Part shown: positions 1 through 64,000 of the stretch, piece after piece
How the letters are laid out: every line of letters begins with the position of its first letter
Position numbering within the stretch: position 1 is the first letter of the stretch
Assembly: GCF_040712075.1 (NCBI RefSeq)
Contig: NZ_JBFCVL010000004.1
Coordinates: 434,001 to 498,000 of the forward strand
DNA length: 64,000 nt
Reading direction: 5' to 3'
From: Fodinicurvata sp. EGI_FJ10296
GTDB taxonomy: Bacteria > Pseudomonadota > Alphaproteobacteria > DSM-16000 > Inquilinaceae
Translations under genes and position numbers: made by a program
Notes under the pieces: model-generated
The model's database searches: none
What the model saw: only the letters and a program-made list of their open reading frames with translations
What the model was told of the DNA's origin: nothing

Positions 1-2
1 TC

Positions 3-176
3 GCGCTGCTGGACCGGCTGCTGACCACGATCGCCGAAGCCGACAACGTCTGGTGGGCGCGCTGCGACGAGATCGCCGCTCACCACAAATCATCGGCCAA
101 TAATGGCCGATACACTGTCGATGCCGCCCCGCCCGACGCCATCGGCCCCCGCCGACCCGTTTCCGGCTCCAAATGA
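3..176 (+). CDS. Polysaccharide deacetylase, C-terminal fragment (5' end outside window)
   Basis: An open frame enters from the left edge and ends at TGA 174-176. Its end reads like the tail of NodB-type polysaccharide deacetylases: a helix around LLDRLLTTIAEADNVWW followed by ARCDEIAAHH, the usual 'which residue range is examined for the visitor's file' position where these proteins close with a helix and a W/A-R-x-x-E-I-A motif. About 20 further residues form a Pro/Arg-rich tail. The family removes N- or C-linked groups from sugars or small amides (allantoinase-like members exist). The stop overlaps the start of the gamma-glutamyltransferase (ATGA), so the two are translationally coupled. 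The catalytic part is outside the window, so the assignment rests on the tail only. Confidence 0.5.
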   Translation, partial: ALLDRLLTTIAEADNVWWARCDEIAAHHKSSANNGRYTVDAAPPDAIGPRRPVSGSK

Positions 177-1786
177 GGCCCGCCGACACCATGACACCGG
201 CCGACGCCACCTGGACGATCACCAAACCCGAACGTCACAGCGACGGCGGCATCGTCGCCGCGCAGAACCGGCAGGCCGCCGCCGCCGGCGCGGCGGTGCT
301 GGCGCGCGGCGGTAACGCCATGGACGCCGCCGTCACCACGGCCTTTACGCTGTCGGTGGTCGAACCGTGGCTCAGCGGCGTCGGCGGCGGCGGGTTCCTG
401 CTGCGCGCCGACGGCGCCACCGGCGCGCTCGATGCGCTGGATTTCTCGCTGGTGTCACCCGGCGCGCTGGATCCGGGGCGCTATCCGCTGGCGGGCGGCA
501 ACGACGGCGACTGGTTCGCTTGGCCCGCCGTGGCCGACGACCGCAACCTGATCGGACACGAGTCCATCTGTGTGCCGGGCGCGGTCGCCGGACTGGCCGA
601 AGCCTTGCGGCGTTTCGGGACGATTACGCTGGCCGAGGCCCTGGCCCCGGCGATCGCCCATGCCGAGGCCGGATTGGCGGTCGACTGGTTCACGTCGCTG
701 GCGCTGGCCATCGATGCGGCCGGGTTGGCGCGGTTTCCGGACTCCGCAGCGCTGTTCCTGGTCGACGGACGGGCACCGCGTGCCCCGGATGCCGGGGTCA
801 GGGACCTGCCCCGGCTACCCATGCCCGCCAAGGCCGCGATGCTGCGCCGTCTGGCGGAGGCCGGTGCCACCGACTTCTATACCGGGCAAATCGCCGAAGG
901 GCTGGTCGCCGACCTGCGCGCCGGCGGATCGGCGATCACCATGGACGACATGGCAGCCTATCGCCCGGAATGGCGCGCGCCGCTGACCGCGCCCTACGGC
1001 GGTCTGGAACTGGCGGCGATGCCCGGCCTGTCCGGCGGGCCGTCCTTTCTGCACGCCATGGCCCGGCTGTCCGACGACCCACGCATTTCCGGCGCCAAAT
1101 CCGACAGAACACCGGGGGGCGCGGCCGCCCTGGCCTATGCCGACGCCATTCGCGACGCCTATGCCGACCGCCTGACCCGCATGGGCCATGACGCACAGTC
1201 GCCCGATCCGGGCTGCACCAGCCATATCAGCGTCGTCGATCGACACGGCACCATGGTGTCGTTGACCAACACGCTGTTGGCGCGCTTCGGCTCGAAGGTG
1301 GTCGCGCCGTCGGCGGGAATCCTGATGAACAACGGCATGATGTGGTTCGACCCCCGTCCCAACCAACCCAACAGCATCAAGGGCGGCGTGCGGCCGCTGA
1401 CCAATATGTGTCCGCTGATCGCGACCCGCCAGGGCCGGCCCGCTCTGGCCATTGGCGCGGCGGGCGGTAGGCAGATATTCCCGGCGCTGGTTCAGTTGGT
1501 GTCATACCTCGCCGATTTCGGCATGAGCCTGGAGCAGGCCTTTCACACCCCGCGCATCGACGCCAGCAGCCCGACGATCATTGTCAACAAGGCCGCCGAC
1601 CCGACGGTGGCCGGGGCAATCGCCCGCACGCACCCGGTGCGCATGGTCAGCGACACGCTATATCCGGTCCATTTCGCGATACCGTCGGCAGTCGCACGCA
1701 GCCCATCCGGCGGCACCGTCGGCATGGCCCATCCGGTGTCGCCCTGGGCCGCCGCCGTGACCGAGGAGGAGACGCGCGATGACTGA
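173..1786 (+). CDS. Gamma-glutamyltransferase family protein
   Basis: The 537-residue protein has the N-terminal Ntn-hydrolase core of gamma-glutamyltranspeptidases (AAQNRQAAAAGAAVLARGGNAMDAA near residues 30-50) and the autoprocessing site TSHISVVD. Thr349 there is the expected nucleophile that becomes residue 1 of the small subunit. It is followed by the conserved stretch around GSKVVAPSAGILMNN. Family members cleave gamma-glutamyl amide bonds, as in glutathione, usually in the periplasm. I see no clear signal peptide, so a cytoplasmic location is possible. The ATG at 173 overlaps the preceding stop; ATG 191 is an alternative start. The gene overlaps the next ABC ATPase by 8 nt, which suggests that imported gamma-glutamyl peptides are its substrates. 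Confidence 0.85.
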   Translation: MRPADTMTPADATWTITKPERHSDGGIVAAQNRQAAAAGAAVLARGGNAMDAAVTTAFTLSVVEPWLSGVGGGGFLLRADGATGALDALDFSLVSPGALDPGRYPLAGGNDGDWFAWPAVADDRNLIGHESICVPGAVAGLAEALRRFGTITLAEALAPAIAHAEAGLAVDWFTSLALAIDAAGLARFPDSAALFLVDGRAPRAPDAGVRDLPRLPMPAKAAMLRRLAEAGATDFYTGQIAEGLVADLRAGGSAITMDDMAAYRPEWRAPLTAPYGGLELAAMPGLSGGPSFLHAMARLSDDPRISGAKSDRTPGGAAALAYADAIRDAYADRLTRMGHDAQSPDPGCTSHISVVDRHGTMVSLTNTLLARFGSKVVAPSAGILMNNGMMWFDPRPNQPNSIKGGVRPLTNMCPLIATRQGRPALAIGAAGGRQIFPALVQLVSYLADFGMSLEQAFHTPRIDASSPTIIVNKAADPTVAGAIARTHPVRMVSDTLYPVHFAIPSAVARSPSGGTVGMAHPVSPWAAAVTEEETRDD

Positions 1787-2810
1787 CCGGCCCCCCCATG
1801 ATCCGGGACTGCCCGGGGCCAACCGCGTCGGCGGCGCGGAGGCGCTGAAAGTGTCCGGGCTTCAGGTCACCATTGGCGGCGTTCCGGCCGTCGACGGCGT
1901 CGACCTGACGGTGCACGAGGGCGAAACCGTGGCGCTGGTCGGCGAAAGCGGCTGCGGCAAGAGCATGACGGCACTCGCGATCATGGGCCTGCATCCCGAC
2001 GCCGCGACCATCACCGCCGGCACGATTACGGCGGCGGGTATGGATCTGGTCGGGCTGGACGACCGCAGCCTGCGCGACATCCGCGGCAACGTCATGGCGA
2101 TGATCTTTCAGGAGCCGGTGTCGTCGCTGAACCCGCTGATGCGCGTCGGCGAACAGATCGTCGAGGCGCTGCAAAGCCATCAGCAGCTTGGCCGCAAGGC
2201 CGCCCATGACCGGGCCATCAGCATGCTGGAACAGGTCGGCATCCCCGATCCGGCATCGCGGTTCCGGCAATATCCCTTCGAACTGTCCGGCGGCATGTGC
2301 CAGCGGGTGATGATCGCCATCGCGCTGATCTGCCAGCCAGCGGTCCTGATCGCCGACGAGCCGACCACGGCGCTGGACGTAACCATTCAGGCGCAGATTC
2401 TCGACCTGATGCGTCGGCTGAAAAACGACACCGGCGCGGCATTGCTGCTGATCACCCATGACATGGGCGTGGTCGCCGACATGGCCGACACCGTGGCCGT
2501 CATGTATGCCGGGCGGGTGGTGGAGACCGCGCCGGTGCGCGCGCTGTTCCGGCGCCAGTACCATCCCTATACGCATCTGCTGCTGCAGACGATCCCCAAG
2601 ATCGACGGCGCGCGCAAACACACGCTCAACACGATCGAGGGCACCGTGCCCGACCTGCGCGACTGGCCCACGGGGTGCCGGTTCAATCCGCGCTGTCCGC
2701 TGGCGGCGGAAAAGTGCCGCGTCCAGGCACCGCCGCTGGCGTCGGTCGGCGGCGATCCGGGCCACGCCAGCGCCTGCTGGTTCGCCGATCAGGTGGAGAG
2801 CATGGCATGA
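1779..2810 (+). CDS. Oligopeptide ABC transporter ATP-binding protein (DppD/OppD type)
   Basis: This 343-residue ATPase shows Walker A GESGCGKS (residues 55-62), signature LSGGMCQR, Walker [13 protein letters not shown] and the H-loop ITHDMG. The C-terminal oligopeptide/dipeptide extension has the Cys-containing [15 protein letters not shown] motif typical of DppD/OppD. It energises import of peptides or similar solutes together with the following ATPase. The permeases and binding protein are not in the window and presumably lie upstream. The start overlaps the gamma-glutamyltransferase by 8 nt and the stop overlaps the next gene (ATGA), so this is one operon. The first 20 residues are a non-conserved leader. 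Confidence 0.9.
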
Positions 2811-2842
2811 CCGGGGATATGACCGGGGACATGACCGGCGGC
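2807..2842 (+). repeat. 12-bp tandem repeat x3 at the start of a coding region
   Basis: Three consecutive 12-nt units (ATGACCGGGGAT, ATGACCGGGGAC, ATGACCGGCGGC) each contain an in-frame ATG. Copy number change by slippage would keep the frame and only alter the number of candidate start codons. Confidence 0.8.
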
Positions 2843-3850
2843 ACGAGCGAGGACACAACCGGGGGCGCTTCCCCGCTTTTGAGGGTGACGGATCTGAAGG
2901 TCCACTTTCCCCTCGGCGGCGGCATGCTGGGCAGGCCGTCGGGGTGGCTGAAAGCCGTTGACGGCATCTCGTTCGATATCCGGCCGGGTGAAACGCTGGC
3001 GCTGGTCGGCGAAAGCGGCTGCGGCAAGTCGACCACCGGCTATGCGGCTCTTGGCATGCTGCGCCCGACCGGCGGCCAGGTCACCCTCGACGGCATCGAC
3101 GTCCACCGCGCCACGGGCGCCGACCTGGCGACCGTCCGGCGCGAGGTGCAGATCATCTTTCAGGACCCGTTCTCGTCGCTGAACCCGAAAATGCGCATCG
3201 GCGACAGCATCGCCGAGCCGCTGCTGATCCACACGCGCATGACGCCAGCCGAACGGCGGCGCGAGGTCGAACACCTGCTCGACCGCGTCGGACTGCGCAG
3301 CACGCATTACGACCGGTTGCCGAACGAGTTCTCCGGCGGCCAGCGCCAGCGGATCGTCATCGCCCGCGCCCTGGCGCTGCGGCCAAAGTTGATCGTCTGC
3401 GACGAGCCGGTTTCGGCGCTGGATGTGTCCGTCCGCTCGCAGATCCTGAACCTGCTGGTCGAGCTGCAGGCGGAATTCGGCCTCGCCTATCTGTTCATCT
3501 CGCACGACCTGTCGGTGGTGCGGCACCTGAGCGACCGGCTCGCCGTCATGTATCTGGGCCATCTGGTCGAACAGGGCGACGCCGGGGCCGTGTTCGATCA
3601 GCCGACCCACCCCTATACCGAGGCGCTGATCAGCGCCATTCCCTATCCCGATCCGGAACGCCAGGCCGAACGCCGCCAGATCGTCCTGACCGGCGACCTG
3701 CCCAACCCTGCCGACCCGCCGCCCGGATGCCCGTTCGTCACCCGCTGCCCGATCGCGCGCCCCGATTGCGCCGACCAGCGCCCGGCCCTGGTCCAGGTCG
3801 CCGGCGGCGACCCCGGCCACACCGCCGCCTGCTTCTACCGCGGGCGGTAG
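2807..3850 (+). CDS. Oligopeptide ABC transporter ATP-binding protein (DppF/OppF type)
   Basis: This 347-residue ATPase partners the DppD-like protein: Walker [10 protein letters not shown]-loop IFQDPFSSLNP, signature FSGGQRQR, Walker B LIVCDEPVSALD, H-loop ISHDLS, and the C-terminal oligo_HPY motif GCPFVTRCPIARPDC. The start ATG at 2807 overlaps the previous stop and is preceded by GGTGGAGAGC. The coding sequence opens with three 12-nt units (2807-2842) encoding [12 protein letters not shown], so ATGs at 2819 and 2831 are equally possible starts. The first 25 residues are low complexity and not part of the domain. No other subunit follows; the operon ends here. Confidence 0.9.
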   Translation: MTGDMTGDMTGGTSEDTTGGASPLLRVTDLKVHFPLGGGMLGRPSGWLKAVDGISFDIRPGETLALVGESGCGKSTTGYAALGMLRPTGGQVTLDGIDVHRATGADLATVRREVQIIFQDPFSSLNPKMRIGDSIAEPLLIHTRMTPAERRREVEHLLDRVGLRSTHYDRLPNEFSGGQRQRIVIARALALRPKLIVCDEPVSALDVSVRSQILNLLVELQAEFGLAYLFISHDLSVVRHLSDRLAVMYLGHLVEQGDAGAVFDQPTHPYTEALISAIPYPDPERQAERRQIVLTGDLPNPADPPPGCPFVTRCPIARPDCADQRPALVQVAGGDPGHTAACFYRGR

Positions 3851-3983
3851 ACGCGCGGGCGGTACCGGACAGATCCCACGTCTCTGCCAACGCTCTCGCG
3901 GTGCGTGTGGACGATTTTTGCTATCATCTTCGCATTAGTATGGAGAATATCTCGACGACCACAGCTATCGATGAGGTGACGAC

Positions 3984-4292
3984 ATGCTGATGACCGAGCG
4001 GAAGCCAACTTCGGTTGGCGAGATTCTCATCGAAGAGTTCATGCTGCCACTCGGCCTGACCCAGGCAGCATTGGCGGAGGCGATGGGCGTGCCACGCAAG
4101 CATGTGAACGACCTTTGCAATGACCGACGCAATGTGACGGCTGCAACAGCGCTCATTCTCGCGAGAGTGTTCGGCAACAGCCCGGAGTTCTGGCTCAATG
4201 CTCAGCGGCGCGGCGACCTTTGGGCGGTGATGAACAGCCCGGAGGAGCGCGCTCGCATCGAACGGGCGAAGCCGTTTTCGACAGCGGCGTGA
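3984..4292 (+). CDS. HigA-family antitoxin, no adjacent toxin
   Basis: The 102-residue protein is a HigA/VapI-type XRE regulator: conserved opening around residues 9-22 (SVGEILIEEFMLPLGL), then a helix-turn-helix (TQAALAEAMGVPRKHVNDL), and the family tail ALARVFG-like stretch ending NSPEFWLNAQ. In type II HigBA modules this protein neutralises the HigB mRNA interferase and represses the operon. A GAGGTG ribosome site precedes ATG 3984; ATG 3990 is also possible. The 133 bp upstream contain no HigB reading frame and the next gene downstream is on the other strand. It is therefore an orphan: a leftover antitoxin or a free-standing regulator. Confidence 0.85.
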   Translation: MLMTERKPTSVGEILIEEFMLPLGLTQAALAEAMGVPRKHVNDLCNDRRNVTAATALILARVFGNSPEFWLNAQRRGDLWAVMNSPEERARIERAKPFSTAA

Positions 4293-4448
4293 ACAGAGAG
4301 GAGATCCGGGCCCCACACTATCAACGCTCTAAAACCGTACGTGTGGACGCCGGATGGCGCTGTCGCGCCTCCGGCGAAGGGGAAAGGGAGTGGGGCCTGT
4401 AGACCCCGCACGGCGCGGACGCGCACCCAACGATGCCGGCGGTTCCAA

Positions 4449-5672
4449 TCAGATACTTGTCAGAACCGCATCGGACCCCGCATCGGCACTGATCGGCGCC
4501 TCCAGGTCGGGTTCGGGCGCGCAGGACAGATCCTTCAGCCCGTGACCGGTGGCGACGGCGACGACGCGCTCGCCGGGCGTTATGATGCCGCGTTCGCGCA
4601 GGTCAGAAAGCGCGGCGATGGGTACGGCGGCGCTGGGTTCCAGCACGATGCCTTCGCGCCGCGCCAGCCGGCGGACCGCGTCGGCGATCGCGTCGTCGTC
4701 GACGGCGGTAGCGGCGCCGCCGTATTTGCGGATCCAGTGCAGCGTGTAGTCGCCGTCGCGTTCATAGCCCGCCAGCGTGTCGTTGAGCGCCGAGGCGATC
4801 GTCGCCCGGTGCTGCCATGGCGACACGTCCCCGCCCTCGGCGAACGCTTTGGCGATCGGGGCGCAAGCGGCGGCCTGTATGGCAACGGGGCGCGGGATGC
4901 GGCCGATGCGCCCGGCCGCCTTCATCGCCTCGAATCCCTTCATCACGCCCGCCAGAAGCGGGCCGCTGGAAATCGGCAGCAGAACGACGTCGGGCTTCAG
5001 CGGCGCCAGTTCATAGGCGATCGTCGCATAGCCGTCGACGCCGTAGGGATTGTGAAACGTCGTCGTCAGATTGACCCAGCCGCGCTCGGCCGCCAGCGCG
5101 GCGGCCATGCGGCAGCAGTCGCTGGTCGCCCCGGCCACGGTTACCAGCCGGGCGCCGGTAATCGCGATCTGGCGAAGCTTGGCCGCCGGTGCGGTTTCGG
5201 GCACCAGCACGACGATCGGCAGGCCCGCCCGCGCGGCGTAAGCCGCGCCCGACGCGCCCGCATTGCCGCTCGACGACAGAACAAGCCCCTCCCGCCCGTG
5301 TTCGAGCGCCAGCGAGACCGCCAGCGCGATCGCCCGGTCCTTGAACGACCCGGTCGGCATGACGGAATCGTTCTTGATCCAGAAATCCGCCAGACCGGCA
5401 TCCCGTCCGATCCGCCCGCATTCCAGCAGCGGGGACCGCGCCTCGCCCAGTGTGATCCTGTTGGCCGGTGCGCAATGGGGCAGAAATTCCGCCCATTGCC
5501 ACAGGCTGTTGGGATCGGCGGGGTGATCGGCATCGGTGCCGTCATCGCGCCCATGGGTCGCGGCAGGACCGACATAGTTGAGAATGCCGCCGCAGCTCGC
5601 GCAGGTCGACGGCATCAGCGCGATGGAGACCGTCTCGCCGCACGATATGCAGCGCAGCGTTTCCGCCGGCAT
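4449..5672 (-). CDS. Threonine-synthase-like PLP-dependent enzyme
   Basis: The 407-residue fold-type II PLP enzyme opens with a four-cysteine zinc ribbon (C8, C11, C24, C27), as in the threonine synthase subgroup found outside the thr operon. It then has the PLP lysine motif GSFKDRAIA (K111) and the phosphate-contacting SSSGNAGASG (133-142). Family members convert O-phosphohomoserine to threonine or perform related beta/gamma eliminations, such as threonine or diaminopropionate deamination. The start overlaps the stop of the creatininase-family gene (TGATG), so the two are co-translated. The association with RidA, which hydrolyses reactive enamine/imine intermediates of PLP lyases, makes an elimination reaction in a catabolic pathway more likely than threonine biosynthesis. 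Confidence 0.8.
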   Translation of the reverse strand: MPAETLRCISCGETVSIALMPSTCASCGGILNYVGPAATHGRDDGTDADHPADPNSLWQWAEFLPHCAPANRITLGEARSPLLECGRIGRDAGLADFWIKNDSVMPTGSFKDRAIALAVSLALEHGREGLVLSSSGNAGASGAAYAARAGLPIVVLVPETAPAAKLRQIAITGARLVTVAGATSDCCRMAAALAAERGWVNLTTTFHNPYGVDGYATIAYELAPLKPDVVLLPISSGPLLAGVMKGFEAMKAAGRIGRIPRPVAIQAAACAPIAKAFAEGGDVSPWQHRATIASALNDTLAGYERDGDYTLHWIRKYGGAATAVDDDAIADAVRRLARREGIVLEPSAAVPIAALSDLRERGIITPGERVVAVATGHGLKDLSCAPEPDLEAPISADAGSDAVLTSI

Positions 5673-6454
5673 CAGCCGTTTCTCCCGGACTTTGCCGGTG
5701 CGGCTTTCAGGCTCGTCACGACCTCGGTCAGCGCCGCCACGACGGCATCGACGATGCGCTGGCCTTTTTCCGCCGTCCCTAGTGACGGATCGCCGACGGT
5801 GCCGGTACCGCCCGATTTCTCCGCCATGCTGCGATAGATAAGCCCGCGCGCGCCGGTCAGCATATCGCCCTCGGCCCAGTCGAATGTCGGCGCCCGCGAC
5901 ATGCCGGTGATCAGATCCGGACGAACGGCCTGCGGTGCAGTGTGCAGCATCAGCGACGTTTCGAACTCGCAGGCGTGGTTGATGCCGCCGAACGCGCTTT
6001 CGCGAATGGTGCGCAGTGCCGGAGCCGCCAGTTGCCACCAGGTCATGAACGCGATCCGGCAATCGGGGTGCCGCGCGCCCAGCTTTTCGACGAGGACCTG
6101 ACCGACCGCCTGATTGCCGCCATGACTGTTCAGGATCACGATATTACGGAATCCCTGACGCATGACCGATGTCAGCATGTCGCCGGCATAAGCCAGGAAC
6201 GTCTCGTGACTGACCGACAGCGTGCCCGCGAAATCCATGTGGTGTTCGGAACAGCAGACCTTGATCTGCGGCAGGATCAGGATGTCGTCACCGACCGCCT
6301 CGTCCAGCCGGTCCAGAAGATAGCCGCCGATCACCGCATCGGTCGACACGGCCAGATGCGGGCCGTGCTGCTCGATCGCGGCGATGCTCAGCACCACGAC
6401 GGTCTTGCGGTCGACCGCACCGACCTCGGCGCTGGTCAGGTTTTCCCACTTCAT
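5672..6454 (-). CDS. Creatininase-family amidohydrolase
   Basis: The 260-residue protein has the metal-site motifs of the creatininase family: IEQHGPHL (E28, H30), STDAVIG (D39), NSHGGN (H111) and HACEFETS near residue 163. These enzymes use two divalent metals to hydrolyse cyclic amides or formamide-type bonds, as in creatinine or 3-dehydro-scyllosonate hydrolysis. The length matches the family. It sits between an amidohydrolase (60 nt upstream) and a coupled PLP enzyme, so it probably carries out a second amide hydrolysis on the same substrate. The exact substrate cannot be read from the sequence. Confidence 0.85.
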   Translation of the reverse strand: MKWENLTSAEVGAVDRKTVVVLSIAAIEQHGPHLAVSTDAVIGGYLLDRLDEAVGDDILILPQIKVCCSEHHMDFAGTLSVSHETFLAYAGDMLTSVMRQGFRNIVILNSHGGNQAVGQVLVEKLGARHPDCRIAFMTWWQLAAPALRTIRESAFGGINHACEFETSLMLHTAPQAVRPDLITGMSRAPTFDWAEGDMLTGARGLIYRSMAEKSGGTGTVGDPSLGTAEKGQRIVDAVVAALTEVVTSLKAAPAKSGRNG

Positions 6455-6514
6455 CGACTCTTCCTCCCCGTTAACGGCAACACCCGGCGCACGACGTGGT
6501 GGCCTTTCCGGGGA

Positions 6515-7651
6515 TCATTCCGGATGCCACCATTCGCCGCCGACAACCACGCCCTCGGCGAACAGCCGCCGATCGGCGTGCAGGATCTCGCCTTCGACAT
6601 CCTCAAGTTCGTACTGCCCGTCCTTCAGCGACAGGACACTGGCGTCACCGGCCGCCCCCTCGCGGAAGGTGCCAAGGTCGGGCCGGCCGATCGCACGGGC
6701 GACGTTTTCCGTCGATGCCGCAACGACCGAACCGAGCGGGACGCCCAGCGCCAGGAATTTCGACATCGTCGTCACTTGATCGTATGCGGGGCCGTCGATG
6801 CAATAGGCATGAACATCCGACGAAATCGTGTCCGGGGGAAAATCGCCCGCCAGCATCGCCCGGGCGGTCTTGTACGAGAACGAGCCCATGCCGTGGCCGA
6901 TATCGAAGATCACGCCACGTTCGCGCGCCGCGATCACCTCCGCCTTGACCGAACCGTCACCCTTGACGGGTGAATTCGGAAACGGCCGATAGCAGTGGGT
7001 AAGGACATCGCCCTTGCGCAGGCGCGAGACGACCGCTTCGTAAGACGGCGGCGGCTCGTCGATATGGCACATGATCGGCATCCCGGTTTCGTCGGCCAGT
7101 CCGAGCGCGACATCCAGCGGTGCGATGCCCTGGGGTCCGCTGGCGATTTTGCCGATCCGGACCTTGATGCCAACGATCACGTCGCGATTCCGATTGATCA
7201 CGTCCGCGGCGTCCCTGGGCGCCATCAGCCGGAAATCATGGCTTTCTCCGACCATGATCGACGGCGAGAACCCGAATATCCCGGCGAAGGAAACGTGAAG
7301 GTAAACCAGAATGCGGGTCTGGCTGGGGTCAATCACATGCCGGCGAAAGCCCGCGAAGTTGCCGGGGCCGGCGCTGCCGGTGTCGACGCTGGTCGTCACG
7401 CCGCTCGATCGCGCATAGGCTTCGGCATCGATCCCGAGCGACGTGCCGCCCCAATAGACGTGCGTATGAAGATCGATCAGGCCGGGGGTCACGATCCGTC
7501 CGGAAACATCGCGGACCGTTTTTGCGGAACCGGCAAACCCGTCGCCGACAGCCGCCACCTTTTTGTTGCTGAAGGCAACATCGGCCACACGATCGATGCC
7601 AAGAGACGGATCGACCACGCGACCGCCCGTCAGGACGAGATCCCAATTCAT
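6515..7651 (-). CDS. Amidohydrolase/deacetylase family metal-dependent hydrolase
   Basis: This amidohydrolase-superfamily protein of 378 residues (381 if ATG 7660 is used) has the first metal motif DLHTHVYWGG, a probable carboxylated lysine in GIKVRIG, metal histidines in MCHIDEP and LTHCYRP, and the final Asp in SSDVHAY. The composition matches the dihydroorotase-like amidohydrolase/deacetylase group that acts on cyclic amides or N-acyl amino acids. AAGGT ends just before ATG 7660, giving ATG 7651 the better spacing. It lies 57 nt downstream of RidA in the same direction. The substrate is unknown, but the neighbours suggest ring opening as an early catabolic step. Confidence 0.82.
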   Translation of the reverse strand: MNWDLVLTGGRVVDPSLGIDRVADVAFSNKKVAAVGDGFAGSAKTVRDVSGRIVTPGLIDLHTHVYWGGTSLGIDAEAYARSSGVTTSVDTGSAGPGNFAGFRRHVIDPSQTRILVYLHVSFAGIFGFSPSIMVGESHDFRLMAPRDAADVINRNRDVIVGIKVRIGKIASGPQGIAPLDVALGLADETGMPIMCHIDEPPPSYEAVVSRLRKGDVLTHCYRPFPNSPVKGDGSVKAEVIAARERGVIFDIGHGMGSFSYKTARAMLAGDFPPDTISSDVHAYCIDGPAYDQVTTMSKFLALGVPLGSVVAASTENVARAIGRPDLGTFREGAAGDASVLSLKDGQYELEDVEGEILHADRRLFAEGVVVGGEWWHPE

Positions 7652-7708
7652 ATCACGCATACCTTGCAGTTCTTGTCGTGCGCATCCAGTCGATACGGCA
7701 ACCTGCCG

Positions 7709-8077
7709 TTACGAGGCCGGCTTGTAGGCAACGGCTTCGACCTCGATCTTGATGTCGACCATCAAGCGCGACTCCACCGTGGTGCGGGCTGGCGGCTCGC
7801 TCGGGAAATAGGTGGCATAGACCTTGTTGAAGGTCCCGAAATCGCGCGCATCCTCCAGCCACACTGTCGTCTTGACGACGTCCGTCATCTCCGCCCCCGC
7901 AAGGGCGAGCGCCGCCTTGACGTTCTCCATCACCTGCCGGGTCTGTTCCTCGATCCCGCCGGATTCCATGACGCCGCCCGGGCGAACGGGCACCTGGCCC
8001 GAGGTGTAGATGAAATCACCGGCGCGAACGGCCGGCGACAGCGGTACATGCGCGGTTCCAAAAGTCGTTTTGGGCAT
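7709..8077 (-). CDS. RidA family enamine/imine deaminase
   Basis: The 122-residue protein is a complete YjgF/YER057c/UK114 protein, with the catalytic-pocket arginine in PPARTTVES (R98) and the acidic residue in IEVEAVA (about E114). Family members form trimers that hydrolyse enamines and imines released by PLP enzymes; some act as aminoacrylate or 2-aminomuconate deaminases in degradation pathways. A clear AGGA ribosome site lies 9 nt before the ATG. It is the first gene of the minus-strand operon and is read away from the RpiR regulator, whose operator region it probably shares. Confidence 0.92.
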   Translation of the reverse strand: MPKTTFGTAHVPLSPAVRAGDFIYTSGQVPVRPGGVMESGGIEEQTRQVMENVKAALALAGAEMTDVVKTTVWLEDARDFGTFNKVYATYFPSEPPARTTVESRLMVDIKIEVEAVAYKPAS

Positions 8078-8141
8078 GGATCGGGTCCTTTATGGCTTGG
8101 GCCAACCTGCGACGGTCGTCCTCAGATGTTTGGTAACTTTC

Positions 8142-8228
8142 TTACATTTTTTCGCGCTACCTACGTTTTGCGTCAAAAAATTGCAAGTTAGTTCCGTAAT
8201 GAATGTTGCTTTTTTACATTTTGAATGT
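8142..8228. promoter_or_regulatory. AT-rich divergent control region with TTACATTTT repeats and an inverted repeat
   Basis: The RidA-rpiR intergenic region is AT-rich in an otherwise GC-rich window. It holds a direct repeat TTACATTTT at 8142-8150 and 8214-8222, and an inverted repeat ACATT-TTG-AATGT at 8216-8228, with a further GAATGT at 8201. These are plausible operator sites for the adjacent RpiR regulator controlling both directions. No binding data exist; this is inferred from repeat symmetry and position. Confidence 0.45.
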
Positions 8229-8292
8229 CAACCTCCCTCTCGGACGAATTGCCGGCAAGGCATCGCCGACGCATGAACAGGGATGCAGCGTT

Positions 8293-9171
8293 GTGACGAC
8301 GACCGACATCATCAACCGGTTGCGGATGCTTTCGACCGACGGCAGCAAGGCCGAGCGGCGGCTGGCGGAAGTCATACTGGACGACGTCGAATATGCATCC
8401 AGGGCGCCGATTGCCGACCTGGCCCTGCGCGCCCGAGTCAGTGAGCCGACCGTCACGCGGCTGTGTCGATCGCTGGATTGTGACGGCGTGCGCGATTTCA
8501 AATTCAAACTGGCTCAGGTGCTGGCGATCGGGGGGCTCTATCTCTTCCCGGAGCCGCTGGTCCGCGACGAACGCGACGCGCGTATCGTCGACGCGGTGTC
8601 AGAGGGCGCGGCGCGGGCCATGGACCGCATGCGCGATATCGTCGACATGAACACGGTCAATACCGTTGCCGACCAGTTGATCAAGGCACGGCAGATCTGC
8701 GTTTACGGTTCGGGCGGCGTTTCATCACTTGGCGCCGTCGAATTGCAGAACCGGCTCTTTCGCCTCGGCCTGTCGGTCGTGTCGCATACCGACGGCCAGA
8801 TGCAGCGCATGTCGGCCGCCGTCTGCGACAAGGATTCGCTGGTCGTGGCGATATCCGCCTCTGGCGAAGCCAAATCCATTATGGAATCGGTGCGCGTGGC
8901 CCGACAATACGGCGCCCGGACGATTGCGATCACCAATCCGGATTCCTCCCTCGCCCGGGAAGCCGAAGTGACGCTGCCCTTCGTCATCCCGGCCGACACC
9001 CAGCTCTACAAGCCGACATCAGGCCGATACGCGCTGCTGTTCGTCATCGACCTTATCGCCATGGCGACAGCGGAATCGATCGGTCCCCGCGTGCTGGAAG
9101 GGCTGCGCCGCATCCGCACCAGCCTGTCCGGCCTGAACATGAGCGATCCCGGCAGGCCCATCGGCGACTGA
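8293..9171 (+). CDS. MurR/RpiR family transcriptional regulator
   Basis: The 292-residue protein has an N-terminal RpiR-type helix-turn-helix (SKAERRLAEVILDDVEYAS, then IADLALRARVSEPTVTRLCR) and a C-terminal SIS sugar-isomerase-like domain (VYGSGGVSSLGAVELQ, later SASGEAKSIMESVRVAR). RpiR proteins sense phosphosugars or other small metabolites. I chose GTG 8293 because AGGGAT lies at good spacing and conserved sequence starts soon after; an ATG at 8203 would add a 30-residue, unlikely leader. It lies between the amide-degradation operon (divergent) and the TRAP genes (same direction), so it probably controls both. Confidence 0.87.
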   Translation: MTTTDIINRLRMLSTDGSKAERRLAEVILDDVEYASRAPIADLALRARVSEPTVTRLCRSLDCDGVRDFKFKLAQVLAIGGLYLFPEPLVRDERDARIVDAVSEGAARAMDRMRDIVDMNTVNTVADQLIKARQICVYGSGGVSSLGAVELQNRLFRLGLSVVSHTDGQMQRMSAAVCDKDSLVVAISASGEAKSIMESVRVARQYGARTIAITNPDSSLAREAEVTLPFVIPADTQLYKPTSGRYALLFVIDLIAMATAESIGPRVLEGLRRIRTSLSGLNMSDPGRPIGD

Positions 9172-9223
9172 CCGTCCTGGCGAAACCAGCAAGCGGCATC
9201 AACGAGAAGAGAAGCGGAAACGA

Positions 9224-9727
9224 ATGAGACAACTCGCGGCTACGCTCAGTTACCGGATCAACAAAGTGGTCGAGCTTATTCTCATCGTGCTGATGGCCGC
9301 GTTGGTGATCGATGTCTGGATCGGCGTTGTGGACCGCTACTATTTCAGCTGGCAGTTCAACTGGCCGGAAACGCTGGCGCGTTATCTGATGATCTGGACG
9401 GTTCTGCTCGCCATCTCCACCGGAATCACGAACCGCGAACATATCGGTCTCACCATTCTCATCGACCGGCTGCCGGAGGTCGCGCGGCGCGGCGCCCTGA
9501 TCCTGGCCGACGTTCTGGCGCTCTGCCTGTTCGGATACCTGTTCTGGTACGGGCTGGGCTTCGCCGCATCTGGGCAGTCCCGCCAGGCCATGATTTTCGG
9601 CATGAGCCTGGCGCCCGCCTATTCGGCGATTCCGGCCGCCGCAGGGCTGGCTGCCGTTCAGACGGCCCTGGCCATGATTCGCGATCTCGGACGGCACCAC
9701 GTCCAGGATCAAGCACAGAAGGCCTGA
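9224..9727 (+). CDS. TRAP transporter small permease (DctQ type)
   Basis: The 167-residue membrane protein has four predicted helices and the DctQ signature region (VDRYYFSWQFNWPETLARYL and ITNREHIGL). In TRAP systems the small subunit pairs with the large DctM permease and uses the sodium or proton gradient to import the solute delivered by the periplasmic binding protein. GCGGAAACGA precedes the ATG. It is separated by only 3 nt from the large permease and follows the RpiR regulator by 52 nt. Confidence 0.9.
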   Translation: MRQLAATLSYRINKVVELILIVLMAALVIDVWIGVVDRYYFSWQFNWPETLARYLMIWTVLLAISTGITNREHIGLTILIDRLPEVARRGALILADVLALCLFGYLFWYGLGFAASGQSRQAMIFGMSLAPAYSAIPAAAGLAAVQTALAMIRDLGRHHVQDQAQKA

Positions 9728-9730
9728 CCG

Positions 9731-11011
9731 ATGATCGTCGCAATCATATTCGCCGTCCTGCTGCTGATCGGAACGCCGATCGGATTTGCTATCGGCCTGG
9801 CTGGTCTGGCCGGTCTGGTGGACATGGGCGGTGCCCAGTTCCTGGCCATGGGGCCGAGCCGCATGTTCAACAGTCTGGACGTGTTCCCGTTCCTGGCGAT
9901 GCCGTTCTTCATTCTGGCCGGCGAGATCATGAATCACATCGGCATCACCAGCCAGCTGATGCGCTTCGCCCAGGTCCTCGTCGGCCATTTCCGCGCCGGG
10001 CTCGCGCAGGCGAACATGGTTGCATCGGTGCTGTTCTCCGGCCTCACCGGGGCGGCCACCGCCGACGCCGCCGCTTTCGGCAAGACCCTGGTCCCGGAGA
10101 TGGTCAAGCAGGGGTACCGCCGCGACTATGCCTGCGCCGTCACCGCGGCCGGATCGATCATCGGCCCGACCATTCCGCCATCCGGCATCATGGTCGTCTA
10201 TGGTTCGCTCATGGGTGTATCGATTGGCGGCCTGTTTGCGGCGGGCATCCTGCCGGGACTGGTCATCTGCCTCGTCTGCATGGCGGTCATCGCGCTCGGC
10301 GCCTCAAGTCAGGATCTTCCGGGCGCGACGACGCGGGCTTCCGCCAGAGAAATGGCGAAGACCTTTGTCACGTCGTTCGCCGCCCTGCTCATGCCGGTGA
10401 TCATTCTGGGCGGCATCCTTGGCGGGATCGTCACGCCGACCGAAGCAGCGTCGGTCGCGGTCGCCTATGCCCTGTTTCTGGGCGGCGTGGTCTATCGTAA
10501 CATCAGCTTCAACGCGCTCTGCCGGATGCTGCTGCGCACGGCCGTGATCAGCGGCGTCATCTTCGTCATCATCGCCTTCGCCAGCATGCTCGGCTGGTGG
10601 ATGAGCTTCAACCGGGTCCCGCAGTTGATCGCCGAAACGGTGCTGTCGGTCTCCGACAACCGCTATATCGTGATTCTGCTGATCATCGCGGTGCTTATGG
10701 TTATCGGAACGATCATGGACGTCACGGCGATCCTGATCATCCTGACGCCGGTGCTCGTTCCCCTCGCCAACCAGATCGGTCTGGAACCGATACACGCCGG
10801 CATCATCTTCATCGTCGCCCTCAATATTTCGCTCATGACGCCCCCGGTGGGCGCATGCCTCTTCGTCCTCTCGTCGGTAACCGGCGAGACGCTCGAACGG
10901 ATCGCGGCAAAGCTCTGGCCCTTCCTGCTCGCACAGATCGGAATCCTGATCCTGTTCGCCTTCTGGGAAGATCTGGCCCTGCTGATACCGCGGCTCCTGG
11001 GGTTCGCCTGA
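9731..11011 (+). CDS. TRAP transporter large permease (DctM type)
   Basis: The 426-residue, highly hydrophobic protein has about 12 membrane segments and family motifs: the opening IGTPIGFAIGLAGL, PFFILAGEIMNHIGIT, SGAATADAAAFG-like GAATADAAAFGK, GSIIGPTIPPSGIMVVYG, and TPTEAASVAVAYALFLG. These form the substrate and sodium path of TRAP importers. It lies 3 nt after the small permease and upstream of the binding protein, completing a Q-M-P gene order. Confidence 0.93.
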   Translation: MIVAIIFAVLLLIGTPIGFAIGLAGLAGLVDMGGAQFLAMGPSRMFNSLDVFPFLAMPFFILAGEIMNHIGITSQLMRFAQVLVGHFRAGLAQANMVASVLFSGLTGAATADAAAFGKTLVPEMVKQGYRRDYACAVTAAGSIIGPTIPPSGIMVVYGSLMGVSIGGLFAAGILPGLVICLVCMAVIALGASSQDLPGATTRASAREMAKTFVTSFAALLMPVIILGGILGGIVTPTEAASVAVAYALFLGGVVYRNISFNALCRMLLRTAVISGVIFVIIAFASMLGWWMSFNRVPQLIAETVLSVSDNRYIVILLIIAVLMVIGTIMDVTAILIILTPVLVPLANQIGLEPIHAGIIFIVALNISLMTPPVGACLFVLSSVTGETLERIAAKLWPFLLAQIGILILFAFWEDLALLIPRLLGFA

Positions 11012-11067
11012 TCGCCGAACGCCCTTCAATTACCAGTGATCGACCAACGATAAATCAGGAGTGACTA

Positions 11068-12117
11068 ATGAACAGGAAGCATATTTGCGGATTTGCCGCC
11101 GCCTGCGCACTGACCGGCATGGCCTCGGGCGCCATCGCGGATGGCGGGCTGCTGAAACTGGCACACGACAATGCCCCCGATCCGTTCGACAATCCGGGGC
11201 ACGCTTGCGCACAGGTGTTCTCGAACATCGTTTCGGCGGACACCAACGGCGCCATCGAAGTCGAGATGTATCCCAATGACCAGCTCGGCAGTAACGCCGA
11301 ACAGGTGCAGATGGTGCGCGACGGCGTCATTCAGGCAACGATCGCGTCATCCGGCGCGCTTGCCTCTTACTATCCCAACATCGACGTGCTGAACCTGCCC
11401 TTCGCCTTCTCCGACAACGCATCAACCTACGAGGTGTTCGACGGCGCGTTCGGCCGTGCGCTGAAGGCCGACATCGAAGAGGAACTCGGCGACGTCGTGG
11501 TTCTCGGATTTCCGGATACCGGCGGATTCTTCGCCGTCACCAATTCGCAGAAGGAAATCGCCGATCTCGATGATTTCGAGGGCGTGCGCGTTCGGACCAT
11601 GACGCTGCCGTCGCATCAGGTGATCATGAATGCGCTGGGTGCGGAATCCTACCCTCTGGCATGGGGCGAAGTCTATTCAGCCCTGCAGACCGGCGTAATC
11701 GACGGCCAGATGAATCCGGTGCCGATCATCTCGTTCTCGAATTTCTCCGAAGTGCAGCAATACATGACGCTGACGAACCACCTGTTTTCGCCATACATCA
11801 TGCTGCTGTCGAAATCGTTCTGGGACGGTCTGAGCGAGCAGCAGCAGACGGTCGTTCGCTATGCCGCCGAATCCTGCGTCACCGCCTCGCGCGGGCTTTC
11901 GCGGATCATCGAGGCGTCGGATCGCGGGGTCGGCGGTCTGCAGGACTCGATGGAGATCACCGCCTTGTCGCCCGAGCAGCGCGACGCCATGCGCGACGCG
12001 ACCCAGCCGCCGTTCGAAGCCCACATCCAGGAGGAACTGGGTGAGGACGCGGTCGAGTTGCTCGATCTGTTCAAGGAAAACGTCGCCGAGGCCAACGATT
12101 CCCAGTACCTGAACTAG
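11068..12117 (+). CDS. TRAP transporter substrate-binding protein (DctP type)
   Basis: The 349-residue secreted protein has a signal peptide ending near ASGAIA-DGG and the DctP fold. The conserved landmark is VRTMTLPSHQVIMNALGAESYPLAWGE, whose first Arg normally holds the ligand's carboxylate, followed by SALQTGVIDGQMNPVP. AGGAGTGACTA precedes the ATG. The carboxylate-type site implies an organic acid or a carboxylated amide as ligand, which fits degradation by the neighbouring hydrolases. It ends the operon before a strong hairpin. Confidence 0.92.
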   Translation: MNRKHICGFAAACALTGMASGAIADGGLLKLAHDNAPDPFDNPGHACAQVFSNIVSADTNGAIEVEMYPNDQLGSNAEQVQMVRDGVIQATIASSGALASYYPNIDVLNLPFAFSDNASTYEVFDGAFGRALKADIEEELGDVVVLGFPDTGGFFAVTNSQKEIADLDDFEGVRVRTMTLPSHQVIMNALGAESYPLAWGEVYSALQTGVIDGQMNPVPIISFSNFSEVQQYMTLTNHLFSPYIMLLSKSFWDGLSEQQQTVVRYAAESCVTASRGLSRIIEASDRGVGGLQDSMEITALSPEQRDAMRDATQPPFEAHIQEELGEDAVELLDLFKENVAEANDSQYLN

Positions 12118-12157
12118 CCACACCCAAAGGGTCAGGCCCAAATAGTCAGTCCCCTGA

Positions 12158-12190
12158 CGAGCCCGGTCGGCGTTTCGCCCGCCGGGCTCG
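12158..12190. terminator. Hairpin between convergent dctP and mgtE genes
   Basis: CGAGCCCGG at 12158-12166 pairs perfectly with CCGGGCTCG at 12182-12190, and the loop adds a GCG/CGC pairing. It lies 41 nt after the binding-protein stop and 27 nt from the convergent mgtE stop. There is no T-run, so it is probably a bidirectional GC-rich terminator. Confidence 0.65.
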
Positions 12191-12216
12191 TGCGCGTGGT
12201 CAGGCCACTGGAACGA

Positions 12217-13581
12217 TCACACCAGCAGCGGCATCATCAGGGTGGCGAGGCTGAGCACGAGGAAGAAGCCGGCCATGTCGGTGATCGTGGTCAGCACCGG
12301 TCCGCTGGCGACCGCCGGATCCTGGCCAAGCCGTTTCAGGATCAGGGGCGCGACACCACCGATCGAGACGGCGATCACCGTGTTCGCCGCCAGCGCCAGA
12401 CCGACAACCAGCCCCAGCCACCCATTGCCCTTCCAGACCCAGGCGACGATGGCGATCAATATCCCCAGCGCGATGCCGTTGATGACGCCGACGGACAGTT
12501 CCTTCAGCCATACCCGCAGGGCATCGACCGGCCGCACCAGCCCCAACGACAATTCGCGCATGGTGACGCCAATCGCCTGCATGCCGGCATTGCCGCTCAT
12601 GTCAGAGACCATGGGCAGGAAGATCGCCAGCGCGATCACGGCGGCCAGCGTCTCCTCGTAAAGTGCGATCACGCCCGCCGCCAGGATGTTCAGCACGATA
12701 TTGGCCGACAGCCAGCCGAGCCGTCGTCCGGCCCGGATCTTAAGCGGCATGGAGCGCAGTTCATCGCCGAAAACGCCCTGCTGGCGAAGGTGAGACCGTT
12801 CCGCGCGCTTGACCAGCGCCTCGTCGACGGCCGATCTGGAAACCACGCCGACGAGGATTCCGGCCTCGTCCACGACCGGCAAGCCCAGAAAAGGGTGTTC
12901 GTCGAAGAGGTTCTCCAGCGTATCCAGCGGCGTGTCGACGCTGACGGTCATCGGCGCGATCATGATCTCGCTCAGGGCAACGCTGCGTCGGGTGGTCAGC
13001 AGCAGGCGCAGCGACACCACGCCAACCGGCCGGCCGGCGTCGTCCAGCATATAGGGATGCTGGCCGCGATAGCGTTCGAAATCGTCTTCCCCATCGCCGG
13101 CGAGCCGCTTCAGCACGGCGCCAACGGTGGCATGCTGCGGGAACGAGAACACCTCCGACATCATCAGACCGCCGGCGGACTCGGCATCGTATTCGACCAG
13201 CCGGCGCAGATCCGCGGCCTCGTCGGCATCCATCTCCGCGAACACTGCCTCGGCCGCCGCATCGTCCATCTCGCGGACGACATCGGCCTGAACGTCGCTG
13301 TGCATCTCGTCGAGGATTTCCGCGGCCCTGGCCGCCGCCACATGCTCGATCAGCTCGGCGGCCAGTTCATAGGGCGCCTCTTCGACCAGTTCCGCCGCCA
13401 GTTCCACCGGCATCAGGTCGAATGCCGCATAGCGCCGGGCCTGCGACAGATTGAGCAATTCGCGCAGCGCCTCGTTATACGGCAGCGGGTCGAGCAGCGC
13501 ATTCAGCGCCGCGCCGTCGCCCGCGTCGATCGCTGCCTCAAGGCTTTCGGATATGTCGGTCTGTTCGGTCGTATCGCTCAC
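12217..13581 (-). CDS. mgtE: Magnesium transporter MgtE
   Basis: The 454-residue protein has the three parts of MgtE: an N-terminal superhelical domain rich in acidic residues (EEAPYELAAELIEHVAAARAAE), a pair of CBS domains (about residues 130-255), and a C-terminal five-helix membrane domain with SDMSGNAGMQAIGVTMRE. This motif lines the pore and selects Mg2+. Cytoplasmic Mg2+ bound by the N and CBS domains closes the channel. GTG 13581 is chosen because a perfect AGGAGG lies 7 nt upstream; a longer frame from 13635 would place that site inside the gene. It is unrelated in function to its neighbours. Confidence 0.93.
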   Translation of the reverse strand: MSDTTEQTDISESLEAAIDAGDGAALNALLDPLPYNEALRELLNLSQARRYAAFDLMPVELAAELVEEAPYELAAELIEHVAAARAAEILDEMHSDVQADVVREMDDAAAEAVFAEMDADEAADLRRLVEYDAESAGGLMMSEVFSFPQHATVGAVLKRLAGDGEDDFERYRGQHPYMLDDAGRPVGVVSLRLLLTTRRSVALSEIMIAPMTVSVDTPLDTLENLFDEHPFLGLPVVDEAGILVGVVSRSAVDEALVKRAERSHLRQQGVFGDELRSMPLKIRAGRRLGWLSANIVLNILAAGVIALYEETLAAVIALAIFLPMVSDMSGNAGMQAIGVTMRELSLGLVRPVDALRVWLKELSVGVINGIALGILIAIVAWVWKGNGWLGLVVGLALAANTVIAVSIGGVAPLILKRLGQDPAVASGPVLTTITDMAGFFLVLSLATLMMPLLV

Positions 13582-13690
13582 GTCGCACCTCCTGTACTTG
13601 CAGATGGCGTACAACGAGGGTGGAATCATGTCCACCGGGGATCGGGACCACCGACGGCGCCAACGGTCGTCCTCGTCGCGAAATACCGCA

Positions 13691-13714
13691 TTGCTTAGAT
13701 TTATATCCTATAAT
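13691..13714 (+). promoter_or_regulatory. AT-rich promoter-like stretch before the sugar-acid operon
   Basis: An unusually AT-rich patch contains a perfect TATAAT at 13709-13714, 57 nt before the first start codon of the operon. TTGCTT at 13691 is too close (12 nt) to be a normal -35, so only the -10 element is supported. Confidence 0.35.
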
Positions 13715-13771
13715 ACGATAAAATGAACAACAGGTGCCGGCAAGGTGGCGGCCGGCTCGACTGGGGGGAAG

Positions 13772-14668
13772 ATGGCACGGGACAAGGTCGAACGACTGGT
13801 GGAATCCGCCGACCTGGTCGGCGAAGGACCAGTCTGGTACAGCGGTCTCCTGTATTGGGTGGACATCGTTGGAAAGGTCGTGAAATCACTCGACCCGGAA
13901 ACCGGCGCAATGGACAGCTGGCCCACACCGGAATTCGTATCCGCGGTGATCCCACGCCGCGACGGCGGCTTCCTGCTGCCGATGGTCAGCGGCATTTTCC
14001 AGCAATCCACCGCCGACGGAACACCGACGCTTTGCTGTTCTCCGGACGCCGCCCGGCCGGGCAACCGGTTCAACGATGCCGGCGTCGACCCCAGAGGCCG
14101 GCTATGGGCCGGCAGCATGCAGAACAACATCAACGATGACGCCACCCCGCGCGAGATGGATCGCTGGTCGGGCGCGCTGTTCCGGATCGATCCCGACCGC
14201 ACGGTGACGGAATTCGAAACCGGCCTTGGGATCGCCAATACCTTCGCCTGGAGCCCGGACGAGACGCGGTTCTATTTCGCGGAAACGCTCGACGGTTCGA
14301 TACACGTCTACGACTTCGACGCAGACAGCGGCGAGATTGCCGCCAAGCGCCTGTTCGCGAGAACAGAGGGGCGCGGCGCACCGGACGGGTCCTGCGTCGA
14401 TGTCGACGGCTGCCTGTGGAATGCCCGTTTCGGCGGTGGCGTCGTAATTCGCTATCGCCCGGACGGCGAGATCGACCGCATCCTGGAAATGCCCGTACCG
14501 AATGTCACGAGCTGCACCTTCATCGGCCCTCGGCTCGACCGGTTGGCCATCACCACAGCCCGGTTCGGCATGTCGGCCACCGAGTTGGACCGTTATCCCG
14601 ATGCCGGCCATCTGTTCGTCGCCGATGTCGGCACGCAGGGTCTCGCCACCGTACCATTCGCCGGGTGA
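13772..14668 (+). CDS. SMP-30/gluconolactonase family lactonase
   Basis: The 298-residue six-bladed propeller has the family metal sites GEGPVW, NRFNDAGVDPRGRLWAGSM, and GIANTFAWSPDE, plus APDGSCVDVDGCLWNA. Members hydrolyse sugar lactones to aldonic acids with a divalent metal in the centre. ATG 13772 follows GGGGGA at 5 nt; a GTG at 13745 would add nine residues. It opens an operon with two acid-sugar dehydratases, an ABC importer and a sugar dehydrogenase, where a lactonase is the expected second step of non-phosphorylative sugar oxidation. Confidence 0.87.
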   Translation: MARDKVERLVESADLVGEGPVWYSGLLYWVDIVGKVVKSLDPETGAMDSWPTPEFVSAVIPRRDGGFLLPMVSGIFQQSTADGTPTLCCSPDAARPGNRFNDAGVDPRGRLWAGSMQNNINDDATPREMDRWSGALFRIDPDRTVTEFETGLGIANTFAWSPDETRFYFAETLDGSIHVYDFDADSGEIAAKRLFARTEGRGAPDGSCVDVDGCLWNARFGGGVVIRYRPDGEIDRILEMPVPNVTSCTFIGPRLDRLAITTARFGMSATELDRYPDAGHLFVADVGTQGLATVPFAG

Positions 14669-14702
14669 CCGCAGCCTGCCACCTTAACGAGGAAACGCCG
14701 CC

Positions 14703-15908
14703 TTGCGAATCGAAGCCGTCGAAACGCTCCGTCTCGGAGAATTCCCCAATCTCCTGTGGGTACGCCTGCACACCGAAGGCGGCATTGCCGGGCTGGGCGA
14801 GACCTTCATGGGCGCCGCCGCCGTCGAGGCCTATATCCATGAACACGCCGCCCCGCGACTGGTTGGCGGCGACGTTCGCGACGTTGAGCGGCTGACGCGG
14901 TCGCTGTCGGGCTATCTCGGCTTTCGCGGCTCAGGGGTGGAAACGCGCGGCATCTCGGCGATCAATATCGCATTGTGGGATGCCTTCGGTCAGGTCGCGG
15001 GGATGCCGATCTACCGGTTGCTCGGCGGACCGTCGCGGGACAGCGTGCGCATCTACAATACCTGCGCCGGATACAAATACGTCCGCAAGGCGACATCGCA
15101 GCAGGTCGACAATTGGGGTCTGGGCGGCGACGAAGGGCCGTACGAGGATCTGGATGCCTTTCTGAACGATGCCGGCCCCCTGGCCGAAAGCCTGCTGGAC
15201 CAGGGCATTACGGGCATGAAGATCTGGCCATTCGACCCGTATGCCGAGGCGTCGGGCGGGCTTTATATCGCGCCGGACGAGCTGGAACAGGCGCTGACGC
15301 CGTTCCGGCAGATCCGCGATGCCGTTGGCGAGCGCATGGACATCATGGTCGAGTTCCATTCGCTGTGGAACCTGCCGACGGCAATCCGGATCGCCGAGGC
15401 GCTGAGACCCTTCAACACCTTCTGGCACGAAGACCCGATCCGCATGGACAGCCTGGACGACCTGCGCGGCTATGCGGCGCGGTCGCCAGCGCCGGTTTGT
15501 GCTTCGGAAACCCTTGCCGGGGTCTCGGGCTTTCGCGATCTGCTGCAGACCGGCGCGGCCGGCGTGGTCATGCTGGACCTGTCCTGGTGCGGCGGCCTGT
15601 CGGAAGCCCGCAAGATTGCCGGCATGGCCGAAGCCTGGCATCTGCCGGTGGCCCCGCATGATTGCACCGGCCCGGTGGTCCTGACCGCCTCGACCCATCT
15701 GTCAATCCATGCCCCGAATGCGATGATCCAGGAAACGGTGCGCGCCTTTTACCATGGCTGGTACCGGGAGCTGGTAACCGACCTGCCCCCGATCGAGAAC
15801 GGCACGATCCGGGCGCCGGAGGGGCCGGGCCTGGGTATCGCACTGCAACCCGGCCTGGAAGACCGGGACGATGCCATCCGGCGTGTGACGACGGTCAGCG
15901 ACAGCTAG
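14703..15908 (+). CDS. Mandelate racemase/muconate lactonizing enzyme family protein
   Basis: This 401-residue enolase-superfamily enzyme has N-terminal capping domain GLGETFMG and barrel metal ligands E217 (MVEFHS), E243 (FWHEDP) and E269 (ASETLAG), with the acid/base histidine H319 in APHDCTGP. The arrangement matches acid-sugar dehydratases of the MR subgroup, which remove water from aldonic acids to give 2-keto-3-deoxy acids. It starts with TTG 14703 behind GAGGAA. The gene lies 34 nt after the lactonase, the enzyme expected to make its substrate. The sugar specificity is not readable. Confidence 0.87.
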   Translation: MRIEAVETLRLGEFPNLLWVRLHTEGGIAGLGETFMGAAAVEAYIHEHAAPRLVGGDVRDVERLTRSLSGYLGFRGSGVETRGISAINIALWDAFGQVAGMPIYRLLGGPSRDSVRIYNTCAGYKYVRKATSQQVDNWGLGGDEGPYEDLDAFLNDAGPLAESLLDQGITGMKIWPFDPYAEASGGLYIAPDELEQALTPFRQIRDAVGERMDIMVEFHSLWNLPTAIRIAEALRPFNTFWHEDPIRMDSLDDLRGYAARSPAPVCASETLAGVSGFRDLLQTGAAGVVMLDLSWCGGLSEARKIAGMAEAWHLPVAPHDCTGPVVLTASTHLSIHAPNAMIQETVRAFYHGWYRELVTDLPPIENGTIRAPEGPGLGIALQPGLEDRDDAIRRVTTVSDS

Positions 15909-15985
15909 TCAAACCCGCTTATCGCCCCCGGCTCAGAGAACCACCTGAAAAATCACCACAACAATCATCAAAAGGGAGTAACGCA

Positions 15986-16975
15986 ATGAACAGCACCAAA
16001 AGGATTCTTCTCGCCGGTATCGCCGCCGGTACCGCCGGCCTCGTCGCCGGATCGGCGCTCGCGCAGGATCAGGAACGCTATATTTTCGTTCACCACGCCA
16101 GCACCGGCAATGTTTTCTGGCAAGCGGTGCAGCAGGGCATGAACGACGCCTGCGAGCAGGTCGGCGCCGATTGCCAGATGATCTTTGCCCAGACCGAGGG
16201 CGATCTGCAGCAGCAATTGAACAATTTCCAGACCGCTGTTGCCCAGCAGCCCGACGGCATCGTCACCAGCATCGTCGACGACACCATATTCGATCAGCCC
16301 ATCGCCGAGGCTGTCGACGCGGGTATCCCGGTCATTGCATCGAATACCGACGACAGCGAAGGCGCGGCCGGCAACCCGCGCCTGTCCTTCATCGGCCAGA
16401 ATCTGACGGCCGCGGGCTATGGGCTGGCCCAGGCGATGTCGGACGAGTTCCCAGACGAAGGCCCGATTCAGGTGCTGATCGGCGTGTCGGAGCCCGGCCA
16501 GAGCTGGTCGGAACTGCGCGCGCAGGGCATCGCCGATTTCATGGACGACTATATCGACGCCAACCCGGACCGCGAGATCAGCTACGAACGGCTGGATTCC
16601 GGCACCGATCTGTCGGCGACCGCCAACCGGGTCGCGGCCTATGTTCAGGCCACGCCGGACCTCACCGCGTATTTCGATACCGGGTACTGGCACGCCGGCG
16701 CCGCCAACGCGCTGCGCGATCTCGACTACGAACCGGGCGATATCCTGCTTGGCGGTTTCGATCTCGTGCCGGTCGTGCTCGACGAAATGGAGGCCGGTTA
16801 CATTCAGTACCAGATCGACCAGCAGCCCTATCTGCAGGGTTATCTGCCGATCATCCAGCTGGATCTGATGAACGAGTTCGGCCTGAGCGCCTGGAGTGTC
16901 GATACCGGCAGCGGGCTGGTCACACCGGACGACGTGGCGGAAATCCGGGCACTTTCGGAACAGAACGTCCGCTGA
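15986..16975 (+). CDS. Sugar ABC transporter substrate-binding protein (CUT2/RbsB type)
   Basis: The 329-residue protein carries a signal peptide (MNSTKRILLAGIAAG... to SALA-QDQ) and a type-1 periplasmic binding fold, with the landmark FVHHASTGNVFWQAVQQGM at the N-lobe and DNDD-like SNTDDSEGAAG near residue 125. It captures a monosaccharide in the periplasm for the permease and ATPase that follow. AAAGGGAG lies 7 nt before the ATG. A longer frame starting at 15662 is the out-of-frame end of the preceding enzyme. Confidence 0.88.
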   Translation: MNSTKRILLAGIAAGTAGLVAGSALAQDQERYIFVHHASTGNVFWQAVQQGMNDACEQVGADCQMIFAQTEGDLQQQLNNFQTAVAQQPDGIVTSIVDDTIFDQPIAEAVDAGIPVIASNTDDSEGAAGNPRLSFIGQNLTAAGYGLAQAMSDEFPDEGPIQVLIGVSEPGQSWSELRAQGIADFMDDYIDANPDREISYERLDSGTDLSATANRVAAYVQATPDLTAYFDTGYWHAGAANALRDLDYEPGDILLGGFDLVPVVLDEMEAGYIQYQIDQQPYLQGYLPIIQLDLMNEFGLSAWSVDTGSGLVTPDDVAEIRALSEQNVR

Positions 16976-17060
16976 GTGCGGCAATCGCGAAAGGGGGCGG
17001 CACGCCGCTCCCTTTCGTTCGCCCGAACCGTCCCTGCCCGTTCATATCGGTTGCCGCTCC

Positions 17061-18020
17061 ATGCGAAAATTCGTTCAGCTCTTTCTATCGCGGCCGGAGT
17101 TCAGTGCCCTGATCATGATCATCGTCGTTCTGATCGGGTTTTCGCTGTACTCGCCGTATTTCATGACGCCAACCAATATCCGCGTCGTTCTCGGCATCAT
17201 TCCCGAACTGGGGCTGGTGGCCCTGGGCGTATCGATCCTGATGATCGCCGGTGAGTTCGATCTGTCGGTCGGCTCGGTGCTCGCGCTTACACCAATGGTC
17301 GCCTTCACAACGATGGCGGGCGGACTCGATCCGACGCTTGCCATCCTGCTGTCGCTGCTCGTCGCGCTGGGCATCGGATTCATCAACGCCCAGATCACGC
17401 TGCGCTTCAACATTCCGTCATTCATTACCACGCTGGGGATGTTGTTCATCGCCCGCAGCCTGACGGTGGTCATCTCCGGCGGATCGCCGCCGCCCTTTCC
17501 TGCCGACGCTCCCGCAGCGATCTTTGTCGAGCCTTTCGCCCTCTTCCGGATGTCGCTGATCTGGTATGCCGGCCTCGCCATTCTGCTGGGCCTGATGCTG
17601 CACATGTCGAATTTCGGCAACTGGGTGTTCGCCACCGGCGGCTATCGCCCGGCCGCACGCGACATGGGTATTGACGTATTCAAGGTGAAGACGGCCTGCT
17701 TCATGCTGTGCTCGTTCCTCGCCGGGTTCGCCGGTCTGATCCAGGCCTTTCGATTGCGATCCGCCCTGCCCTCGGCCGGTGTCGGGCTGGAACTGGAGGC
17801 GATCGCGGCGTCGGTCATTGGCGGCATGGCCCTGACCGGCGGCATCGGCTCTGTCCTTGGGGCCGTCATCGGCGCGTCGCTGATCCGGGTTATCGACAAC
17901 GGGCTGGTGATGGCGCGGGTAGACGCGAACTGGTTCAACCTCGCCATCGGGACGCTGACCATCGTCGCCGTGATCTTCAATACCTGGATACGCGAACGGG
18001 CGCGGAGGATGCGGACATGA
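17061..18020 (+). CDS. Sugar ABC transporter permease (CUT2 type)
   Basis: The 319-residue, multi-spanning protein has the CUT2 permease motifs: IMIAGEFDLSVGSV-like MIAGEFDLSVGSVLAL, FITTLGMLFIARSLTVVISGG and the EAA-like AIAASVIGGMALTGGIGSV near the C terminus. It forms a homodimeric channel, as only one permease is encoded. The stop overlaps the ATPase start (ATGA). The start ATG is 85 nt after the binding-protein gene with no strong Shine-Dalgarno, so its expression may be lower than that of the binding protein. Confidence 0.9.
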   Translation: MRKFVQLFLSRPEFSALIMIIVVLIGFSLYSPYFMTPTNIRVVLGIIPELGLVALGVSILMIAGEFDLSVGSVLALTPMVAFTTMAGGLDPTLAILLSLLVALGIGFINAQITLRFNIPSFITTLGMLFIARSLTVVISGGSPPPFPADAPAAIFVEPFALFRMSLIWYAGLAILLGLMLHMSNFGNWVFATGGYRPAARDMGIDVFKVKTACFMLCSFLAGFAGLIQAFRLRSALPSAGVGLELEAIAASVIGGMALTGGIGSVLGAVIGASLIRVIDNGLVMARVDANWFNLAIGTLTIVAVIFNTWIRERARRMRT

Positions 18021-18799
18021 CCGAGGTGACGGAACGCACGCACAGCAGCGGCGCCACGGCCGGAACAGCCGAGCCGATCATCCGCTGCGTCGGGCTGGAT
18101 AAATGGTACGGCAGCGTCCACGCGCTGAAGAATGTCGATGTCTCGTTCAACAAGGGCGAAGTGATCGGCCTGGTCGGCGACAACGGCGCCGGCAAATCGA
18201 CCCTGATCAAGATCCTGTCCGGCGCCCACGCGCCGGATGCCGGGGAAATCTTTGTCGAGGGCAAGCGCGTTCATCTGCGCACCACGCGCGACGCCATGGA
18301 TCTGGGCATCGAGACCATCTATCAGTACACCGCGATGGTGCCGGATATGAGCATCGCGCGGAACATCTTCATCGGCCGCGAGCCGGTGTCGTTCCGGATC
18401 GGCCCGGTCGGCCTGCTCGATCGGCGCCAGATGGCCCGGGAGTCGATGGAGGCCTTGCGTCAGGTCGACCTGCATCTTCGCTCTCCCGATACACCCGTGG
18501 TCGAGCTTTCCGGCGGTGAACGCCAGGGCGTGGCGATCGCGCGGGCGATGTATTTCCGCTCCAAGGTCATGATCCTGGATGAGCCGACCAATCACCTGTC
18601 GCTCAAGGAAACGCAGAAGGTGCTCGATTTCGTTGCCGGACTGCGGGACATGGGCATTACCAGCGTGTTCATCTCCCACAATCTCCACCACGTCTATCCG
18701 ATATCGGACCGGATCGTGGTCATGGCACGCGGCGAGAAGATCGCCGATCTGCCCAAGGCCGACACGACGATCGAGGCCCTTAGCGATCTGATCATCTGA
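18017..18799 (+). CDS. Sugar ABC transporter ATP-binding protein (single domain, FrcA type)
   Basis: The 260-residue ATPase has Walker A GDNGAGKS, signature LSGGERQG, Walker B VMILDEPTNHLSLKE and H-loop ISHNLHH. Unlike RbsA it has one nucleotide-binding domain, as in the FrcA type, so it acts as a homodimer with the single permease. The D-loop region reads NHLSLKE rather than the usual AALGVKE seen in the second CUT2 system of this window. Start and stop are coupled to the permease (ATGA). The first 20 residues are a non-conserved leader. Confidence 0.9.
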   Translation: MTEVTERTHSSGATAGTAEPIIRCVGLDKWYGSVHALKNVDVSFNKGEVIGLVGDNGAGKSTLIKILSGAHAPDAGEIFVEGKRVHLRTTRDAMDLGIETIYQYTAMVPDMSIARNIFIGREPVSFRIGPVGLLDRRQMARESMEALRQVDLHLRSPDTPVVELSGGERQGVAIARAMYFRSKVMILDEPTNHLSLKETQKVLDFVAGLRDMGITSVFISHNLHHVYPISDRIVVMARGEKIADLPKADTTIEALSDLII

Positions 18800-18832
18800 G
18801 CAAGACCCATTGGCGGCAGAAAGTGACATGCC

Positions 18833-20134
<1,302 letters not shown>

Positions 20135-20166
20135 AGAAAGGCCGGTTGGCCAAAGGAGGAAACGAC

Positions 20167-20946
20167 ATGACGGAAATGCGCATCGACGGCAAGACGGCAC
20201 TGGTCACCGGCGCTGCTGGAGGGCTGGGAGTTACCGACAGCCGGACCCTGGCCGAAGCGGGCGCGACGGTCGTGATGCTGGATATCGACGAGGACGGCGG
20301 GCGCAAGGCCGCCGACGCGATCAACGCCGGACTTCCAGAGACAGCCACACCGGTGACGTTCGTTCCTTGCGATCTGAACGACCTTCACGCGGCCCAGGCA
20401 CTGGTCAAGGACCTCGGCGACAAGCACGGCGGCTTCGACATCCTGATCAACAATGCGGCGCTGATCCCGCTTGGGCCCATCGAGGAAATCTCGATCGATG
20501 ACTACGAAAAGGTCATGCGGATCAACGCCCATGCCGCCTTCGCTCTCGCCCAGGCCGTCGTGCCGGGAATGAAGGCAAAGAAGGACGGCCGCATCGTCAA
20601 CATGTGCTCGGTCACGCTCAGCGGCGGCTGGAAGGACTTCGTCCCCTATGTCAGTTCCAAGGGGACGCTGCTGGGCTTTACCCGGTCGCTGGCCCGCGAA
20701 CTCGGCCCCTGGAACATCCGCGTCAACGCCATCAGCCCCGGCGCCATCCCGACAGAAGCCGAAGCCCGCGTCTGGGCCGACCAGCTGGAAAGCTATCGCA
20801 AGTTCATCCTCGACCACCAGAGCCTGAAATTCCGCGGCGACCCGCAAGACGTCGCCGACGCGATCCTGTTCCTGGTCTCGGACAAGAGCCGCTTCATCAC
20901 CGGGCAAAACCTGCTGATCGACGGCGGCTGGTATATGGATGTGTGA
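20167..20946 (+). CDS. SDR family oxidoreductase, probable sugar dehydrogenase
   Basis: The 259-residue classical short-chain dehydrogenase has cofactor motif TGAAGGLG (14-21), NNAA, and the catalytic YVSSK preceded by Ser in MCSVTLSGG. PxxP-like SPGAIPTEAE follows. D-I-D after the second beta strand (MLDIDED) suggests NAD(H) preference. A perfect AAAGGAGG precedes ATG 20167. As the last gene of the sugar-acid operon it probably oxidises an aldose to the lactone hydrolysed by the SMP-30 enzyme, or a keto-deoxy acid further down. Confidence 0.85.
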   Translation: MTEMRIDGKTALVTGAAGGLGVTDSRTLAEAGATVVMLDIDEDGGRKAADAINAGLPETATPVTFVPCDLNDLHAAQALVKDLGDKHGGFDILINNAALIPLGPIEEISIDDYEKVMRINAHAAFALAQAVVPGMKAKKDGRIVNMCSVTLSGGWKDFVPYVSSKGTLLGFTRSLARELGPWNIRVNAISPGAIPTEAEARVWADQLESYRKFILDHQSLKFRGDPQDVADAILFLVSDKSRFITGQNLLIDGGWYMDV

Positions 20947-21159
20947 TGCAACTATCAGTCTTTGACCGGTGAATGCACTGCCGGGACGATCGGTCATCAG
21001 GATGTCGGCGATTTCCATGGCCATACTGATCGCTGGATCTACCACAGGTGATGACAAATCCCGCTCACCGACGCTATTGTCTCCGGCATTGGGACCGATA
21101 TCGGAGATGACATTGACGCCCTCTGTCCACCGCCCCAGGATTCCGCCTACGAGGCCGCG

Positions 21160-21762
21160 TTGAAGCGATTATTCGATTGCTTCGTCGCGTTGATGATCCT
21201 TGTGCTGGCGACGCCTGTTCTAGCTTTCGTAGCGATCCTGGTGGCACGCAATCTCGGTCGGCCGGTGCTGTTTCGTCAACAGCGCGCGGGCCTGCATGGT
21301 CGGCCGTTCGCCATCCTGAAATTCCGGACGATGACCGATCAGACTGATGCCAACGGCAACCTTCTGCCGGACGAGGACCGCCTGCCACGATTTGGCCGGT
21401 TCCTCAGAAGCACATCGCTCGACGAACTGCCGGAACTGATCAACGTCCTCAAAGGAGAAATGAGCCTGGTCGGCCCCCGGCCACTCCATATGCATTATCT
21501 TCCGCTCTATTCCGACCACCATGCCCGACGCCATGAGGTCAGGCCCGGAATAACGGGATGGGCGCAGGTCCAGGGCCGCAACCAGGTCGATTGGGATACG
21601 AGGCTCGATATGGATGTCTGGTATGTCGACAACCGATCCTTCCGGCTCGACCTGACGATACTGGCCCGGACGGTTGGCGTCGTTTTCGGGCGCGAGGGCG
21701 TGTCGGCCGAAGGTCATGCGACAATGCCGCCGTTCACCGGCAGCGGCCAGGACCGGCGATGA
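21160..21762 (+). CDS. Sugar-phosphate transferase to undecaprenyl phosphate (PglC/WcaJ core type)
   Basis: The 200-residue monotopic phosphoglycosyl transferase has an N-terminal re-entrant hydrophobic helix (LMILVLATPVLAFVAILV), the motif FRQQRAGLHGRPFAILKFRTM, the catalytic Asp-Glu pair in SLDELPEL, and VGPRPL with the GITGWAQVQGRN region. It moves a sugar phosphate from a UDP-sugar to the lipid carrier, starting repeat-unit assembly. The length matches small PglC-like proteins, without the WcaJ N-terminal domain. It starts with TTG 21160 behind GAGG. The next gene overlaps (ATGA) and encodes a PglD-type acetyltransferase, so the first sugar may be a bacillosamine-like diacetamido sugar. 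Confidence 0.88.
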   Translation: MKRLFDCFVALMILVLATPVLAFVAILVARNLGRPVLFRQQRAGLHGRPFAILKFRTMTDQTDANGNLLPDEDRLPRFGRFLRSTSLDELPELINVLKGEMSLVGPRPLHMHYLPLYSDHHARRHEVRPGITGWAQVQGRNQVDWDTRLDMDVWYVDNRSFRLDLTILARTVGVVFGREGVSAEGHATMPPFTGSGQDRR

Positions 21763-22442
21763 CGACAAACGCCATCATCATCGGTACCGGCGGCGTCGGC
21801 AGAGCCCTGCGCTATTTCATCGACGACGTCAATCGACACCAGCCGCGCTGCGAACCGGTATGGCGTCTCCTGGGCTATCTGGACGACGATCCGGCAAAAT
21901 CCGGTTCGAGCATCGACGGCCTGCCGGTGCTCGGCCCCATCAGTGCCTGCAAGTCGTATATGGACGCCGCGTTCTTTCTGGGGATAGGCGACCCCGGGCA
22001 TCGCCGATCGGCCTATGACCGCCTGATCGCGGAGCCTGCCTCGACGATCGCGCGCTTGATCCATCCTCGCGCCCATGTCGGCGGCAATACTACTATCGGC
22101 ACCGGGACGATCGTCTATCCCGGCGCGGTCATCGATCCGGACGTGCGGATCGGCATCGGCGTTCTGATCAACCAGAACGCCACGATTGGTCATGATACTG
22201 TGGCTGAAGACTATGCCACGCTGGCCCCTGGCGTTCATATTGGCGGCGCCGTCAAGCTGGGTGCCGACTGCAATATCGGCATCGGCGCCAGCGTTATCCA
22301 GGGCCTGACCATCGGACGCGGCGCCGTGATCGGCGCCGGTGCCGCCGTCATCAACGACGTTGCACCCTCCACCACCGTCGTCGGCGTTCCGGCAAAACCA
22401 ATCGGCAAAAAGCAAGGGTCCAACGGTGCAGAACCCGCATAA
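21759..22442 (+). CDS. PglD/NeuD-type sugar O/N-acetyltransferase
   Basis: The 227-residue protein has an N-terminal Rossmann-like sugar-binding domain (IIIGTGGVGRALRYFIDD; LLGYLDDDPA) and a C-terminal left-handed beta helix of hexapeptide repeats (IGTGTIVYPGAVIDPD, IGIGVLINQNATIGHD, IGIGASVIQGLTIGRG). The catalytic His falls in the ATIGHD turn. PglD and NeuD use acetyl-CoA to acetylate an amino sugar nucleotide. The gene overlaps the PglC-like transferase before it and the aminotransferase after it (17 nt), so the three form one translational unit. Confidence 0.85.
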   Translation: MTTNAIIIGTGGVGRALRYFIDDVNRHQPRCEPVWRLLGYLDDDPAKSGSSIDGLPVLGPISACKSYMDAAFFLGIGDPGHRRSAYDRLIAEPASTIARLIHPRAHVGGNTTIGTGTIVYPGAVIDPDVRIGIGVLINQNATIGHDTVAEDYATLAPGVHIGGAVKLGADCNIGIGASVIQGLTIGRGAVIGAGAAVINDVAPSTTVVGVPAKPIGKKQGSNGAEPA

Positions 22443-23562
22443 AAAGCTCTACCTCTCGCCGCCGCACATGTCCGGAGCGGAACTGGCAGCGGTCACCGAA
22501 GCGTTCGACACCAACTTCATCGCCCCCGCCGGGCCGATGATCGAGCGCTTCGAAGACTTTTTCGCAGAATACAGCGGGTTTGGCCATTCTGTTGCCCTGA
22601 CCAGCGGCACGGCCGCCCTTCACCTCGCTCTGAGATATCTGAATATCGGAGCCGGCGACAAGGTCATCGCGTCGAGCATGACCTTCATTGGCGGCATCGC
22701 GCCGATTTTGTATCAGGGGGCGGAGCCGGTGTTCATCGACTCCGACCAGAGCTGGACGATGGACCCGGCGCTGCTCGAAGAGACGCTCACACGGCTGTCC
22801 GTGGCCGGCACCCAGGCCAGGGCGATCATTCCGACCGACCTCTACGGCCAGCCCTGCGACCTGGACCGGATCGTCGCACTGGGCGACCGGTTCGGCGTGC
22901 CCGTCATCGTGGATTCCGCCGAGGCGGTCGGGTCGCATATCGGCGACCGGCATGCGGGCAAAGGCGCCTGGGCCGCAGCCTATTCCTTTAACGGCAACAA
23001 AATAATCACAACATCGGGCGGCGGGATTCTGGCAACCGATGACACCGAACTGGCAGACCGTGCGCGCTTTCTCTCCCAGCAGGCGCGGGAACCGGTGCCA
23101 CACTACGAACACGAAACATTCGGATACAACTATCGGCTCAGCAACATCGCCGCGGCGATCGGCGTCGGTCAGATGTCCGTCTTGCCGGAGCGGGTTGCGG
23201 CAAAACGGGCGCTGTTCGACTGCTACGTCGACGGGCTGGCCGCTTTGCCCGGGGTTTCGTTCATGCCGGAACAGCCGGGCACGCAAAGCAACCGATGGCT
23301 GACCGTGATGCTGATCGACCCGGAAAAAGCGGGTACCGATACGACCACGATCCGGCTGAGACTGGAGAATATGGATATCGAGTCGCGGCCGGTCTGGAAG
23401 CCGATGCACCTGCAGCCCGTGTTCGCGAGTAGCAGCGTCACCGGCGGCGCCGTGTCGGAAAGATTTTTCGCCCACGGTCTTTGCCTGCCGTCGGGAACGG
23501 CCATGACGGCGGACGACCAGAGCCGAGTGGTCGAGGCCGTTCGTTCTGCCTTTCCGGGATAA
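22426..23562 (+). CDS. DegT/DnrJ/EryC1 sugar aminotransferase (PglE type)
   Basis: The 378-residue PLP enzyme opens with the PglE/LegC-like LYLSPPHMSGAEL, then TSGTAALHLALR, a Asp in VDSAEAVGSH, and the PLP lysine K192 in FNGNKIITTSGGG. Such enzymes put an amino group on C4 of UDP-4-keto-6-deoxy-GlcNAc. GTG 22426 follows AAGGGT and overlaps the acetyltransferase gene. The 4,6-dehydratase (PglF) needed to make the keto substrate is not in the window, so it must be elsewhere. Confidence 0.87.
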   Translation: MQNPHKKLYLSPPHMSGAELAAVTEAFDTNFIAPAGPMIERFEDFFAEYSGFGHSVALTSGTAALHLALRYLNIGAGDKVIASSMTFIGGIAPILYQGAEPVFIDSDQSWTMDPALLEETLTRLSVAGTQARAIIPTDLYGQPCDLDRIVALGDRFGVPVIVDSAEAVGSHIGDRHAGKGAWAAAYSFNGNKIITTSGGGILATDDTELADRARFLSQQAREPVPHYEHETFGYNYRLSNIAAAIGVGQMSVLPERVAAKRALFDCYVDGLAALPGVSFMPEQPGTQSNRWLTVMLIDPEKAGTDTTTIRLRLENMDIESRPVWKPMHLQPVFASSSVTGGAVSERFFAHGLCLPSGTAMTADDQSRVVEAVRSAFPG

Positions 23563-23722
23563 CCGGCGTGAGGGACATCTCGGTGGAATCGGCGGCGTCA
23601 AACGGTTTGCGAAAACGCCTCCGCATGGCTAATAGTTGCCTCTGCCGGAGTGGTCGCGATACCGCTATTGGCGGTACCGCGAGCATGGGATCGGACATTA
23701 CGGGGATGGGATGGTAGCGCAT

Positions 23723-24670
23723 ATGAGTAAGAATTTCGCATTGATCGGGGCGGCGGGATTTGTCGCACCGCGGCATATGAAGGCCATCAAGGAAACCGGC
23801 AACTCTCTTCTGGCGGCTCTGGACCCCAATGACAGTGTCGGCGTTATCGACAGCCATTTCCCGGATGCCGATTTTTTCACGGAGTTCGAGCGTTTCGATC
23901 GCCATGTCGACAAGCTGCGCCGCGACGGCCAGAAGATCGACTACGTTTCCATCTGCTCGCCCAATTATCTTCATGACGCGCATGTACGCTTCGCGCTGCG
24001 TTCGCAGGCGCATGCCATCTGTGAAAAACCGCTCGTTCTTACGCCGTGGAATATCGACGGACTCCAGGAGATCGAGCAGGAACAAGGTAAAAAGATCTAC
24101 AATATCCTGCAACTCCGGCTGCACCCGGCTATACAGAAGCTGCGCGAACAGGTAGCGGCCGCCCCGGACAAGGTATTCGACGTCGACCTTACCTATCTGA
24201 CGTCACGCGGCCACTGGTACTTCGTCAGCTGGAAGGGCGATGGTCACAAGTCCGGCGGCATTGCAACAAATATCGGCGTCCATTTCTTCGATATGCTGGG
24301 CTGGGTGTTCGGCGACCTGCAGAAGAGCACGGTTCACATCCACGACGACGATGTCGCTGCCGGATATCTGGAATACAAGAAGGCGCGTGTTCGCTGGTTC
24401 CTGTCAATCAACGCCGACTATCTGCCTGAAGACTGCAAATCCGCCGGCAAACGGACGTTCCGCTCGATCACGATCGGGGATCAGGAACTGGAATTCTCCG
24501 AGGGCTTCACCGACCTGCACACCGTCAGCTATCAGGACATCCTGAACGGCGGCGGGTTCGGGCTTTCCGACGCCCGGCAATGCATCCAGACGGTCTACGA
24601 CATTCGCCAGCAGACGCCGGTCGGGTTGAAGGGCGACTACCATCCCTTCTGCAAGGTGGTCAAAGGTTAG
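23723..24670 (+). CDS. wbpB: UDP-GlcNAcA 3-dehydrogenase (WbpB/WlbA-like, Gfo/Idh/MocA family)
   Basis: The 315-residue oxidoreductase begins with [19 protein letters not shown], the near-invariant opening of WlbA/WbpB proteins. It also shows [10 protein letters not shown] with the catalytic lysine and [15 protein letters not shown] with Asn/His. It oxidises C3 of UDP-GlcNAc uronic acid, a two-step partner with the aminotransferase WbpE that regenerates NAD. ATG 23723 is preferred; ATG 23711 is four codons longer. It stands 160 nt after the previous gene and 8 nt before the WbpD homologue. Confidence 0.87.
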
Positions 24671-24678
24671 GCACGCCT

Positions 24679-25266
24679 ATGGCTGACGATGCAGCAAACG
24701 GCCCCGTTATCCATAGCAGCGCCATTGTCGATGACGGGGCGCTGGTCGGTCCGGGCACCAGAATATGGCATTGGGTGCACGTCAGCGCGGGCGCGCGGAT
24801 CGGCTCCGGTTGCTCGCTCGGCCAGGGCGTGTTCGTCGGCGGCCGGGCAGTGATCGGCAACGGCGTCAAGATCCAGAACAACGTCTCGGTGTATGACGAT
24901 GTCATAATCGAGGACGATGTCTTCTGCGGCCCGAGCATGGTGTTCACCAATGTCTACAACCCGCGCGCCCATGTCTCGCGCAAGGACGAGTTCCGGCAGA
25001 CCCATGTGGGCCGGGGCGCGACACTGGGCGCAAACTGCACCGTCGTCTGCGGGATAACGATCGGCGCCTATGCATTCGTCGGCGCTGGCGCGGTCGTTAC
25101 GCGCGACGTTCCACCCCATGCGCTGGTGACGGGGGTTCCGGGCCGGGTCAAGGGCTGGGTCAGCCACGCCGGGGAAATCCTGGGCGCGGATCTGGTTTGC
25201 CCGCGCGAAAACCGCCGCTACCGCCTGACCGATGCCGGGCTGCTGGAGGAAACGACAATTGGCTGA
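24679..25266 (+). CDS. wbpD: UDP-3-amino-GlcNAcA N-acetyltransferase (WbpD/WlbB-like)
   Basis: The 195-residue left-handed beta-helix acetyltransferase shows many hexapeptide turns ([31 protein letters not shown]) and the family's conserved [23 protein letters not shown] region. In Pseudomonas WbpD acetylates the 3-amino group of UDP-GlcNAc(3N)A. The gene lies 8 nt after WbpB and overlaps the aminotransferase by 8 nt. Gene order B-D-E-A matches the published pathway enzymes although the order differs from Pseudomonas. Confidence 0.87.
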
Positions 25267-26395
25267 CACGCCCATCGCCTTTATCGATCTGGCCGCCCAG
25301 CAGGCACGGCTCAAGGACGACATCGATCGCCGCATTGCCGCCGTACTGGCGCATGGCCGCTATATTCTGGGTCCCGAGGTCGCGGAATTCGAAACAGCGC
25401 TGGCCGACTTCTGCGGCGCCCGTCATGCCGTCGCCTGCTCGAACGGAACCGACGCGCTGTCGATGGCGCTGCGGGCGTGGGGCATCGGTCCCGGCGATGC
25501 CGTCTTCGTCCCGTCGTTTACGTTCATCGCGACGGCCGAAGCGGTCAGCCTCGTCGGGGCAACGCCCGTGTTCGTCGATGTCGAGCGCGACAGCTTCAAT
25601 CTCGATACCGCCAGCCTCAGCAGCGCGATCGACAGCACGACCGATCTTCGCCCGCGCGCCGTCATCCCGGTCGACCTGTTCGGGTTGCCGGCCGGTCACA
25701 AAGCCATTGCCACCATCGCCGCCAGACACGATCTGCTCATTCTCGACGACGCCGCGCAGGGATTCGGCGGACGGCTGGACGGGCGGGCCGTCGGCACCTT
25801 CGGCCATGCCACATCGACCAGCTTTTTTCCGGCCAAGCCGCTCGGCTGCTATGGCGACGGCGGCGCGGTTCTGACCGACGATGCCGATCTGGCAGACCGG
25901 CTGCGGTCGATCCGGGTTCACGGCAAGGGCAACAATAAATACGACAATGTGCGTATCGGTCTGAACGCGCGCCTCGATACCATGCAGGCCGCGATCCTGT
26001 TGTCGAAACTGTCGATCTTCGCTGACGAACTGGAAGCCCGGCAACGCGTGGCAGCGCGCTATACCGACGCCCTCGCCCATTCTGCCGTCACCCCGCCCAT
26101 GGTTCCGCCGGGTGCCTGGTCGGCCTGGGCGCAATATACCATCCTCACCGACCGCCGCGACGACCTGGTCGCCGCGTGTCAGGCGCGGGGCGTGCCGACG
26201 CAGATCTATTATCCGATTCCCATGCACCGCCAGACCGGCTATCGACACTATCCGCAGGCGCCGCAGGGATGCCCGAACGCCGACTGGCTTGCTGAACGTG
26301 CGATCAGCCTGCCGATGCACCCCTACCTGTCCGAAGCCGATCAGGACCGCGTCATCGACGCAATCCGCGCCGTGGGAGCCTCCAATGCGCTTTGA
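25259..26395 (+). CDS. wbpE: UDP-3-keto-GlcNAcA 3-aminotransferase (WbpE/WlbC-like)
   Basis: The 378-residue DegT/AHBA-family PLP enzyme has [30 protein letters not shown] and the PLP lysine K193 in [14 protein letters not shown], the pattern of WbpE and other C3 aminotransferases. [17 protein letters not shown] follows. It starts at TTG 25259 behind a perfect GGAGGAAA, inside the end of the WbpD gene. It transfers an amino group from glutamate to the 3-keto sugar made by WbpB, linking to the dehydrogenase through 2-oxoglutarate. Confidence 0.88.
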
Positions 26396-27686
26396 CAAAC
26401 CGGCTGCCGCCCGGAAAATCGGCGTCATCGGGCTTGGCTATGTCGGCTTGCCGGTCGCCGTCGCCTTTGCCGCCACCGGCCGGCAGGTCGTGGCCTTCGA
26501 CATCAATGCCGAGCGGGTTGCCGAGCTGTCCGACGGCATCGACCGCACGCGCGAAGTAACCACCGGCCAACTGAACGCGGCTGCATTGTCGTTTACGACG
26601 GATTCGGACACGTTGGCCGAGGCCGACTTTTTCATCGTGACAGTGCCGACGCCGATCACCGATGCCCGACTGCCCGATCTGCGGCCCCTGCTCGCCGCGT
26701 CGCGCAGCGTTGGTGCAGCGCTGAAGCCGGGCGACGTCGTGGTCTATGAAAGCACGGTCTATCCCGGCGCCACAGAAGAAGACTGCGTTCCGGTGCTGGA
26801 GCAGGTCAGCGGCCTGAAATGCGGGCGCGACTTCTCGGTGGGATACTCGCCCGAACGCATAAACCCCGGCGACAAGACGCACCAGTTCACCGACATCGTG
26901 AAGATCGTCTCGGGCCTCGACGCCGACACGCTCGATCTGGTCGAAGCCGTCTATGCCAGCGTTGTGACGGCGGGCGTCTACAGGGCGCCGACGATCAAGA
27001 CCGCCGAAGCGGCCAAGGTGATCGAAAATACCCAGCGCGACGTCAACATCGCCCTGATGAACGAATTGTCCCTGATCTTCCAGCGCCTGGGGATCGATAC
27101 CCGAGACGTTCTGGCGGCGGCGGGCACCAAATGGAACTTCCTGCCGTTCTCGCCCGGTCTGGTCGGCGGGCACTGCATCGGCGTCGATCCGTATTACCTG
27201 ACCCACAGGGCGCAGATGGCCGGCCACCACCCCGAGGTCATCCTGTCAGGGCGGCGGATCAACGACGGTGTCGGCGCCTTTGTTGCCCGTCAGGTCGTGC
27301 GACACCTGATGGGCCGCCCCAACGGCTCCAGGCCAGTGGTGACGATCCTGGGCCTGACATTCAAAGAGGACGTGCCCGACATCAGAAACACCCGGGTCGT
27401 CGACATCTGGCGCGAACTGAACGAATTCGGCGTCGACGTTCAGGTCGCCGACCCCTACGCCCATCCCGGCGAGACAATGGCCGAATACGGCATCGCACTG
27501 TCGGCGCAAGCGGACCTGCGACCCGCCGACGCCGTCATCCTCGCCGTTCCCCACGCCCCCTATCGCCAAGCCGGCTGGGATGCGATAATCCCGATTTTGA
27601 AGGACGGTGAAACCATGGTTGCCGACGTCAAAGGCGGTCTGGATCGCAGAGAATGTCCAGACGGAACGGCATTATGGCGCCTCTAG
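26385..27686 (+). CDS. wbpA: UDP-N-acetylglucosamine 6-dehydrogenase (WbpA-like)
   Basis: The 433-residue nucleotide-sugar dehydrogenase has the NAD-binding GVIGLGYVGLPVAVAFA, VPTPITDARLPDL, the middle domain VYESTVYPGATEE and catalytic C264 in VGGHCIGVDPYYL. It oxidises the C6 hydroxyl of UDP-GlcNAc to the uronate in two steps. The start overlaps the aminotransferase by 11 nt, so wbpB-D-E-A form one unit. The gene gives the first step for the WbpB-E-D-I pathway assembled in this locus. Confidence 0.9.
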   Translation: MRFDKPAAARKIGVIGLGYVGLPVAVAFAATGRQVVAFDINAERVAELSDGIDRTREVTTGQLNAAALSFTTDSDTLAEADFFIVTVPTPITDARLPDLRPLLAASRSVGAALKPGDVVVYESTVYPGATEEDCVPVLEQVSGLKCGRDFSVGYSPERINPGDKTHQFTDIVKIVSGLDADTLDLVEAVYASVVTAGVYRAPTIKTAEAAKVIENTQRDVNIALMNELSLIFQRLGIDTRDVLAAAGTKWNFLPFSPGLVGGHCIGVDPYYLTHRAQMAGHHPEVILSGRRINDGVGAFVARQVVRHLMGRPNGSRPVVTILGLTFKEDVPDIRNTRVVDIWRELNEFGVDVQVADPYAHPGETMAEYGIALSAQADLRPADAVILAVPHAPYRQAGWDAIIPILKDGETMVADVKGGLDRRECPDGTALWRL

Positions 27687-27737
27687 TCATACCGCAATCA
27701 CAGCCCATAGCCTCGCGATCCTTCCAAGGACATCATA

Positions 27738-28619
27738 ATGAGTAGCGCCATGAGCCGTCCTCGTTGGCAGATACGAAACCTGGCACCCGGATCATGGTCG
27801 CTCAGCCAGTATTACCTGTTTTTTCGCGTTGCACCGAAGAAATTTCTGACCATCTCGTTTCTGGAGACGATGAACAGATTTATCCTGATGGCCCTTTTCC
27901 TAATTCCCATACGCCTTCTCTTCCTGGCATCGAGCCCGGACCCAACCGTAACAATACCGTTCCTTGAAATTCAACATACCGTCGGACAGATAGAAGTTAC
28001 CATACTTTCCATACCTGTCGGTCTTCTCGCCCTACTTTCACTGAAGGTAAAAGATTTCGCATCTGCCTATCTCGCAACGTTAGACACAGCGTACGATTTA
28101 CCGGGACCCAACGCTAAATCTGCAAAGTCACTTAAGGTTGTCGTCAAGAAAGTGAGCGCCCTCACGGACGGCCTAGTCCTTGCCGTGGCCACAACCGTTG
28201 TCATGGCTGTTTTGCTCCCCTTCGAAACTGCGATCATTCTAACAGTTTTGATCGCCTGCCTTATGTTGCTGCGGTATCGTGTTAAACGTTCACTCCTCGA
28301 CGTTGCCGAGACCGAAACCAATACAGACACCGACGATACCACAATCGAAAACAATCCCGAACATTCTACTAAGTCAACTGATGCCTTAACCCAAATCGTG
28401 ATGATGCCTGTCTTCATCTATTTGCTGTCTGGCGCAATTATTTCTGGCGCAATTGGACCACTTTTAGGGCTCGCCTATCTACTATTATTTCGTATATTTA
28501 TGGGCGCCAGAAAATCTATTTTCGTAAACATCGTACAACTCACGTCCGCACTAAGATCAAACCCAGTTCTAGTAAACCTAATGGCACCTACTCACAAAAC
28601 AACCAAGGCGAAAAGCTAA
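27738..28619 (+). CDS. Unknown multi-spanning membrane protein in polysaccharide locus
   Basis: I do not recognise this 293-residue protein. It has probable membrane segments at about 48-64 (FILMALFLIPIRLLFLA), 82-105 (two turns around VTILSIPVGLLALLSL), 147-180 (long hydrophobic pair) and 230-262 (LTQIVMMPVFIYLLSGAIIS...). A charged Thr/Asp/Glu-rich loop with ETNTDTDDTTIENN separates the last two pairs. The basic SYYLFFRVAPKKFL-like N-terminus resembles membrane halves of ABC exporters, but no nucleotide-binding domain follows; this is only a comparison. The gene is AT-richer than its neighbours, as is the next gene. No flippase Wzx is otherwise evident in the window, so a role in export or assembly of the polysaccharide is possible. 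Confidence 0.6.
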   Translation: MSSAMSRPRWQIRNLAPGSWSLSQYYLFFRVAPKKFLTISFLETMNRFILMALFLIPIRLLFLASSPDPTVTIPFLEIQHTVGQIEVTILSIPVGLLALLSLKVKDFASAYLATLDTAYDLPGPNAKSAKSLKVVVKKVSALTDGLVLAVATTVVMAVLLPFETAIILTVLIACLMLLRYRVKRSLLDVAETETNTDTDDTTIENNPEHSTKSTDALTQIVMMPVFIYLLSGAIISGAIGPLLGLAYLLLFRIFMGARKSIFVNIVQLTSALRSNPVLVNLMAPTHKTTKAKS

Positions 28620-28672
28620 AACATCTTCCTCCTTCTTTAATTCTTACTCTTCCCACATAAAGAGACGTCGGT

Positions 28673-31189
28673 ATGGAATTTCAATTCGGGCCTTCCTATG
28701 CGAAACGCAACACCATCCGCGTATTGATGGCTGTTGCCAACGCAGCAATAGGCGACTCCCGCGTTATAAAAACGGCTCAAACTATCCACAAACTTGGATT
28801 CAAGGTGACTTTAGTCGGAATAGGCGGAGAAAGTTCAAAGACGTTAATCACACAGTTTCCGTTTGAGATCGTACAAATGAGAAACCCACGCTATCTTATG
28901 GAAGACATGGGTCTCTGGAAAATAAACGGTGGCGCAATCGACTATGCAAAATTTGCTGAACTTTTTGCTCAGCAAATCGTTGATCATTCGAAGCGACAAT
29001 ATCCATTCGATATATTGCACACACACGATATGATTGGCCTCTCTGTTGGCGCGTATATCAGACGCCATATCGGCCAGAAATGTTTTTGGATTCATGACAT
29101 CCACGAATACGTGGCGGGCCTGACTGACATCGCCGAAAATTTGCGAGATCCGTTTCACAAGGCAGAACGGGAACACATACATGAGCCGGATGTTTTGACC
29201 ACAGTGTCCGAACCACTCGCGAGAAAACTTCGTGAAGCCTACGATCTCTCACAGATCCACGTTCTATTAAATGCGCCGAGACTTAGTGATTTTGATAATC
29301 ATTTTGCAAATGATGTCCGGACGTCGGCACGATTAGAAAGAAAAACGCCGCAGATATGTTACCTCGGGAACGTAAAACCTATCAGAGGTGTGGATCTTGT
29401 CGTCACTGCCATTGAAAAATTACCAAAAGTCCATCTTTCTGTCGTTAGCAACTCCACTTCTGGCCTAAATGGCCTTACGACTATGGCGGCTGATCTTAAG
29501 ATTGCACACCGTCTGCACACGCATCCATACGTTCAATTCTACAACGTGACATCTTATGTCAGGACTGCGACGGTCGGCGTCCACCCAATTCGGCGCTATC
29601 CAAACTCAGAAATCGCGCTACCGAACAAATTGTTTGAGTACATGCACGCTGGGATTCCTTCCATCGTTAGCGACAGCGCCGCCATGAAGGCCTTCGTGGC
29701 GGAGCACGACATCGGATGCGTGTTTGAGTCGGGTAATTCTGAATCGCTTTCCGCCCAAATTGAGATTTGCCTGGATAGAGTTCGCAGTGACCTAGGGTGG
29801 CGCGATCATATCCTTGCTGCCTCTCGCAGATTTAACTGGGAGATACAAGAAGATACACTCGCCAGAATTTATGATTCATATGTGGGGCTCCAGAAGATAC
29901 CGAGCGCGTCGAATGTCACACAGGGTAAAATCGCCCACCTTCCAACTGCTTCGGCAGGTCAGCCGAGAACTCTGTCGGATGGGTTGTCTAGAATCGGGCG
30001 ATCTGCAGTTTCCTTGGCAATCAGTCGACACCCCTATGGTTACGAGCCCGACGAGTACATTGAGAACGCCTTTGGCGACATTGATCGCGTTGGGGACCAA
30101 CTAAATTCTCTTGCCGCCCGATTCGATATTTTCCATTTTCACTCTAGAACACTACTGCATTCTTCAGATCGCCGCTACCCGACAGCAAATGATGCGCTTG
30201 CATTGAAAACTACGGGAAAACGTCTCTACTTTAGCTTTCGTGGTTCAGAATGTCGCGTTGGCGAAATTTTCCGACTGGCATCCCCTTATCACTATGTAAA
30301 TGATGAGCCATCTCTTTTCCGTGATGTTTTTTCCGACATCAGCAAGACTCAATATATAGAAAGTATTTCTCGAATTTTTGATGGCATATTTGTAACGGAT
30401 CCTGAGTTACAATCCTACGTTCCAAATTCCGTCATTCTTCCTCGTGTGGTCAATCTGGATGAATACGATTATAGTCCTTCAGCAGAAATTGACTGTCCTC
30501 TTATCGTACATGCACCTTCAAACAGAGGTGTGAAGGGAACTCAATTTGTGCTTGAGGCCGTGAATAGGCTACGTGACGATGGATTTAATTTCGAGTTTTC
30601 TCTTGTTGAGGGTGTTTCCCACGAAGAAGCAAAAGCACTTTATCGCAGTGCCGATATTGTCATAGACCAACTCCGAATTGGGTGGTACGGCGTTCTTGGC
30701 GTAGAAGCAATGGCACTTGGTAAACCTGTGATCAGTTATATTCGCGACGACATTAAGCACTATTTGCCTACTCCCTTACCTCTTGCAATAGCGAATCCTG
30801 ATAATCTGCTTGAGGTTTTAAAGCAATTGATTCAAGATTCTGAGCTTCGACAGTCGTTAGGTTCGCGAGCCCGCGATTACGCCGTCAAGATGCATGACGC
30901 GTCGGCCGTTGCCAGCAATCTCGCCCAGTTATATGACACAAAGACTGTTGGTAGCCAACCATCGTCGATTCTGGATTTTGTGGCGTCCCAGCAAGAGCAG
31001 GATTACTCCAACAGCAAAGGATGGGCGATTGATCTACGCGGTGCCGGCTCATCTGTTAGTAAAGGATTTAGACGTCTTCGGTTCCGGTTTTTGACGTTCC
31101 TTTCATTAGCCGAGCGGGACGGGTGGCGGTCGGCTGGCCGAAAGGCGTTTAGCAAACTCACCCCCTCTCTACGACGGCGGGATGGTTAG
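28673..31189 (+). CDS. Two-domain glycosyltransferase (tandem GT4-like)
   Basis: The 838-residue protein holds two glycosyltransferase B-fold halves in tandem. Domain 1 (about 10-410) has the C-lobe signature LPNKLFEYMHAGIPSIVSD near residue 317 and ends with a coil. Domain 2 (about 437-790) has an N-lobe with FHFHSR, then APSNRGVKGT near residue 612 and GVEAMALGKPVISYI near residue 676. Both are of the GT4 type, which transfer sugars from nucleotide donors with retention. The gene is strikingly AT-rich beside the neighbouring wbp genes, a sign of transfer. A fusion suggests that two successive linkages of the repeat unit are made by one polypeptide. Confidence 0.8.
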   Translation: MEFQFGPSYAKRNTIRVLMAVANAAIGDSRVIKTAQTIHKLGFKVTLVGIGGESSKTLITQFPFEIVQMRNPRYLMEDMGLWKINGGAIDYAKFAELFAQQIVDHSKRQYPFDILHTHDMIGLSVGAYIRRHIGQKCFWIHDIHEYVAGLTDIAENLRDPFHKAEREHIHEPDVLTTVSEPLARKLREAYDLSQIHVLLNAPRLSDFDNHFANDVRTSARLERKTPQICYLGNVKPIRGVDLVVTAIEKLPKVHLSVVSNSTSGLNGLTTMAADLKIAHRLHTHPYVQFYNVTSYVRTATVGVHPIRRYPNSEIALPNKLFEYMHAGIPSIVSDSAAMKAFVAEHDIGCVFESGNSESLSAQIEICLDRVRSDLGWRDHILAASRRFNWEIQEDTLARIYDSYVGLQKIPSASNVTQGKIAHLPTASAGQPRTLSDGLSRIGRSAVSLAISRHPYGYEPDEYIENAFGDIDRVGDQLNSLAARFDIFHFHSRTLLHSSDRRYPTANDALALKTTGKRLYFSFRGSECRVGEIFRLASPYHYVNDEPSLFRDVFSDISKTQYIESISRIFDGIFVTDPELQSYVPNSVILPRVVNLDEYDYSPSAEIDCPLIVHAPSNRGVKGTQFVLEAVNRLRDDGFNFEFSLVEGVSHEEAKALYRSADIVIDQLRIGWYGVLGVEAMALGKPVISYIRDDIKHYLPTPLPLAIANPDNLLEVLKQLIQDSELRQSLGSRARDYAVKMHDASAVASNLAQLYDTKTVGSQPSSILDFVASQQEQDYSNSKGWAIDLRGAGSSVSKGFRRLRFRFLTFLSLAERDGWRSAGRKAFSKLTPSLRRRDG

Positions 31190-31231
31190 GTATTTGTATG
31201 GCTTTTCAAATCGCATAACGAGAAGTGGGTC

Positions 31232-32353
31232 ATGAAATTGACTTCGGAAAAGATAAAGAACCTGTCGATCGTGACAGTGGTTGGGGCCCGACCTCAGTTC
31301 GTCAAAGCGTCGGCGGTTTCGCGGCTGATCGATAGCAAACCCAATGTAGATGAATTTATCATTCACACTGGTCAACATTATGATCATAATATGTCCGGGC
31401 TTTTTTTTGAAGAATTGGGTATTCGTAAGCCGGATGTAAATCTAGGAATTGAATCAAAAAGGCACGGTGATCAGACAGGGCGGATGTTGTCGGCAATCGA
31501 ATGCCACCTCATCGACCAAAAACCGGACTGGGTTCTGGTATACGGGGACACGAATTCGACGCTGGCGGGCGCGCTGGCAGCATCAAAACTTAATATACCG
31601 GTAGCTCATGTCGAAGCCGGGCTTAGATCATTTAATAGAAAGATGCCGGAAGAAGTGAACAGGGTCGTAACCGACCATTTATCTGACTTGATGTTCGCCC
31701 CCACGATTGCAGCCGTGGAGAACCTCAGACGCGAAGGCCGAGCTATGGAGCATGTCATCAATGTCGGTGACGTGATGTACGATGTAGCGCTCAGAGTGGC
31801 GGGAAAAGCCGCGCACCAGAGCGATATACTGACTTTGAATAACCTTCGCCGAGGCACTTACGTGCTTGGCACGGTACACAGAGCCGAGAACACCGATGAT
31901 AGAAGTCGGCTAGAAGCTATCGTAAATGGCGTTTCCAAAGCTGCCGAACATGTCGAAATCGTCCTCCCATTGCATCCCCGGACGAGGGAGAGAATGAGAC
32001 AACATGGGTTATCCCTCAGCTCCAATGTCAGAATTATCGATCCCGTCGGCTACTTGGATATGACAAGTTTGCTAATCTCGGCTTCTTCTGTTTTTACCGA
32101 TTCTGGCGGCGTTCAGAAGGAAGCCTATTTCCACGGTGTTCCGTGTCTGACTTTGCGAGACGAGACGGAATGGGGCGAACTCGTCAGTCTTGGGTGGAAC
32201 ACGCTCTTGCCCCCGGTCCATGAAGACGAAATCGCAGAAGCGATCGGCAGCATTAAGCGGCCTCAAATGTCGGATTCGAAACCACTCGTCTATGGAAACG
32301 GGAATACGTCAAGCCTAATACTGGAACATCTGATGACAATGGCTGCGCGATAA
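31232..32353 (+). CDS. wbpI: UDP-N-acetylglucosamine 2-epimerase family protein (WbpI-like)
   Basis: The 373-residue non-hydrolysing 2-epimerase family member has TVVGARPQFVKASAVSR, IIHTGQHYDHNMSG, VYGDTNSTLAGALAASK, VAHVEAGLRSFNRKMPEE, GTVHRAENTDD and DSGGVQKEAYFHGVPC. The genes beside it supply WbpA, B, D and E, so it probably acts as WbpI, inverting C2 of UDP-GlcNAc(3NAc)A to the ManNAc(3NAc)A form. A plain UDP-GlcNAc to UDP-ManNAc epimerase is the alternative. It follows the double glycosyltransferase by 42 nt and ends the plus-strand run. Confidence 0.85.
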   Translation: MKLTSEKIKNLSIVTVVGARPQFVKASAVSRLIDSKPNVDEFIIHTGQHYDHNMSGLFFEELGIRKPDVNLGIESKRHGDQTGRMLSAIECHLIDQKPDWVLVYGDTNSTLAGALAASKLNIPVAHVEAGLRSFNRKMPEEVNRVVTDHLSDLMFAPTIAAVENLRREGRAMEHVINVGDVMYDVALRVAGKAAHQSDILTLNNLRRGTYVLGTVHRAENTDDRSRLEAIVNGVSKAAEHVEIVLPLHPRTRERMRQHGLSLSSNVRIIDPVGYLDMTSLLISASSVFTDSGGVQKEAYFHGVPCLTLRDETEWGELVSLGWNTLLPPVHEDEIAEAIGSIKRPQMSDSKPLVYGNGNTSSLILEHLMTMAAR

Positions 32354-32427
32354 ATCCTCAGTGGCAAGTCCGACGATCCCGTCCGCCCACATTCTGGCAA
32401 GTTTTGAGGCGGGTCGTATTTAAACGG

Positions 32428-33708
32428 TTATGTCAGATTTTCGCCATATGCTATTTTGTCTGCCTGTCGCGCGCCGCGAGAATATTCGTGTAACGACGCC
32501 GCGTTGAAAACGGCGATCGTTAGGACAATGGCCGCGAGCCATGTCGTCTGCCATAGACCGTACGCGACGAAACTGATCGTGAAAAGCCAGGCCATTACGC
32601 CTGTCGCCATGCTTTGTAGGGTATGACAAACGGTGGCAACAACAAGCCACGCGGTGCGCCCCAAGATTGCAACACCAACCATCAAACCGACGATACCCAA
32701 ATTGGACCAGAGCTCCAGAGCATTGTTGTGGGCATGTGTCGATATGCCGTCCATCACCTGGAAGGCTGGCTGCCTTTCTGCGAAGGTTGGCAAAAGTCGG
32801 GTGGTGTCGAGCCCCCATCCGAGCCATGGCCGCTCCAGGACCGCGACCGCGACGTAGTCCCAGATTTCGATTCGCGCCTCGGCAGCCATGCCGCTGGGGA
32901 GGAACGGGATGTCGACGGAAAGGCGTTCCGCGCCGTAGGCCCACAAAAATGGCTGAGCCAATGCCACGATGACAAATCCCGTAGTCAGGACAAAGGGCCC
33001 GACTCTTCCTTTCCACGAAGCCAGAATTATGCCAATGATCGCCAGGATGGTTGCCAGCTTTGCGGCGTGCGATTCACTCAGCGCGACCGAGAGCAGCGCC
33101 AGACCGAAAAGTGCAGCTGCGACAAAGGTGTATCCATTCAGTTTGAACCAGATGATGGCGACGACGCAAAATCCAAGGACGAAACTCAATCCGCGATTAT
33201 AATCTGCCGTGATCCGCTCGGCTCCCCCGTACAGCCCTCCTGCGATAGCCATCGACAAGTCCATGCCGCTAAGAATATCGACCACCATGAAGACCATGCT
33301 CACGCCGGCTCCCGCCAGGATTGACCACATGATGGCGGGCGCGCTTGCCCGGAGAAGGTCACCCGCGCCCCGAGACAGCATAACGAGAACCAGGAAGATT
33401 ATCGGCAGCAGATTGATGGCGCGGCTGATGCTACGCTCCGGGCTGATTGACCACAAAATGCTTGCGGTCGCCCATGCCAGAAATGCAACCAATAGTGCTG
33501 TCAGAACTGGGTCTTCAGGTTGCAATCCTGACCAACCTGCACGGCGTACGGTCGCGGCGCCCAGGGCCAGCACGAACACGGCAGCAGCCGGTGTCACGAG
33601 GTTCGGAATGGCGGGAAACAGCGCGGATCCCAAACCGAACGTCAGTATGGCAACAGAGTTGACGATCGGGTCTGCATCGTCTCTATCTGGTCTGTGTGGA
33701 GAGATCAT
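32428..33708 (-). CDS. O-antigen polymerase/ligase family membrane protein
   Basis: The 426-residue protein has about 11-12 membrane helices and, near the C terminus, the Wzy_C/WaaL-type motif: RIEIWDYVAVAVLERPWLGWG followed by the periplasmic-loop histidines in STHAHNNALELWSNLG. It joins lipid-linked repeat units to one another or to lipid A core, at the periplasmic face. Methionine 33708 follows AGGGAAACGA at good spacing; a longer frame from 33777 lacks support. It is read convergently to the epimerase gene. WaaL and Wzy cannot be told apart from the sequence alone. Confidence 0.85.
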   Translation of the reverse strand: MISPHRPDRDDADPIVNSVAILTFGLGSALFPAIPNLVTPAAAVFVLALGAATVRRAGWSGLQPEDPVLTALLVAFLAWATASILWSISPERSISRAINLLPIIFLVLVMLSRGAGDLLRASAPAIMWSILAGAGVSMVFMVVDILSGMDLSMAIAGGLYGGAERITADYNRGLSFVLGFCVVAIIWFKLNGYTFVAAALFGLALLSVALSESHAAKLATILAIIGIILASWKGRVGPFVLTTGFVIVALAQPFLWAYGAERLSVDIPFLPSGMAAEARIEIWDYVAVAVLERPWLGWGLDTTRLLPTFAERQPAFQVMDGISTHAHNNALELWSNLGIVGLMVGVAILGRTAWLVVATVCHTLQSMATGVMAWLFTISFVAYGLWQTTWLAAIVLTIAVFNAASLHEYSRGARQADKIAYGENLT

Positions 33709-33963
33709 TTCGTTTCCCTGATGGGGATCGGCCGAAAAAGCCGACCGGAGAATTTTCCAGCCTCGGCTGAACCTCAAGCCCTGCCTGTCCGCCTCAGTGC
33801 ATGACGGCTAGGGTGGCTCAAGCGAACGTGTACGAAAGAGCGACCTGTTGCCGATGTTCAAAACAGTCATAGACAGTTCAGACCGCCTGATACATGGAGA
33901 AACTGGCCCTGTCGAGATTCAGGCCATGGCAAACGGGTCGCGAGGGTGGCTCGCTTCAATTCA

Positions 33964-35073
33964 ATGATCAGAATCTGTCATTTTTCATCCGCCCATAGCG
34001 CGAACGATATTCGAATATTCGGTAAGGAATGTCGCAGTCTGGCGCGGGCGGGCTACGATGTTCACCTGGTTGCAGGACGAAGCTTGCGCGGACCAGTCGA
34101 CGGCGTGACAATTCATCCGCTCACGAGCAAACCACACGGCCGCATCAGGCGCATCGCTGTCGATCCCTGGGTGCTGTATCGGCAAGTTTTGGCATTGGAC
34201 GCGGAAATTTATCATTTTCACGACCCGGAACTGCTGGTTGTCGGCTTGATGCTGAAACGGGCAGGAAAAATTGTCATTTATGATGCGCACGAAGATCTGG
34301 CTACCAACATATCCGAAAAGTCGTGGCTACCCAGCTTGGCGCGTCGTCCCGTTGCCTCGGCAGTTATCCGCGTGGAGCGCTATGTTTCGAAGCGGTTAGA
34401 TGCCGTCGTCGCAGCCACACCTCACATCCGCAGTCGCCTTGGCAGCTACCAGGAACAGACCGTCGACATCCGCAATTACCCTGATCTGACTGAACTTCCA
34501 TCCCGTCCGACTGAGCCCCGCCCTTTCGCCGAGCGAGATACGGCTGTGTATATTGGCTCCATTACCGTGGCCCGCGGGATCCACGAAATGGTCCTCGCCA
34601 ACGATCGGGCGTCGTCGAGCCTTACCTTGGCCGGCAATTTCGCTTACGGATCCGAAAGGACCGAAACCGTTTCGTTGCCTGGCTGGTCCAGAGTGATCGA
34701 TCGAGGAACTCTGGACCGGTCAGAGATCTGGAAACTCCTTGGATCCGCCTACGCAGGGCTGGTGTTATTCCACCCGACTCATAGCCATGTATCTGCTATG
34801 CCGACGAAGCTGTTCGAATATATGGCGGCCGGCATTCCCGTTATCGCATCGAATTTTTCGCTCTGGCGCGATATTGTTGAGGGAGCTGATTGCGGCATTT
34901 GCGTTGACCCACTGGATCCAGAGGCGATCGCATCGGCGATGACATATCTTCGCACCAATCCCGACCTCGCCGGCGCTATGGGCGCACGTGGAAGGCAATC
35001 TGTTCACGAATTATATAGCTGGGCAGCTGAAGAACGCAAACTTCTGTCCCTATATAATGATCTTCTGATTTAA
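33964..35073 (+). CDS. Glycosyltransferase family 4 protein
   Basis: The 369-residue GT4 protein has N-lobe FSSAHSANDIRIFGKECRSLARAGY, EIYHFHDPELL, and C-lobe MPTKLFEYMAAGIPVIASN followed by the acidic EGADCGICVDPLDPEA. Such proteins transfer sugars from UDP- or GDP-donors. The start is ATG 33964; the in-frame GTG at 33946 would add six residues. It shares a 255 bp AT-variable region with the divergent polymerase gene, which probably holds promoters for both. The exact linkage is unknown. Confidence 0.83.
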   Translation: MIRICHFSSAHSANDIRIFGKECRSLARAGYDVHLVAGRSLRGPVDGVTIHPLTSKPHGRIRRIAVDPWVLYRQVLALDAEIYHFHDPELLVVGLMLKRAGKIVIYDAHEDLATNISEKSWLPSLARRPVASAVIRVERYVSKRLDAVVAATPHIRSRLGSYQEQTVDIRNYPDLTELPSRPTEPRPFAERDTAVYIGSITVARGIHEMVLANDRASSSLTLAGNFAYGSERTETVSLPGWSRVIDRGTLDRSEIWKLLGSAYAGLVLFHPTHSHVSAMPTKLFEYMAAGIPVIASNFSLWRDIVEGADCGICVDPLDPEAIASAMTYLRTNPDLAGAMGARGRQSVHELYSWAAEERKLLSLYNDLLI

Positions 35074-35243
35074 TTTCTGAATTTTCACCACAATCTAAGT
35101 GCAGGATTAATACTTATTGAAATATTCAATAATATAGCACTCCATTGAAACGAAACTTTTTGATCCGTTTTTCGTGGCAGATCGGGGCCGAAAATAATTG
35201 GAAATGGAATTGACCTGCAGGCCATCACCAGCGGTGCTTCTCA

Positions 35244-36587
35244 ATGATCATCAGTTCGGCCATCCCGCGAAGATCCGACAATGCCGAAAATCTGCCCCAT
35301 GTCTGGATCATAAAAGCTGGTGAACCTCTTCCGATCGACGCCTCGGTACGCCCCCTTCGAGGCGCCGCGGTCGCGAAAACGCTGGCGGCACGTGGCGCCG
35401 ACGTAACGCTTTGGGCGTCGACTTTCTCCCACCAGACCAAGCATCACGTGTTCTCCGAGCAGACAGAAATGAAGCTCGGACCCGGGCTGACATTGATCGC
35501 GCTTCACGGTCCTGCCTATTCGGCCAACGTCTCCGCGGCGCGATTTCGTAATCATCGAGCGGAAGCCAAAGCCTTCCTTCGCGAGGCCGCCCGCCGCCCC
35601 CGGCCTGATATCATTGTCGCGGCCATGCCGACTCTCGATCTGGCCGAAGCGGCGGTAGCGTTTGGCAAGGCCAACGACGTTCCGGTCATCATCGACATCC
35701 GTGATCTATGGCCGGACGCATTGCTGTTCCGCCTGCCTCGGCTCCTTCGCGGCCCGGCGCGATTGGCTTTGGTACCGTTTTACCGCCAACTTCGCCGGAC
35801 AATGCGCGGTGCGAGCGCCCTCTTCGCGATCTCCGATGGAATGCTGGAATGGGGACTGGGTTTTGCCGCACGGCCTCGCGCCGACGCAGACCACGTATTT
35901 CGCTCGGCATACCGTCCAGCCGAGATCGACGCGGAGGCGGAGCGCCGTGCACTTGATTTCTGGCGCGAAAACAACATCCTTGTCGACCCGCGACCCCATA
36001 TCGCCGTCTACGCCGGCACCCTTACCCATCGCGCGGGCCATCGCCTTCTGGACGTGATCAAGAGGTTTCGGTCGAACGGCAGCGATCTGGTGAACTGGCG
36101 GCTTGTGATTTGCGGCGCCGGTCCGTTGCTCGCGGATCTGCAATCCGCATCAGCGGGCGACGACCGTATCGTGTTTCCCGGCTGGCTAAATTCTCCTGAA
36201 TTGTCCGTCATTCTACAACACGGCGATGTAGGACTGCTACCTTACCCGAACGAACCTGATCTGTTGCAGGCATGCCCGAACAAATTTGCTGAGTATCTCT
36301 GCCATAGCCTGCCGGTGGCCTCCCTACTCGACGGGGAGGTCGGGCGAATGATCAGGGAAACCGGGTGCGGCTGGGTGTGCAATGACGCCGAAGCGATCAT
36401 CGAAGTTTTCCGACATCAGGTTCCGCAGCAAGACAGGCTTCGGGAAATGCGATGCGCGGCTCGCACGCTTTTCAGCCAGTCATTTGGTGGCGACCAGGTC
36501 TTTGACGCCTATGCGGATTGCGTGGAAACGATTGCAGCAACACCGACAAGCGCGCGACGATCTCATATTCACAACATACTAATGTAA
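35244..36587 (+). CDS. Glycosyltransferase (GT4, WbuB-like)
   Basis: The 447-residue protein has the WbuB-type opening (VWIIKAGEPLPIDAS...RPLRGAAVAKTLAARGADVTLW), a mid region IIDIRDLWPDALLF with the diagnostic DIRDLWP, VYAGTLTHRAGHR-like loop, and LPYPNEPDLLQACPNKFAEYLCHSLPVAS near the end, with the acid EX7E region. WbuB homologues add the second sugar to lipid-linked UndPP-sugar, typically a GalNAc or FucNAc. It is preceded by a 170 bp AT-rich spacer with no gene and followed by the sulfate activation genes. Confidence 0.83.
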   Translation: MIISSAIPRRSDNAENLPHVWIIKAGEPLPIDASVRPLRGAAVAKTLAARGADVTLWASTFSHQTKHHVFSEQTEMKLGPGLTLIALHGPAYSANVSAARFRNHRAEAKAFLREAARRPRPDIIVAAMPTLDLAEAAVAFGKANDVPVIIDIRDLWPDALLFRLPRLLRGPARLALVPFYRQLRRTMRGASALFAISDGMLEWGLGFAARPRADADHVFRSAYRPAEIDAEAERRALDFWRENNILVDPRPHIAVYAGTLTHRAGHRLLDVIKRFRSNGSDLVNWRLVICGAGPLLADLQSASAGDDRIVFPGWLNSPELSVILQHGDVGLLPYPNEPDLLQACPNKFAEYLCHSLPVASLLDGEVGRMIRETGCGWVCNDAEAIIEVFRHQVPQQDRLREMRCAARTLFSQSFGGDQVFDAYADCVETIAATPTSARRSHIHNILM

Positions 36588-36690
36588 TAAATTACAAATT
36601 ACACTCGACAGACGGATTGAATGCCTGTACGTCGCTGTCCAATGCCTTTTCCGTCCGAGGTCGGAGGCTCATCGGCGACAGAGGTAAGTC

Positions 36691-37620
36691 ATGTCTGATC
36701 ATTCGGCGCGCACGTCAGACGAGCGCCTTTCGCATCTCGCTCGTCTGGAGGCCGAGAGCATTCACATCATGCGCGAGGTGGTCGCCCAGTGCGCGCACCC
36801 CGTGATGCTGTATTCCATCGGCAAGGACAGCAGCGTCATGCTGCATCTGGCGCTGAAGGCGTTCTATCCGTCGAAACCGCCCTTCCCCCTGCTTCATGTC
36901 GACACGACCTGGAAGTTCCGGGAAATGATCGAATTCCGGGACCGTCGGGCTGCCGAGCTGGGGCTGGATCTATCGGTGCACATCAACCCGGACGGTGTGC
37001 GCGACGGCATCGGGCCGTTCAGCCACGGCTCGGCCGTTCATACCGATACCATGAAGACCCAGTCCCTCAAGCAGGCGTTGGATAGGGGCAAATTCGATGC
37101 GGCGTTCGGCGGTGCCCGCCGCGACGAGGAGAAGAGCCGGGCCAAGGAGCGCGTCTTTTCGTTCCGGACCGCCGGCCATCGCTGGGACCCCAAGAACCAG
37201 CGCCCGGAGCTGTGGAACCTTTATAACGGCCGGGTCGCCAAGGGCGAAAGCATTCGCGTCTTTCCGTTGTCGAACTGGACCGAACTCGATATCTGGCAAT
37301 ACATCTATCAGGAAGGCATCCCGGTCGTTCCGTTGTACTTCGCGAAACCGCGCCCGGTGGTCGAGCGTGACGGCGCGCTGATCATGGCCGACGACGACCG
37401 TCTGCCGCTCGAACCCGGCGAAACACCGCAGATGAAGTGGGTCCGGTTCCGAACACTCGGCTGCTATCCGCTGACCGGCGCTGTGGAAAGCCGGGCAGAG
37501 ACACTGCCGGAGATCATTGCCGAAATGCTGCTGGCGCGCACCTCGGAACGTCAGGGGCGCGTGATCGACCGCGACCAGGGCGCGTCGATGGAATCGAAAA
37601 AGCAGGAGGGCTATTTCTGA
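36691..37620 (+). CDS. cysD: Sulfate adenylyltransferase subunit 2 (CysD)
   Basis: The 309-residue protein has the PP-loop ATP-pyrophosphatase motif SIGKDSSVM (residues 42-50) and the highly conserved [20 protein letters not shown] and [16 protein letters not shown]. CysD makes adenosine 5'-phosphosulfate from sulfate and ATP with energy from the CysN GTPase. GAGGTAAG precedes the ATG. The stop overlaps the CysNC start (TGATG). It follows the polysaccharide genes by 103 bp, with no cysteine pathway genes nearby. Confidence 0.96.
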
Positions 37621-39545
37621 TGACCGCCCCCGATAGTTCTCTCAACGATACATCCCTCTCCGCCGCCGCAGAACAGCTAGAGGCCTATCTCGCTGCCCAG
37701 GAAGGCAAGGATCTGCTGCGCTTCATCACCTGCGGGTCGGTCGATGACGGCAAATCGACCCTGATCGGCCGGCTGCTCTATGACAGCAAGCTGCTGTTCG
37801 ACGATCAGCTCGCCAGCCTTGAGACCGAGTCGAAACGGTTCGGCACTACCGGGCCGGACGCCCTCGACCTCGCGCTTCTTGTCGACGGATTGGCTGCAGA
37901 ACGCGAGCAAGGCATCACCATCGACGTCGCCTATCGGTTCTTCGCGACCGACAAGCGCAAGTTCATCGTCGCCGACACCCCCGGCCACGAGCAGTACACC
38001 CGCAACATGGTCACCGGCGCGTCGACGGCCCAGACCGCCGTGCTGCTGGTCGACGCCCGCAAGGGCATCCTGACCCAGACCCGCCGGCACAGCACGATCG
38101 TCGCTTTGCTCGGCATTCGCCATGTCGTGCTGGCGATAAACAAGATGGATCTGGTCGGCTGGGACGAGACCGTGGCCGCCGCGGTCGAGGAAGAATACCG
38201 GCGTTTCGCCGCCGATATCGGCATCACGGATATCACCTGCGTTCCGCTTTCCGCACTGACCGGCGGCAACGTCACCATCCCGGCACCCGAGGCACCGTGG
38301 TATCAGGGCCCCACCCTGCTTGGACACCTGGAGACCATTGCCCCGGACGCCATCGATGCCGCCAGGCCGTTCCGCCTGCCGGTTCAGTGGGTCAACCGCC
38401 CGCATCTCGATTTCCGGGGCTTCTCCGGGACCATCGCCAGCGGCACCGTGCGGCCGGGCGACCGGATCGCTGTCCTGCCCGGCGGCACGACGTCGACGGT
38501 CGAGCGCATCGTCACCCTCGACGGCGATCTCGATCGAGCTATCGCCGGGCAAGCGGTCACGATTACTCTGGCCGACGAAATCGATGTCAGCCGAGGCGAC
38601 GTCATTGCCGCCTTCGACGCCCGCCCCGAGGTGAGCGACCAGTTTGGCGCCCATATCGTGTGGATGGACGAGGATCAGCTCTTCCCCGGCCGGCGCTATA
38701 CGATGCGCATCGGAACCGGTACCGCCGACGCCCAGATCACCGACATCAAGTACAAGGTCAACGTCAACACGCAGGAGCATATCGCCGCCAAAACCCTGCA
38801 TCTGAACGACGTCGCAACCTGCAACATCTCGTTGAACCGGCCAATTGCTTTCGACCCCTACGCCGAGAACCCCACCACCGGCTCGTTCATTCTGGTCGAC
38901 CGGATCACCAATTCGACCGTCGGCTGCGGGATGATCGATTTCGCGCTGCGCCGGGCATCGAACATCCACTGGCAGGCAACCAAGGTCGACAAGGCGACAC
39001 GCGCGGCGACCAATCAGCAGACTCCGTGCGTGCTCTGGTTCACCGGCCTGTCGGGTGCCGGCAAGTCTACGGTCGCCGATCTGGTGGAACAGAAGCTGCA
39101 GGCGCTCGGCCGCCATACCATGCTTCTGGACGGCGACAATGTTCGCCACGGGCTGAACCGCGACCTGGGATTCACCGACGAGGACAGGGTGGAGAATGTC
39201 CGTCGCGTCGGTGAAGTCAGCCGCCTGATGACCGACGCCGGACTGATCACCCTGGTCAGTTTTATCTCGCCGTTCCGCAGCGAGCGCCGTATGGCCCGGG
39301 ACCTGTTCCCGGAAGGCGAGTTCATCGAAGTCTTTGTCGATGCCCCGCTGGAGATCTGCGAAAGCCGGGACGTCAAGGGCCTCTACCAGAAGGCGCGAAG
39401 CGGGAGCATTCCCAACTTCACGGGCATTTCCAGCCCTTATGAGGAGCCTGAGGCGCCGGAGATCCACCTGCACACTGACCAGAGCGACGCTAATCGCTGC
39501 GCAGACATCGTGATCGCCATGTTGCGCGAGCGGAGCTTCATCTGA
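37620..39545 (+). CDS. cysNC: Fused sulfate adenylyltransferase subunit 1 / APS kinase (CysNC)
   Basis: The 641-residue protein is CysN and CysC fused. The GTPase half has G1 GSVDDGKS (39-46), DTPGHEQY and NKMDLVGW, followed by EF-Tu-like beta domains. The APS kinase half has GLSGAGKST near residue 476 and the [15 protein letters not shown] motif, ending with the usual SPYEEP. The pair converts sulfate to PAPS without releasing APS. The fusion is common in alphaproteobacteria. The product can feed cysteine synthesis or sulfation of a surface polysaccharide or nodulation-type factor; no sulfotransferase is visible in this window. Confidence 0.96.
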
Positions 39546-39603
39546 CGGAACCCAGAGGCAACCCACGCAGCCAGGCCGGCTGATGACATCGTCCCGGAAA
39601 CGG

Positions 39604-41133
39604 TCAGGCGATATCTTCGGCCGCGTCGCTGCGTCCCGCCGCCTTGCGGCGCAGGCGCTCCATCAGCCGGGGTAGCCAGAGTGACAAGATCAACAGAGCG
39701 AGCAGCAGGAATGTGATCGGGCGCTCGAACACGTATTCGATGCGCCCACCACTGATCTGGTACGAGCGCAGCAATTCGCCCTCGGCCATGCTGCCGAGCA
39801 ACAGTCCGATTACGGCGGCCGGTATCGAGTAGTCATAGCGCCGCAACGCCCATCCGAACATGGCGAACACCAGCAGCGTGATCGGACCGGCCATGTTGCC
39901 GGTAAGGCCGTAGGACCCGAAGGCGGACATGGCCAGAACACCGGGGATCAGATATCTGAGCGGCACCTTCACGATGGCCGCCAGCAGCTGAATCATCAGC
40001 AGGCCGACGAAGAACAGCAGGAAACCCTGAACAAGATTGGCCATGATGACGGCATAGGCGACATCGCCCTGGTCGCGCAGAAAGCCGGGCCCGCCGGTGA
40101 TGTTATGCATGGTGAATGCCGCCAGCAGGATTGCTGTCCCGGCGCCGCCGGGGATGCCGAGCGCAAACAGGCTGACCATCGAGCCGCCTTCGGAGCTGGA
40201 ATTTGCCGATTCCGAGGCGGCGACGCCGTTGGGATTGCCCTGGCCGAACGACGACGGATCTTTCGACCGGCGCCGCGCCTCGCTATAGGAGACGAGATTG
40301 GCGACCGACGAGCCCACGCCGGGAACCGCGCCCACCAGAACACCGATGATGCCGCCGCGAAGCAGGGTCGACGGCGATTTCAGCCCCAGTTTCAGCCCGT
40401 CGATCACGCGGCGGAAGCTGACCCGCCGGCCAGCGGCACCACCTTTCACCAGATAGGCGTTCCCGGAAATCGAGAACAGCTCCGACGCGGCGAACATGCC
40501 GATCATGGCCGGCACGACGGCGATACCGTCGATCAGATAGGCACTGCCCAATGTGCCGCGCATGACGCCGTTCGGGCTCATGCCGATGGTCCCGATCAAC
40601 AGGCCGAACACACCGGCCAGAAGGCTGCGCGACAGGTGCTTGCCCTTGAGCGTCGCGATCAGCGTCAGACCCCACAGGATGACGACGAACATCTCCGTCG
40701 GCCCAAGTTTGAGCACGATGGTCGATAGCGGCTGAATAAGGACCAGAAGGATGAAATAGCCAGTCAGCGTGCCGATCGTCGACGCGATCAGGGCAACACC
40801 CAGCGCCTCGTTGTGGCGACCCTGGCGCGACATTGGATATCCGTCGAAGGTGGTCGCAACGGCCGACGATGTGCCGGGAATGTTCATCAGAATGGCCGAT
40901 ACGCCGCCGCCGAACTGGCCACCGGTAAAGATGGCGGTCAGGAACAGCATCGCGGTCAGGAAATCCATGGTCAACGTGGCCGGCAGGAAGACCGCCATCG
41001 CCATGCTCGTCTGAAGCCCGGGAATGCACCCGAAGATCAGGCCGATCATGAGCCCGGGGATGACGACCAGCCATGGCGTCCAGGACGATCCGAGCAGCGC
41101 GAACGCCCCGGACAGATCGGCAAGATCGATCAT
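39604..41133 (-). CDS. tctA: Tripartite tricarboxylate transporter large permease (TctA)
   Basis: The 509-residue permease has about 12 helices and the TctA family motif near residues 20-40 (VVIPGLMIGLIFGCIPGLQ), the repeated GAVPGVGSSVANLVSY near 260 and GEGGAxxALxLGIPG-like SSEGGSMVSLFALGIPGGAGTAILLAAF. It imports tricarboxylates with TctB and the binding protein TctC. The start is 7 nt after TctB behind TGAGGGT. The gene converges on CysNC with only 58 bp between them and no obvious terminator. Confidence 0.95.
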   Translation of the reverse strand: MIDLADLSGAFALLGSSWTPWLVVIPGLMIGLIFGCIPGLQTSMAMAVFLPATLTMDFLTAMLFLTAIFTGGQFGGGVSAILMNIPGTSSAVATTFDGYPMSRQGRHNEALGVALIASTIGTLTGYFILLVLIQPLSTIVLKLGPTEMFVVILWGLTLIATLKGKHLSRSLLAGVFGLLIGTIGMSPNGVMRGTLGSAYLIDGIAVVPAMIGMFAASELFSISGNAYLVKGGAAGRRVSFRRVIDGLKLGLKSPSTLLRGGIIGVLVGAVPGVGSSVANLVSYSEARRRSKDPSSFGQGNPNGVAASESANSSSEGGSMVSLFALGIPGGAGTAILLAAFTMHNITGGPGFLRDQGDVAYAVIMANLVQGFLLFFVGLLMIQLLAAIVKVPLRYLIPGVLAMSAFGSYGLTGNMAGPITLLVFAMFGWALRRYDYSIPAAVIGLLLGSMAEGELLRSYQISGGRIEYVFERPITFLLLALLILSLWLPRLMERLRRKAAGRSDAAEDIA

Positions 41134-41140
41134 CGGACCC

Positions 41141-41668
41141 TCACAACAGCAGGATGGGCATGGGATAGGGGATCAGCCAGCGGAACGCGATGGTGACCAG
41201 CACCGCAAACCCGACCGAAAGACCGACAACGAACAGCGGACGCCGTTCACCGTCGATAAGCAGGCTGACCGCCATGAACAGGGCCGTCGCCACGTCGAAG
41301 CCGAGATAAGGGAGCGAGAGAATGTAAAGGCCGAACGTGCCCATCAGGACCGCCGGCCTGAACCGCTGAAGTAGCGTTTCAGGCTCGGAAGCGGCGCCAC
41401 CCGCCTCTGAATCCGGGGCGGGAGCCGATTCAGGATCTGACGTCGCATCCAGCTTCGGCGCCCGCAATGCTGCCGACAGCACGTCGTAGAGCACGATCAG
41501 GCACATCGCCAGCGCCAGGATGCTGGCCGGCAGCACCAGAATAAGATTACGGACCCTGTTCGAGGCCTCCCAGGCATCATGGAGATAGAAGATCGTAATG
41601 CCCGCCATGATCGCAATCAGGGCGCAATGCCCCCAATCGATGCGGGCACTCAGGCGATCGCTGTTCAT
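41141..41668 (-). CDS. tctB: Tripartite tricarboxylate transporter small permease (TctB)
   Basis: The 175-residue protein has four membrane helices (LIAIMAGITIFYLHDAW, LILVLPASILALAMCLIVLY, GTFGLYILSLPYLGFDVATALFMA, GLSVGFAVLVTIAFRWLI) and a Pro/Ala/Glu-rich cytoplasmic loop. It belongs to the variable TctB family and partners TctA. ATG 41668 follows GGAG at 8 nt; a GTG at 41677 is weaker. A strong hairpin lies upstream, between it and the binding-protein gene. Confidence 0.85.
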   Translation of the reverse strand: MNSDRLSARIDWGHCALIAIMAGITIFYLHDAWEASNRVRNLILVLPASILALAMCLIVLYDVLSAALRAPKLDATSDPESAPAPDSEAGGAASEPETLLQRFRPAVLMGTFGLYILSLPYLGFDVATALFMAVSLLIDGERRPLFVVGLSVGFAVLVTIAFRWLIPYPMPILLL

Positions 41669-41718
41669 GACGGACACTCCGCAGACGCACGAGCAGAACG
41701 GGGCGGTAAAGTTCGGAA

Positions 41719-41755
41719 GTGGGGCGGCGGTGGCTCACGCCGGCCGCCGCCCCAC
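41719..41755. terminator. Strong hairpin between tctC and tctB
   Basis: GTGGGGCGGCGG (41719-41730) pairs perfectly with CCGCCGCCCCAC (41744-41755), a 12-bp stem. It starts 14 nt after the tctC stop in the direction of transcription. It lacks a U-run, so it probably acts as a partial terminator or mRNA stabiliser that makes the binding protein more abundant than the permeases. Confidence 0.75.
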
Positions 41756-41768
41756 AAGCCGATCGCCG

Positions 41769-42764
41769 TCAGTCGAGCAGGTGGCCGTATTCCTGCAGAA
41801 CTTCGTATGTCGTCATCACGGCATCGGTCGTCGCTTCGGGACCGAGCCAGTCGGCACCGATCGAGTTCTCCTCGAGATGCGCGATGAATTCGGGATTCTC
41901 CAGCGTCCGGCGATAGGCATCGACCAGTGTCTGGAACCGGTCGGGATACTGATCGCGGAATTCGGCCGAGGTCGCCAGTCCGCGGATCGAGCCGCTGAGC
42001 ACCGGGATTTCCAGATCAAGTTCGGCCAGCGCCTCGTTGACCGGCGGTGCGTCCCAATTCGGCGCCGGCGTGTCGCGAACCACCGCCAGCGGCGTGATCA
42101 TTTCGCGGATGCCTTCACTGCCTTCGCCGCCAAGGATCGTGAAATCGACCTGGCCACCGGCGACGGCGGTGCGCGCCGCGCCACCGCTTTCATAGGTCAC
42201 GACGTTGAGGTCGGAATCGGTCAAACCGGCGGCGTCGAGCAGGATGTAGGTGGTCAGATGCCCGGCCGACCCCGGCACGACGCTGACGCTGTGCTCGCCC
42301 GGATTTTCGGAAATGGCCTCGATCATTCCGGCCAGGGACGTAATGCCGAGATCGGCGTTGGCGGCAATGATGTCCCAGTCCGACCATTGACCGTTGACGA
42401 ACGCGAAATCCTCCAGCTCGTAGTCAGCGCCGGTATTGATGATGCTGTTCGCCAGGTAAGGCGAAATCGCCGTCGCGAGCACCGTATACCCGTCATCCGG
42501 CTGTGCTAGAACGTAGGTCGCCGCCAATTGGCCGCCAGCGCCTTCGCGATTTACAACTGTGATCGGCTGACCGAGCTCTTCCGGCATGAACTGCGACAGA
42601 GCGCGGGCCGTGCGGTCGGCACTGCCGCCGACACCGAACCCGACGACGAAGTTGAGCGGACGCTCGGGCCAGTCGTCCTGGGCCGACGCCGTGGATGTGA
42701 CGCCGACCATGCCGGCGACGGCAAGGCACAGTCCGGTCGTGAGTAAGGGCGTTGATGCGGTCAT
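41769..42764 (-). CDS. tctC: Tripartite tricarboxylate transporter substrate-binding protein (TctC)
   Basis: The 331-residue protein has a signal peptide ending at TASA-QDD and the Bug/TctC fold: WPERPLNFVVGFGVGGSADRTAR, the ligand loop ITVVNREGAGG with Gly residues, GSAGHLTTYILLDAAG, and the acid GGAARTAVAGGQVDFTILG. These bind di- and tricarboxylates by backbone amides. ATG 42764 follows GGAGGAAACC; a longer GTG start would swallow that site. It is transcribed from the region shared with the divergent GntR gene. Confidence 0.92.
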   Translation of the reverse strand: MTASTPLLTTGLCLAVAGMVGVTSTASAQDDWPERPLNFVVGFGVGGSADRTARALSQFMPEELGQPITVVNREGAGGQLAATYVLAQPDDGYTVLATAISPYLANSIINTGADYELEDFAFVNGQWSDWDIIAANADLGITSLAGMIEAISENPGEHSVSVVPGSAGHLTTYILLDAAGLTDSDLNVVTYESGGAARTAVAGGQVDFTILGGEGSEGIREMITPLAVVRDTPAPNWDAPPVNEALAELDLEIPVLSGSIRGLATSAEFRDQYPDRFQTLVDAYRRTLENPEFIAHLEENSIGADWLGPEATTDAVMTTYEVLQEYGHLLD

Positions 42765-42871
42765 GGTTCGGGTTTCCTCCACTGGTGCAGCCCGCTTTAC
42801 GGCGGGACTCGTCTTGTCATCCGGACCCCACTCCGTCGAGGGACGCGTGGTCGATCCGACGATTGCTTAAC

Positions 42872-43095
42872 ATTGACAATCGTCCCAAGCGCTTCCACAA
42901 TTGTCAACCATTAGCATACTCCGGTACGGATTTGACGCTTCGAATGTCGGGAATCACTGCGGCGCCTGGCTACGAGATGAAGGTCAACCTATTGATAAAA
43001 TTATAGGAATTTCCTGATAGGGAGGACTGTCTGTTGCCGGGCCAGGATGGGTGGAACGAACGATTGTCGACAATAGACTCGTCATTGTCAGCAAT
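42872..43095. promoter_or_regulatory. Divergent promoter and probable GntR operators (TTGACAAT / ATTGTCAA)
   Basis: Four related elements share a TTGTCAAT/ATTGACAA core: ATTGACAAT at 42872-42880, ACAATTGTCAA at 42897-42907, the perfect palindrome ATTGTCGACAAT at 43063-43074, and ATTGTCAGCAAT at 43084-43095. TTGACA at 42873-42878 stands 17 nt before CACAAT, a fair sigma-70 promoter toward the GntR operon, and the reverse strand offers TTGACA toward tctC. The last two sites lie inside the 5' end of the GntR frame. The symmetric ATTGT...ACAAT arrangement suits a FadR-type dimer. Confidence 0.6.
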
Positions 43096-43828
43096 TCGGT
43101 CCGCGGATGACGCCATCGCCACCGATCGGCCGGAGTCGGGTCCGGACTCAGGAGGCGACCGCTCGGCGACCCTCGGCGACCGTGTCTACGAACAGCTTCT
43201 CAATGCCATCATCACCGGCGATCTGCCCCCCGGCGCGAAAATCGGCGAGGTGGAACTGTCGCGGCGATTCGGCGTCAGCCGGGGCCCGTTGCGCGAAGCG
43301 ATCCGGCGCCTGGAAGAACGTCGGCTCGTCGTCTACACACCTCATGTCGGCGCCCGGGTCGTGGAGTTGTCGAGCGAGGTTCTGCTGGAGACGTTTCTGG
43401 TGCGCGAAGCCATGGAGGGCATGGCGGCGCGGCTGGCGGCACAACGGATGAGCGACCAGGAGGTCGGCGAATTGGCCGATCTACTTGCCGATCACGAGCA
43501 GGTGCTTCAGGGCACAGATGTTTACTATCAACGCGACCACGACTTCGATTTTCACTATCGCATCGTGAAGGGCGCGCGGAACGATCTGATCGAAGGCATT
43601 CTGTGCGGCGACCTCTATCAGTTGCTGAAACTGTACCGATACCAGCACCGCGGTTCGCCGGGACGGGCCAACCGTGCCCTGCTGGAACACAAGCGCGTCC
43701 TTGGGGCAATTCAGGACCGTGACGCCGATCTGGCGGAAATTCTGATGCGCCGGCACATCACGACGGCACGCGCCATACTGCAAGGTAATCTGACCAGTCT
43801 CTCGGCGTTGGCGGATGCCGACGACTGA
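43034..43828 (+). CDS. GntR family transcriptional regulator (FadR/FCD type)
   Basis: The 264-residue regulator has a winged helix near residues 47-105 (LGDRVYEQLLNAIITGDLPPG; VSRGPLREAIRRLEERRLV) and a FCD ligand domain with three metal/ligand histidine-type positions (DHDFDFHYRIVKGARN; LEHKRVLGAIQDRD; RRHITTARAI). FCD sensors often bind carboxylates such as citrate-type acids. TTG 43034 is supported by GGAGGA 7 nt upstream. The first 45 residues are not conserved and include palindromic operator-like DNA. It leads the tricarboxylate operon and faces TctCBA. Confidence 0.88.
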   Translation: MPGQDGWNERLSTIDSSLSAIRSADDAIATDRPESGPDSGGDRSATLGDRVYEQLLNAIITGDLPPGAKIGEVELSRRFGVSRGPLREAIRRLEERRLVVYTPHVGARVVELSSEVLLETFLVREAMEGMAARLAAQRMSDQEVGELADLLADHEQVLQGTDVYYQRDHDFDFHYRIVKGARNDLIEGILCGDLYQLLKLYRYQHRGSPGRANRALLEHKRVLGAIQDRDADLAEILMRRHITTARAILQGNLTSLSALADADD

Positions 43829-43891
43829 CTGATTTCGGGACCGAACCGGGGGCAAGAAACCCCACCGAAAAGAAAACGATGGAGAAATGAC

Positions 43892-44752
43892 GTGAAAGCA
43901 TCGACGGCACTGCGCCAACTCATGAAGGACAATCCCCCCGTCATCGCACCGGGCGCCTATGACGGCCTGTCGGCGCGGCTCGTCGAGCGGGCCGGATTTC
44001 CGGCCGTTTATGCCAGCGGCGGCGCGATTTCCCGCAGTACCGGCATCCCGGATCTGGGCCTGATGAGCATGAATGAAATCGTCGCTCGGCTGGAAACCAT
44101 GGTCGATGCGATATCGATCCCGCTGATTGCCGACGCCGATACCGGTTACGGCAATGCGCTCAACGCCCAGCACGCCGTCAAGGCGTTCCAGCGCGCGGGT
44201 GTCGCCGGCTTCCATCTGGAAGATCAGAGCTTTCCGAAGCGGTGCGGCCATTACGACGACAAGGGCATCGTGCCTACCACAGAGATGACGCAGAAGATCA
44301 AGGCGGTGAAAGACGCCAGCGAGGACCCCGACTTCGTTCTGATCGCGCGCACCGACGGTCTGGCCGTCGAGGGCTACGAAAAGACGATCGAACGCTCGCA
44401 CGCTTACATGGACGCCGGCGCCGACGTCATCTTCGTCGAGGCGCCGACAACGGTGGAGCAAATCGAATCCATCGCCCGCGACCTGCCCTATCCCAAGCTG
44501 ATCAACATGTTCGCCGGCGGCAAGACACCGCTGGTTCCCGCCGCCCGGCTGGGCGAGCTCGGCTATGCCTTCGTGATCATCCCCAGCGACACCCAGCGCG
44601 CGGCGATCGGTGGCATGGAAGCGGCACTCGAAGCCATCGCCCGCGACGGCCACTCCGGATCGGTGCAGGAACGCATGGTCACCTTCAAGGGGCGCGAAGA
44701 GATCATCGGTACCGCCGACTATATGGCGCGGGACAAATCCTATGCCGTCTGA
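43892..44752 (+). CDS. Isocitrate lyase/PEP mutase family protein, probable 2-methylisocitrate lyase
   Basis: The 286-residue barrel enzyme has the Mg site DADTGYGN, the catalytic KRCGH motif with C118 and H120, and FHLEDQSFPKRCGH followed by IARTDG. KRCGH is the hallmark of 2-methylisocitrate lyase and isocitrate lyase, which split a C6/C7 tricarboxylate to succinate plus pyruvate or glyoxylate. It lies 63 nt after the GntR gene. Together with the aconitase and PrpF downstream it fits the AcnD/PrpF variant of the methylcitrate cycle, but the specificity is not proven. Confidence 0.85.
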   Translation: MKASTALRQLMKDNPPVIAPGAYDGLSARLVERAGFPAVYASGGAISRSTGIPDLGLMSMNEIVARLETMVDAISIPLIADADTGYGNALNAQHAVKAFQRAGVAGFHLEDQSFPKRCGHYDDKGIVPTTEMTQKIKAVKDASEDPDFVLIARTDGLAVEGYEKTIERSHAYMDAGADVIFVEAPTTVEQIESIARDLPYPKLINMFAGGKTPLVPAARLGELGYAFVIIPSDTQRAAIGGMEAALEAIARDGHSGSVQERMVTFKGREEIIGTADYMARDKSYAV

Positions 44753-45698
44753 CGCGGCCGCGCGCCGCATCCGCTTTCGCGACATGCTGGCTTCGGGGCG
44801 GCTGATCGTCGCTCCGGGCGCGCATAACGGACTCAGCGCGTCGATGATCGACCGGACCGGTCACGCCTGCATCTACATGACAGGGTCCGGCGTCGCCAAC
44901 GGCCTGACCGGCAAGGCCGATGTCGGGCTGCTGACGATGACGGAAATGGCGATGATGGCCCGGTTCGTGGTCGAGGCGTCGGGCGTGCCGGTAATCGCGG
45001 ACGCCGACAACGGCTATGGCAATGCCGTCAACGTGATCCGCACGGTCCGGGAATACGAGGCCGCCGGGGTCACGGCCCTGCATCTCGAAGATCAGGTAAT
45101 CCCCAAGCGTTGCGGCTCGATCGCCGGCAAGGCCGTTGTCCCGGCAGAAGAAATGGCCGGCAAGATCCGCGCGGCCACCGACGCCCGCCAGGACGCCAAT
45201 CTGGTCATCATCGCCCGCACCGACGCGCGCGGCGCGGTCGATCTCGACGACGCGATCAGGCGCGGCCAGATTTATGCCGAGGCCGGCGCCGACATGATCT
45301 TTCCCGACGCCTTGCTGTCGGTCGAGGAATACGCCCGCTTCGCCGCCGAAGTCCCGGGGCCGAAAGTCTTCAACATGGGCGGCTATGCGCGCAAACGCAC
45401 AACGCCAAAGTTGCCGCTCGCAGAAGTCGCCGCCATGGGATACGCGGTCGTGCTGTTTCCGCTGGCGTCGATCCGGGCCGGTATACGGGCGGAATGGGAC
45501 ATGCTGAACGGCCTGCGCGAGCGCGGGACCGAGCACGAGATCGAGCATCTGGCCGATCTGGATGGCCATCCGGTCGAGAACTGGTACGAGTTTACCGGCA
45601 TTTCGGACGTGCGCGCGCTGGAAGAAAAGTATCTGCCCGAAGACGATGTGGCGGCGCGCTATGCCGGCGGCGCGGGCCACCGGCCCGGCGACGTCTAA
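44742..45698 (+). CDS. Second isocitrate lyase/PEP mutase family protein (KRCGS variant)
   Basis: The 318-residue paralogue overlaps the first lyase by 11 nt. It keeps the Mg site (DADNGYGN) and the catalytic cysteine C124, but the KRCGH histidine is Ser126 (PKRCGS) and the Thr of the Mg site is Asn. The C-terminal extension with WDMLNGLRERGTEHE is longer than in the first copy. The family also contains oxaloacetate decarboxylases and 2,3-dimethylmalate lyases. The changed histidine suggests a different substrate or a heteromeric partner for the first lyase. Confidence 0.82.
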   Translation: MPSDAAARRIRFRDMLASGRLIVAPGAHNGLSASMIDRTGHACIYMTGSGVANGLTGKADVGLLTMTEMAMMARFVVEASGVPVIADADNGYGNAVNVIRTVREYEAAGVTALHLEDQVIPKRCGSIAGKAVVPAEEMAGKIRAATDARQDANLVIIARTDARGAVDLDDAIRRGQIYAEAGADMIFPDALLSVEEYARFAAEVPGPKVFNMGGYARKRTTPKLPLAEVAAMGYAVVLFPLASIRAGIRAEWDMLNGLRERGTEHEIEHLADLDGHPVENWYEFTGISDVRALEEKYLPEDDVAARYAGGAGHRPGDV

Positions 45699-45784
45699 GC
45701 ACGGGGTTCAGACGATCAACACAATAGGTGCCGCCAGTGGAGCGCGCGCCATTCTGGTGAAGAACGCATGGGGAAGAACGCATC

Positions 45785-48475
45785 ATGATGACCGCGAGCC
45801 GCGATAGCCTGGGAACCCGGAGTGAACTGGACGTCAATGGCCGCCGCGTCGGGTATTACAGCCTCGATGCCGCAGAGGCCGCCGGGGCTGGAGCGGTCAC
45901 GCGCATGCCCCGTTCGGCCAAGGTGCTGTACGAGAACCTGCTGCGCCACGAGGACGGCGTAACGGTCACGCGCGACCATCTGACGTCGTTCGCCGAGAAC
46001 GTCGCCGCGACACGCACCGAACGCGAAATCTGGTTCCATCCAACCCGCATCCTGATGAATGACAGCGCCGGCATTCCGCTGATGGCCGATTTCGCCGCGC
46101 TGCGCGGCGCCATGGCGCGCAACGGCGGCGATCCGTCCAAGGTCAACCCGCAGATCCCGTCCGATCTGGTCGTCGACCACTCGGTCATGGTCGACCATTT
46201 CGGCAATGACGAAGCGTTTGCCGCCAATCTCGATCTGGAATTCGAACGCAACGGCGAGCGCTATCGCTTCCTTCGCTGGGCGCAGAACACGTTCGATAAT
46301 TTCCGCGCCGTTCCGCCCGGCACCGGCATCTGCCATCAGGTCAATCTGGAGGCGCTGGCCCGCTGTGTCTGGACGTCCAGCGACGACAACCGCACCACGG
46401 CGTTCCCTGAAACCCTGCTGGGCACGGACAGCCACACCCCGATGATCAACGGCATGGGCGTTCTGGGCTGGGGCGTCGGCGGTATCGAGGCCGGCGCCGC
46501 GATGCTGGGCCAGCCGGTCACCATGACGGTGCCGCGCATCGTCGGCTGCCGGCTGGACGGCCGCCTGCCCGTCGGCGTCACGGCGACCGATCTGGTGCTG
46601 ACCCTGACTGAAACGCTGCGCAATGTCGGCGTGGTCGGCGCGTTCGTCGAGTTCTTCGGCGAGGGGCTGGAAAGCCTGCCGCTGTCGGACCGCGCGACGC
46701 TGGCGAACATGGCGCCGGAATACGGGGCGACCATGGGCTTCTTCCCCTGGGACGCCGAGACGCTGCGCTATCTGGAACAGACCGACCGCGGCGGCGACCA
46801 CCTGGACCTGGTCGAAGCCTATGGCCGCGCTCAGGGCCTGTGGCATGACGCCCACGGCCCGCAACCCGATTTCCCCGAACTCGTCACCGTCGATCTGTCG
46901 TCGATCGTCCCCTGCATTGCCGGGCCGCGCCGCCCGCAGGACCGGATCGCGCTTTCCCGTGCGGCCGAGGCTTTCAAGACCGAGGTGCTGCCGAAACAAA
47001 AGCCACTGCCCGAGGGCGGCGCGCCGGTCGCCGGCCGGGATTGGACGCTGGATCACGGCGATGTCGTTGTGGCGGCGATCACGAGCTGCACCAACACGTC
47101 CAACCCGTCGGTCATGCTGGCCGCCGGATTGCTGGCGAAAAAGGCAGTGGAACGGGGCCTGACCTCGAAGCCATGGGTCAAGACCTCGCTCGCGCCCGGC
47201 TCGCGCGTGGTCACCGACTATCTGGTGGCCACCGGCCTGCAGCCCTATCTCGACCAGTTGGGCTTTCAATGCGTGGGCTACGGCTGCACGACCTGCATGG
47301 GCAATTCCGGCCCGCTGGCGCCGGAAATTGCCGACACGATCCAGAACAACGACGTTGCCGCCGCGGCCGTGCTGTCGGGCAACCGCAATTTCGAAGGCCG
47401 TGTCCATCCGCATGCCCGCATCAACTATATCGGATCGCCGCCGCTGGTCGTCGCCTATGCGATCGCCGGTACCATGGCGCTGGACCTGCTGACGGAACCG
47501 CTCGGCCATGACGGCGACGGCAAGCCGGTCTATTTCTCCGAACTCTGGCCCAGCGACGAAGAATTGATCGCGGTCGTCAACGATGCCCTGACGCCGGAGC
47601 GTTTCCGCGCGCGCTACGGGACGACACTGTTCGAGGGCGATGCCCGGTGGAAGGAATTGTCGGCCCCGGAAGGCGCGCTGTTCGAGTGGCCGGACGACAG
47701 CCTTTACATGAAGGAGCCGCCATTCTTCCTGAATTTGGGCCCGACGCCCGATCCGGTGACCGACATCATCGGCGCCCGGCCGCTGGCAATCCTGGGTGAC
47801 TCGATCACCACCGACCACATATCGCCGGTCGGAACGATCACGCCAACATCCGCCGCCGGCAAGTTCCTGATGGAGCAAGGCGTCAGCGCGAAGGATTTCA
47901 ACTCGTTCGCCGCGCGGCGGGTCAATCACGAGGTCATGACCCGCGGCGCCTTTGCCAATATCCGCCTGCACAACGAGATGGCGCCCGACCACGACGGCGG
48001 CTGGACTCACCATCACCCGTCGGGTGACCTGCTACCGATGCACGAAGCCGCTGCCCGATATAGGGCGGAGGGCGTGCCCCTCGTCGTGATCGCCGGTCGA
48101 GACTATGGCGCCGGGTCGTCGCGTGACTGGGCCGCCAAGGGCACGTGGATACTGGGTGTTCGGGCCGTGATCGCCGAAGGGCTGGAACGCATTCACCGAT
48201 CGAACCTGGTCGGCATGGGCGTCCTGCCGCTGCAGTTCAAGGACGGCGTGACCCGCGAAACCCTGGGCCTCGATGGCACGGAAACGATCACGATCCGGGG
48301 CCTGGACGGCGCCATTACACCGCGCATGGAGGTGACGGCAGAGATCACGCGCGCCGACGGTTCGGTCGAGCGGGTGCCGCTGGTCTGCCGTCTCGATACG
48401 AATATCGAGGTAACCTATTACCAACAGGGCGGCATTCTGCAATACGTGCTGCGCAACGCCATGGGATCGGCATGA
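45785..48475 (+). CDS. Aconitate hydratase (AcnA/AcnD family)
   Basis: The 896-residue enzyme is full length: Fe4S4-cluster cysteines C435 (TSCTNTSNP), C501 and C504 (YGCTTCMGNSG), conserved ICHQVNLEALARCVW, LLGTDSHTPMINGMGVLGWGVGGIEAGAAML, and the swivel domain with GAGSSRDWAAKG. It dehydrates and rehydrates citrate or 2-methylcitrate. The stop overlaps the PrpF start (ATGA), which is the arrangement of acnD-prpF; AcnD makes an isomer of 2-methylaconitate that PrpF converts. ATG 45788 is a second possible start. The gene lies 87 bp after the lyase pair. Confidence 0.9.
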   Translation: MMTASRDSLGTRSELDVNGRRVGYYSLDAAEAAGAGAVTRMPRSAKVLYENLLRHEDGVTVTRDHLTSFAENVAATRTEREIWFHPTRILMNDSAGIPLMADFAALRGAMARNGGDPSKVNPQIPSDLVVDHSVMVDHFGNDEAFAANLDLEFERNGERYRFLRWAQNTFDNFRAVPPGTGICHQVNLEALARCVWTSSDDNRTTAFPETLLGTDSHTPMINGMGVLGWGVGGIEAGAAMLGQPVTMTVPRIVGCRLDGRLPVGVTATDLVLTLTETLRNVGVVGAFVEFFGEGLESLPLSDRATLANMAPEYGATMGFFPWDAETLRYLEQTDRGGDHLDLVEAYGRAQGLWHDAHGPQPDFPELVTVDLSSIVPCIAGPRRPQDRIALSRAAEAFKTEVLPKQKPLPEGGAPVAGRDWTLDHGDVVVAAITSCTNTSNPSVMLAAGLLAKKAVERGLTSKPWVKTSLAPGSRVVTDYLVATGLQPYLDQLGFQCVGYGCTTCMGNSGPLAPEIADTIQNNDVAAAAVLSGNRNFEGRVHPHARINYIGSPPLVVAYAIAGTMALDLLTEPLGHDGDGKPVYFSELWPSDEELIAVVNDALTPERFRARYGTTLFEGDARWKELSAPEGALFEWPDDSLYMKEPPFFLNLGPTPDPVTDIIGARPLAILGDSITTDHISPVGTITPTSAAGKFLMEQGVSAKDFNSFAARRVNHEVMTRGAFANIRLHNEMAPDHDGGWTHHHPSGDLLPMHEAAARYRAEGVPLVVIAGRDYGAGSSRDWAAKGTWILGVRAVIAEGLERIHRSNLVGMGVLPLQFKDGVTRETLGLDGTETITIRGLDGAITPRMEVTAEITRADGSVERVPLVCRLDTNIEVTYYQQGGILQYVLRNAMGSA

Positions 48476-49698
48476 CAATGGCCGCGAACCCTTCGCCCCT
48501 GCGCCGGTTTCCAGCGGTGTTCATGCGCGGCGGGACCAGCAACGCGTTGGTTTTCCAGCCGCGCGACCTGCCCACCGACGCGGCGGAACGCGACGCCGTG
48601 TTCCTGGCGGCGCTGGGCAGCCCCGATCCCGGCAAGCGTCAGCTCGACGGCATGGGCGGGGGCATGTCGTCACTGTCGAAGGCCTGCATCGTCTCGGTGT
48701 CGGACCGTCCCGACGCCGATGTCGACTATACCTTCGCCCAGATCCCGGTGAACGGGTTGCGCGTCGACTACAGCGCCAATTGCGGCAACATGTCGTCGGC
48801 GATCGGTCCGTTCGCGGTCGAACAGGGGCTGGTCGCCGTCAGCGGCAACGAGGCGGTGGTGCGCATCTTCAACACCAACACGAACAAGATCATCGTCAGT
48901 CGCTTTACCGTAGCGGACGGACTGCCCGTCATCGACGGCGAATTCGTCAATCCCGGCGTTGCCGGCAGCGGCGCACCGATCCGGCTGGACTTCGTTCAAC
49001 CGGGCGGCGCCGCGACCGAAAGGTTGCTGCCGACTGGCGCAACACGGGACGTACTGGAACATCCGAACCTGCCGGGCCCGATTACGGTCTCTGTCGTCGA
49101 CGCCACCAATGCCGCTGTTTTCGTCGATGCCGAAAGCCTGGGCGTATCGGCATCGATCACGCCCGACTCCATGGAGGCCGACACGGCGTTGATGGAACGG
49201 CTCGATCTGATCCGCCGGCTGGCCGCCGTCAAGGCCGGCATGGCGCCCGATATTACCGCGGCCGCGCGTATTCCCGGCAATCCGAAGGTCGCGCTGGTCG
49301 GGCCGCCCTCGGCCTATTGCCTGACCTCCGGCGAGGCGGTCGATGCTGACGGCGTGAACATACTGGTAAGGATGCTGTCCATGGGTCAGGCGCACCGGGC
49401 GATACCGTTGACCGGGGCGTTATGCACGGCGACCGCCGCGGCCATCGAGGGCACGGTCGTTCATGCCCGCGCCCGTCCCGTCGACGCCAAAAAGAATGGC
49501 GGGGCTTTCGCCATCGGGCATGCATCCGGCATTCTGCCCGCGGTTGCCGATGTGGAGCGCACAGCGGAAGGCACCTGGACCGCCAACAGCGCCGGTGTCT
49601 TCCGGACCGCCCGACGGCTCATGGAGGGCAACGTTACCGTCTCGGCGGCCCGCGTCGCCGACCTGCTGGGACGATCCCGGGCCGAAGCGGCCGAATAA
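48472..49698 (+). CDS. prpF: PrpF-family 2-methylaconitate isomerase
   Basis: The 408-residue protein has the PrpF opening FPAVFMRGGTSNALVF, a repeated diaminopimelate-epimerase-like fold, the catalytic YSANCGNMSSAIGPFAV with Cys in SANCGN and a second half with AYCLTSGEAVDADGVNI. PrpF interconverts 2-methyl-trans- and cis-aconitate. It is translationally coupled to the aconitase (ATGA). Its position after an AcnA/AcnD-type gene and two lyases matches methylcitrate or related tricarboxylate degradation; methylcitrate synthase is not in the window. Confidence 0.88.
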   Translation: MTMAANPSPLRRFPAVFMRGGTSNALVFQPRDLPTDAAERDAVFLAALGSPDPGKRQLDGMGGGMSSLSKACIVSVSDRPDADVDYTFAQIPVNGLRVDYSANCGNMSSAIGPFAVEQGLVAVSGNEAVVRIFNTNTNKIIVSRFTVADGLPVIDGEFVNPGVAGSGAPIRLDFVQPGGAATERLLPTGATRDVLEHPNLPGPITVSVVDATNAAVFVDAESLGVSASITPDSMEADTALMERLDLIRRLAAVKAGMAPDITAAARIPGNPKVALVGPPSAYCLTSGEAVDADGVNILVRMLSMGQAHRAIPLTGALCTATAAAIEGTVVHARARPVDAKKNGGAFAIGHASGILPAVADVERTAEGTWTANSAGVFRTARRLMEGNVTVSAARVADLLGRSRAEAAE

Positions 49699-49761
49699 GT
49701 CGCGGCTTGTGTTGCGGCAGGCGTGGATTGAAGGGATTGGCTGCATCGTCGGCATCACCCG

Positions 49762-50976
49762 TCACGCTTCACGCATCAGCGTATGCTGGTCGACCAGATA
49801 TCGATCGAACAGAGGCAGACTCGCCGCCCCTAGCGCCCGGCCGATGGAGCCGATCGTGCCGGCCTCGATCTCGGGCATATCAAGGCCCTGCAGGTCGTGG
49901 GCGCCGATGGCGCGGCGGGTCGCCGCGACCAGCCGATCCCGAACATCCCGCGGCATGCCGCCATCGATCACCACCGCCTCGAAGTCGATCATCGATACAG
50001 ACGCTACGATGGCATGCGCCAGTCCCCGGGCGACGGCGGTGATCCACCGCTCGACATGATCGTCGATGGCGGCCCAATCGCCGGACGCCTGCCATAGCGG
50101 CGACGGATCCTGGCCGGCCGCCAGCAGCATGCGTTCCAGCACCAGCAACGAGGCCTGATCGATGAGCTGTTCGGGTTTGCCGCCGGGTCCGGGAACGGGC
50201 ATCGAGCCCAGCGCGCCGGCATTGCCCGTGCGCCCGGTATAGAGGCTACCGTTCAGGACGATGCCGCCGCCGATGAAGGTGCCGATGTAGAAATAGATGA
50301 AATCCTGTCGGCCCGTTTGATCGCCGAACAGCAGTTCCGCGGCACAGGCCGCCGTGGCATCGTTCTGAAGATATACCGGATAGCTGCAGACATCGGCGAT
50401 TTCCGCGCGCATGTCGACATGGCGCCACTGATCCATGGCGTCGGCGGGAGCGCCGACTTCCTCGTGCCAGTTCCAGAGTTGAAAGGGCATGGCGACACCG
50501 AAACCGGCGATCCGCTGGCGCAGATCGGCATCAAGCTCGTCTATCAGAGACTCCATACCTTCGGCCACGAAGGTGATAATGGCGCGCGGATCGGGAAAGC
50601 GATAAGCGCGACGGCATTTGCCGCGCACAGTGCCCAGAAAATCGATCAGTACCAGCTCGGCGCTCCGGCGCCCGACCTTGAGGCCCAGACAGAAGGCACC
50701 GTCGGCGTTGATCGACAGCGGAACCGACGGCTGGCCGACCTTGCCGCGAATGGGATCGCCCCTGATCAGCAAAGCCTCAGCCTCCAGCGCGCGCATGATT
50801 ACCGAGATCGTCTGCGCCGACAAGCCGGTCATCCTTGCCAGTTCCGTCTTGACCAGAATACCGTGACGACGCACCAGGCTGAGCACCAGCCGTTCGTTAT
50901 AGGCCCGCATGCCGCTCTGGTTCGAACCACGCAGCTGCTGGCCCCCGGGCTGCGTCAGCCCACCCGCTCCCACCAT
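49762..50976 (-). CDS. ROK family transcriptional regulator
   Basis: The 404-residue protein has an N-terminal winged helix (about residues 28-80, VKTELARMTGLSAQTISVIMRALEAE) and a ROK sugar-kinase-like domain with FCLGLKVGRRSAELVLID, YPVYLQNDATAACAAELLFGD and the catalytic FIGGGIVLNGSLYTGRTGNAGALG. The zinc motif CxCGxxGC common in ROK proteins is missing; GPGGKPEQLID follows instead. NagC/XylR-type members repress sugar operons and lose binding with sugar or sugar phosphate. It is divergent from the second CUT2 transporter, with a long palindrome in the gap. Confidence 0.88.
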   Translation of the reverse strand: MVGAGGLTQPGGQQLRGSNQSGMRAYNERLVLSLVRRHGILVKTELARMTGLSAQTISVIMRALEAEALLIRGDPIRGKVGQPSVPLSINADGAFCLGLKVGRRSAELVLIDFLGTVRGKCRRAYRFPDPRAIITFVAEGMESLIDELDADLRQRIAGFGVAMPFQLWNWHEEVGAPADAMDQWRHVDMRAEIADVCSYPVYLQNDATAACAAELLFGDQTGRQDFIYFYIGTFIGGGIVLNGSLYTGRTGNAGALGSMPVPGPGGKPEQLIDQASLLVLERMLLAAGQDPSPLWQASGDWAAIDDHVERWITAVARGLAHAIVASVSMIDFEAVVIDGGMPRDVRDRLVAATRRAIGAHDLQGLDMPEIEAGTIGSIGRALGAASLPLFDRYLVDQHTLMREA

Positions 50977-51100
50977 GCCGGGTCACCTCTTCCCATTTCA
51001 GGTCTTTCCCATTTCCGGCCCCACTGCCCGTCCCATTTCCTGGACGGCCTGTTTCGACTGTTGTCCCTGGAGGCGACCGGAACGATGCGGCGGGTACCGG

Positions 51101-51145
51101 CACCTGTCAATCAATAAATCAGAGTGATTTGTTTATTGACAGGTG
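51101..51145. promoter_or_regulatory. 45-bp near-perfect palindrome, probable ROK operator
   Basis: The arms 51101-51121 and 51125-51145 are inverted copies of 21 bp with only two mismatches around the centre GAG. The core is AATAAATCA...TGATTTGTTT, like the AT-rich operators of NagC/XylR-type ROK repressors. It lies 124 bp from the ROK start and 109 bp from the binding-protein start, so it can control both genes. Confidence 0.7.
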
Positions 51146-51254
51146 AGTGGGATGGTGTTCGTTCAGGATAGCGTGAAGGATCGTAGACACGACAATCTAT
51201 CCGACGCGATCCCCGGAAATCGGGGCGAGGAAACACTCAAGGGAGGCTGACATC

Positions 51255-52289
51255 ATGAAAAGATCCATTGCCCTTGCGTCAACGGTTCTCGGTACCGCCA
51301 TGCTTGCCATGGCCGCTACCGGGCCCGCGAACGCAGACGACCAGATCGGCGCATGCCTGATCACCAAGACCGATATCAATCCGTTCTTCGTCAAGATGTA
51401 GGAAGGCGCCACCCAGGCCGCCGAAGAGTTGGGCGTCGAACTGTCTACCTATGCCGGGCGCGTCGACGGCGACCACCAGACACAGGTCGCAGCGGTGGAA
51501 TCCTGCATCGCGGCCGGCGTCAGCGGCATCCTGATCACTGCCTCCGATACCAAGGCCATCGTCGATGTCGTGGAAACGGCGCGAGAGAACGGCATTCTGG
51601 TCATCGCGCTCGATACGCCGCTTGAGCCCATTGACGCTGCCGACGCGACTTTTGCCACCGACAATTTCAAGGCGGGCGAACTGATCGGCCAATGGGCCGC
51701 CGCCCAGCTCGGCGACGATGCGGCGAATGCCCGGATCGCGATGCTGGACCTGTCTGCCAGCCAGCCATCGGTCGATGTCCTGCGAAACCAGGGCTTCCTG
51801 ACCGGCTTCGGCATTGACGTCAACGATCCCAACCTGATCGGGGACGAAGACGATGACCGCATCATTGGTAACGACGTCACGGCCGGCAACGAAGAAGGCG
51901 GCCGCACGGCCATGGAGAACCTGCTTCAGGTCGATCCCGACATCAACGTCGTCTACACCATTAACGAGCCAGCCGCCGCCGGTGCCTATGAATCGCTGCG
52001 GGCATTCGGCCGGCAGGACGACGTCCTTCTCGTCTCGATTGATGGCGGTTGTCCGGGAGTGCAGAACGTCGCCGAAGGGATCATCGGCGCGACCGCACAA
52101 CAATACCCGCTTGAAATGGCTGCTCTGGGCATTGAAGCAATCGTCGAATATGCAGAAACGGGCGAAGTCGCCGAGCCGACGCCGGGTCTCGATTTTTATG
52201 ACACGGGCGTTCAACTCGTGACCGACCAACCGGTCGACGGCATCGAGTCCATCGATAGCGAAGAGGGCGCCGAGCTCTGCTGGGGGTAG
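51255..52289 (+). pseudogene. CUT2 sugar-binding protein gene interrupted by an in-frame TAG at codon 49
   Basis: The frame opens with an intact signal peptide (MKRSIALASTVLG... to NADDQ) and reads on through INPFFVKM, then meets TAG at 51399-51401 and continues without frameshift as [19 protein letters not shown] to a normal stop at 52289. In related binding proteins this spot reads FVKM-[K/R/Q]-EGA, so one base change (AAG or CAG to TAG) explains it. The rest of the fold ([16 protein letters not shown] etc.) is intact, and the permease and ATPase genes are intact. It is either a fresh nonsense mutation, a sequencing error, or a readthrough/suppressed codon. Whole-length it would be about 344 residues. 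Confidence 0.8.
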
Positions 52290-52453
52290 CAAGCAGGCAA
52301 GGCGACGGTACCGGGACAGGCGTTGCCGTCCGTCCCGGGGCCCGCTTTTCGCAAGAAGCGCCACATCGACACTGATTCCAGCAGATGACAGCCCGTTCCG
52401 GCAAGGCGGCGTTTCGGTGGTCAGCATTCGGTTGGGCGAAACGGGAGGACTCG

Positions 52454-53536
52454 ATGAGCAGCATCGACGAACGTGCCGACGGAAATCAGCGCTATGACGG
52501 AAGTGCCGATCTCGGCGGTCAAGGCACGGCCGAGTTCGAGCCGCGCCATCATTCGATCATCGACCGGATCCAGCATTTCCTCCACGGCAATCCGACGATG
52601 GTGCCCATCATCGTGCTCGTCGTCAGCATCGTCGCCTTCGGGTTTATCGCTGGCGATCGCTTCTTTTCGGCCTTCAATCTTTCCCTGATCATCCGGCAGG
52701 TGGCGATCATCGGCATCCTGGCGGCGGCGCAGAGCCTGGTTATTCTGACCGCCGGCATCGACCTGTCGGTGGCTGCGATCATGGTCCTGATGTCGGTGAT
52801 CATGGGTAGCCTGGCCGTAAATTTCGGCATACCGGCGCCGATTGCCATTGTCGTCGGGTTCGCGGGCGGCATTGCCGCCGGGGCGATGAACGGCCTTCTG
52901 GTGACCAAGCTGAAGTTGCCGCCGTTCATCACGACGCTCGGCACATGGAACGTCTTTTTCGCCGTCAATCTGTGGCTTTCCGGCGCCCAATCGATCCGCA
53001 GCCAATCGATCGACGAGCAAGCACCGCTGCTGAAGATCTTCGGGAACACCTTCAGCATGTTCGGTGCCCAGTTCTCGTACGGGTCGATCCTGCTGATCGC
53101 GGTGTTCGCCGCGCTCTGGTATCTGCTGAACCGTACCGCCTGGGGCCGGCACGTCTATGCCGTCGGCGACGACCGTGAGGCCGCCGAACTGTCAGGCATC
53201 CGCACCAACCGCGTGCTGATTTCCGTCTATGCGCTCGCCGGGTTCGTGTGCGCGCTGGCCGCCTGGGCGTCCATCGGCCGGGTTGGGTCGGTCTCGCCGC
53301 AAAGCTTCTACGAAGGCAACCTGCAATCGATCACCGCCGTCGTCATCGGCGGCATTTCATTGTTCGGCGGGCGTGGCTCGATCATGGGTCCACTCGTCGG
53401 GGCGCTGATCGTGGGCGTCTTCCAGTCGGGTCTGCGGCTCGCCGGGGTGGACGTCCTGTGGCAGGTGTTCGCCATCGGCTGGCTGATCATCATCGCGGTC
53501 GCCATCGACCAGTGGATAAGAAAGGTTTCGGCATGA
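52454..53536 (+). CDS. Sugar ABC transporter permease (CUT2 type)
   Basis: The 360-residue permease has a 55-residue hydrophilic N-terminal region followed by about 9-10 helices and CUT2 motifs: SLVILTAGIDLSVAAIMVL, KLKLPPFITTLGTWNVFFAVN, and ITAVVIGGISLFGGRGSIMG, the region that contacts the ATPase. GGAGGA lies upstream of ATG 52454. The gene is intact and is coupled to the ATPase (ATGA). It serves the interrupted binding-protein gene upstream. Confidence 0.92.
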   Translation: MSSIDERADGNQRYDGSADLGGQGTAEFEPRHHSIIDRIQHFLHGNPTMVPIIVLVVSIVAFGFIAGDRFFSAFNLSLIIRQVAIIGILAAAQSLVILTAGIDLSVAAIMVLMSVIMGSLAVNFGIPAPIAIVVGFAGGIAAGAMNGLLVTKLKLPPFITTLGTWNVFFAVNLWLSGAQSIRSQSIDEQAPLLKIFGNTFSMFGAQFSYGSILLIAVFAALWYLLNRTAWGRHVYAVGDDREAAELSGIRTNRVLISVYALAGFVCALAAWASIGRVGSVSPQSFYEGNLQSITAVVIGGISLFGGRGSIMGPLVGALIVGVFQSGLRLAGVDVLWQVFAIGWLIIIAVAIDQWIRKVSA

Positions 53537-54324
53537 CGGACGCGACCGGAAAACAACCCATGCTTTCGGCGCGGGGCGTGGTCAAACGCTATGGCCGCGT
53601 CGTCGCGCTCAATCACGCCGATTTCGAACTCTATCCCGGCGAGGTTCTGGCCGTGATCGGCGACAACGGCGCCGGCAAGACGTCGCTGATCAAGGCGTTA
53701 TCGGGCGCCATCACTATCGACGAAGGGGAAATGGTGCTGAACGGCGCGCCGGTTCGGTTCCAGTCGCCGATGGAAGCGCGCGAAGCCGGAATCGAGACCG
53801 TATACCAGACCCTTGCGCTGTCGCCGGCGCTATCGATCGCCGACAACATGTTCCTCGGCCGCGAGATCCGCAAATCCGGCCCGCTCGGCTCGATCTTTCG
53901 CATGCTCGACCGGACCCGGATGGAAAAGCTGGCGCGCGAAAAGCTGTCCGATCTGGGCCTGATGACGATCCAGAACATCGCCCAGCCGGTGGAAACCCTT
54001 TCCGGCGGGCAGCGCCAAGGCGTCGCCGTCGCGCGTGCGGCGGCCTTCGGATCGAAGGTGATCATCATGGACGAACCGACCGCCGCGCTGGGCGTCAAGG
54101 AATCGCGCCGCGTACTCGATCTCATTCAGGATGTGCGGGCCCGCGGTATTCCGATCGTGCTGATCTCGCACAACATGCCCCATGTGTTCGAAGTCGCGGA
54201 CCGGATACACATCCACCGACTTGGGCGGCGCCTGTGCGTCATCGATCCCAAGGCACACTCGATGTCGGACGCTGTCGCGTTCATGACCGGGGCCAAGGCC
54301 CCGCCCGAGACGGTTGCGGCGTAA
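53533..54324 (+). CDS. Sugar ABC transporter ATP-binding protein (FrcA type)
   Basis: The 263-residue single-domain ATPase has Walker A GDNGAGKT, signature LSGGQRQG, Walker B VIIMDEPTAALGVKE and H-loop ISHNMPH. This is the classical FrcA pattern (fructose/mannose/ribose importers). Its ATG overlaps the permease stop by 4 nt. It is the last gene of the operon; folE converges on it with a 60 bp gap. Confidence 0.93.
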   Translation: MTDATGKQPMLSARGVVKRYGRVVALNHADFELYPGEVLAVIGDNGAGKTSLIKALSGAITIDEGEMVLNGAPVRFQSPMEAREAGIETVYQTLALSPALSIADNMFLGREIRKSGPLGSIFRMLDRTRMEKLAREKLSDLGLMTIQNIAQPVETLSGGQRQGVAVARAAAFGSKVIIMDEPTAALGVKESRRVLDLIQDVRARGIPIVLISHNMPHVFEVADRIHIHRLGRRLCVIDPKAHSMSDAVAFMTGAKAPPETVAA

Positions 54325-54384
54325 ACGTATCGGCTGCGCCGACGCAAACGTGATAGGGCGTTGGGCAGCGGTCTGTTCGCGCCC

Positions 54385-55089
54385 CTATCTGTGGCCAATC
54401 ATCGAACGGAATTCCCGGCGCAGTTCCGGATCGGTCCTGAACACGCCGCGCATCTGGCTGGTCGCCATGCTGGTGCCTTCCTTGCGGATGCCGCGGCACG
54501 TCATGCAGTGATGCTCGCTTTCAAGGATCACGGCCACGCCGCGCGGGGCGAGCCCCTCGTCGATCGTGTTGGCGATCTGGGCGGTCATCTTTTCCTGAAT
54601 TTGCAGTCGCTTGGCATAGGCTTCGACCACGCGGGCCAGTTTGCTGATCCCCACCACGCGGCGGTCGGGCAGATAGGCAATATGGGCTTTGCCGAGGATC
54701 GGCACCATGTGGTGCTCGCAGTGGCTTTCGAAGCCGATATCGCGCAGCACGACCATTTCGTCATAGCCATCGACTTCGCCAAAGGTCCGCTTGAGCATCT
54801 CCAGCGGATCGGCCGTATAGCCGGCGAAGAATTCTTCATACGCCTTCACGACGCGGGACGGCGTGTCGACCAGCCCTTCCCGCTCGGGATCCTCGCCGAT
54901 CCACCCCAGCAATGTCCGCACGGCCTCTTCCGCCTCGGCACGGGTGGGACGCCGTTGCGACGACCCGACGGCGGTACGGTCCAAACAAGACTCGGTTACT
55001 GAAGTGATGGCATGTCCGTTATAGGCCACGGCCGATCCCCTTGAATGCTGATCAATGAACTGGGTCGGAACATCAGAGATTTTACGCAT
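54385..55089 (-). CDS. folE: GTP cyclohydrolase I
   Basis: The protein has the GTP cyclohydrolase I core: zinc ligands Cys124 and His127 (SHCEHHMVP) and Cys195 (HHCMTCRG), with [10 protein letters not shown] and the active-site EDPEREGL...TPSRV region. It opens GTP to dihydroneopterin triphosphate, the first step to tetrahydrofolate. Numbering is for ATG 55089 (234 residues); a TTG at 55125 would add 12 residues. The conserved domain starts near residue 48, so the start does not affect function. Beside it are ApaG and other housekeeping genes. Confidence 0.94.
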
Positions 55090-55166
55090 GATTGCATGAA
55101 ATGTGCCGGCCTCCTCATGAGTCAAGACCGTCCGACCCCTTCTTTCGCTGCCGAGGCGCTTGCCGC

Positions 55167-55559
55167 TTAGTTGACCATAGCGCCGTCATGCGGGCTGTCG
55201 AGTGAGAAAGCCGGTATGGTAACGTCAAAGGCATCACCCTGATCGGTTTCCATCTGATAGCTGCCCTGCATCATACCCGACGGCGTCACCAATGGCGTTC
55301 CGCTGGAATATTCGAAGCTTTCGCCCGGCGGCAATGTCGGTTCCACCCCCACGACGCCCTGCCCTTCGACAGTCTGGACGATGCCGCGATTGTCGGTTAT
55401 CCGCCAACGCCGCGTTCTGAGCTGAACGGTATCGCTGCCCTTGTTCTCGATCCGGATATGATAGGCCCAGACGAATCGACCCTCCGGCGGTGACGACTGA
55501 TCCTCCAGGAAGGTTGCCTTCACCGAGACCTCTATTCCACGCGTTACTGCCTTATACAT
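55167..55559 (-). CDS. apaG: ApaG family protein
   Basis: The 130-residue protein is a full ApaG/DUF525 beta-sandwich: [56 protein letters not shown]-like [22 protein letters not shown] and MMQGSYQME. Members bind small ligands and some metal; the role in Co2+ resistance and Mg2+ efflux is known in Salmonella but not clear here. The gene lies between folE and a lipoprotein, on the same strand. Confidence 0.95.
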
Positions 55560-55648
55560 TCCACGATCCTGACATGGCGGGCCTCTTCGAACTACCCCCT
55601 ATGGACACCAGCCCCACTCTACCCTTCGATCCACTGACCCGCATACCG

Positions 55649-56479
55649 TTAAAGCACCCAGATTTCGGCCCGCCGCCCCATCGCCCCGCCGCCGGCGCCC
55701 TCATCGGCCAGCGACGGGGGCAGGACGCCCCGATTCCGGACGTCGATCCGCGCGGCAGGAACGCCCTCAGCAACAAGAGCGTCCCTTACGGCTTCGGCCC
55801 GGCGCGCAGCCAGCCCCGAACCGGCCGGTTCGGAGGCCCGGTCGGCGTTACCGGCGATCAGGATCCGCATCCATGCGCCCGACGCATCGGCGGCAACGCT
55901 GGCGATCGCCTCGCGGCCGCTTTGGGTCAGCTGGTCCGACCCCTGGCCGAAGAATACGACATCGTCGGCCATTCCACGCGGCTGACCCTGGATGCCGGCA
56001 TTCTCCACCGCCCGCAGCGATCGACGAAACGATCCCCGACAATCCTCGCGCCGGGAGGCCAGCGCCGGATCGGCATGGGCCATGAGCCAGCAATCGAACG
56101 ACACCTGCGCCCTGGCCGCGGCTTCGGGAAAAGCCGACCGCCCCCCGCCCGTCAGGGCCTGGTTCAACCGGGCGCGACCGGCCGCCAGATCCGTTGCCAG
56201 CGCCGGCGTGATCGGCCACTCAGCGGGACTTTCGGCAAGGACGCGGCGCTGCGAGCCGGACGCCTCGTACTTGTCCGCGATCGTTTGACGCACCCGCGCG
56301 GATGCGGTAGCAACCTCGGGTTCGGAAAGCAGTTCGCTATAGGCGGCTGCGATTTCCGAGGCGAACGGCGACTTCTCCCGTGTCGGGCCGCCACCGCCCG
56401 GCCCGCCGCCACAGCCCGCAAGCACAAGAATGGCGAGTGCCAGGCAGGCAAAGGTCGAAACGGAACGAAGACGCATCAT
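55649..56479 (-). CDS. OmpA-family lipoprotein
   Basis: The 276-residue protein has a lipobox (LAILVLAGCGGG, Cys near residue 22), so it is anchored in a membrane by lipid. After a helical middle region with VFFGQGSDQLTQSGREAI it holds an OmpA/Pal-type C-terminal domain with AAWMRILIAGNADRASEPAG (like the standard GHTDxxG segment) and LAARRAEAVRDALVAEGVPAARIDVRNRG. That domain grips peptidoglycan. ATG 56479 is preferred after GGGTAGAG; ATG 56476 follows it directly. Its role is structural or cell-envelope linking; no partner is visible. Confidence 0.83.
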   Translation of the reverse strand: MMRLRSVSTFACLALAILVLAGCGGGPGGGGPTREKSPFASEIAAAYSELLSEPEVATASARVRQTIADKYEASGSQRRVLAESPAEWPITPALATDLAAGRARLNQALTGGGRSAFPEAAARAQVSFDCWLMAHADPALASRREDCRGSFRRSLRAVENAGIQGQPRGMADDVVFFGQGSDQLTQSGREAIASVAADASGAWMRILIAGNADRASEPAGSGLAARRAEAVRDALVAEGVPAARIDVRNRGVLPPSLADEGAGGGAMGRRAEIWVL

Positions 56480-56638
56480 CACTCTACCCATATCTGGCAA
56501 ATCTGGCGGATCGGTGGCTCCGGGGCGTCGATGAGGACCCAGTATCCGGGGGCAAAGCCAGAGTGATCGGGATCGGACACGCTTTTGGCAAGGAAAAACC
56601 GACCGGCGCGGCATGGCAGCCATTCCTCAGCCGCGTTG

Positions 56639-57289
56639 TCACCGCTCGCCCGTCATCCTCATCGTTGGCAGATCGGTGCCGTCGGAATCGGTCGCATCCT
56701 CGGGATCGTGCGTAACCAGCAGCGTCGGCAACCGACGGCGCCGCGCGTGGTCGAAGACGAAGTCCCGGACACGCTGGCGCAGATCGCGGTCGAGCTTCGA
56801 AAACGGCTCGTCCAGCAGCAGGGCTTCGGGGTCGGCGAGCAAGGTGCGCATCAGCGCCGCCCGCGATCGCTGGCCACCGGACAGGGTTGCCGGATCGCGC
56901 TCGGCAAAACCGGCCAGGCCGGCCTCGCTCAAGGCGGCGTCGACCCGCGCCCGGCGCTCATGGCGGGAAATTCCACCCGGCACGCCGAATGCCAGGTTCG
57001 CACCTACCGACAGGTGCGGAAACAGCAGATCGTCCTGAAACAACAATCCCAGTCGGCGCGATTCCGGCGGCAGGCCGTCCAGCGCCCGCCCGTTGACCGA
57101 TACCGTGCCCTCGGCGGTGAAGACCGGATCGAGCGTGCCGCAAATGCGGTTCAACAAGGTGGATTTGCCGCAGCCGCTGGGGCCCATAAGCACCACGATC
57201 TCGCCGGGGCCGATATGCCGGGTAACCGGCGGAAAAACCGGTCGGCCAGCAAGCAACACGCCGGCGCCGTCCAGGATCAGCCCTGTCAT
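56639..57289 (-). CDS. ABC transporter ATP-binding protein (YnjD-like)
   Basis: The 216-residue ATPase has Walker A GPSGCGKS, LSGGQRSR and LLLDEPFSKLD with ISTHD-like VTHDPEDA. It is short, like YnjD/ThiQ-type ATPases. ATG 57289 overlaps the permease stop (ATGA), so it is translated from the same message. With the fused permease and the binding protein it makes a YnjBCD-type importer. The substrate is not known; thiamine is one speculation for related systems. Confidence 0.88.
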   Translation of the reverse strand: MTGLILDGAGVLLAGRPVFPPVTRHIGPGEIVVLMGPSGCGKSTLLNRICGTLDPVFTAEGTVSVNGRALDGLPPESRRLGLLFQDDLLFPHLSVGANLAFGVPGGISRHERRARVDAALSEAGLAGFAERDPATLSGGQRSRAALMRTLLADPEALLLDEPFSKLDRDLRQRVRDFVFDHARRRRLPTLLVTHDPEDATDSDGTDLPTMRMTGER

Positions 57290-59052
57290 CCGCCCATGCC
57301 CTTTCGATTGCGATACACGATCCGCGGCAAAGCCAGCGCGACGCTGAAAGCCAGCCACGGCACCACCATGAGCACGAATGCATAGAGCGCCATCAGACGC
57401 CGGTCTCCGCCCGCTGCCATGCCGACGGTTTCGGTTGCCAGCGTCGGCAGCCGGCCCGCGCCAATGAACACGGTCGGAAGGTACAGCGCCGCCGAAACCG
57501 CTACGCCAATGGCAGCCGCCGTCGCCAGCGGGCGGAACATCAGCGGCAGCGTGATCGTGATCAGACGCCGAAGCGGACCGGCCCCCAACGCGGCCGCAGT
57601 GCGGTCATACCGCTCGTCGATCCGGCGCCAGGACTCCGCCAGGGTCAGAAAAACGTACGGCAGCACGAAAATCACATGCACCCAGACCAGGGCCGCCAGC
57701 GTTCCCGTTACGCCAAGCGCCGCCGTCAGCACCTGGATGCCGAACAGAAAGCCGATTTGCGGCACGATAAGCGGCGCGTAGACCAGCCAAAGGATGCCCG
57801 GTCCCGGCTTCAGTCCGTGCCGGCGCTCGGTTTCCAGACAGCCCACCGCCAGCACGATGGCGATTACGGCCGCCGACACGGCGACGATGACGGTCGTGAG
57901 CGCTGGTCCCGCCAGCGAGGGCCAGGTCTCGGCCCATCCCGAAAACCGCCACGCCGATGGCAAGGCGTCGGGATAGCGCCAGCGTTCCGCCAGCGACCAG
58001 ACCAGCAGGCCAAGTCCGGCCAGACCCGACATCGCCACCACCCACACACCGGCACCGTGGCCGACGGCGATGGTCGCCGCCGCGCCAACCGATCGCGAGC
58101 CCGACGACAGCATGCCGGTCAGGGACCGGCGGGCCAGACGTTCGGTCATGATCCAGGCGACGAGCACGCCCGCGACCATCAGGCACAGGGTCAGTGCCCC
58201 GGCTGCCCCTGTCAGCCGAGTTGACAGATCGGCGCCGGAGAACCACCGCACAACGAGGACCGCCAGCGTCGGCGGCGTGGTCGGTCCCAACACGACCGCC
58301 ATGTCGACGACGGTCAGCGAAAATGCCACGACCGCGAACAAGGGCAACCGGATGCGCGGATAGATCTGCGGGAACACCGTCTTCAGCCAACCGGTGGCCG
58401 GTCGATAGCCCTGGCTTCGAGCGATCGCGACATAGCGGTCGGACGGTATCTGCGACAGCGCCGCCAGCATCATCAGAACCAGAAACGGCGTTTCCTTGAG
58501 CACCAGCGCCAGAACCAGCGCAACACCCGCCGGATCGTTGACGATCAGCAGGTCCGGCGGCATCACCCAGCCTGTCAACCACGGCGACACCAGCCGGGCA
58601 AGCCAGCCGCTGGGCGCCAACAGAAACATCAGCCCGACCGCCAAAGCGGCATGGGGCAGCGCGATCAGGGGGCCAAGCACCCTTTGCACGCGAACCAGCC
58701 GGCCGCTGACCTGGGCGGTGCAGACGATCGCTATCGCCAGAAAGAACGAAATCAGGGTCGCCGCCAGCCCCGTCGTCAGTGACAGCACGGCCGCCTGCGG
58801 AAATGCCGGGTCGGCGAACAGGTCGCGCCATGGCGCAAGCGTCGGGCCGACCGCGCCGATCGCCGGCAGATGACCGAATGACGGCACCAGCGTCCCGGCC
58901 AATCCGGCCAGAATTGGCGCCGTCAACATGCCGCCGGTCAGCACCGGAAAAAGATGGGGCCCCCGCGACCGGCGGTCCTGCGGCCGGTGGGATCGTGCGC
59001 CGCCGAGACCGGCCCTGACGGCCCTGGTGACTGTCTCGGCCAGTGGGCTCAC
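57286..59052 (-). CDS. ABC transporter permease, two fused modules (YnjC-like)
   Basis: The 588-residue protein has two permease domains in tandem, each with the EAA-type loop: the first shows KTVFPQIYPRIRLPLFAVVAFS near residue 230, the second AALGAGPLRRLITITLPLMFRPL near residue 490. About 12 helices are expected. The GTG at 59052 overlaps the binding-protein stop (GTGA). YnjC of E. coli is likewise a double permease. The N-terminal first 35 residues are Arg-rich and polar, so the true start may be slightly further in. Confidence 0.87.
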   Translation of the reverse strand: MSPLAETVTRAVRAGLGGARSHRPQDRRSRGPHLFPVLTGGMLTAPILAGLAGTLVPSFGHLPAIGAVGPTLAPWRDLFADPAFPQAAVLSLTTGLAATLISFFLAIAIVCTAQVSGRLVRVQRVLGPLIALPHAALAVGLMFLLAPSGWLARLVSPWLTGWVMPPDLLIVNDPAGVALVLALVLKETPFLVLMMLAALSQIPSDRYVAIARSQGYRPATGWLKTVFPQIYPRIRLPLFAVVAFSLTVVDMAVVLGPTTPPTLAVLVVRWFSGADLSTRLTGAAGALTLCLMVAGVLVAWIMTERLARRSLTGMLSSGSRSVGAAATIAVGHGAGVWVVAMSGLAGLGLLVWSLAERWRYPDALPSAWRFSGWAETWPSLAGPALTTVIVAVSAAVIAIVLAVGCLETERRHGLKPGPGILWLVYAPLIVPQIGFLFGIQVLTAALGVTGTLAALVWVHVIFVLPYVFLTLAESWRRIDERYDRTAAALGAGPLRRLITITLPLMFRPLATAAAIGVAVSAALYLPTVFIGAGRLPTLATETVGMAAGGDRRLMALYAFVLMVVPWLAFSVALALPRIVYRNRKGMGG

Positions 59053-60320
59053 CGTTCGTACCGTCCGGCCCAGGCATCCTGCAGGCCGTCGGTCCATGAC
59101 GGATGCGGCTCGGCCAACTGGGTACCCAGCTCCTCTGGCGCCAGCGTCGCGACGCCGCGCGGCAGAGCCTCGAACATCGCCCTGTCGTCGGCGTCGAGCA
59201 GATCCATCGACAGCACGGTCGGATCGCCCCACAGGGTCGGGTCTTCCTTGCGGGCCTGGGCTTCCGGTGACAGCAGGAAGTTCGCCACGACCATCGCCCC
59301 TTCCCGCGCGCCGCTGTTATAGGGGATGGCGACGAAATGAGAGTTGCCGATCGTCCCGCCCTCGAAAACGAAGGTGCGCACGGTGTCGCGCAGTTCGCCA
59401 TTCTCAATCGCGGCACTGGCGGCGCGCGGGTTGAAGTTCAGGGCAATGACGATTTCGCGATCGTCCAGAAGCGGGATCAGGGCAGAGCCGTTGGCCGGGA
59501 ACACCTCGCCCCTACGCCACAGCAGCGGGTGCAGTTCGTCCAGATACGACCAGAGTGGCGCGGTCACCTCGGCGAACTGTTCCGCAGACCGAACGGGTTC
59601 CTGCAGCGCCGACGGTTCGTCGACCAGCTCGATCAGCGCCTGCTTCAGAAACGTCACGCCCAGGAAATCAGGCGGCTGCGGATAGGTGAACCAGCCGGGA
59701 TTGGCGCTGAGATACATCAACAGGTCTTCGATACTGGTCGGCGGCGTGCTTTCGACCGCCGTATCGGCCATGAAGACCAGTTGCGCCATGCCCCACGGGC
59801 TTTCCAGGCCGTCGGTCGGGATCGTGAAATCCTCGACCACCGTCGGCTTCTCCGTCGGATCGACATAGGCGAAATTGGGCAGGTTGAAAGCAAAGGGCGC
59901 GCCCAGAAGATCGTTTTCGCGCATGGCGGCGAAATTCTCGCCATTGATCCACACCAGATCGACGGCCCCGTCATCGTCGCGGCCGGCTGCTTTTTCGGCC
60001 AGCACCGTACCCACCGCATCGGCGGTGTCGGATATCCGAACATGGCGCATATCGATGTCATACCGCGCCGCCACTGTGTCAGCAACCCAGTCGAGATAGG
60101 CGTTCGTCGTCTCCGACCCGCCCCAGGCATGAAAATAGACAGTCTGGCCGGCGGCGGCGTCGACCACGTCGCTCCAGATTTCCGCGTCCCATATCTGGCC
60201 GTGCCAGCGTTCCAGTCCGGCTCCATTCCCGGACTCGCTGCCCGTTCCGGGCGCCGCCCAAAGCACTGCGGCTGAAAAAACCGCCATCACCGCCACCGGG
60301 GAAACCCGCCGGACCCGCAT
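59049..60320 (-). CDS. ABC transporter substrate-binding protein (YnjB-like)
   Basis: The 423-residue secreted protein has a signal peptide (MRVRRVSPVAVMAVFSAAVLW...GTGS) and the YnjB pattern: VYFHAWGGSETTNAYLDWVADTV, DLVWINGENFAAMRENDLLGAP, SPWGMAQLVF and IPYNSGAREGAMVVANFLLSPEAQARK. It delivers a ligand to the fused permease. AGGAGTGAGGCGA precedes the ATG. It is the first gene of the three-gene operon, whose order (binding, permease, ATPase) is that of ynjBCD. Confidence 0.88.
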   Translation of the reverse strand: MRVRRVSPVAVMAVFSAAVLWAAPGTGSESGNGAGLERWHGQIWDAEIWSDVVDAAAGQTVYFHAWGGSETTNAYLDWVADTVAARYDIDMRHVRISDTADAVGTVLAEKAAGRDDDGAVDLVWINGENFAAMRENDLLGAPFAFNLPNFAYVDPTEKPTVVEDFTIPTDGLESPWGMAQLVFMADTAVESTPPTSIEDLLMYLSANPGWFTYPQPPDFLGVTFLKQALIELVDEPSALQEPVRSAEQFAEVTAPLWSYLDELHPLLWRRGEVFPANGSALIPLLDDREIVIALNFNPRAASAAIENGELRDTVRTFVFEGGTIGNSHFVAIPYNSGAREGAMVVANFLLSPEAQARKEDPTLWGDPTVLSMDLLDADDRAMFEALPRGVATLAPEELGTQLAEPHPSWTDGLQDAWAGRYER

Positions 60321-60488
60321 TCGCCTCACTCCTGTTTTGATATCTGGTCCCGTGGACAACAACTTAGTGCGGCGGCCACCGATGTGAAATCGGTGTTTTC
60401 CGAAGAGCGGCCAATGCGGCACCGGAGCCCCACTTCTTCCGCCTTGCGCCCGATGGCGGCGCTGTCGTATAAGGCGGGAAGCGGCCTT

Positions 60489-60563
60489 GCGGGTGTAGCT
60501 CAGTGGTAGAGCATTAGCTTCCCAAGCTAAGTGTCGAGGGTTCGATTCCCTTCACCCGCTCCA
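60489..60563 (+). tRNA. tRNA-Gly (anticodon CCC)
   Basis: A perfect cloverleaf: acceptor GCGGGTG pairs with CACCCGC, anticodon arm TTAGC-TTCCCAA-GCTAA gives anticodon CCC, and the T arm has GGTTCGATTCC. The CCA end is encoded. It stands alone between a transporter operon and an oxygenase-like gene. Confidence 0.97.
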
Positions 60564-60640
60564 ATCCCCTTTTTGTCCGACCCGGAGACATGGGTAACAG
60601 AATCCGCCGGTTCGTGACTCGGTTCCCGGCCCAAAAGAAA

Positions 60641-60657
60641 TGATTTTAACAAAATCA
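60641..60657. repeat. AT-rich inverted repeat upstream of the DUF2236 gene
   Basis: TGATTTT and AAAATCA form a perfect 7-bp inverted repeat with an AAC centre, 70 bp before the start of the next gene. It may be a promoter-linked operator; nothing shows the binder. Confidence 0.35.
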
Positions 60658-60726
60658 TAAATACTTCGGCGCATTTGAAATCTGGTGGTATCGTTCGTCC
60701 CTGGATATCCGCCGGAGCATCGCCGA

Positions 60727-61914
60727 ATGTACCTTCCGACAGCCTACCGCCCGGGCCATGAAAAAGCCCGCCGGATCGATCCGGAAATGGCCGATCTTTA
60801 CATCAAGCACACCACCATGGGCGACGAGGCTGCCGATGCCGCGATCGCGGCATGTGCCGACTTCGATCCCAGGCAACAGCGAACCTGGATCAAGACGGGA
60901 ATCGAGTCCGGTGCCGGGGCGATTCCGGATGCGCCGGAGGCCCTGCGCGCCGTCATCGCCGCCAGCGAACGGGCTCCCGAATGGTTCGACGCCGCCAAGA
61001 CGCGCGCCGGTTCCCGCGTTTTTCACGGCAATTCCGAGACCTTCCTGCAGGCATTCGTCGGCGCGGTTCTGATCGAGGGATTCTGCACCCTGATCGCCAA
61101 ATCATTCGCCATCACCGGTCGACTGGTCGATCAGGGCGTCCGCCGGATGAAACAGAACAACCGCCACGTCTCGGAGATATTTCTGCCCGGCGGTCTGGAT
61201 ACTTTCGGCGATGGCTGGACGGCCTCGGTCCGCATCCGTCTGATCCACGCCCGAGTGCGCGCACTGATGAAAGAGTCGCCGGATTGGGAGGCTGATGCCT
61301 GGGGAACGCCGCTCAGCTCCGCCCATATCGCCTATGCCAATGCGGCTTTTTCCGGTCTGCTTCTGAAACGGGCGCGGATGCTGGGCCTTGATTTCCTGTC
61401 CGATGACGAACGGGACTCCTTCATGCATTGCTGGCGATGTTCCGGCCATCTGGTCGGCGTTCATCCGGATTTGCTGTGCGCGACCGAAGACGAAGCCCTG
61501 CGCCTGCAGCGCATCGGTGAAATGTGCGAACCGCCACCCGACATCGAGTCCATACTGGTTGCCAACGGACTGGTGAACTCGGCTCCCATCATTGTCGGCA
61601 TCACCGACACCGACGAACGGCGCGCACTGGCGAAAAAGGTCTACAGGGTGTCGCGCGCCATGATCGGCGACGAACTGGCCGATCAGCTTCGCTTTCCGAA
61701 GTACCGCACTTTTGGCGTTCTGGCGGCGATGCGGCTTCGCTTTCGCGCCGACCGGCTCCTGCGCCGTGCCTTCCCCGGCCTGGACCGACGCCGACGCGCC
61801 GGCCAGTTCGGTCAACTGGTCGAACTGTCGTTTCACGAGACGACCGAAACGCCCTATGCCCTGCCTCAGCACCTCTATGCCGAGCGCGACCGTCCCGATT
61901 CGTCACAAGGGTAA
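60727..61914 (+). CDS. Oxygenase MpaB/latex-clearing (DUF2236) family protein
   Basis: The 395-residue protein belongs to the DUF2236/MpaB family: WFDAAKTRAGSRVFHGNSETFLQAFVGAVLIEGFCTLIAKSFAITGRLV, then RHVSEIFLPGGLDTFGDGWTASVRIRLIHARVRAL. The Arg-Leu-x-His helix with His after IRL is where family members bind heme. The family includes rubber oxygenases, and most bacterial members have no known substrate. ATG 60727 is chosen; a GTG at 60685 would add 14 residues. It lies 164 bp after the tRNA and converges on a LysR regulator. Confidence 0.75.
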   Translation: MYLPTAYRPGHEKARRIDPEMADLYIKHTTMGDEAADAAIAACADFDPRQQRTWIKTGIESGAGAIPDAPEALRAVIAASERAPEWFDAAKTRAGSRVFHGNSETFLQAFVGAVLIEGFCTLIAKSFAITGRLVDQGVRRMKQNNRHVSEIFLPGGLDTFGDGWTASVRIRLIHARVRALMKESPDWEADAWGTPLSSAHIAYANAAFSGLLLKRARMLGLDFLSDDERDSFMHCWRCSGHLVGVHPDLLCATEDEALRLQRIGEMCEPPPDIESILVANGLVNSAPIIVGITDTDERRALAKKVYRVSRAMIGDELADQLRFPKYRTFGVLAAMRLRFRADRLLRRAFPGLDRRRRAGQFGQLVELSFHETTETPYALPQHLYAERDRPDSSQG

Positions 61915-62032
61915 ATACGGGCCCGGCCCGGCACCTACATCGGTATCGATCGCGAGATAGAAGATTTCCACACCGGGACCTCGCGCAGCAACTCTAGATG
62001 GTGATACACGAATATGGTACATCCGGCTCGGG

Positions 62033-62054
62033 GTCCCCGATCAGTGTCGGGGAC
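62033..62054. terminator. Hairpin between convergent DUF2236 and LysR genes
   Basis: GTCCCCGA (62033-62040) pairs with TCGGGGAC (62047-62054) around a 6-nt loop, just after the LysR stop at 62057 in its direction. No T-run follows. Confidence 0.6.
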
Positions 62055-62056
62055 GA

Positions 62057-62989
62057 TCAGGGTGGGGGCGAGGCTGCACTCACGGCAGCTCTACGCGTGG
62101 TGATCCGGCCCGCAAGCGTCTCGTGGAACAGCCAGTCGCGAAACGCGATGACCGATCGACGCCGGCCATCGCTTTCGCGATAGGCAAGCGAATAGATGAT
62201 CACGGCGCTCGACTCGATATCGAACAACTCGACAAGCCTGCCGGCCGCTACGTCGGCTTCGATCAATGCCCGATAAGCCAGATCAACGCCGAGGCCGGAT
62301 TCCGCCGCCTGCATCGACAGTTCGCAATGAGCGAAACGGGGACCATTCGCGTGAATGCCGACGCAGGCGGCGCGAGCAAACCACTCGTCCCATCCTTCGG
62401 CCACCATATCGCGCAGCAGAATATCGCCGCTGAGGTCGGAAGGCCGCCGCAGATCGGGCCGCGCCGCAAGAAAGGCCGGGCTGCAAACAGGCATGCGGGT
62501 CGACGCCATGAACGGCTCGATCCGCAATCCGGCGACCGGGTCATCGCCCCACTGGACCACGATATCGACATTGTCGCGGTTCAGGTCGGTTGGCGGCAGT
62601 CCGGTCGAAAGGTCCAGCGCAATCGTGGGATTACTTTCGAGAAACCGGCCGAGGCGCGGCAACAGCCATCGGGCGGCAAAGGCCGGCGTTGTCTGAACCG
62701 CCAAGGGTTCCTCGTCGGTGCGCCGCGACACCTCACGCGTGATCCGGTCCATCTCGTCGAGCAGAGGGCGAAGGGCGTTGAAATAGGCGGTGCCGTCCGG
62801 CGTCAGCGTGACACGGCCCGGCGTGCGCTGAAACAGGCGCACCGCGAGCAAATCCTCCAGAAGGCGCAATTGGTGGCTTACAGCGGATGCATCGACACAT
62901 AACTCCAGCGCCGCCTTTTTGAAGCTGCCGCAGCGTGCCGCCGCTTCGAAGGCGCGGATAGCCGGCAAGGGCGGAATGCGCCGTTTCAT
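62057..62989 (-). CDS. LysR family transcriptional regulator (GcvA type)
   Basis: The 310-residue regulator has the GcvA/AmpR-like helix-turn-helix (PPLPAIRAFEAAARCGSFKKAALELCVDASAVSHQLRLLEDLLAVRLFQR) and a substrate-binding domain with TPAFAARWLLPRLGRF. Such proteins activate or repress neighbouring genes in response to small metabolites. Only a converging oxygenase-like gene and, divergently at 106 bp, a small exported protein lie near it. It may control the latter. Confidence 0.92.
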   Translation of the reverse strand: MKRRIPPLPAIRAFEAAARCGSFKKAALELCVDASAVSHQLRLLEDLLAVRLFQRTPGRVTLTPDGTAYFNALRPLLDEMDRITREVSRRTDEEPLAVQTTPAFAARWLLPRLGRFLESNPTIALDLSTGLPPTDLNRDNVDIVVQWGDDPVAGLRIEPFMASTRMPVCSPAFLAARPDLRRPSDLSGDILLRDMVAEGWDEWFARAACVGIHANGPRFAHCELSMQAAESGLGVDLAYRALIEADVAAGRLVELFDIESSAVIIYSLAYRESDGRRRSVIAFRDWLFHETLAGRITTRRAAVSAASPPP

Positions 62990-63094
62990 GGCGGATGAAC
63001 CTTTTTCATCCCGGCATGAGAAGCCGTCATTAGCGTGCCTTCAAGTGTCGCGCGTAGAATTGAATTCCGCAATATGTAACTTCAGGAGGTCAGC

Positions 63095-63475
63095 ATGACG
63101 GACCATTTGCTCGACAAACCGCACCTGTGTCCTTCTCAAAAACGGCTCCAGACCATTTGCCGTCTATTCAGCCGTGGTGCTGCCCTTGTTATGGCGGCCT
63201 TGATGTTTTCGGGACCGGCGGTCGCCTTCGACCTTCATCCACCCTTGCGTGATGACGGGGCTGCGTGGGCAGCGCGTGCAGCCGCGACCGACGAAGATCA
63301 GCCGATGATTGATGCCGACATTGGTATCGTCGATCTCGAACGGATGTCGGCCGCCATACTTGAACGCCTGAACGGTCTTGAAGGGACGACTTCGCAATTG
63401 CGCGCCATCTGGTTTTTCGACCAGGGCGCGGTGCCTGCGGCGGCTCTGGTTTTTGACATCACCGCTGCCGAGTGA
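63095..63475 (+). CDS. Small exported protein of unknown function
   Basis: The 126-residue protein has a hydrophobic segment at about 27-44 (SRGAALVMAALMFSGPAVAFDL) with a possible cleavage at AVA-FDL. I recognise no domain; the mature part (about 80 residues) has acidic residues and a FFDQGAVPAAALVFDI end. A perfect AGGAGG lies 7 nt before the ATG. It lies divergent from the LysR gene and 223 bp ahead of an exported protease, so it may be a protease partner such as a propeptide-like or inhibitor protein; that is a guess. Confidence 0.65.
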   Translation: MTDHLLDKPHLCPSQKRLQTICRLFSRGAALVMAALMFSGPAVAFDLHPPLRDDGAAWAARAAATDEDQPMIDADIGIVDLERMSAAILERLNGLEGTTSQLRAIWFFDQGAVPAAALVFDITAAE

Positions 63476-63515
63476 TCGACCCGATTGACCGGCAGAACAC
63501 CGCAAGGGCCCACGA

Positions 63516-63548
63516 CCCCTGCCGTCCGGATCGCAGCGGCGGCAGGGG
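63516..63548. terminator. Hairpin after the small exported protein gene
   Basis: CCCCTGCCG (63516-63524) pairs with CGGCAGGGG (63540-63548), a 9-bp stem with a 15-nt loop, 41 nt after the stop at 63475. No T-run follows, so it is a weak terminator candidate. Confidence 0.5.
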
Positions 63549-63698
63549 CAGCCGCCAATAGGGTCGCGACATATCCTCGACCTGGCGGGAGGCTAATCCG
63601 GCGGTTTGCGTTTCGCGACCTCGGCCGCTAGGGTCGCTTCTGATTCAGATATTTCGGCCTTTGCGTCGATGCCGCCAGCCAATCAAGAAGAATTGCGG

Positions 63699-64000
63699 AT
63701 GCGACCTTTGATGAAACCACACCTCCGCGCCAGTCTCATCGGTTTCCTCGTTATCGGTGCAACCGGGCCTGCGTCGGGCACGGAAGGCCTCCCGCCCGGC
63801 GCCGATCCCGATGTCGATTCCGGGACGGTCAGCGAGTTCGACGGCAATTACGGCCTCGGTGCGATCGGCGCGGACAAGGCGCTCGAACTGGGATATACGG
63901 GGCGCGGGATCACCGTCGGCATCATCGATTCCGGGATCGATATCCGGCCCGATGGCACGTCCCATCTTGCCTTTGGCGATCGGATCGACGACCGGTCCCA
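63699..64000 (+). CDS. Subtilisin-family (S8) exported serine protease, 5' part only
   Basis: A frame open to the right edge begins with a signal-peptide-like stretch (LRASLIGFLVIGATGPASG) and continues with YGLGAIGADKALELGY, then GRGITVGIIDSGID. The Asp of IIDSGID is the first residue of the S8 catalytic triad. Such openings are typical of autotransporter subtilases of alphaproteobacteria. ATGs at 63669, 63699 and 63711 are in frame; 63699 has the best upstream purines. The His, Ser and any autotransporter barrel lie beyond the window. Confidence 0.8.
   Translation, partial: MRPLMKPHLRASLIGFLVIGATGPASGTEGLPPGADPDVDSGTVSEFDGNYGLGAIGADKALELGYTGRGITVGIIDSGIDIRPDGTSHLAFGDRIDDRS

Follow-up and report, generated by a model that had tools for sequence, protein, structure and literature searches.

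In Fodinicurvata sp. EGI_FJ10296, a fructose-type CUT2 importer has probably lost its binding protein to a recent nonsense mutation, confined to a single codon, in the frcB ortholog. The gene lies within a stretch of 64,000 nucleotides (the window, whose numbering is used throughout), in a frame of 345 codons that begins with ATG at 51255 and ends with TAG at 52287-52289. Codon 49 of that frame, read directly from the sequence, is also TAG (51399-51401), and the peptide around it is FVKM*EGA. It is this codon that deprives the gene of an uninterrupted frame: translation gives no second stop in the 344 codons before the terminator, in agreement with an earlier note on the same DNA, which had described a single in-frame TAG at codon 49 of 51255-52289. 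Most likely the codon results either from a sequencing error or from a mutation that recently abolished the gene's function, and is not a sign that the code is read in a new way. The features of the locus are as follows:

49762..50976, minus strand: ROK-family regulator (FrcR-like), 404 amino acids, divergent from the transporter genes; PF00480 (E 3.3e-25) plus HTH_24
51101..51145, no strand assigned: near-perfect palindrome, candidate operator, with 21-nt arms and a 3-nt spacer
51255..52289, plus strand: interrupted CUT2 sugar-binding protein gene, frcB ortholog, 344 codons plus the terminal TAG
about codons 1 to 27 of the frcB ortholog: signal peptide, judged by eye only
51399..51401, plus strand: in-frame TAG, codon 49; Lys or Arg in 91/91 orthologs
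52385..53536, plus strand: CUT2 permease, FrcC-like, 383 amino acids, open frame; PF02653 (E 2.5e-42); start taken from the list of open reading frames
53560..54324, plus strand: ABC ATPase, FrcA-like, 254 amino acids; PF00005 (E 1.7e-28); start inferred within a longer open reading frame, 53248-54324

That the interrupted frame is genuinely a gene, rather than a stretch left open by chance, follows from the part after the stop, which matches PF13407 by itself (E 3.5e-38). When the genome was searched with the read-through protein, the same place was returned (C4:485255-486286), at 100% and with 1 TAG inside. Searched against the Protein Data Bank, the protein finds its best matches among periplasmic sugar-binding proteins and ribose-binding proteins (84.4 bits at best), and no NCBIfam equivalog cut-off was reached. 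The identification comes instead from the locus, whose order and likeness match those of the frc locus of Sinorhizobium meliloti and of a Neorhizobium plasmid record with genes labelled frcB, frcC, and frcA. Sequence and gene order together, then, make it a frcB ortholog, and by orthology only, fructose would be its substrate.

In S. meliloti, frcRS is divergent from frcB and frcCAK, frcB encodes the solute-binding protein, and a separate inducible promoter lies ahead of frcCAK (PMC10433430). The window resembles this arrangement, with a divergent ROK regulator followed by binding protein, permease, and ATPase (compared with pSymB record CP090106.1), and its binding protein is 68% identical, over the best segment, to that of Sinorhizobium medicae (L128). 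It differs from S. meliloti in that frcB is broken by TAG, that neither a frcK-type kinase gene nor an RbsD/FucU-type gene adjoins the operon, and that frcB and frcC, as the genes are called, lie 95 nt apart rather than 281 nt. A lone gene for a FrcK-like kinase, 51% identical to the S. meliloti protein, does occur elsewhere in the genome (L167 2047-2718; contig C2:400064-400636), not beside frcA but near an operon for an Azt/Znu-type zinc ABC transporter. A second Frc-type transporter was considered there and rejected, as the neighbors of the kinase gene are the zinc-type ABC transporter, an EamA-type transporter, and a LacI-type regulator.

The arrangement is common among the 80 comparison loci, which were fetched by homology to the window protein. 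In 70 of them, as in the window, the ROK gene lies on one strand and the genes for binding protein, permease, and ATPase follow on the other; six of the remainder have the ROK gene reversed, two have no ROK match, and two have the binding protein only. The ROK regulator was matched in 76 loci (each time across 85% or more of its length), and the permease and the ATPase in 78 each, with median identities of 56% and 78.5%, respectively. The claim of the earlier note that permease, ATPase, and regulator are intact holds up: their frames are open, and they match their families and their relatives. In 5 of the 78 relatives the tblastn alignment of the permease contained stops; they fall without exception within query positions 21-34, where the N-terminus is variable, and we read them as the alignment overrunning the true start. 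The window operon is flanked by a PrpF-family gene and, on the far side, by genes for GTP cyclohydrolase I, ApaG, and an OmpA-family protein, these on the opposite strand.

In the interval that separates frcB from the ROK gene, the 45-bp palindrome (arms 51101-51121 and 51125-51145) is 90% complementary across its 21-nt arms. The palindrome described earlier is thus real, its function as an operator being conjectural. Of 75 stretches taken from upstream of the gene in relatives, 31 contained TTTATTGA or TCAATAAA in a crude scan that had no chance control. Similar AT-rich palindromes precede frcB in several of 25 relatives inspected. Perhaps they constitute a family of FrcR operators.

What do other frcB genes have at the position of the stop? 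The set of 91 orthologs (11 from a search of relatives and 80 fetched by homology, none from the same genus) has Lys in 68 cases and Arg in 23. Of the residues that had been attributed to relatives, Lys and Arg are thus borne out, but Gln appears in none of the 91. Nor does any of the 91 have a stop in its aligned part. It had been suggested that a TAG shared by relatives would speak for recoding; no ortholog shares it, and conserved recoding is unsupported, since all 91 have Lys or Arg in place of the stop. The search of relatives covered 96 genomes, including the strain's own, and among the matches listed the window gene was the sole one with an internal stop. Orthologs found in that search are 50-70% identical to the window protein, and those in the homology-fetched genomes up to about 77%. 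The search of the genus covers the strain's own genome only, and the nearest orthologs are too distant for an estimate of dN/dS on the recent branch. Plasmid records offered nothing closer. With the 4.7-kb locus as the query, the best place covered 80% of it at 70.9% nucleotide identity. The whole-locus query gave best places at 80-95% identity in 94 of 486 plasmid records, and these were entertained as possible close relatives, but with frcB alone as the query the matching records numbered 58, all at 60-80% identity. No near match to the 201 bases around the stop was found in the plasmid records.

Apart from the stop, the gene shows no visible decay. Differences from the closest ortholog at first, second, and third codon positions are 0.178, 0.125, and 0.416, as is usual where selection acts on a protein, but the bulk of this divergence would have to be older than any recent stop. 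The window protein departs in 5 of the 158 columns in which 95% or more of the other orthologs agree, where the others depart in a mean of 1.6 and a maximum of 9; its count is equalled or exceeded by 8 of 84. These results fit the earlier description of a gene otherwise intact, with no further disabling change to be seen. In protein trees, the terminal branches leading to the window are 0.188 for the binding protein, 0.130 for the permease, and 0.140 for the ATPase, and branches as long are found in 2, 10, and 12, respectively, of the 78 others. The ratio of the binding-protein branch to that of permease plus ATPase is matched by 8 of the 78, and by 13 of 21 in a stricter set of taxa. On this mixed evidence, the binding protein may have evolved slightly fast in the lineage of the window.

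One could take the long binding-protein branch, together with departures at conserved columns that exceed the mean of other orthologs, as signs of an older pseudogene or a slowly decaying locus, in which the use of frcB had been relaxed before the stop arose. We give this account very little credence. The 344 codons contain no second stop and no frameshift, and the count of departures lies inside the range of uninterrupted orthologs. The branches of the permease and the ATPase are long too, and therefore the lineage is divergent as a whole. Still, the same long branch, with a ratio on the high side, could hint at some relaxation before the stop even if the mutation is recent, and this must be set against a recent nonsense mutation, as must the dependence of the base on one assembly and the distance of the relatives compared, which is too great to bracket the age of the supposedly young change.

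A different possibility is that the UAG is suppressed or read through by program, so that an amino acid is inserted, some full-length FrcB is made, and the stop acts as a brake on expression. In favor of this, the frame after the stop retains its coding character, and relatives have Lys or Arg at the position, which we presume, by reference to ribose-binding protein, to be that of a surface residue. Moreover, Belinky et al. (2021, PMC7918605) propose readthrough for many in-frame stops in bacteria and argue that it is frequent. The orthologs, with no stop in any, speak against it, and so does the genome itself. Release factor RF1 is present and uninterrupted (the prfA match scores 489.7 bits against a cut-off of 423.25). 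The earlier note had recommended looking for an amber suppressor tRNA; no CUA anticodon occurs among the 43 tRNA genes found, in a survey that is incomplete, tRNA-Ile(GAT) and tRNA-Ala(TGC) being missing from it. ARAGORN reported two extra, overlapping tRNA genes (in L070 and L072), with anticodons agc and atg, which are probably spurious, and neither is CUA. The best of two matches to PylS, both below the cut-off, scores 32.1 bits where 178.15 is required. Pyrrolysine was rejected as an explanation, as 13 of 14 control genomes also give matches in this search, only 1 of them over the cut-off, and we read these as ordinary synthetase resemblance. The 100 nt past the stop show no stimulatory RNA structure, their predicted fold being a little less stable than that of shuffled sequences (z +0.98; 170 of 200 shuffles fold at least as well).

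Furthermore, the terminator of frcB is itself TAG, and 32 more codons follow it ahead of another stop; FrcB would thus be lengthened by 32 codons if amber were suppressed generally. The frame of GTP cyclohydrolase ends in TAG as well. Profile searches of the genome, which detect stops within the matched span only and are blind to frameshifts, found a stop in none of 148 matches to ABC_tran, none of 103 matches to BPD_transp_1, and one of 17 matches to PF13407 (14 of them over the cut-off), the one being the frcB ortholog; the 17 are not all binding proteins, since a LacI-type regulator on contig C2 is among them. Genome-wide or programmed decoding of amber codons is unsupported, and suppression or readthrough at this codon seems to us very unlikely. 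One might imagine a more elaborate version, a UAG kept by natural selection as a brake, where near-cognate decoding yields a trickle of FrcB that suffices for high-affinity uptake while the level of an otherwise abundant periplasmic protein is lowered and the operon kept. That idea we regard as highly improbable.

There is also the possibility that the base is wrong, through an error of base calling, assembly, or consensus, and that frcB is intact in the living strain. This is the main rival of a recent nonsense mutation and predicts the same sequence, but we hold it to be the less likely of the two. It would account for a frcB otherwise open, amid partner genes that are open and orthologs that are uninterrupted, and only one base separates the stop from the commonest codon at the position (found in 54 of the 91 orthologs). 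The assembly is, besides, a draft in 32 contigs. It is not visibly poor, however, as none of the 251 ABC_tran and BPD_transp_1 matches has a stop in the matched span, and its completeness and contamination are put at 99.44% and 0.4%. Of the three explanations offered in the earlier note, therefore, a young nonsense mutation and a base-call error fit the results, but a suppressed or readthrough UAG finds no support in orthologs, tRNAs, RF1, PylS, or folding.

The rRNA operons may also be absent from the assembly, since 16S rRNA, like tRNA-Ile(GAT) and tRNA-Ala(TGC), was not found. Draft assemblies often lose rRNA operons. The failure to match 16S rRNA anywhere in the genome says little in itself, because the same search, while successful in 9 of 14 control genomes, missed it in the other 5.

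Returning to a recent nonsense mutation as the preferred account, we infer all four of its elements: a genuine base, a failure to make full-length protein, a recent date for the change, and a loss of uptake. What the sequence itself shows is the stop, the open remainder of the frame, the open partner genes, and orthologs that lack the stop. Translation would end after 48 residues, about 27 of which appear, by eye, to belong to the signal peptide. Such a product would presumably be unable to form the binding fold, leaving no binding protein in the periplasm and a permease and ATPase without a receptor of their own. A TTG at 51429, 27 nt past the stop, opens an in-phase frame of 286 codons, but a product begun there would be expected to have no signal peptide and to miss the beginning of the fold. 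Production of the permease and ATPase would hinge on polarity and on the presence here of a second promoter of the S. meliloti type. The gene would be too young to show decay. To call the transporter present but blind, as was done before, is then fair, given that the frames of permease, ATPase, and regulator are open. Perhaps a paralog could take the place of the lost binding protein (there are six further matches to it in the genome, at 26-32% identity), but rescue of this sort is unlikely.

If the base is real, the strain would be impaired in high-affinity uptake of the fructose type with its remaining machinery intact, and would show the loss of a gene at its very first step. If the base is an error, the case is a lesson about draft genomes. 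Either way, what is known of decoding is unchanged: the gene is of a known kind and carries either a nonsense allele of the ordinary sort or an error. The case looks ordinary because, as Belinky et al. (2021, PMC7918605) report, stops within the frame are widespread among bacterial genes but short-lived, on the time scale of population polymorphism, and frequent in genes of carbohydrate transport and metabolism, which with 6126 cases is among the most abundant categories. Their cases resemble the one in the window, with a single stop and a coding signature otherwise kept. Their evidence differs in resting on stops common to at least two related genomes, whereas the stop in the window is known from one, and a substantial part of the raw cases, in their expectation, are artefacts (PMC7918605). 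A narrow search of the literature found no published case of a broken substrate-binding protein, and we do not claim that there is none. Elsewhere in the class, a FrcB ortholog with 67% identity is found in a genome of only 1.4 Mb (L010, G045), where it is the sole match.
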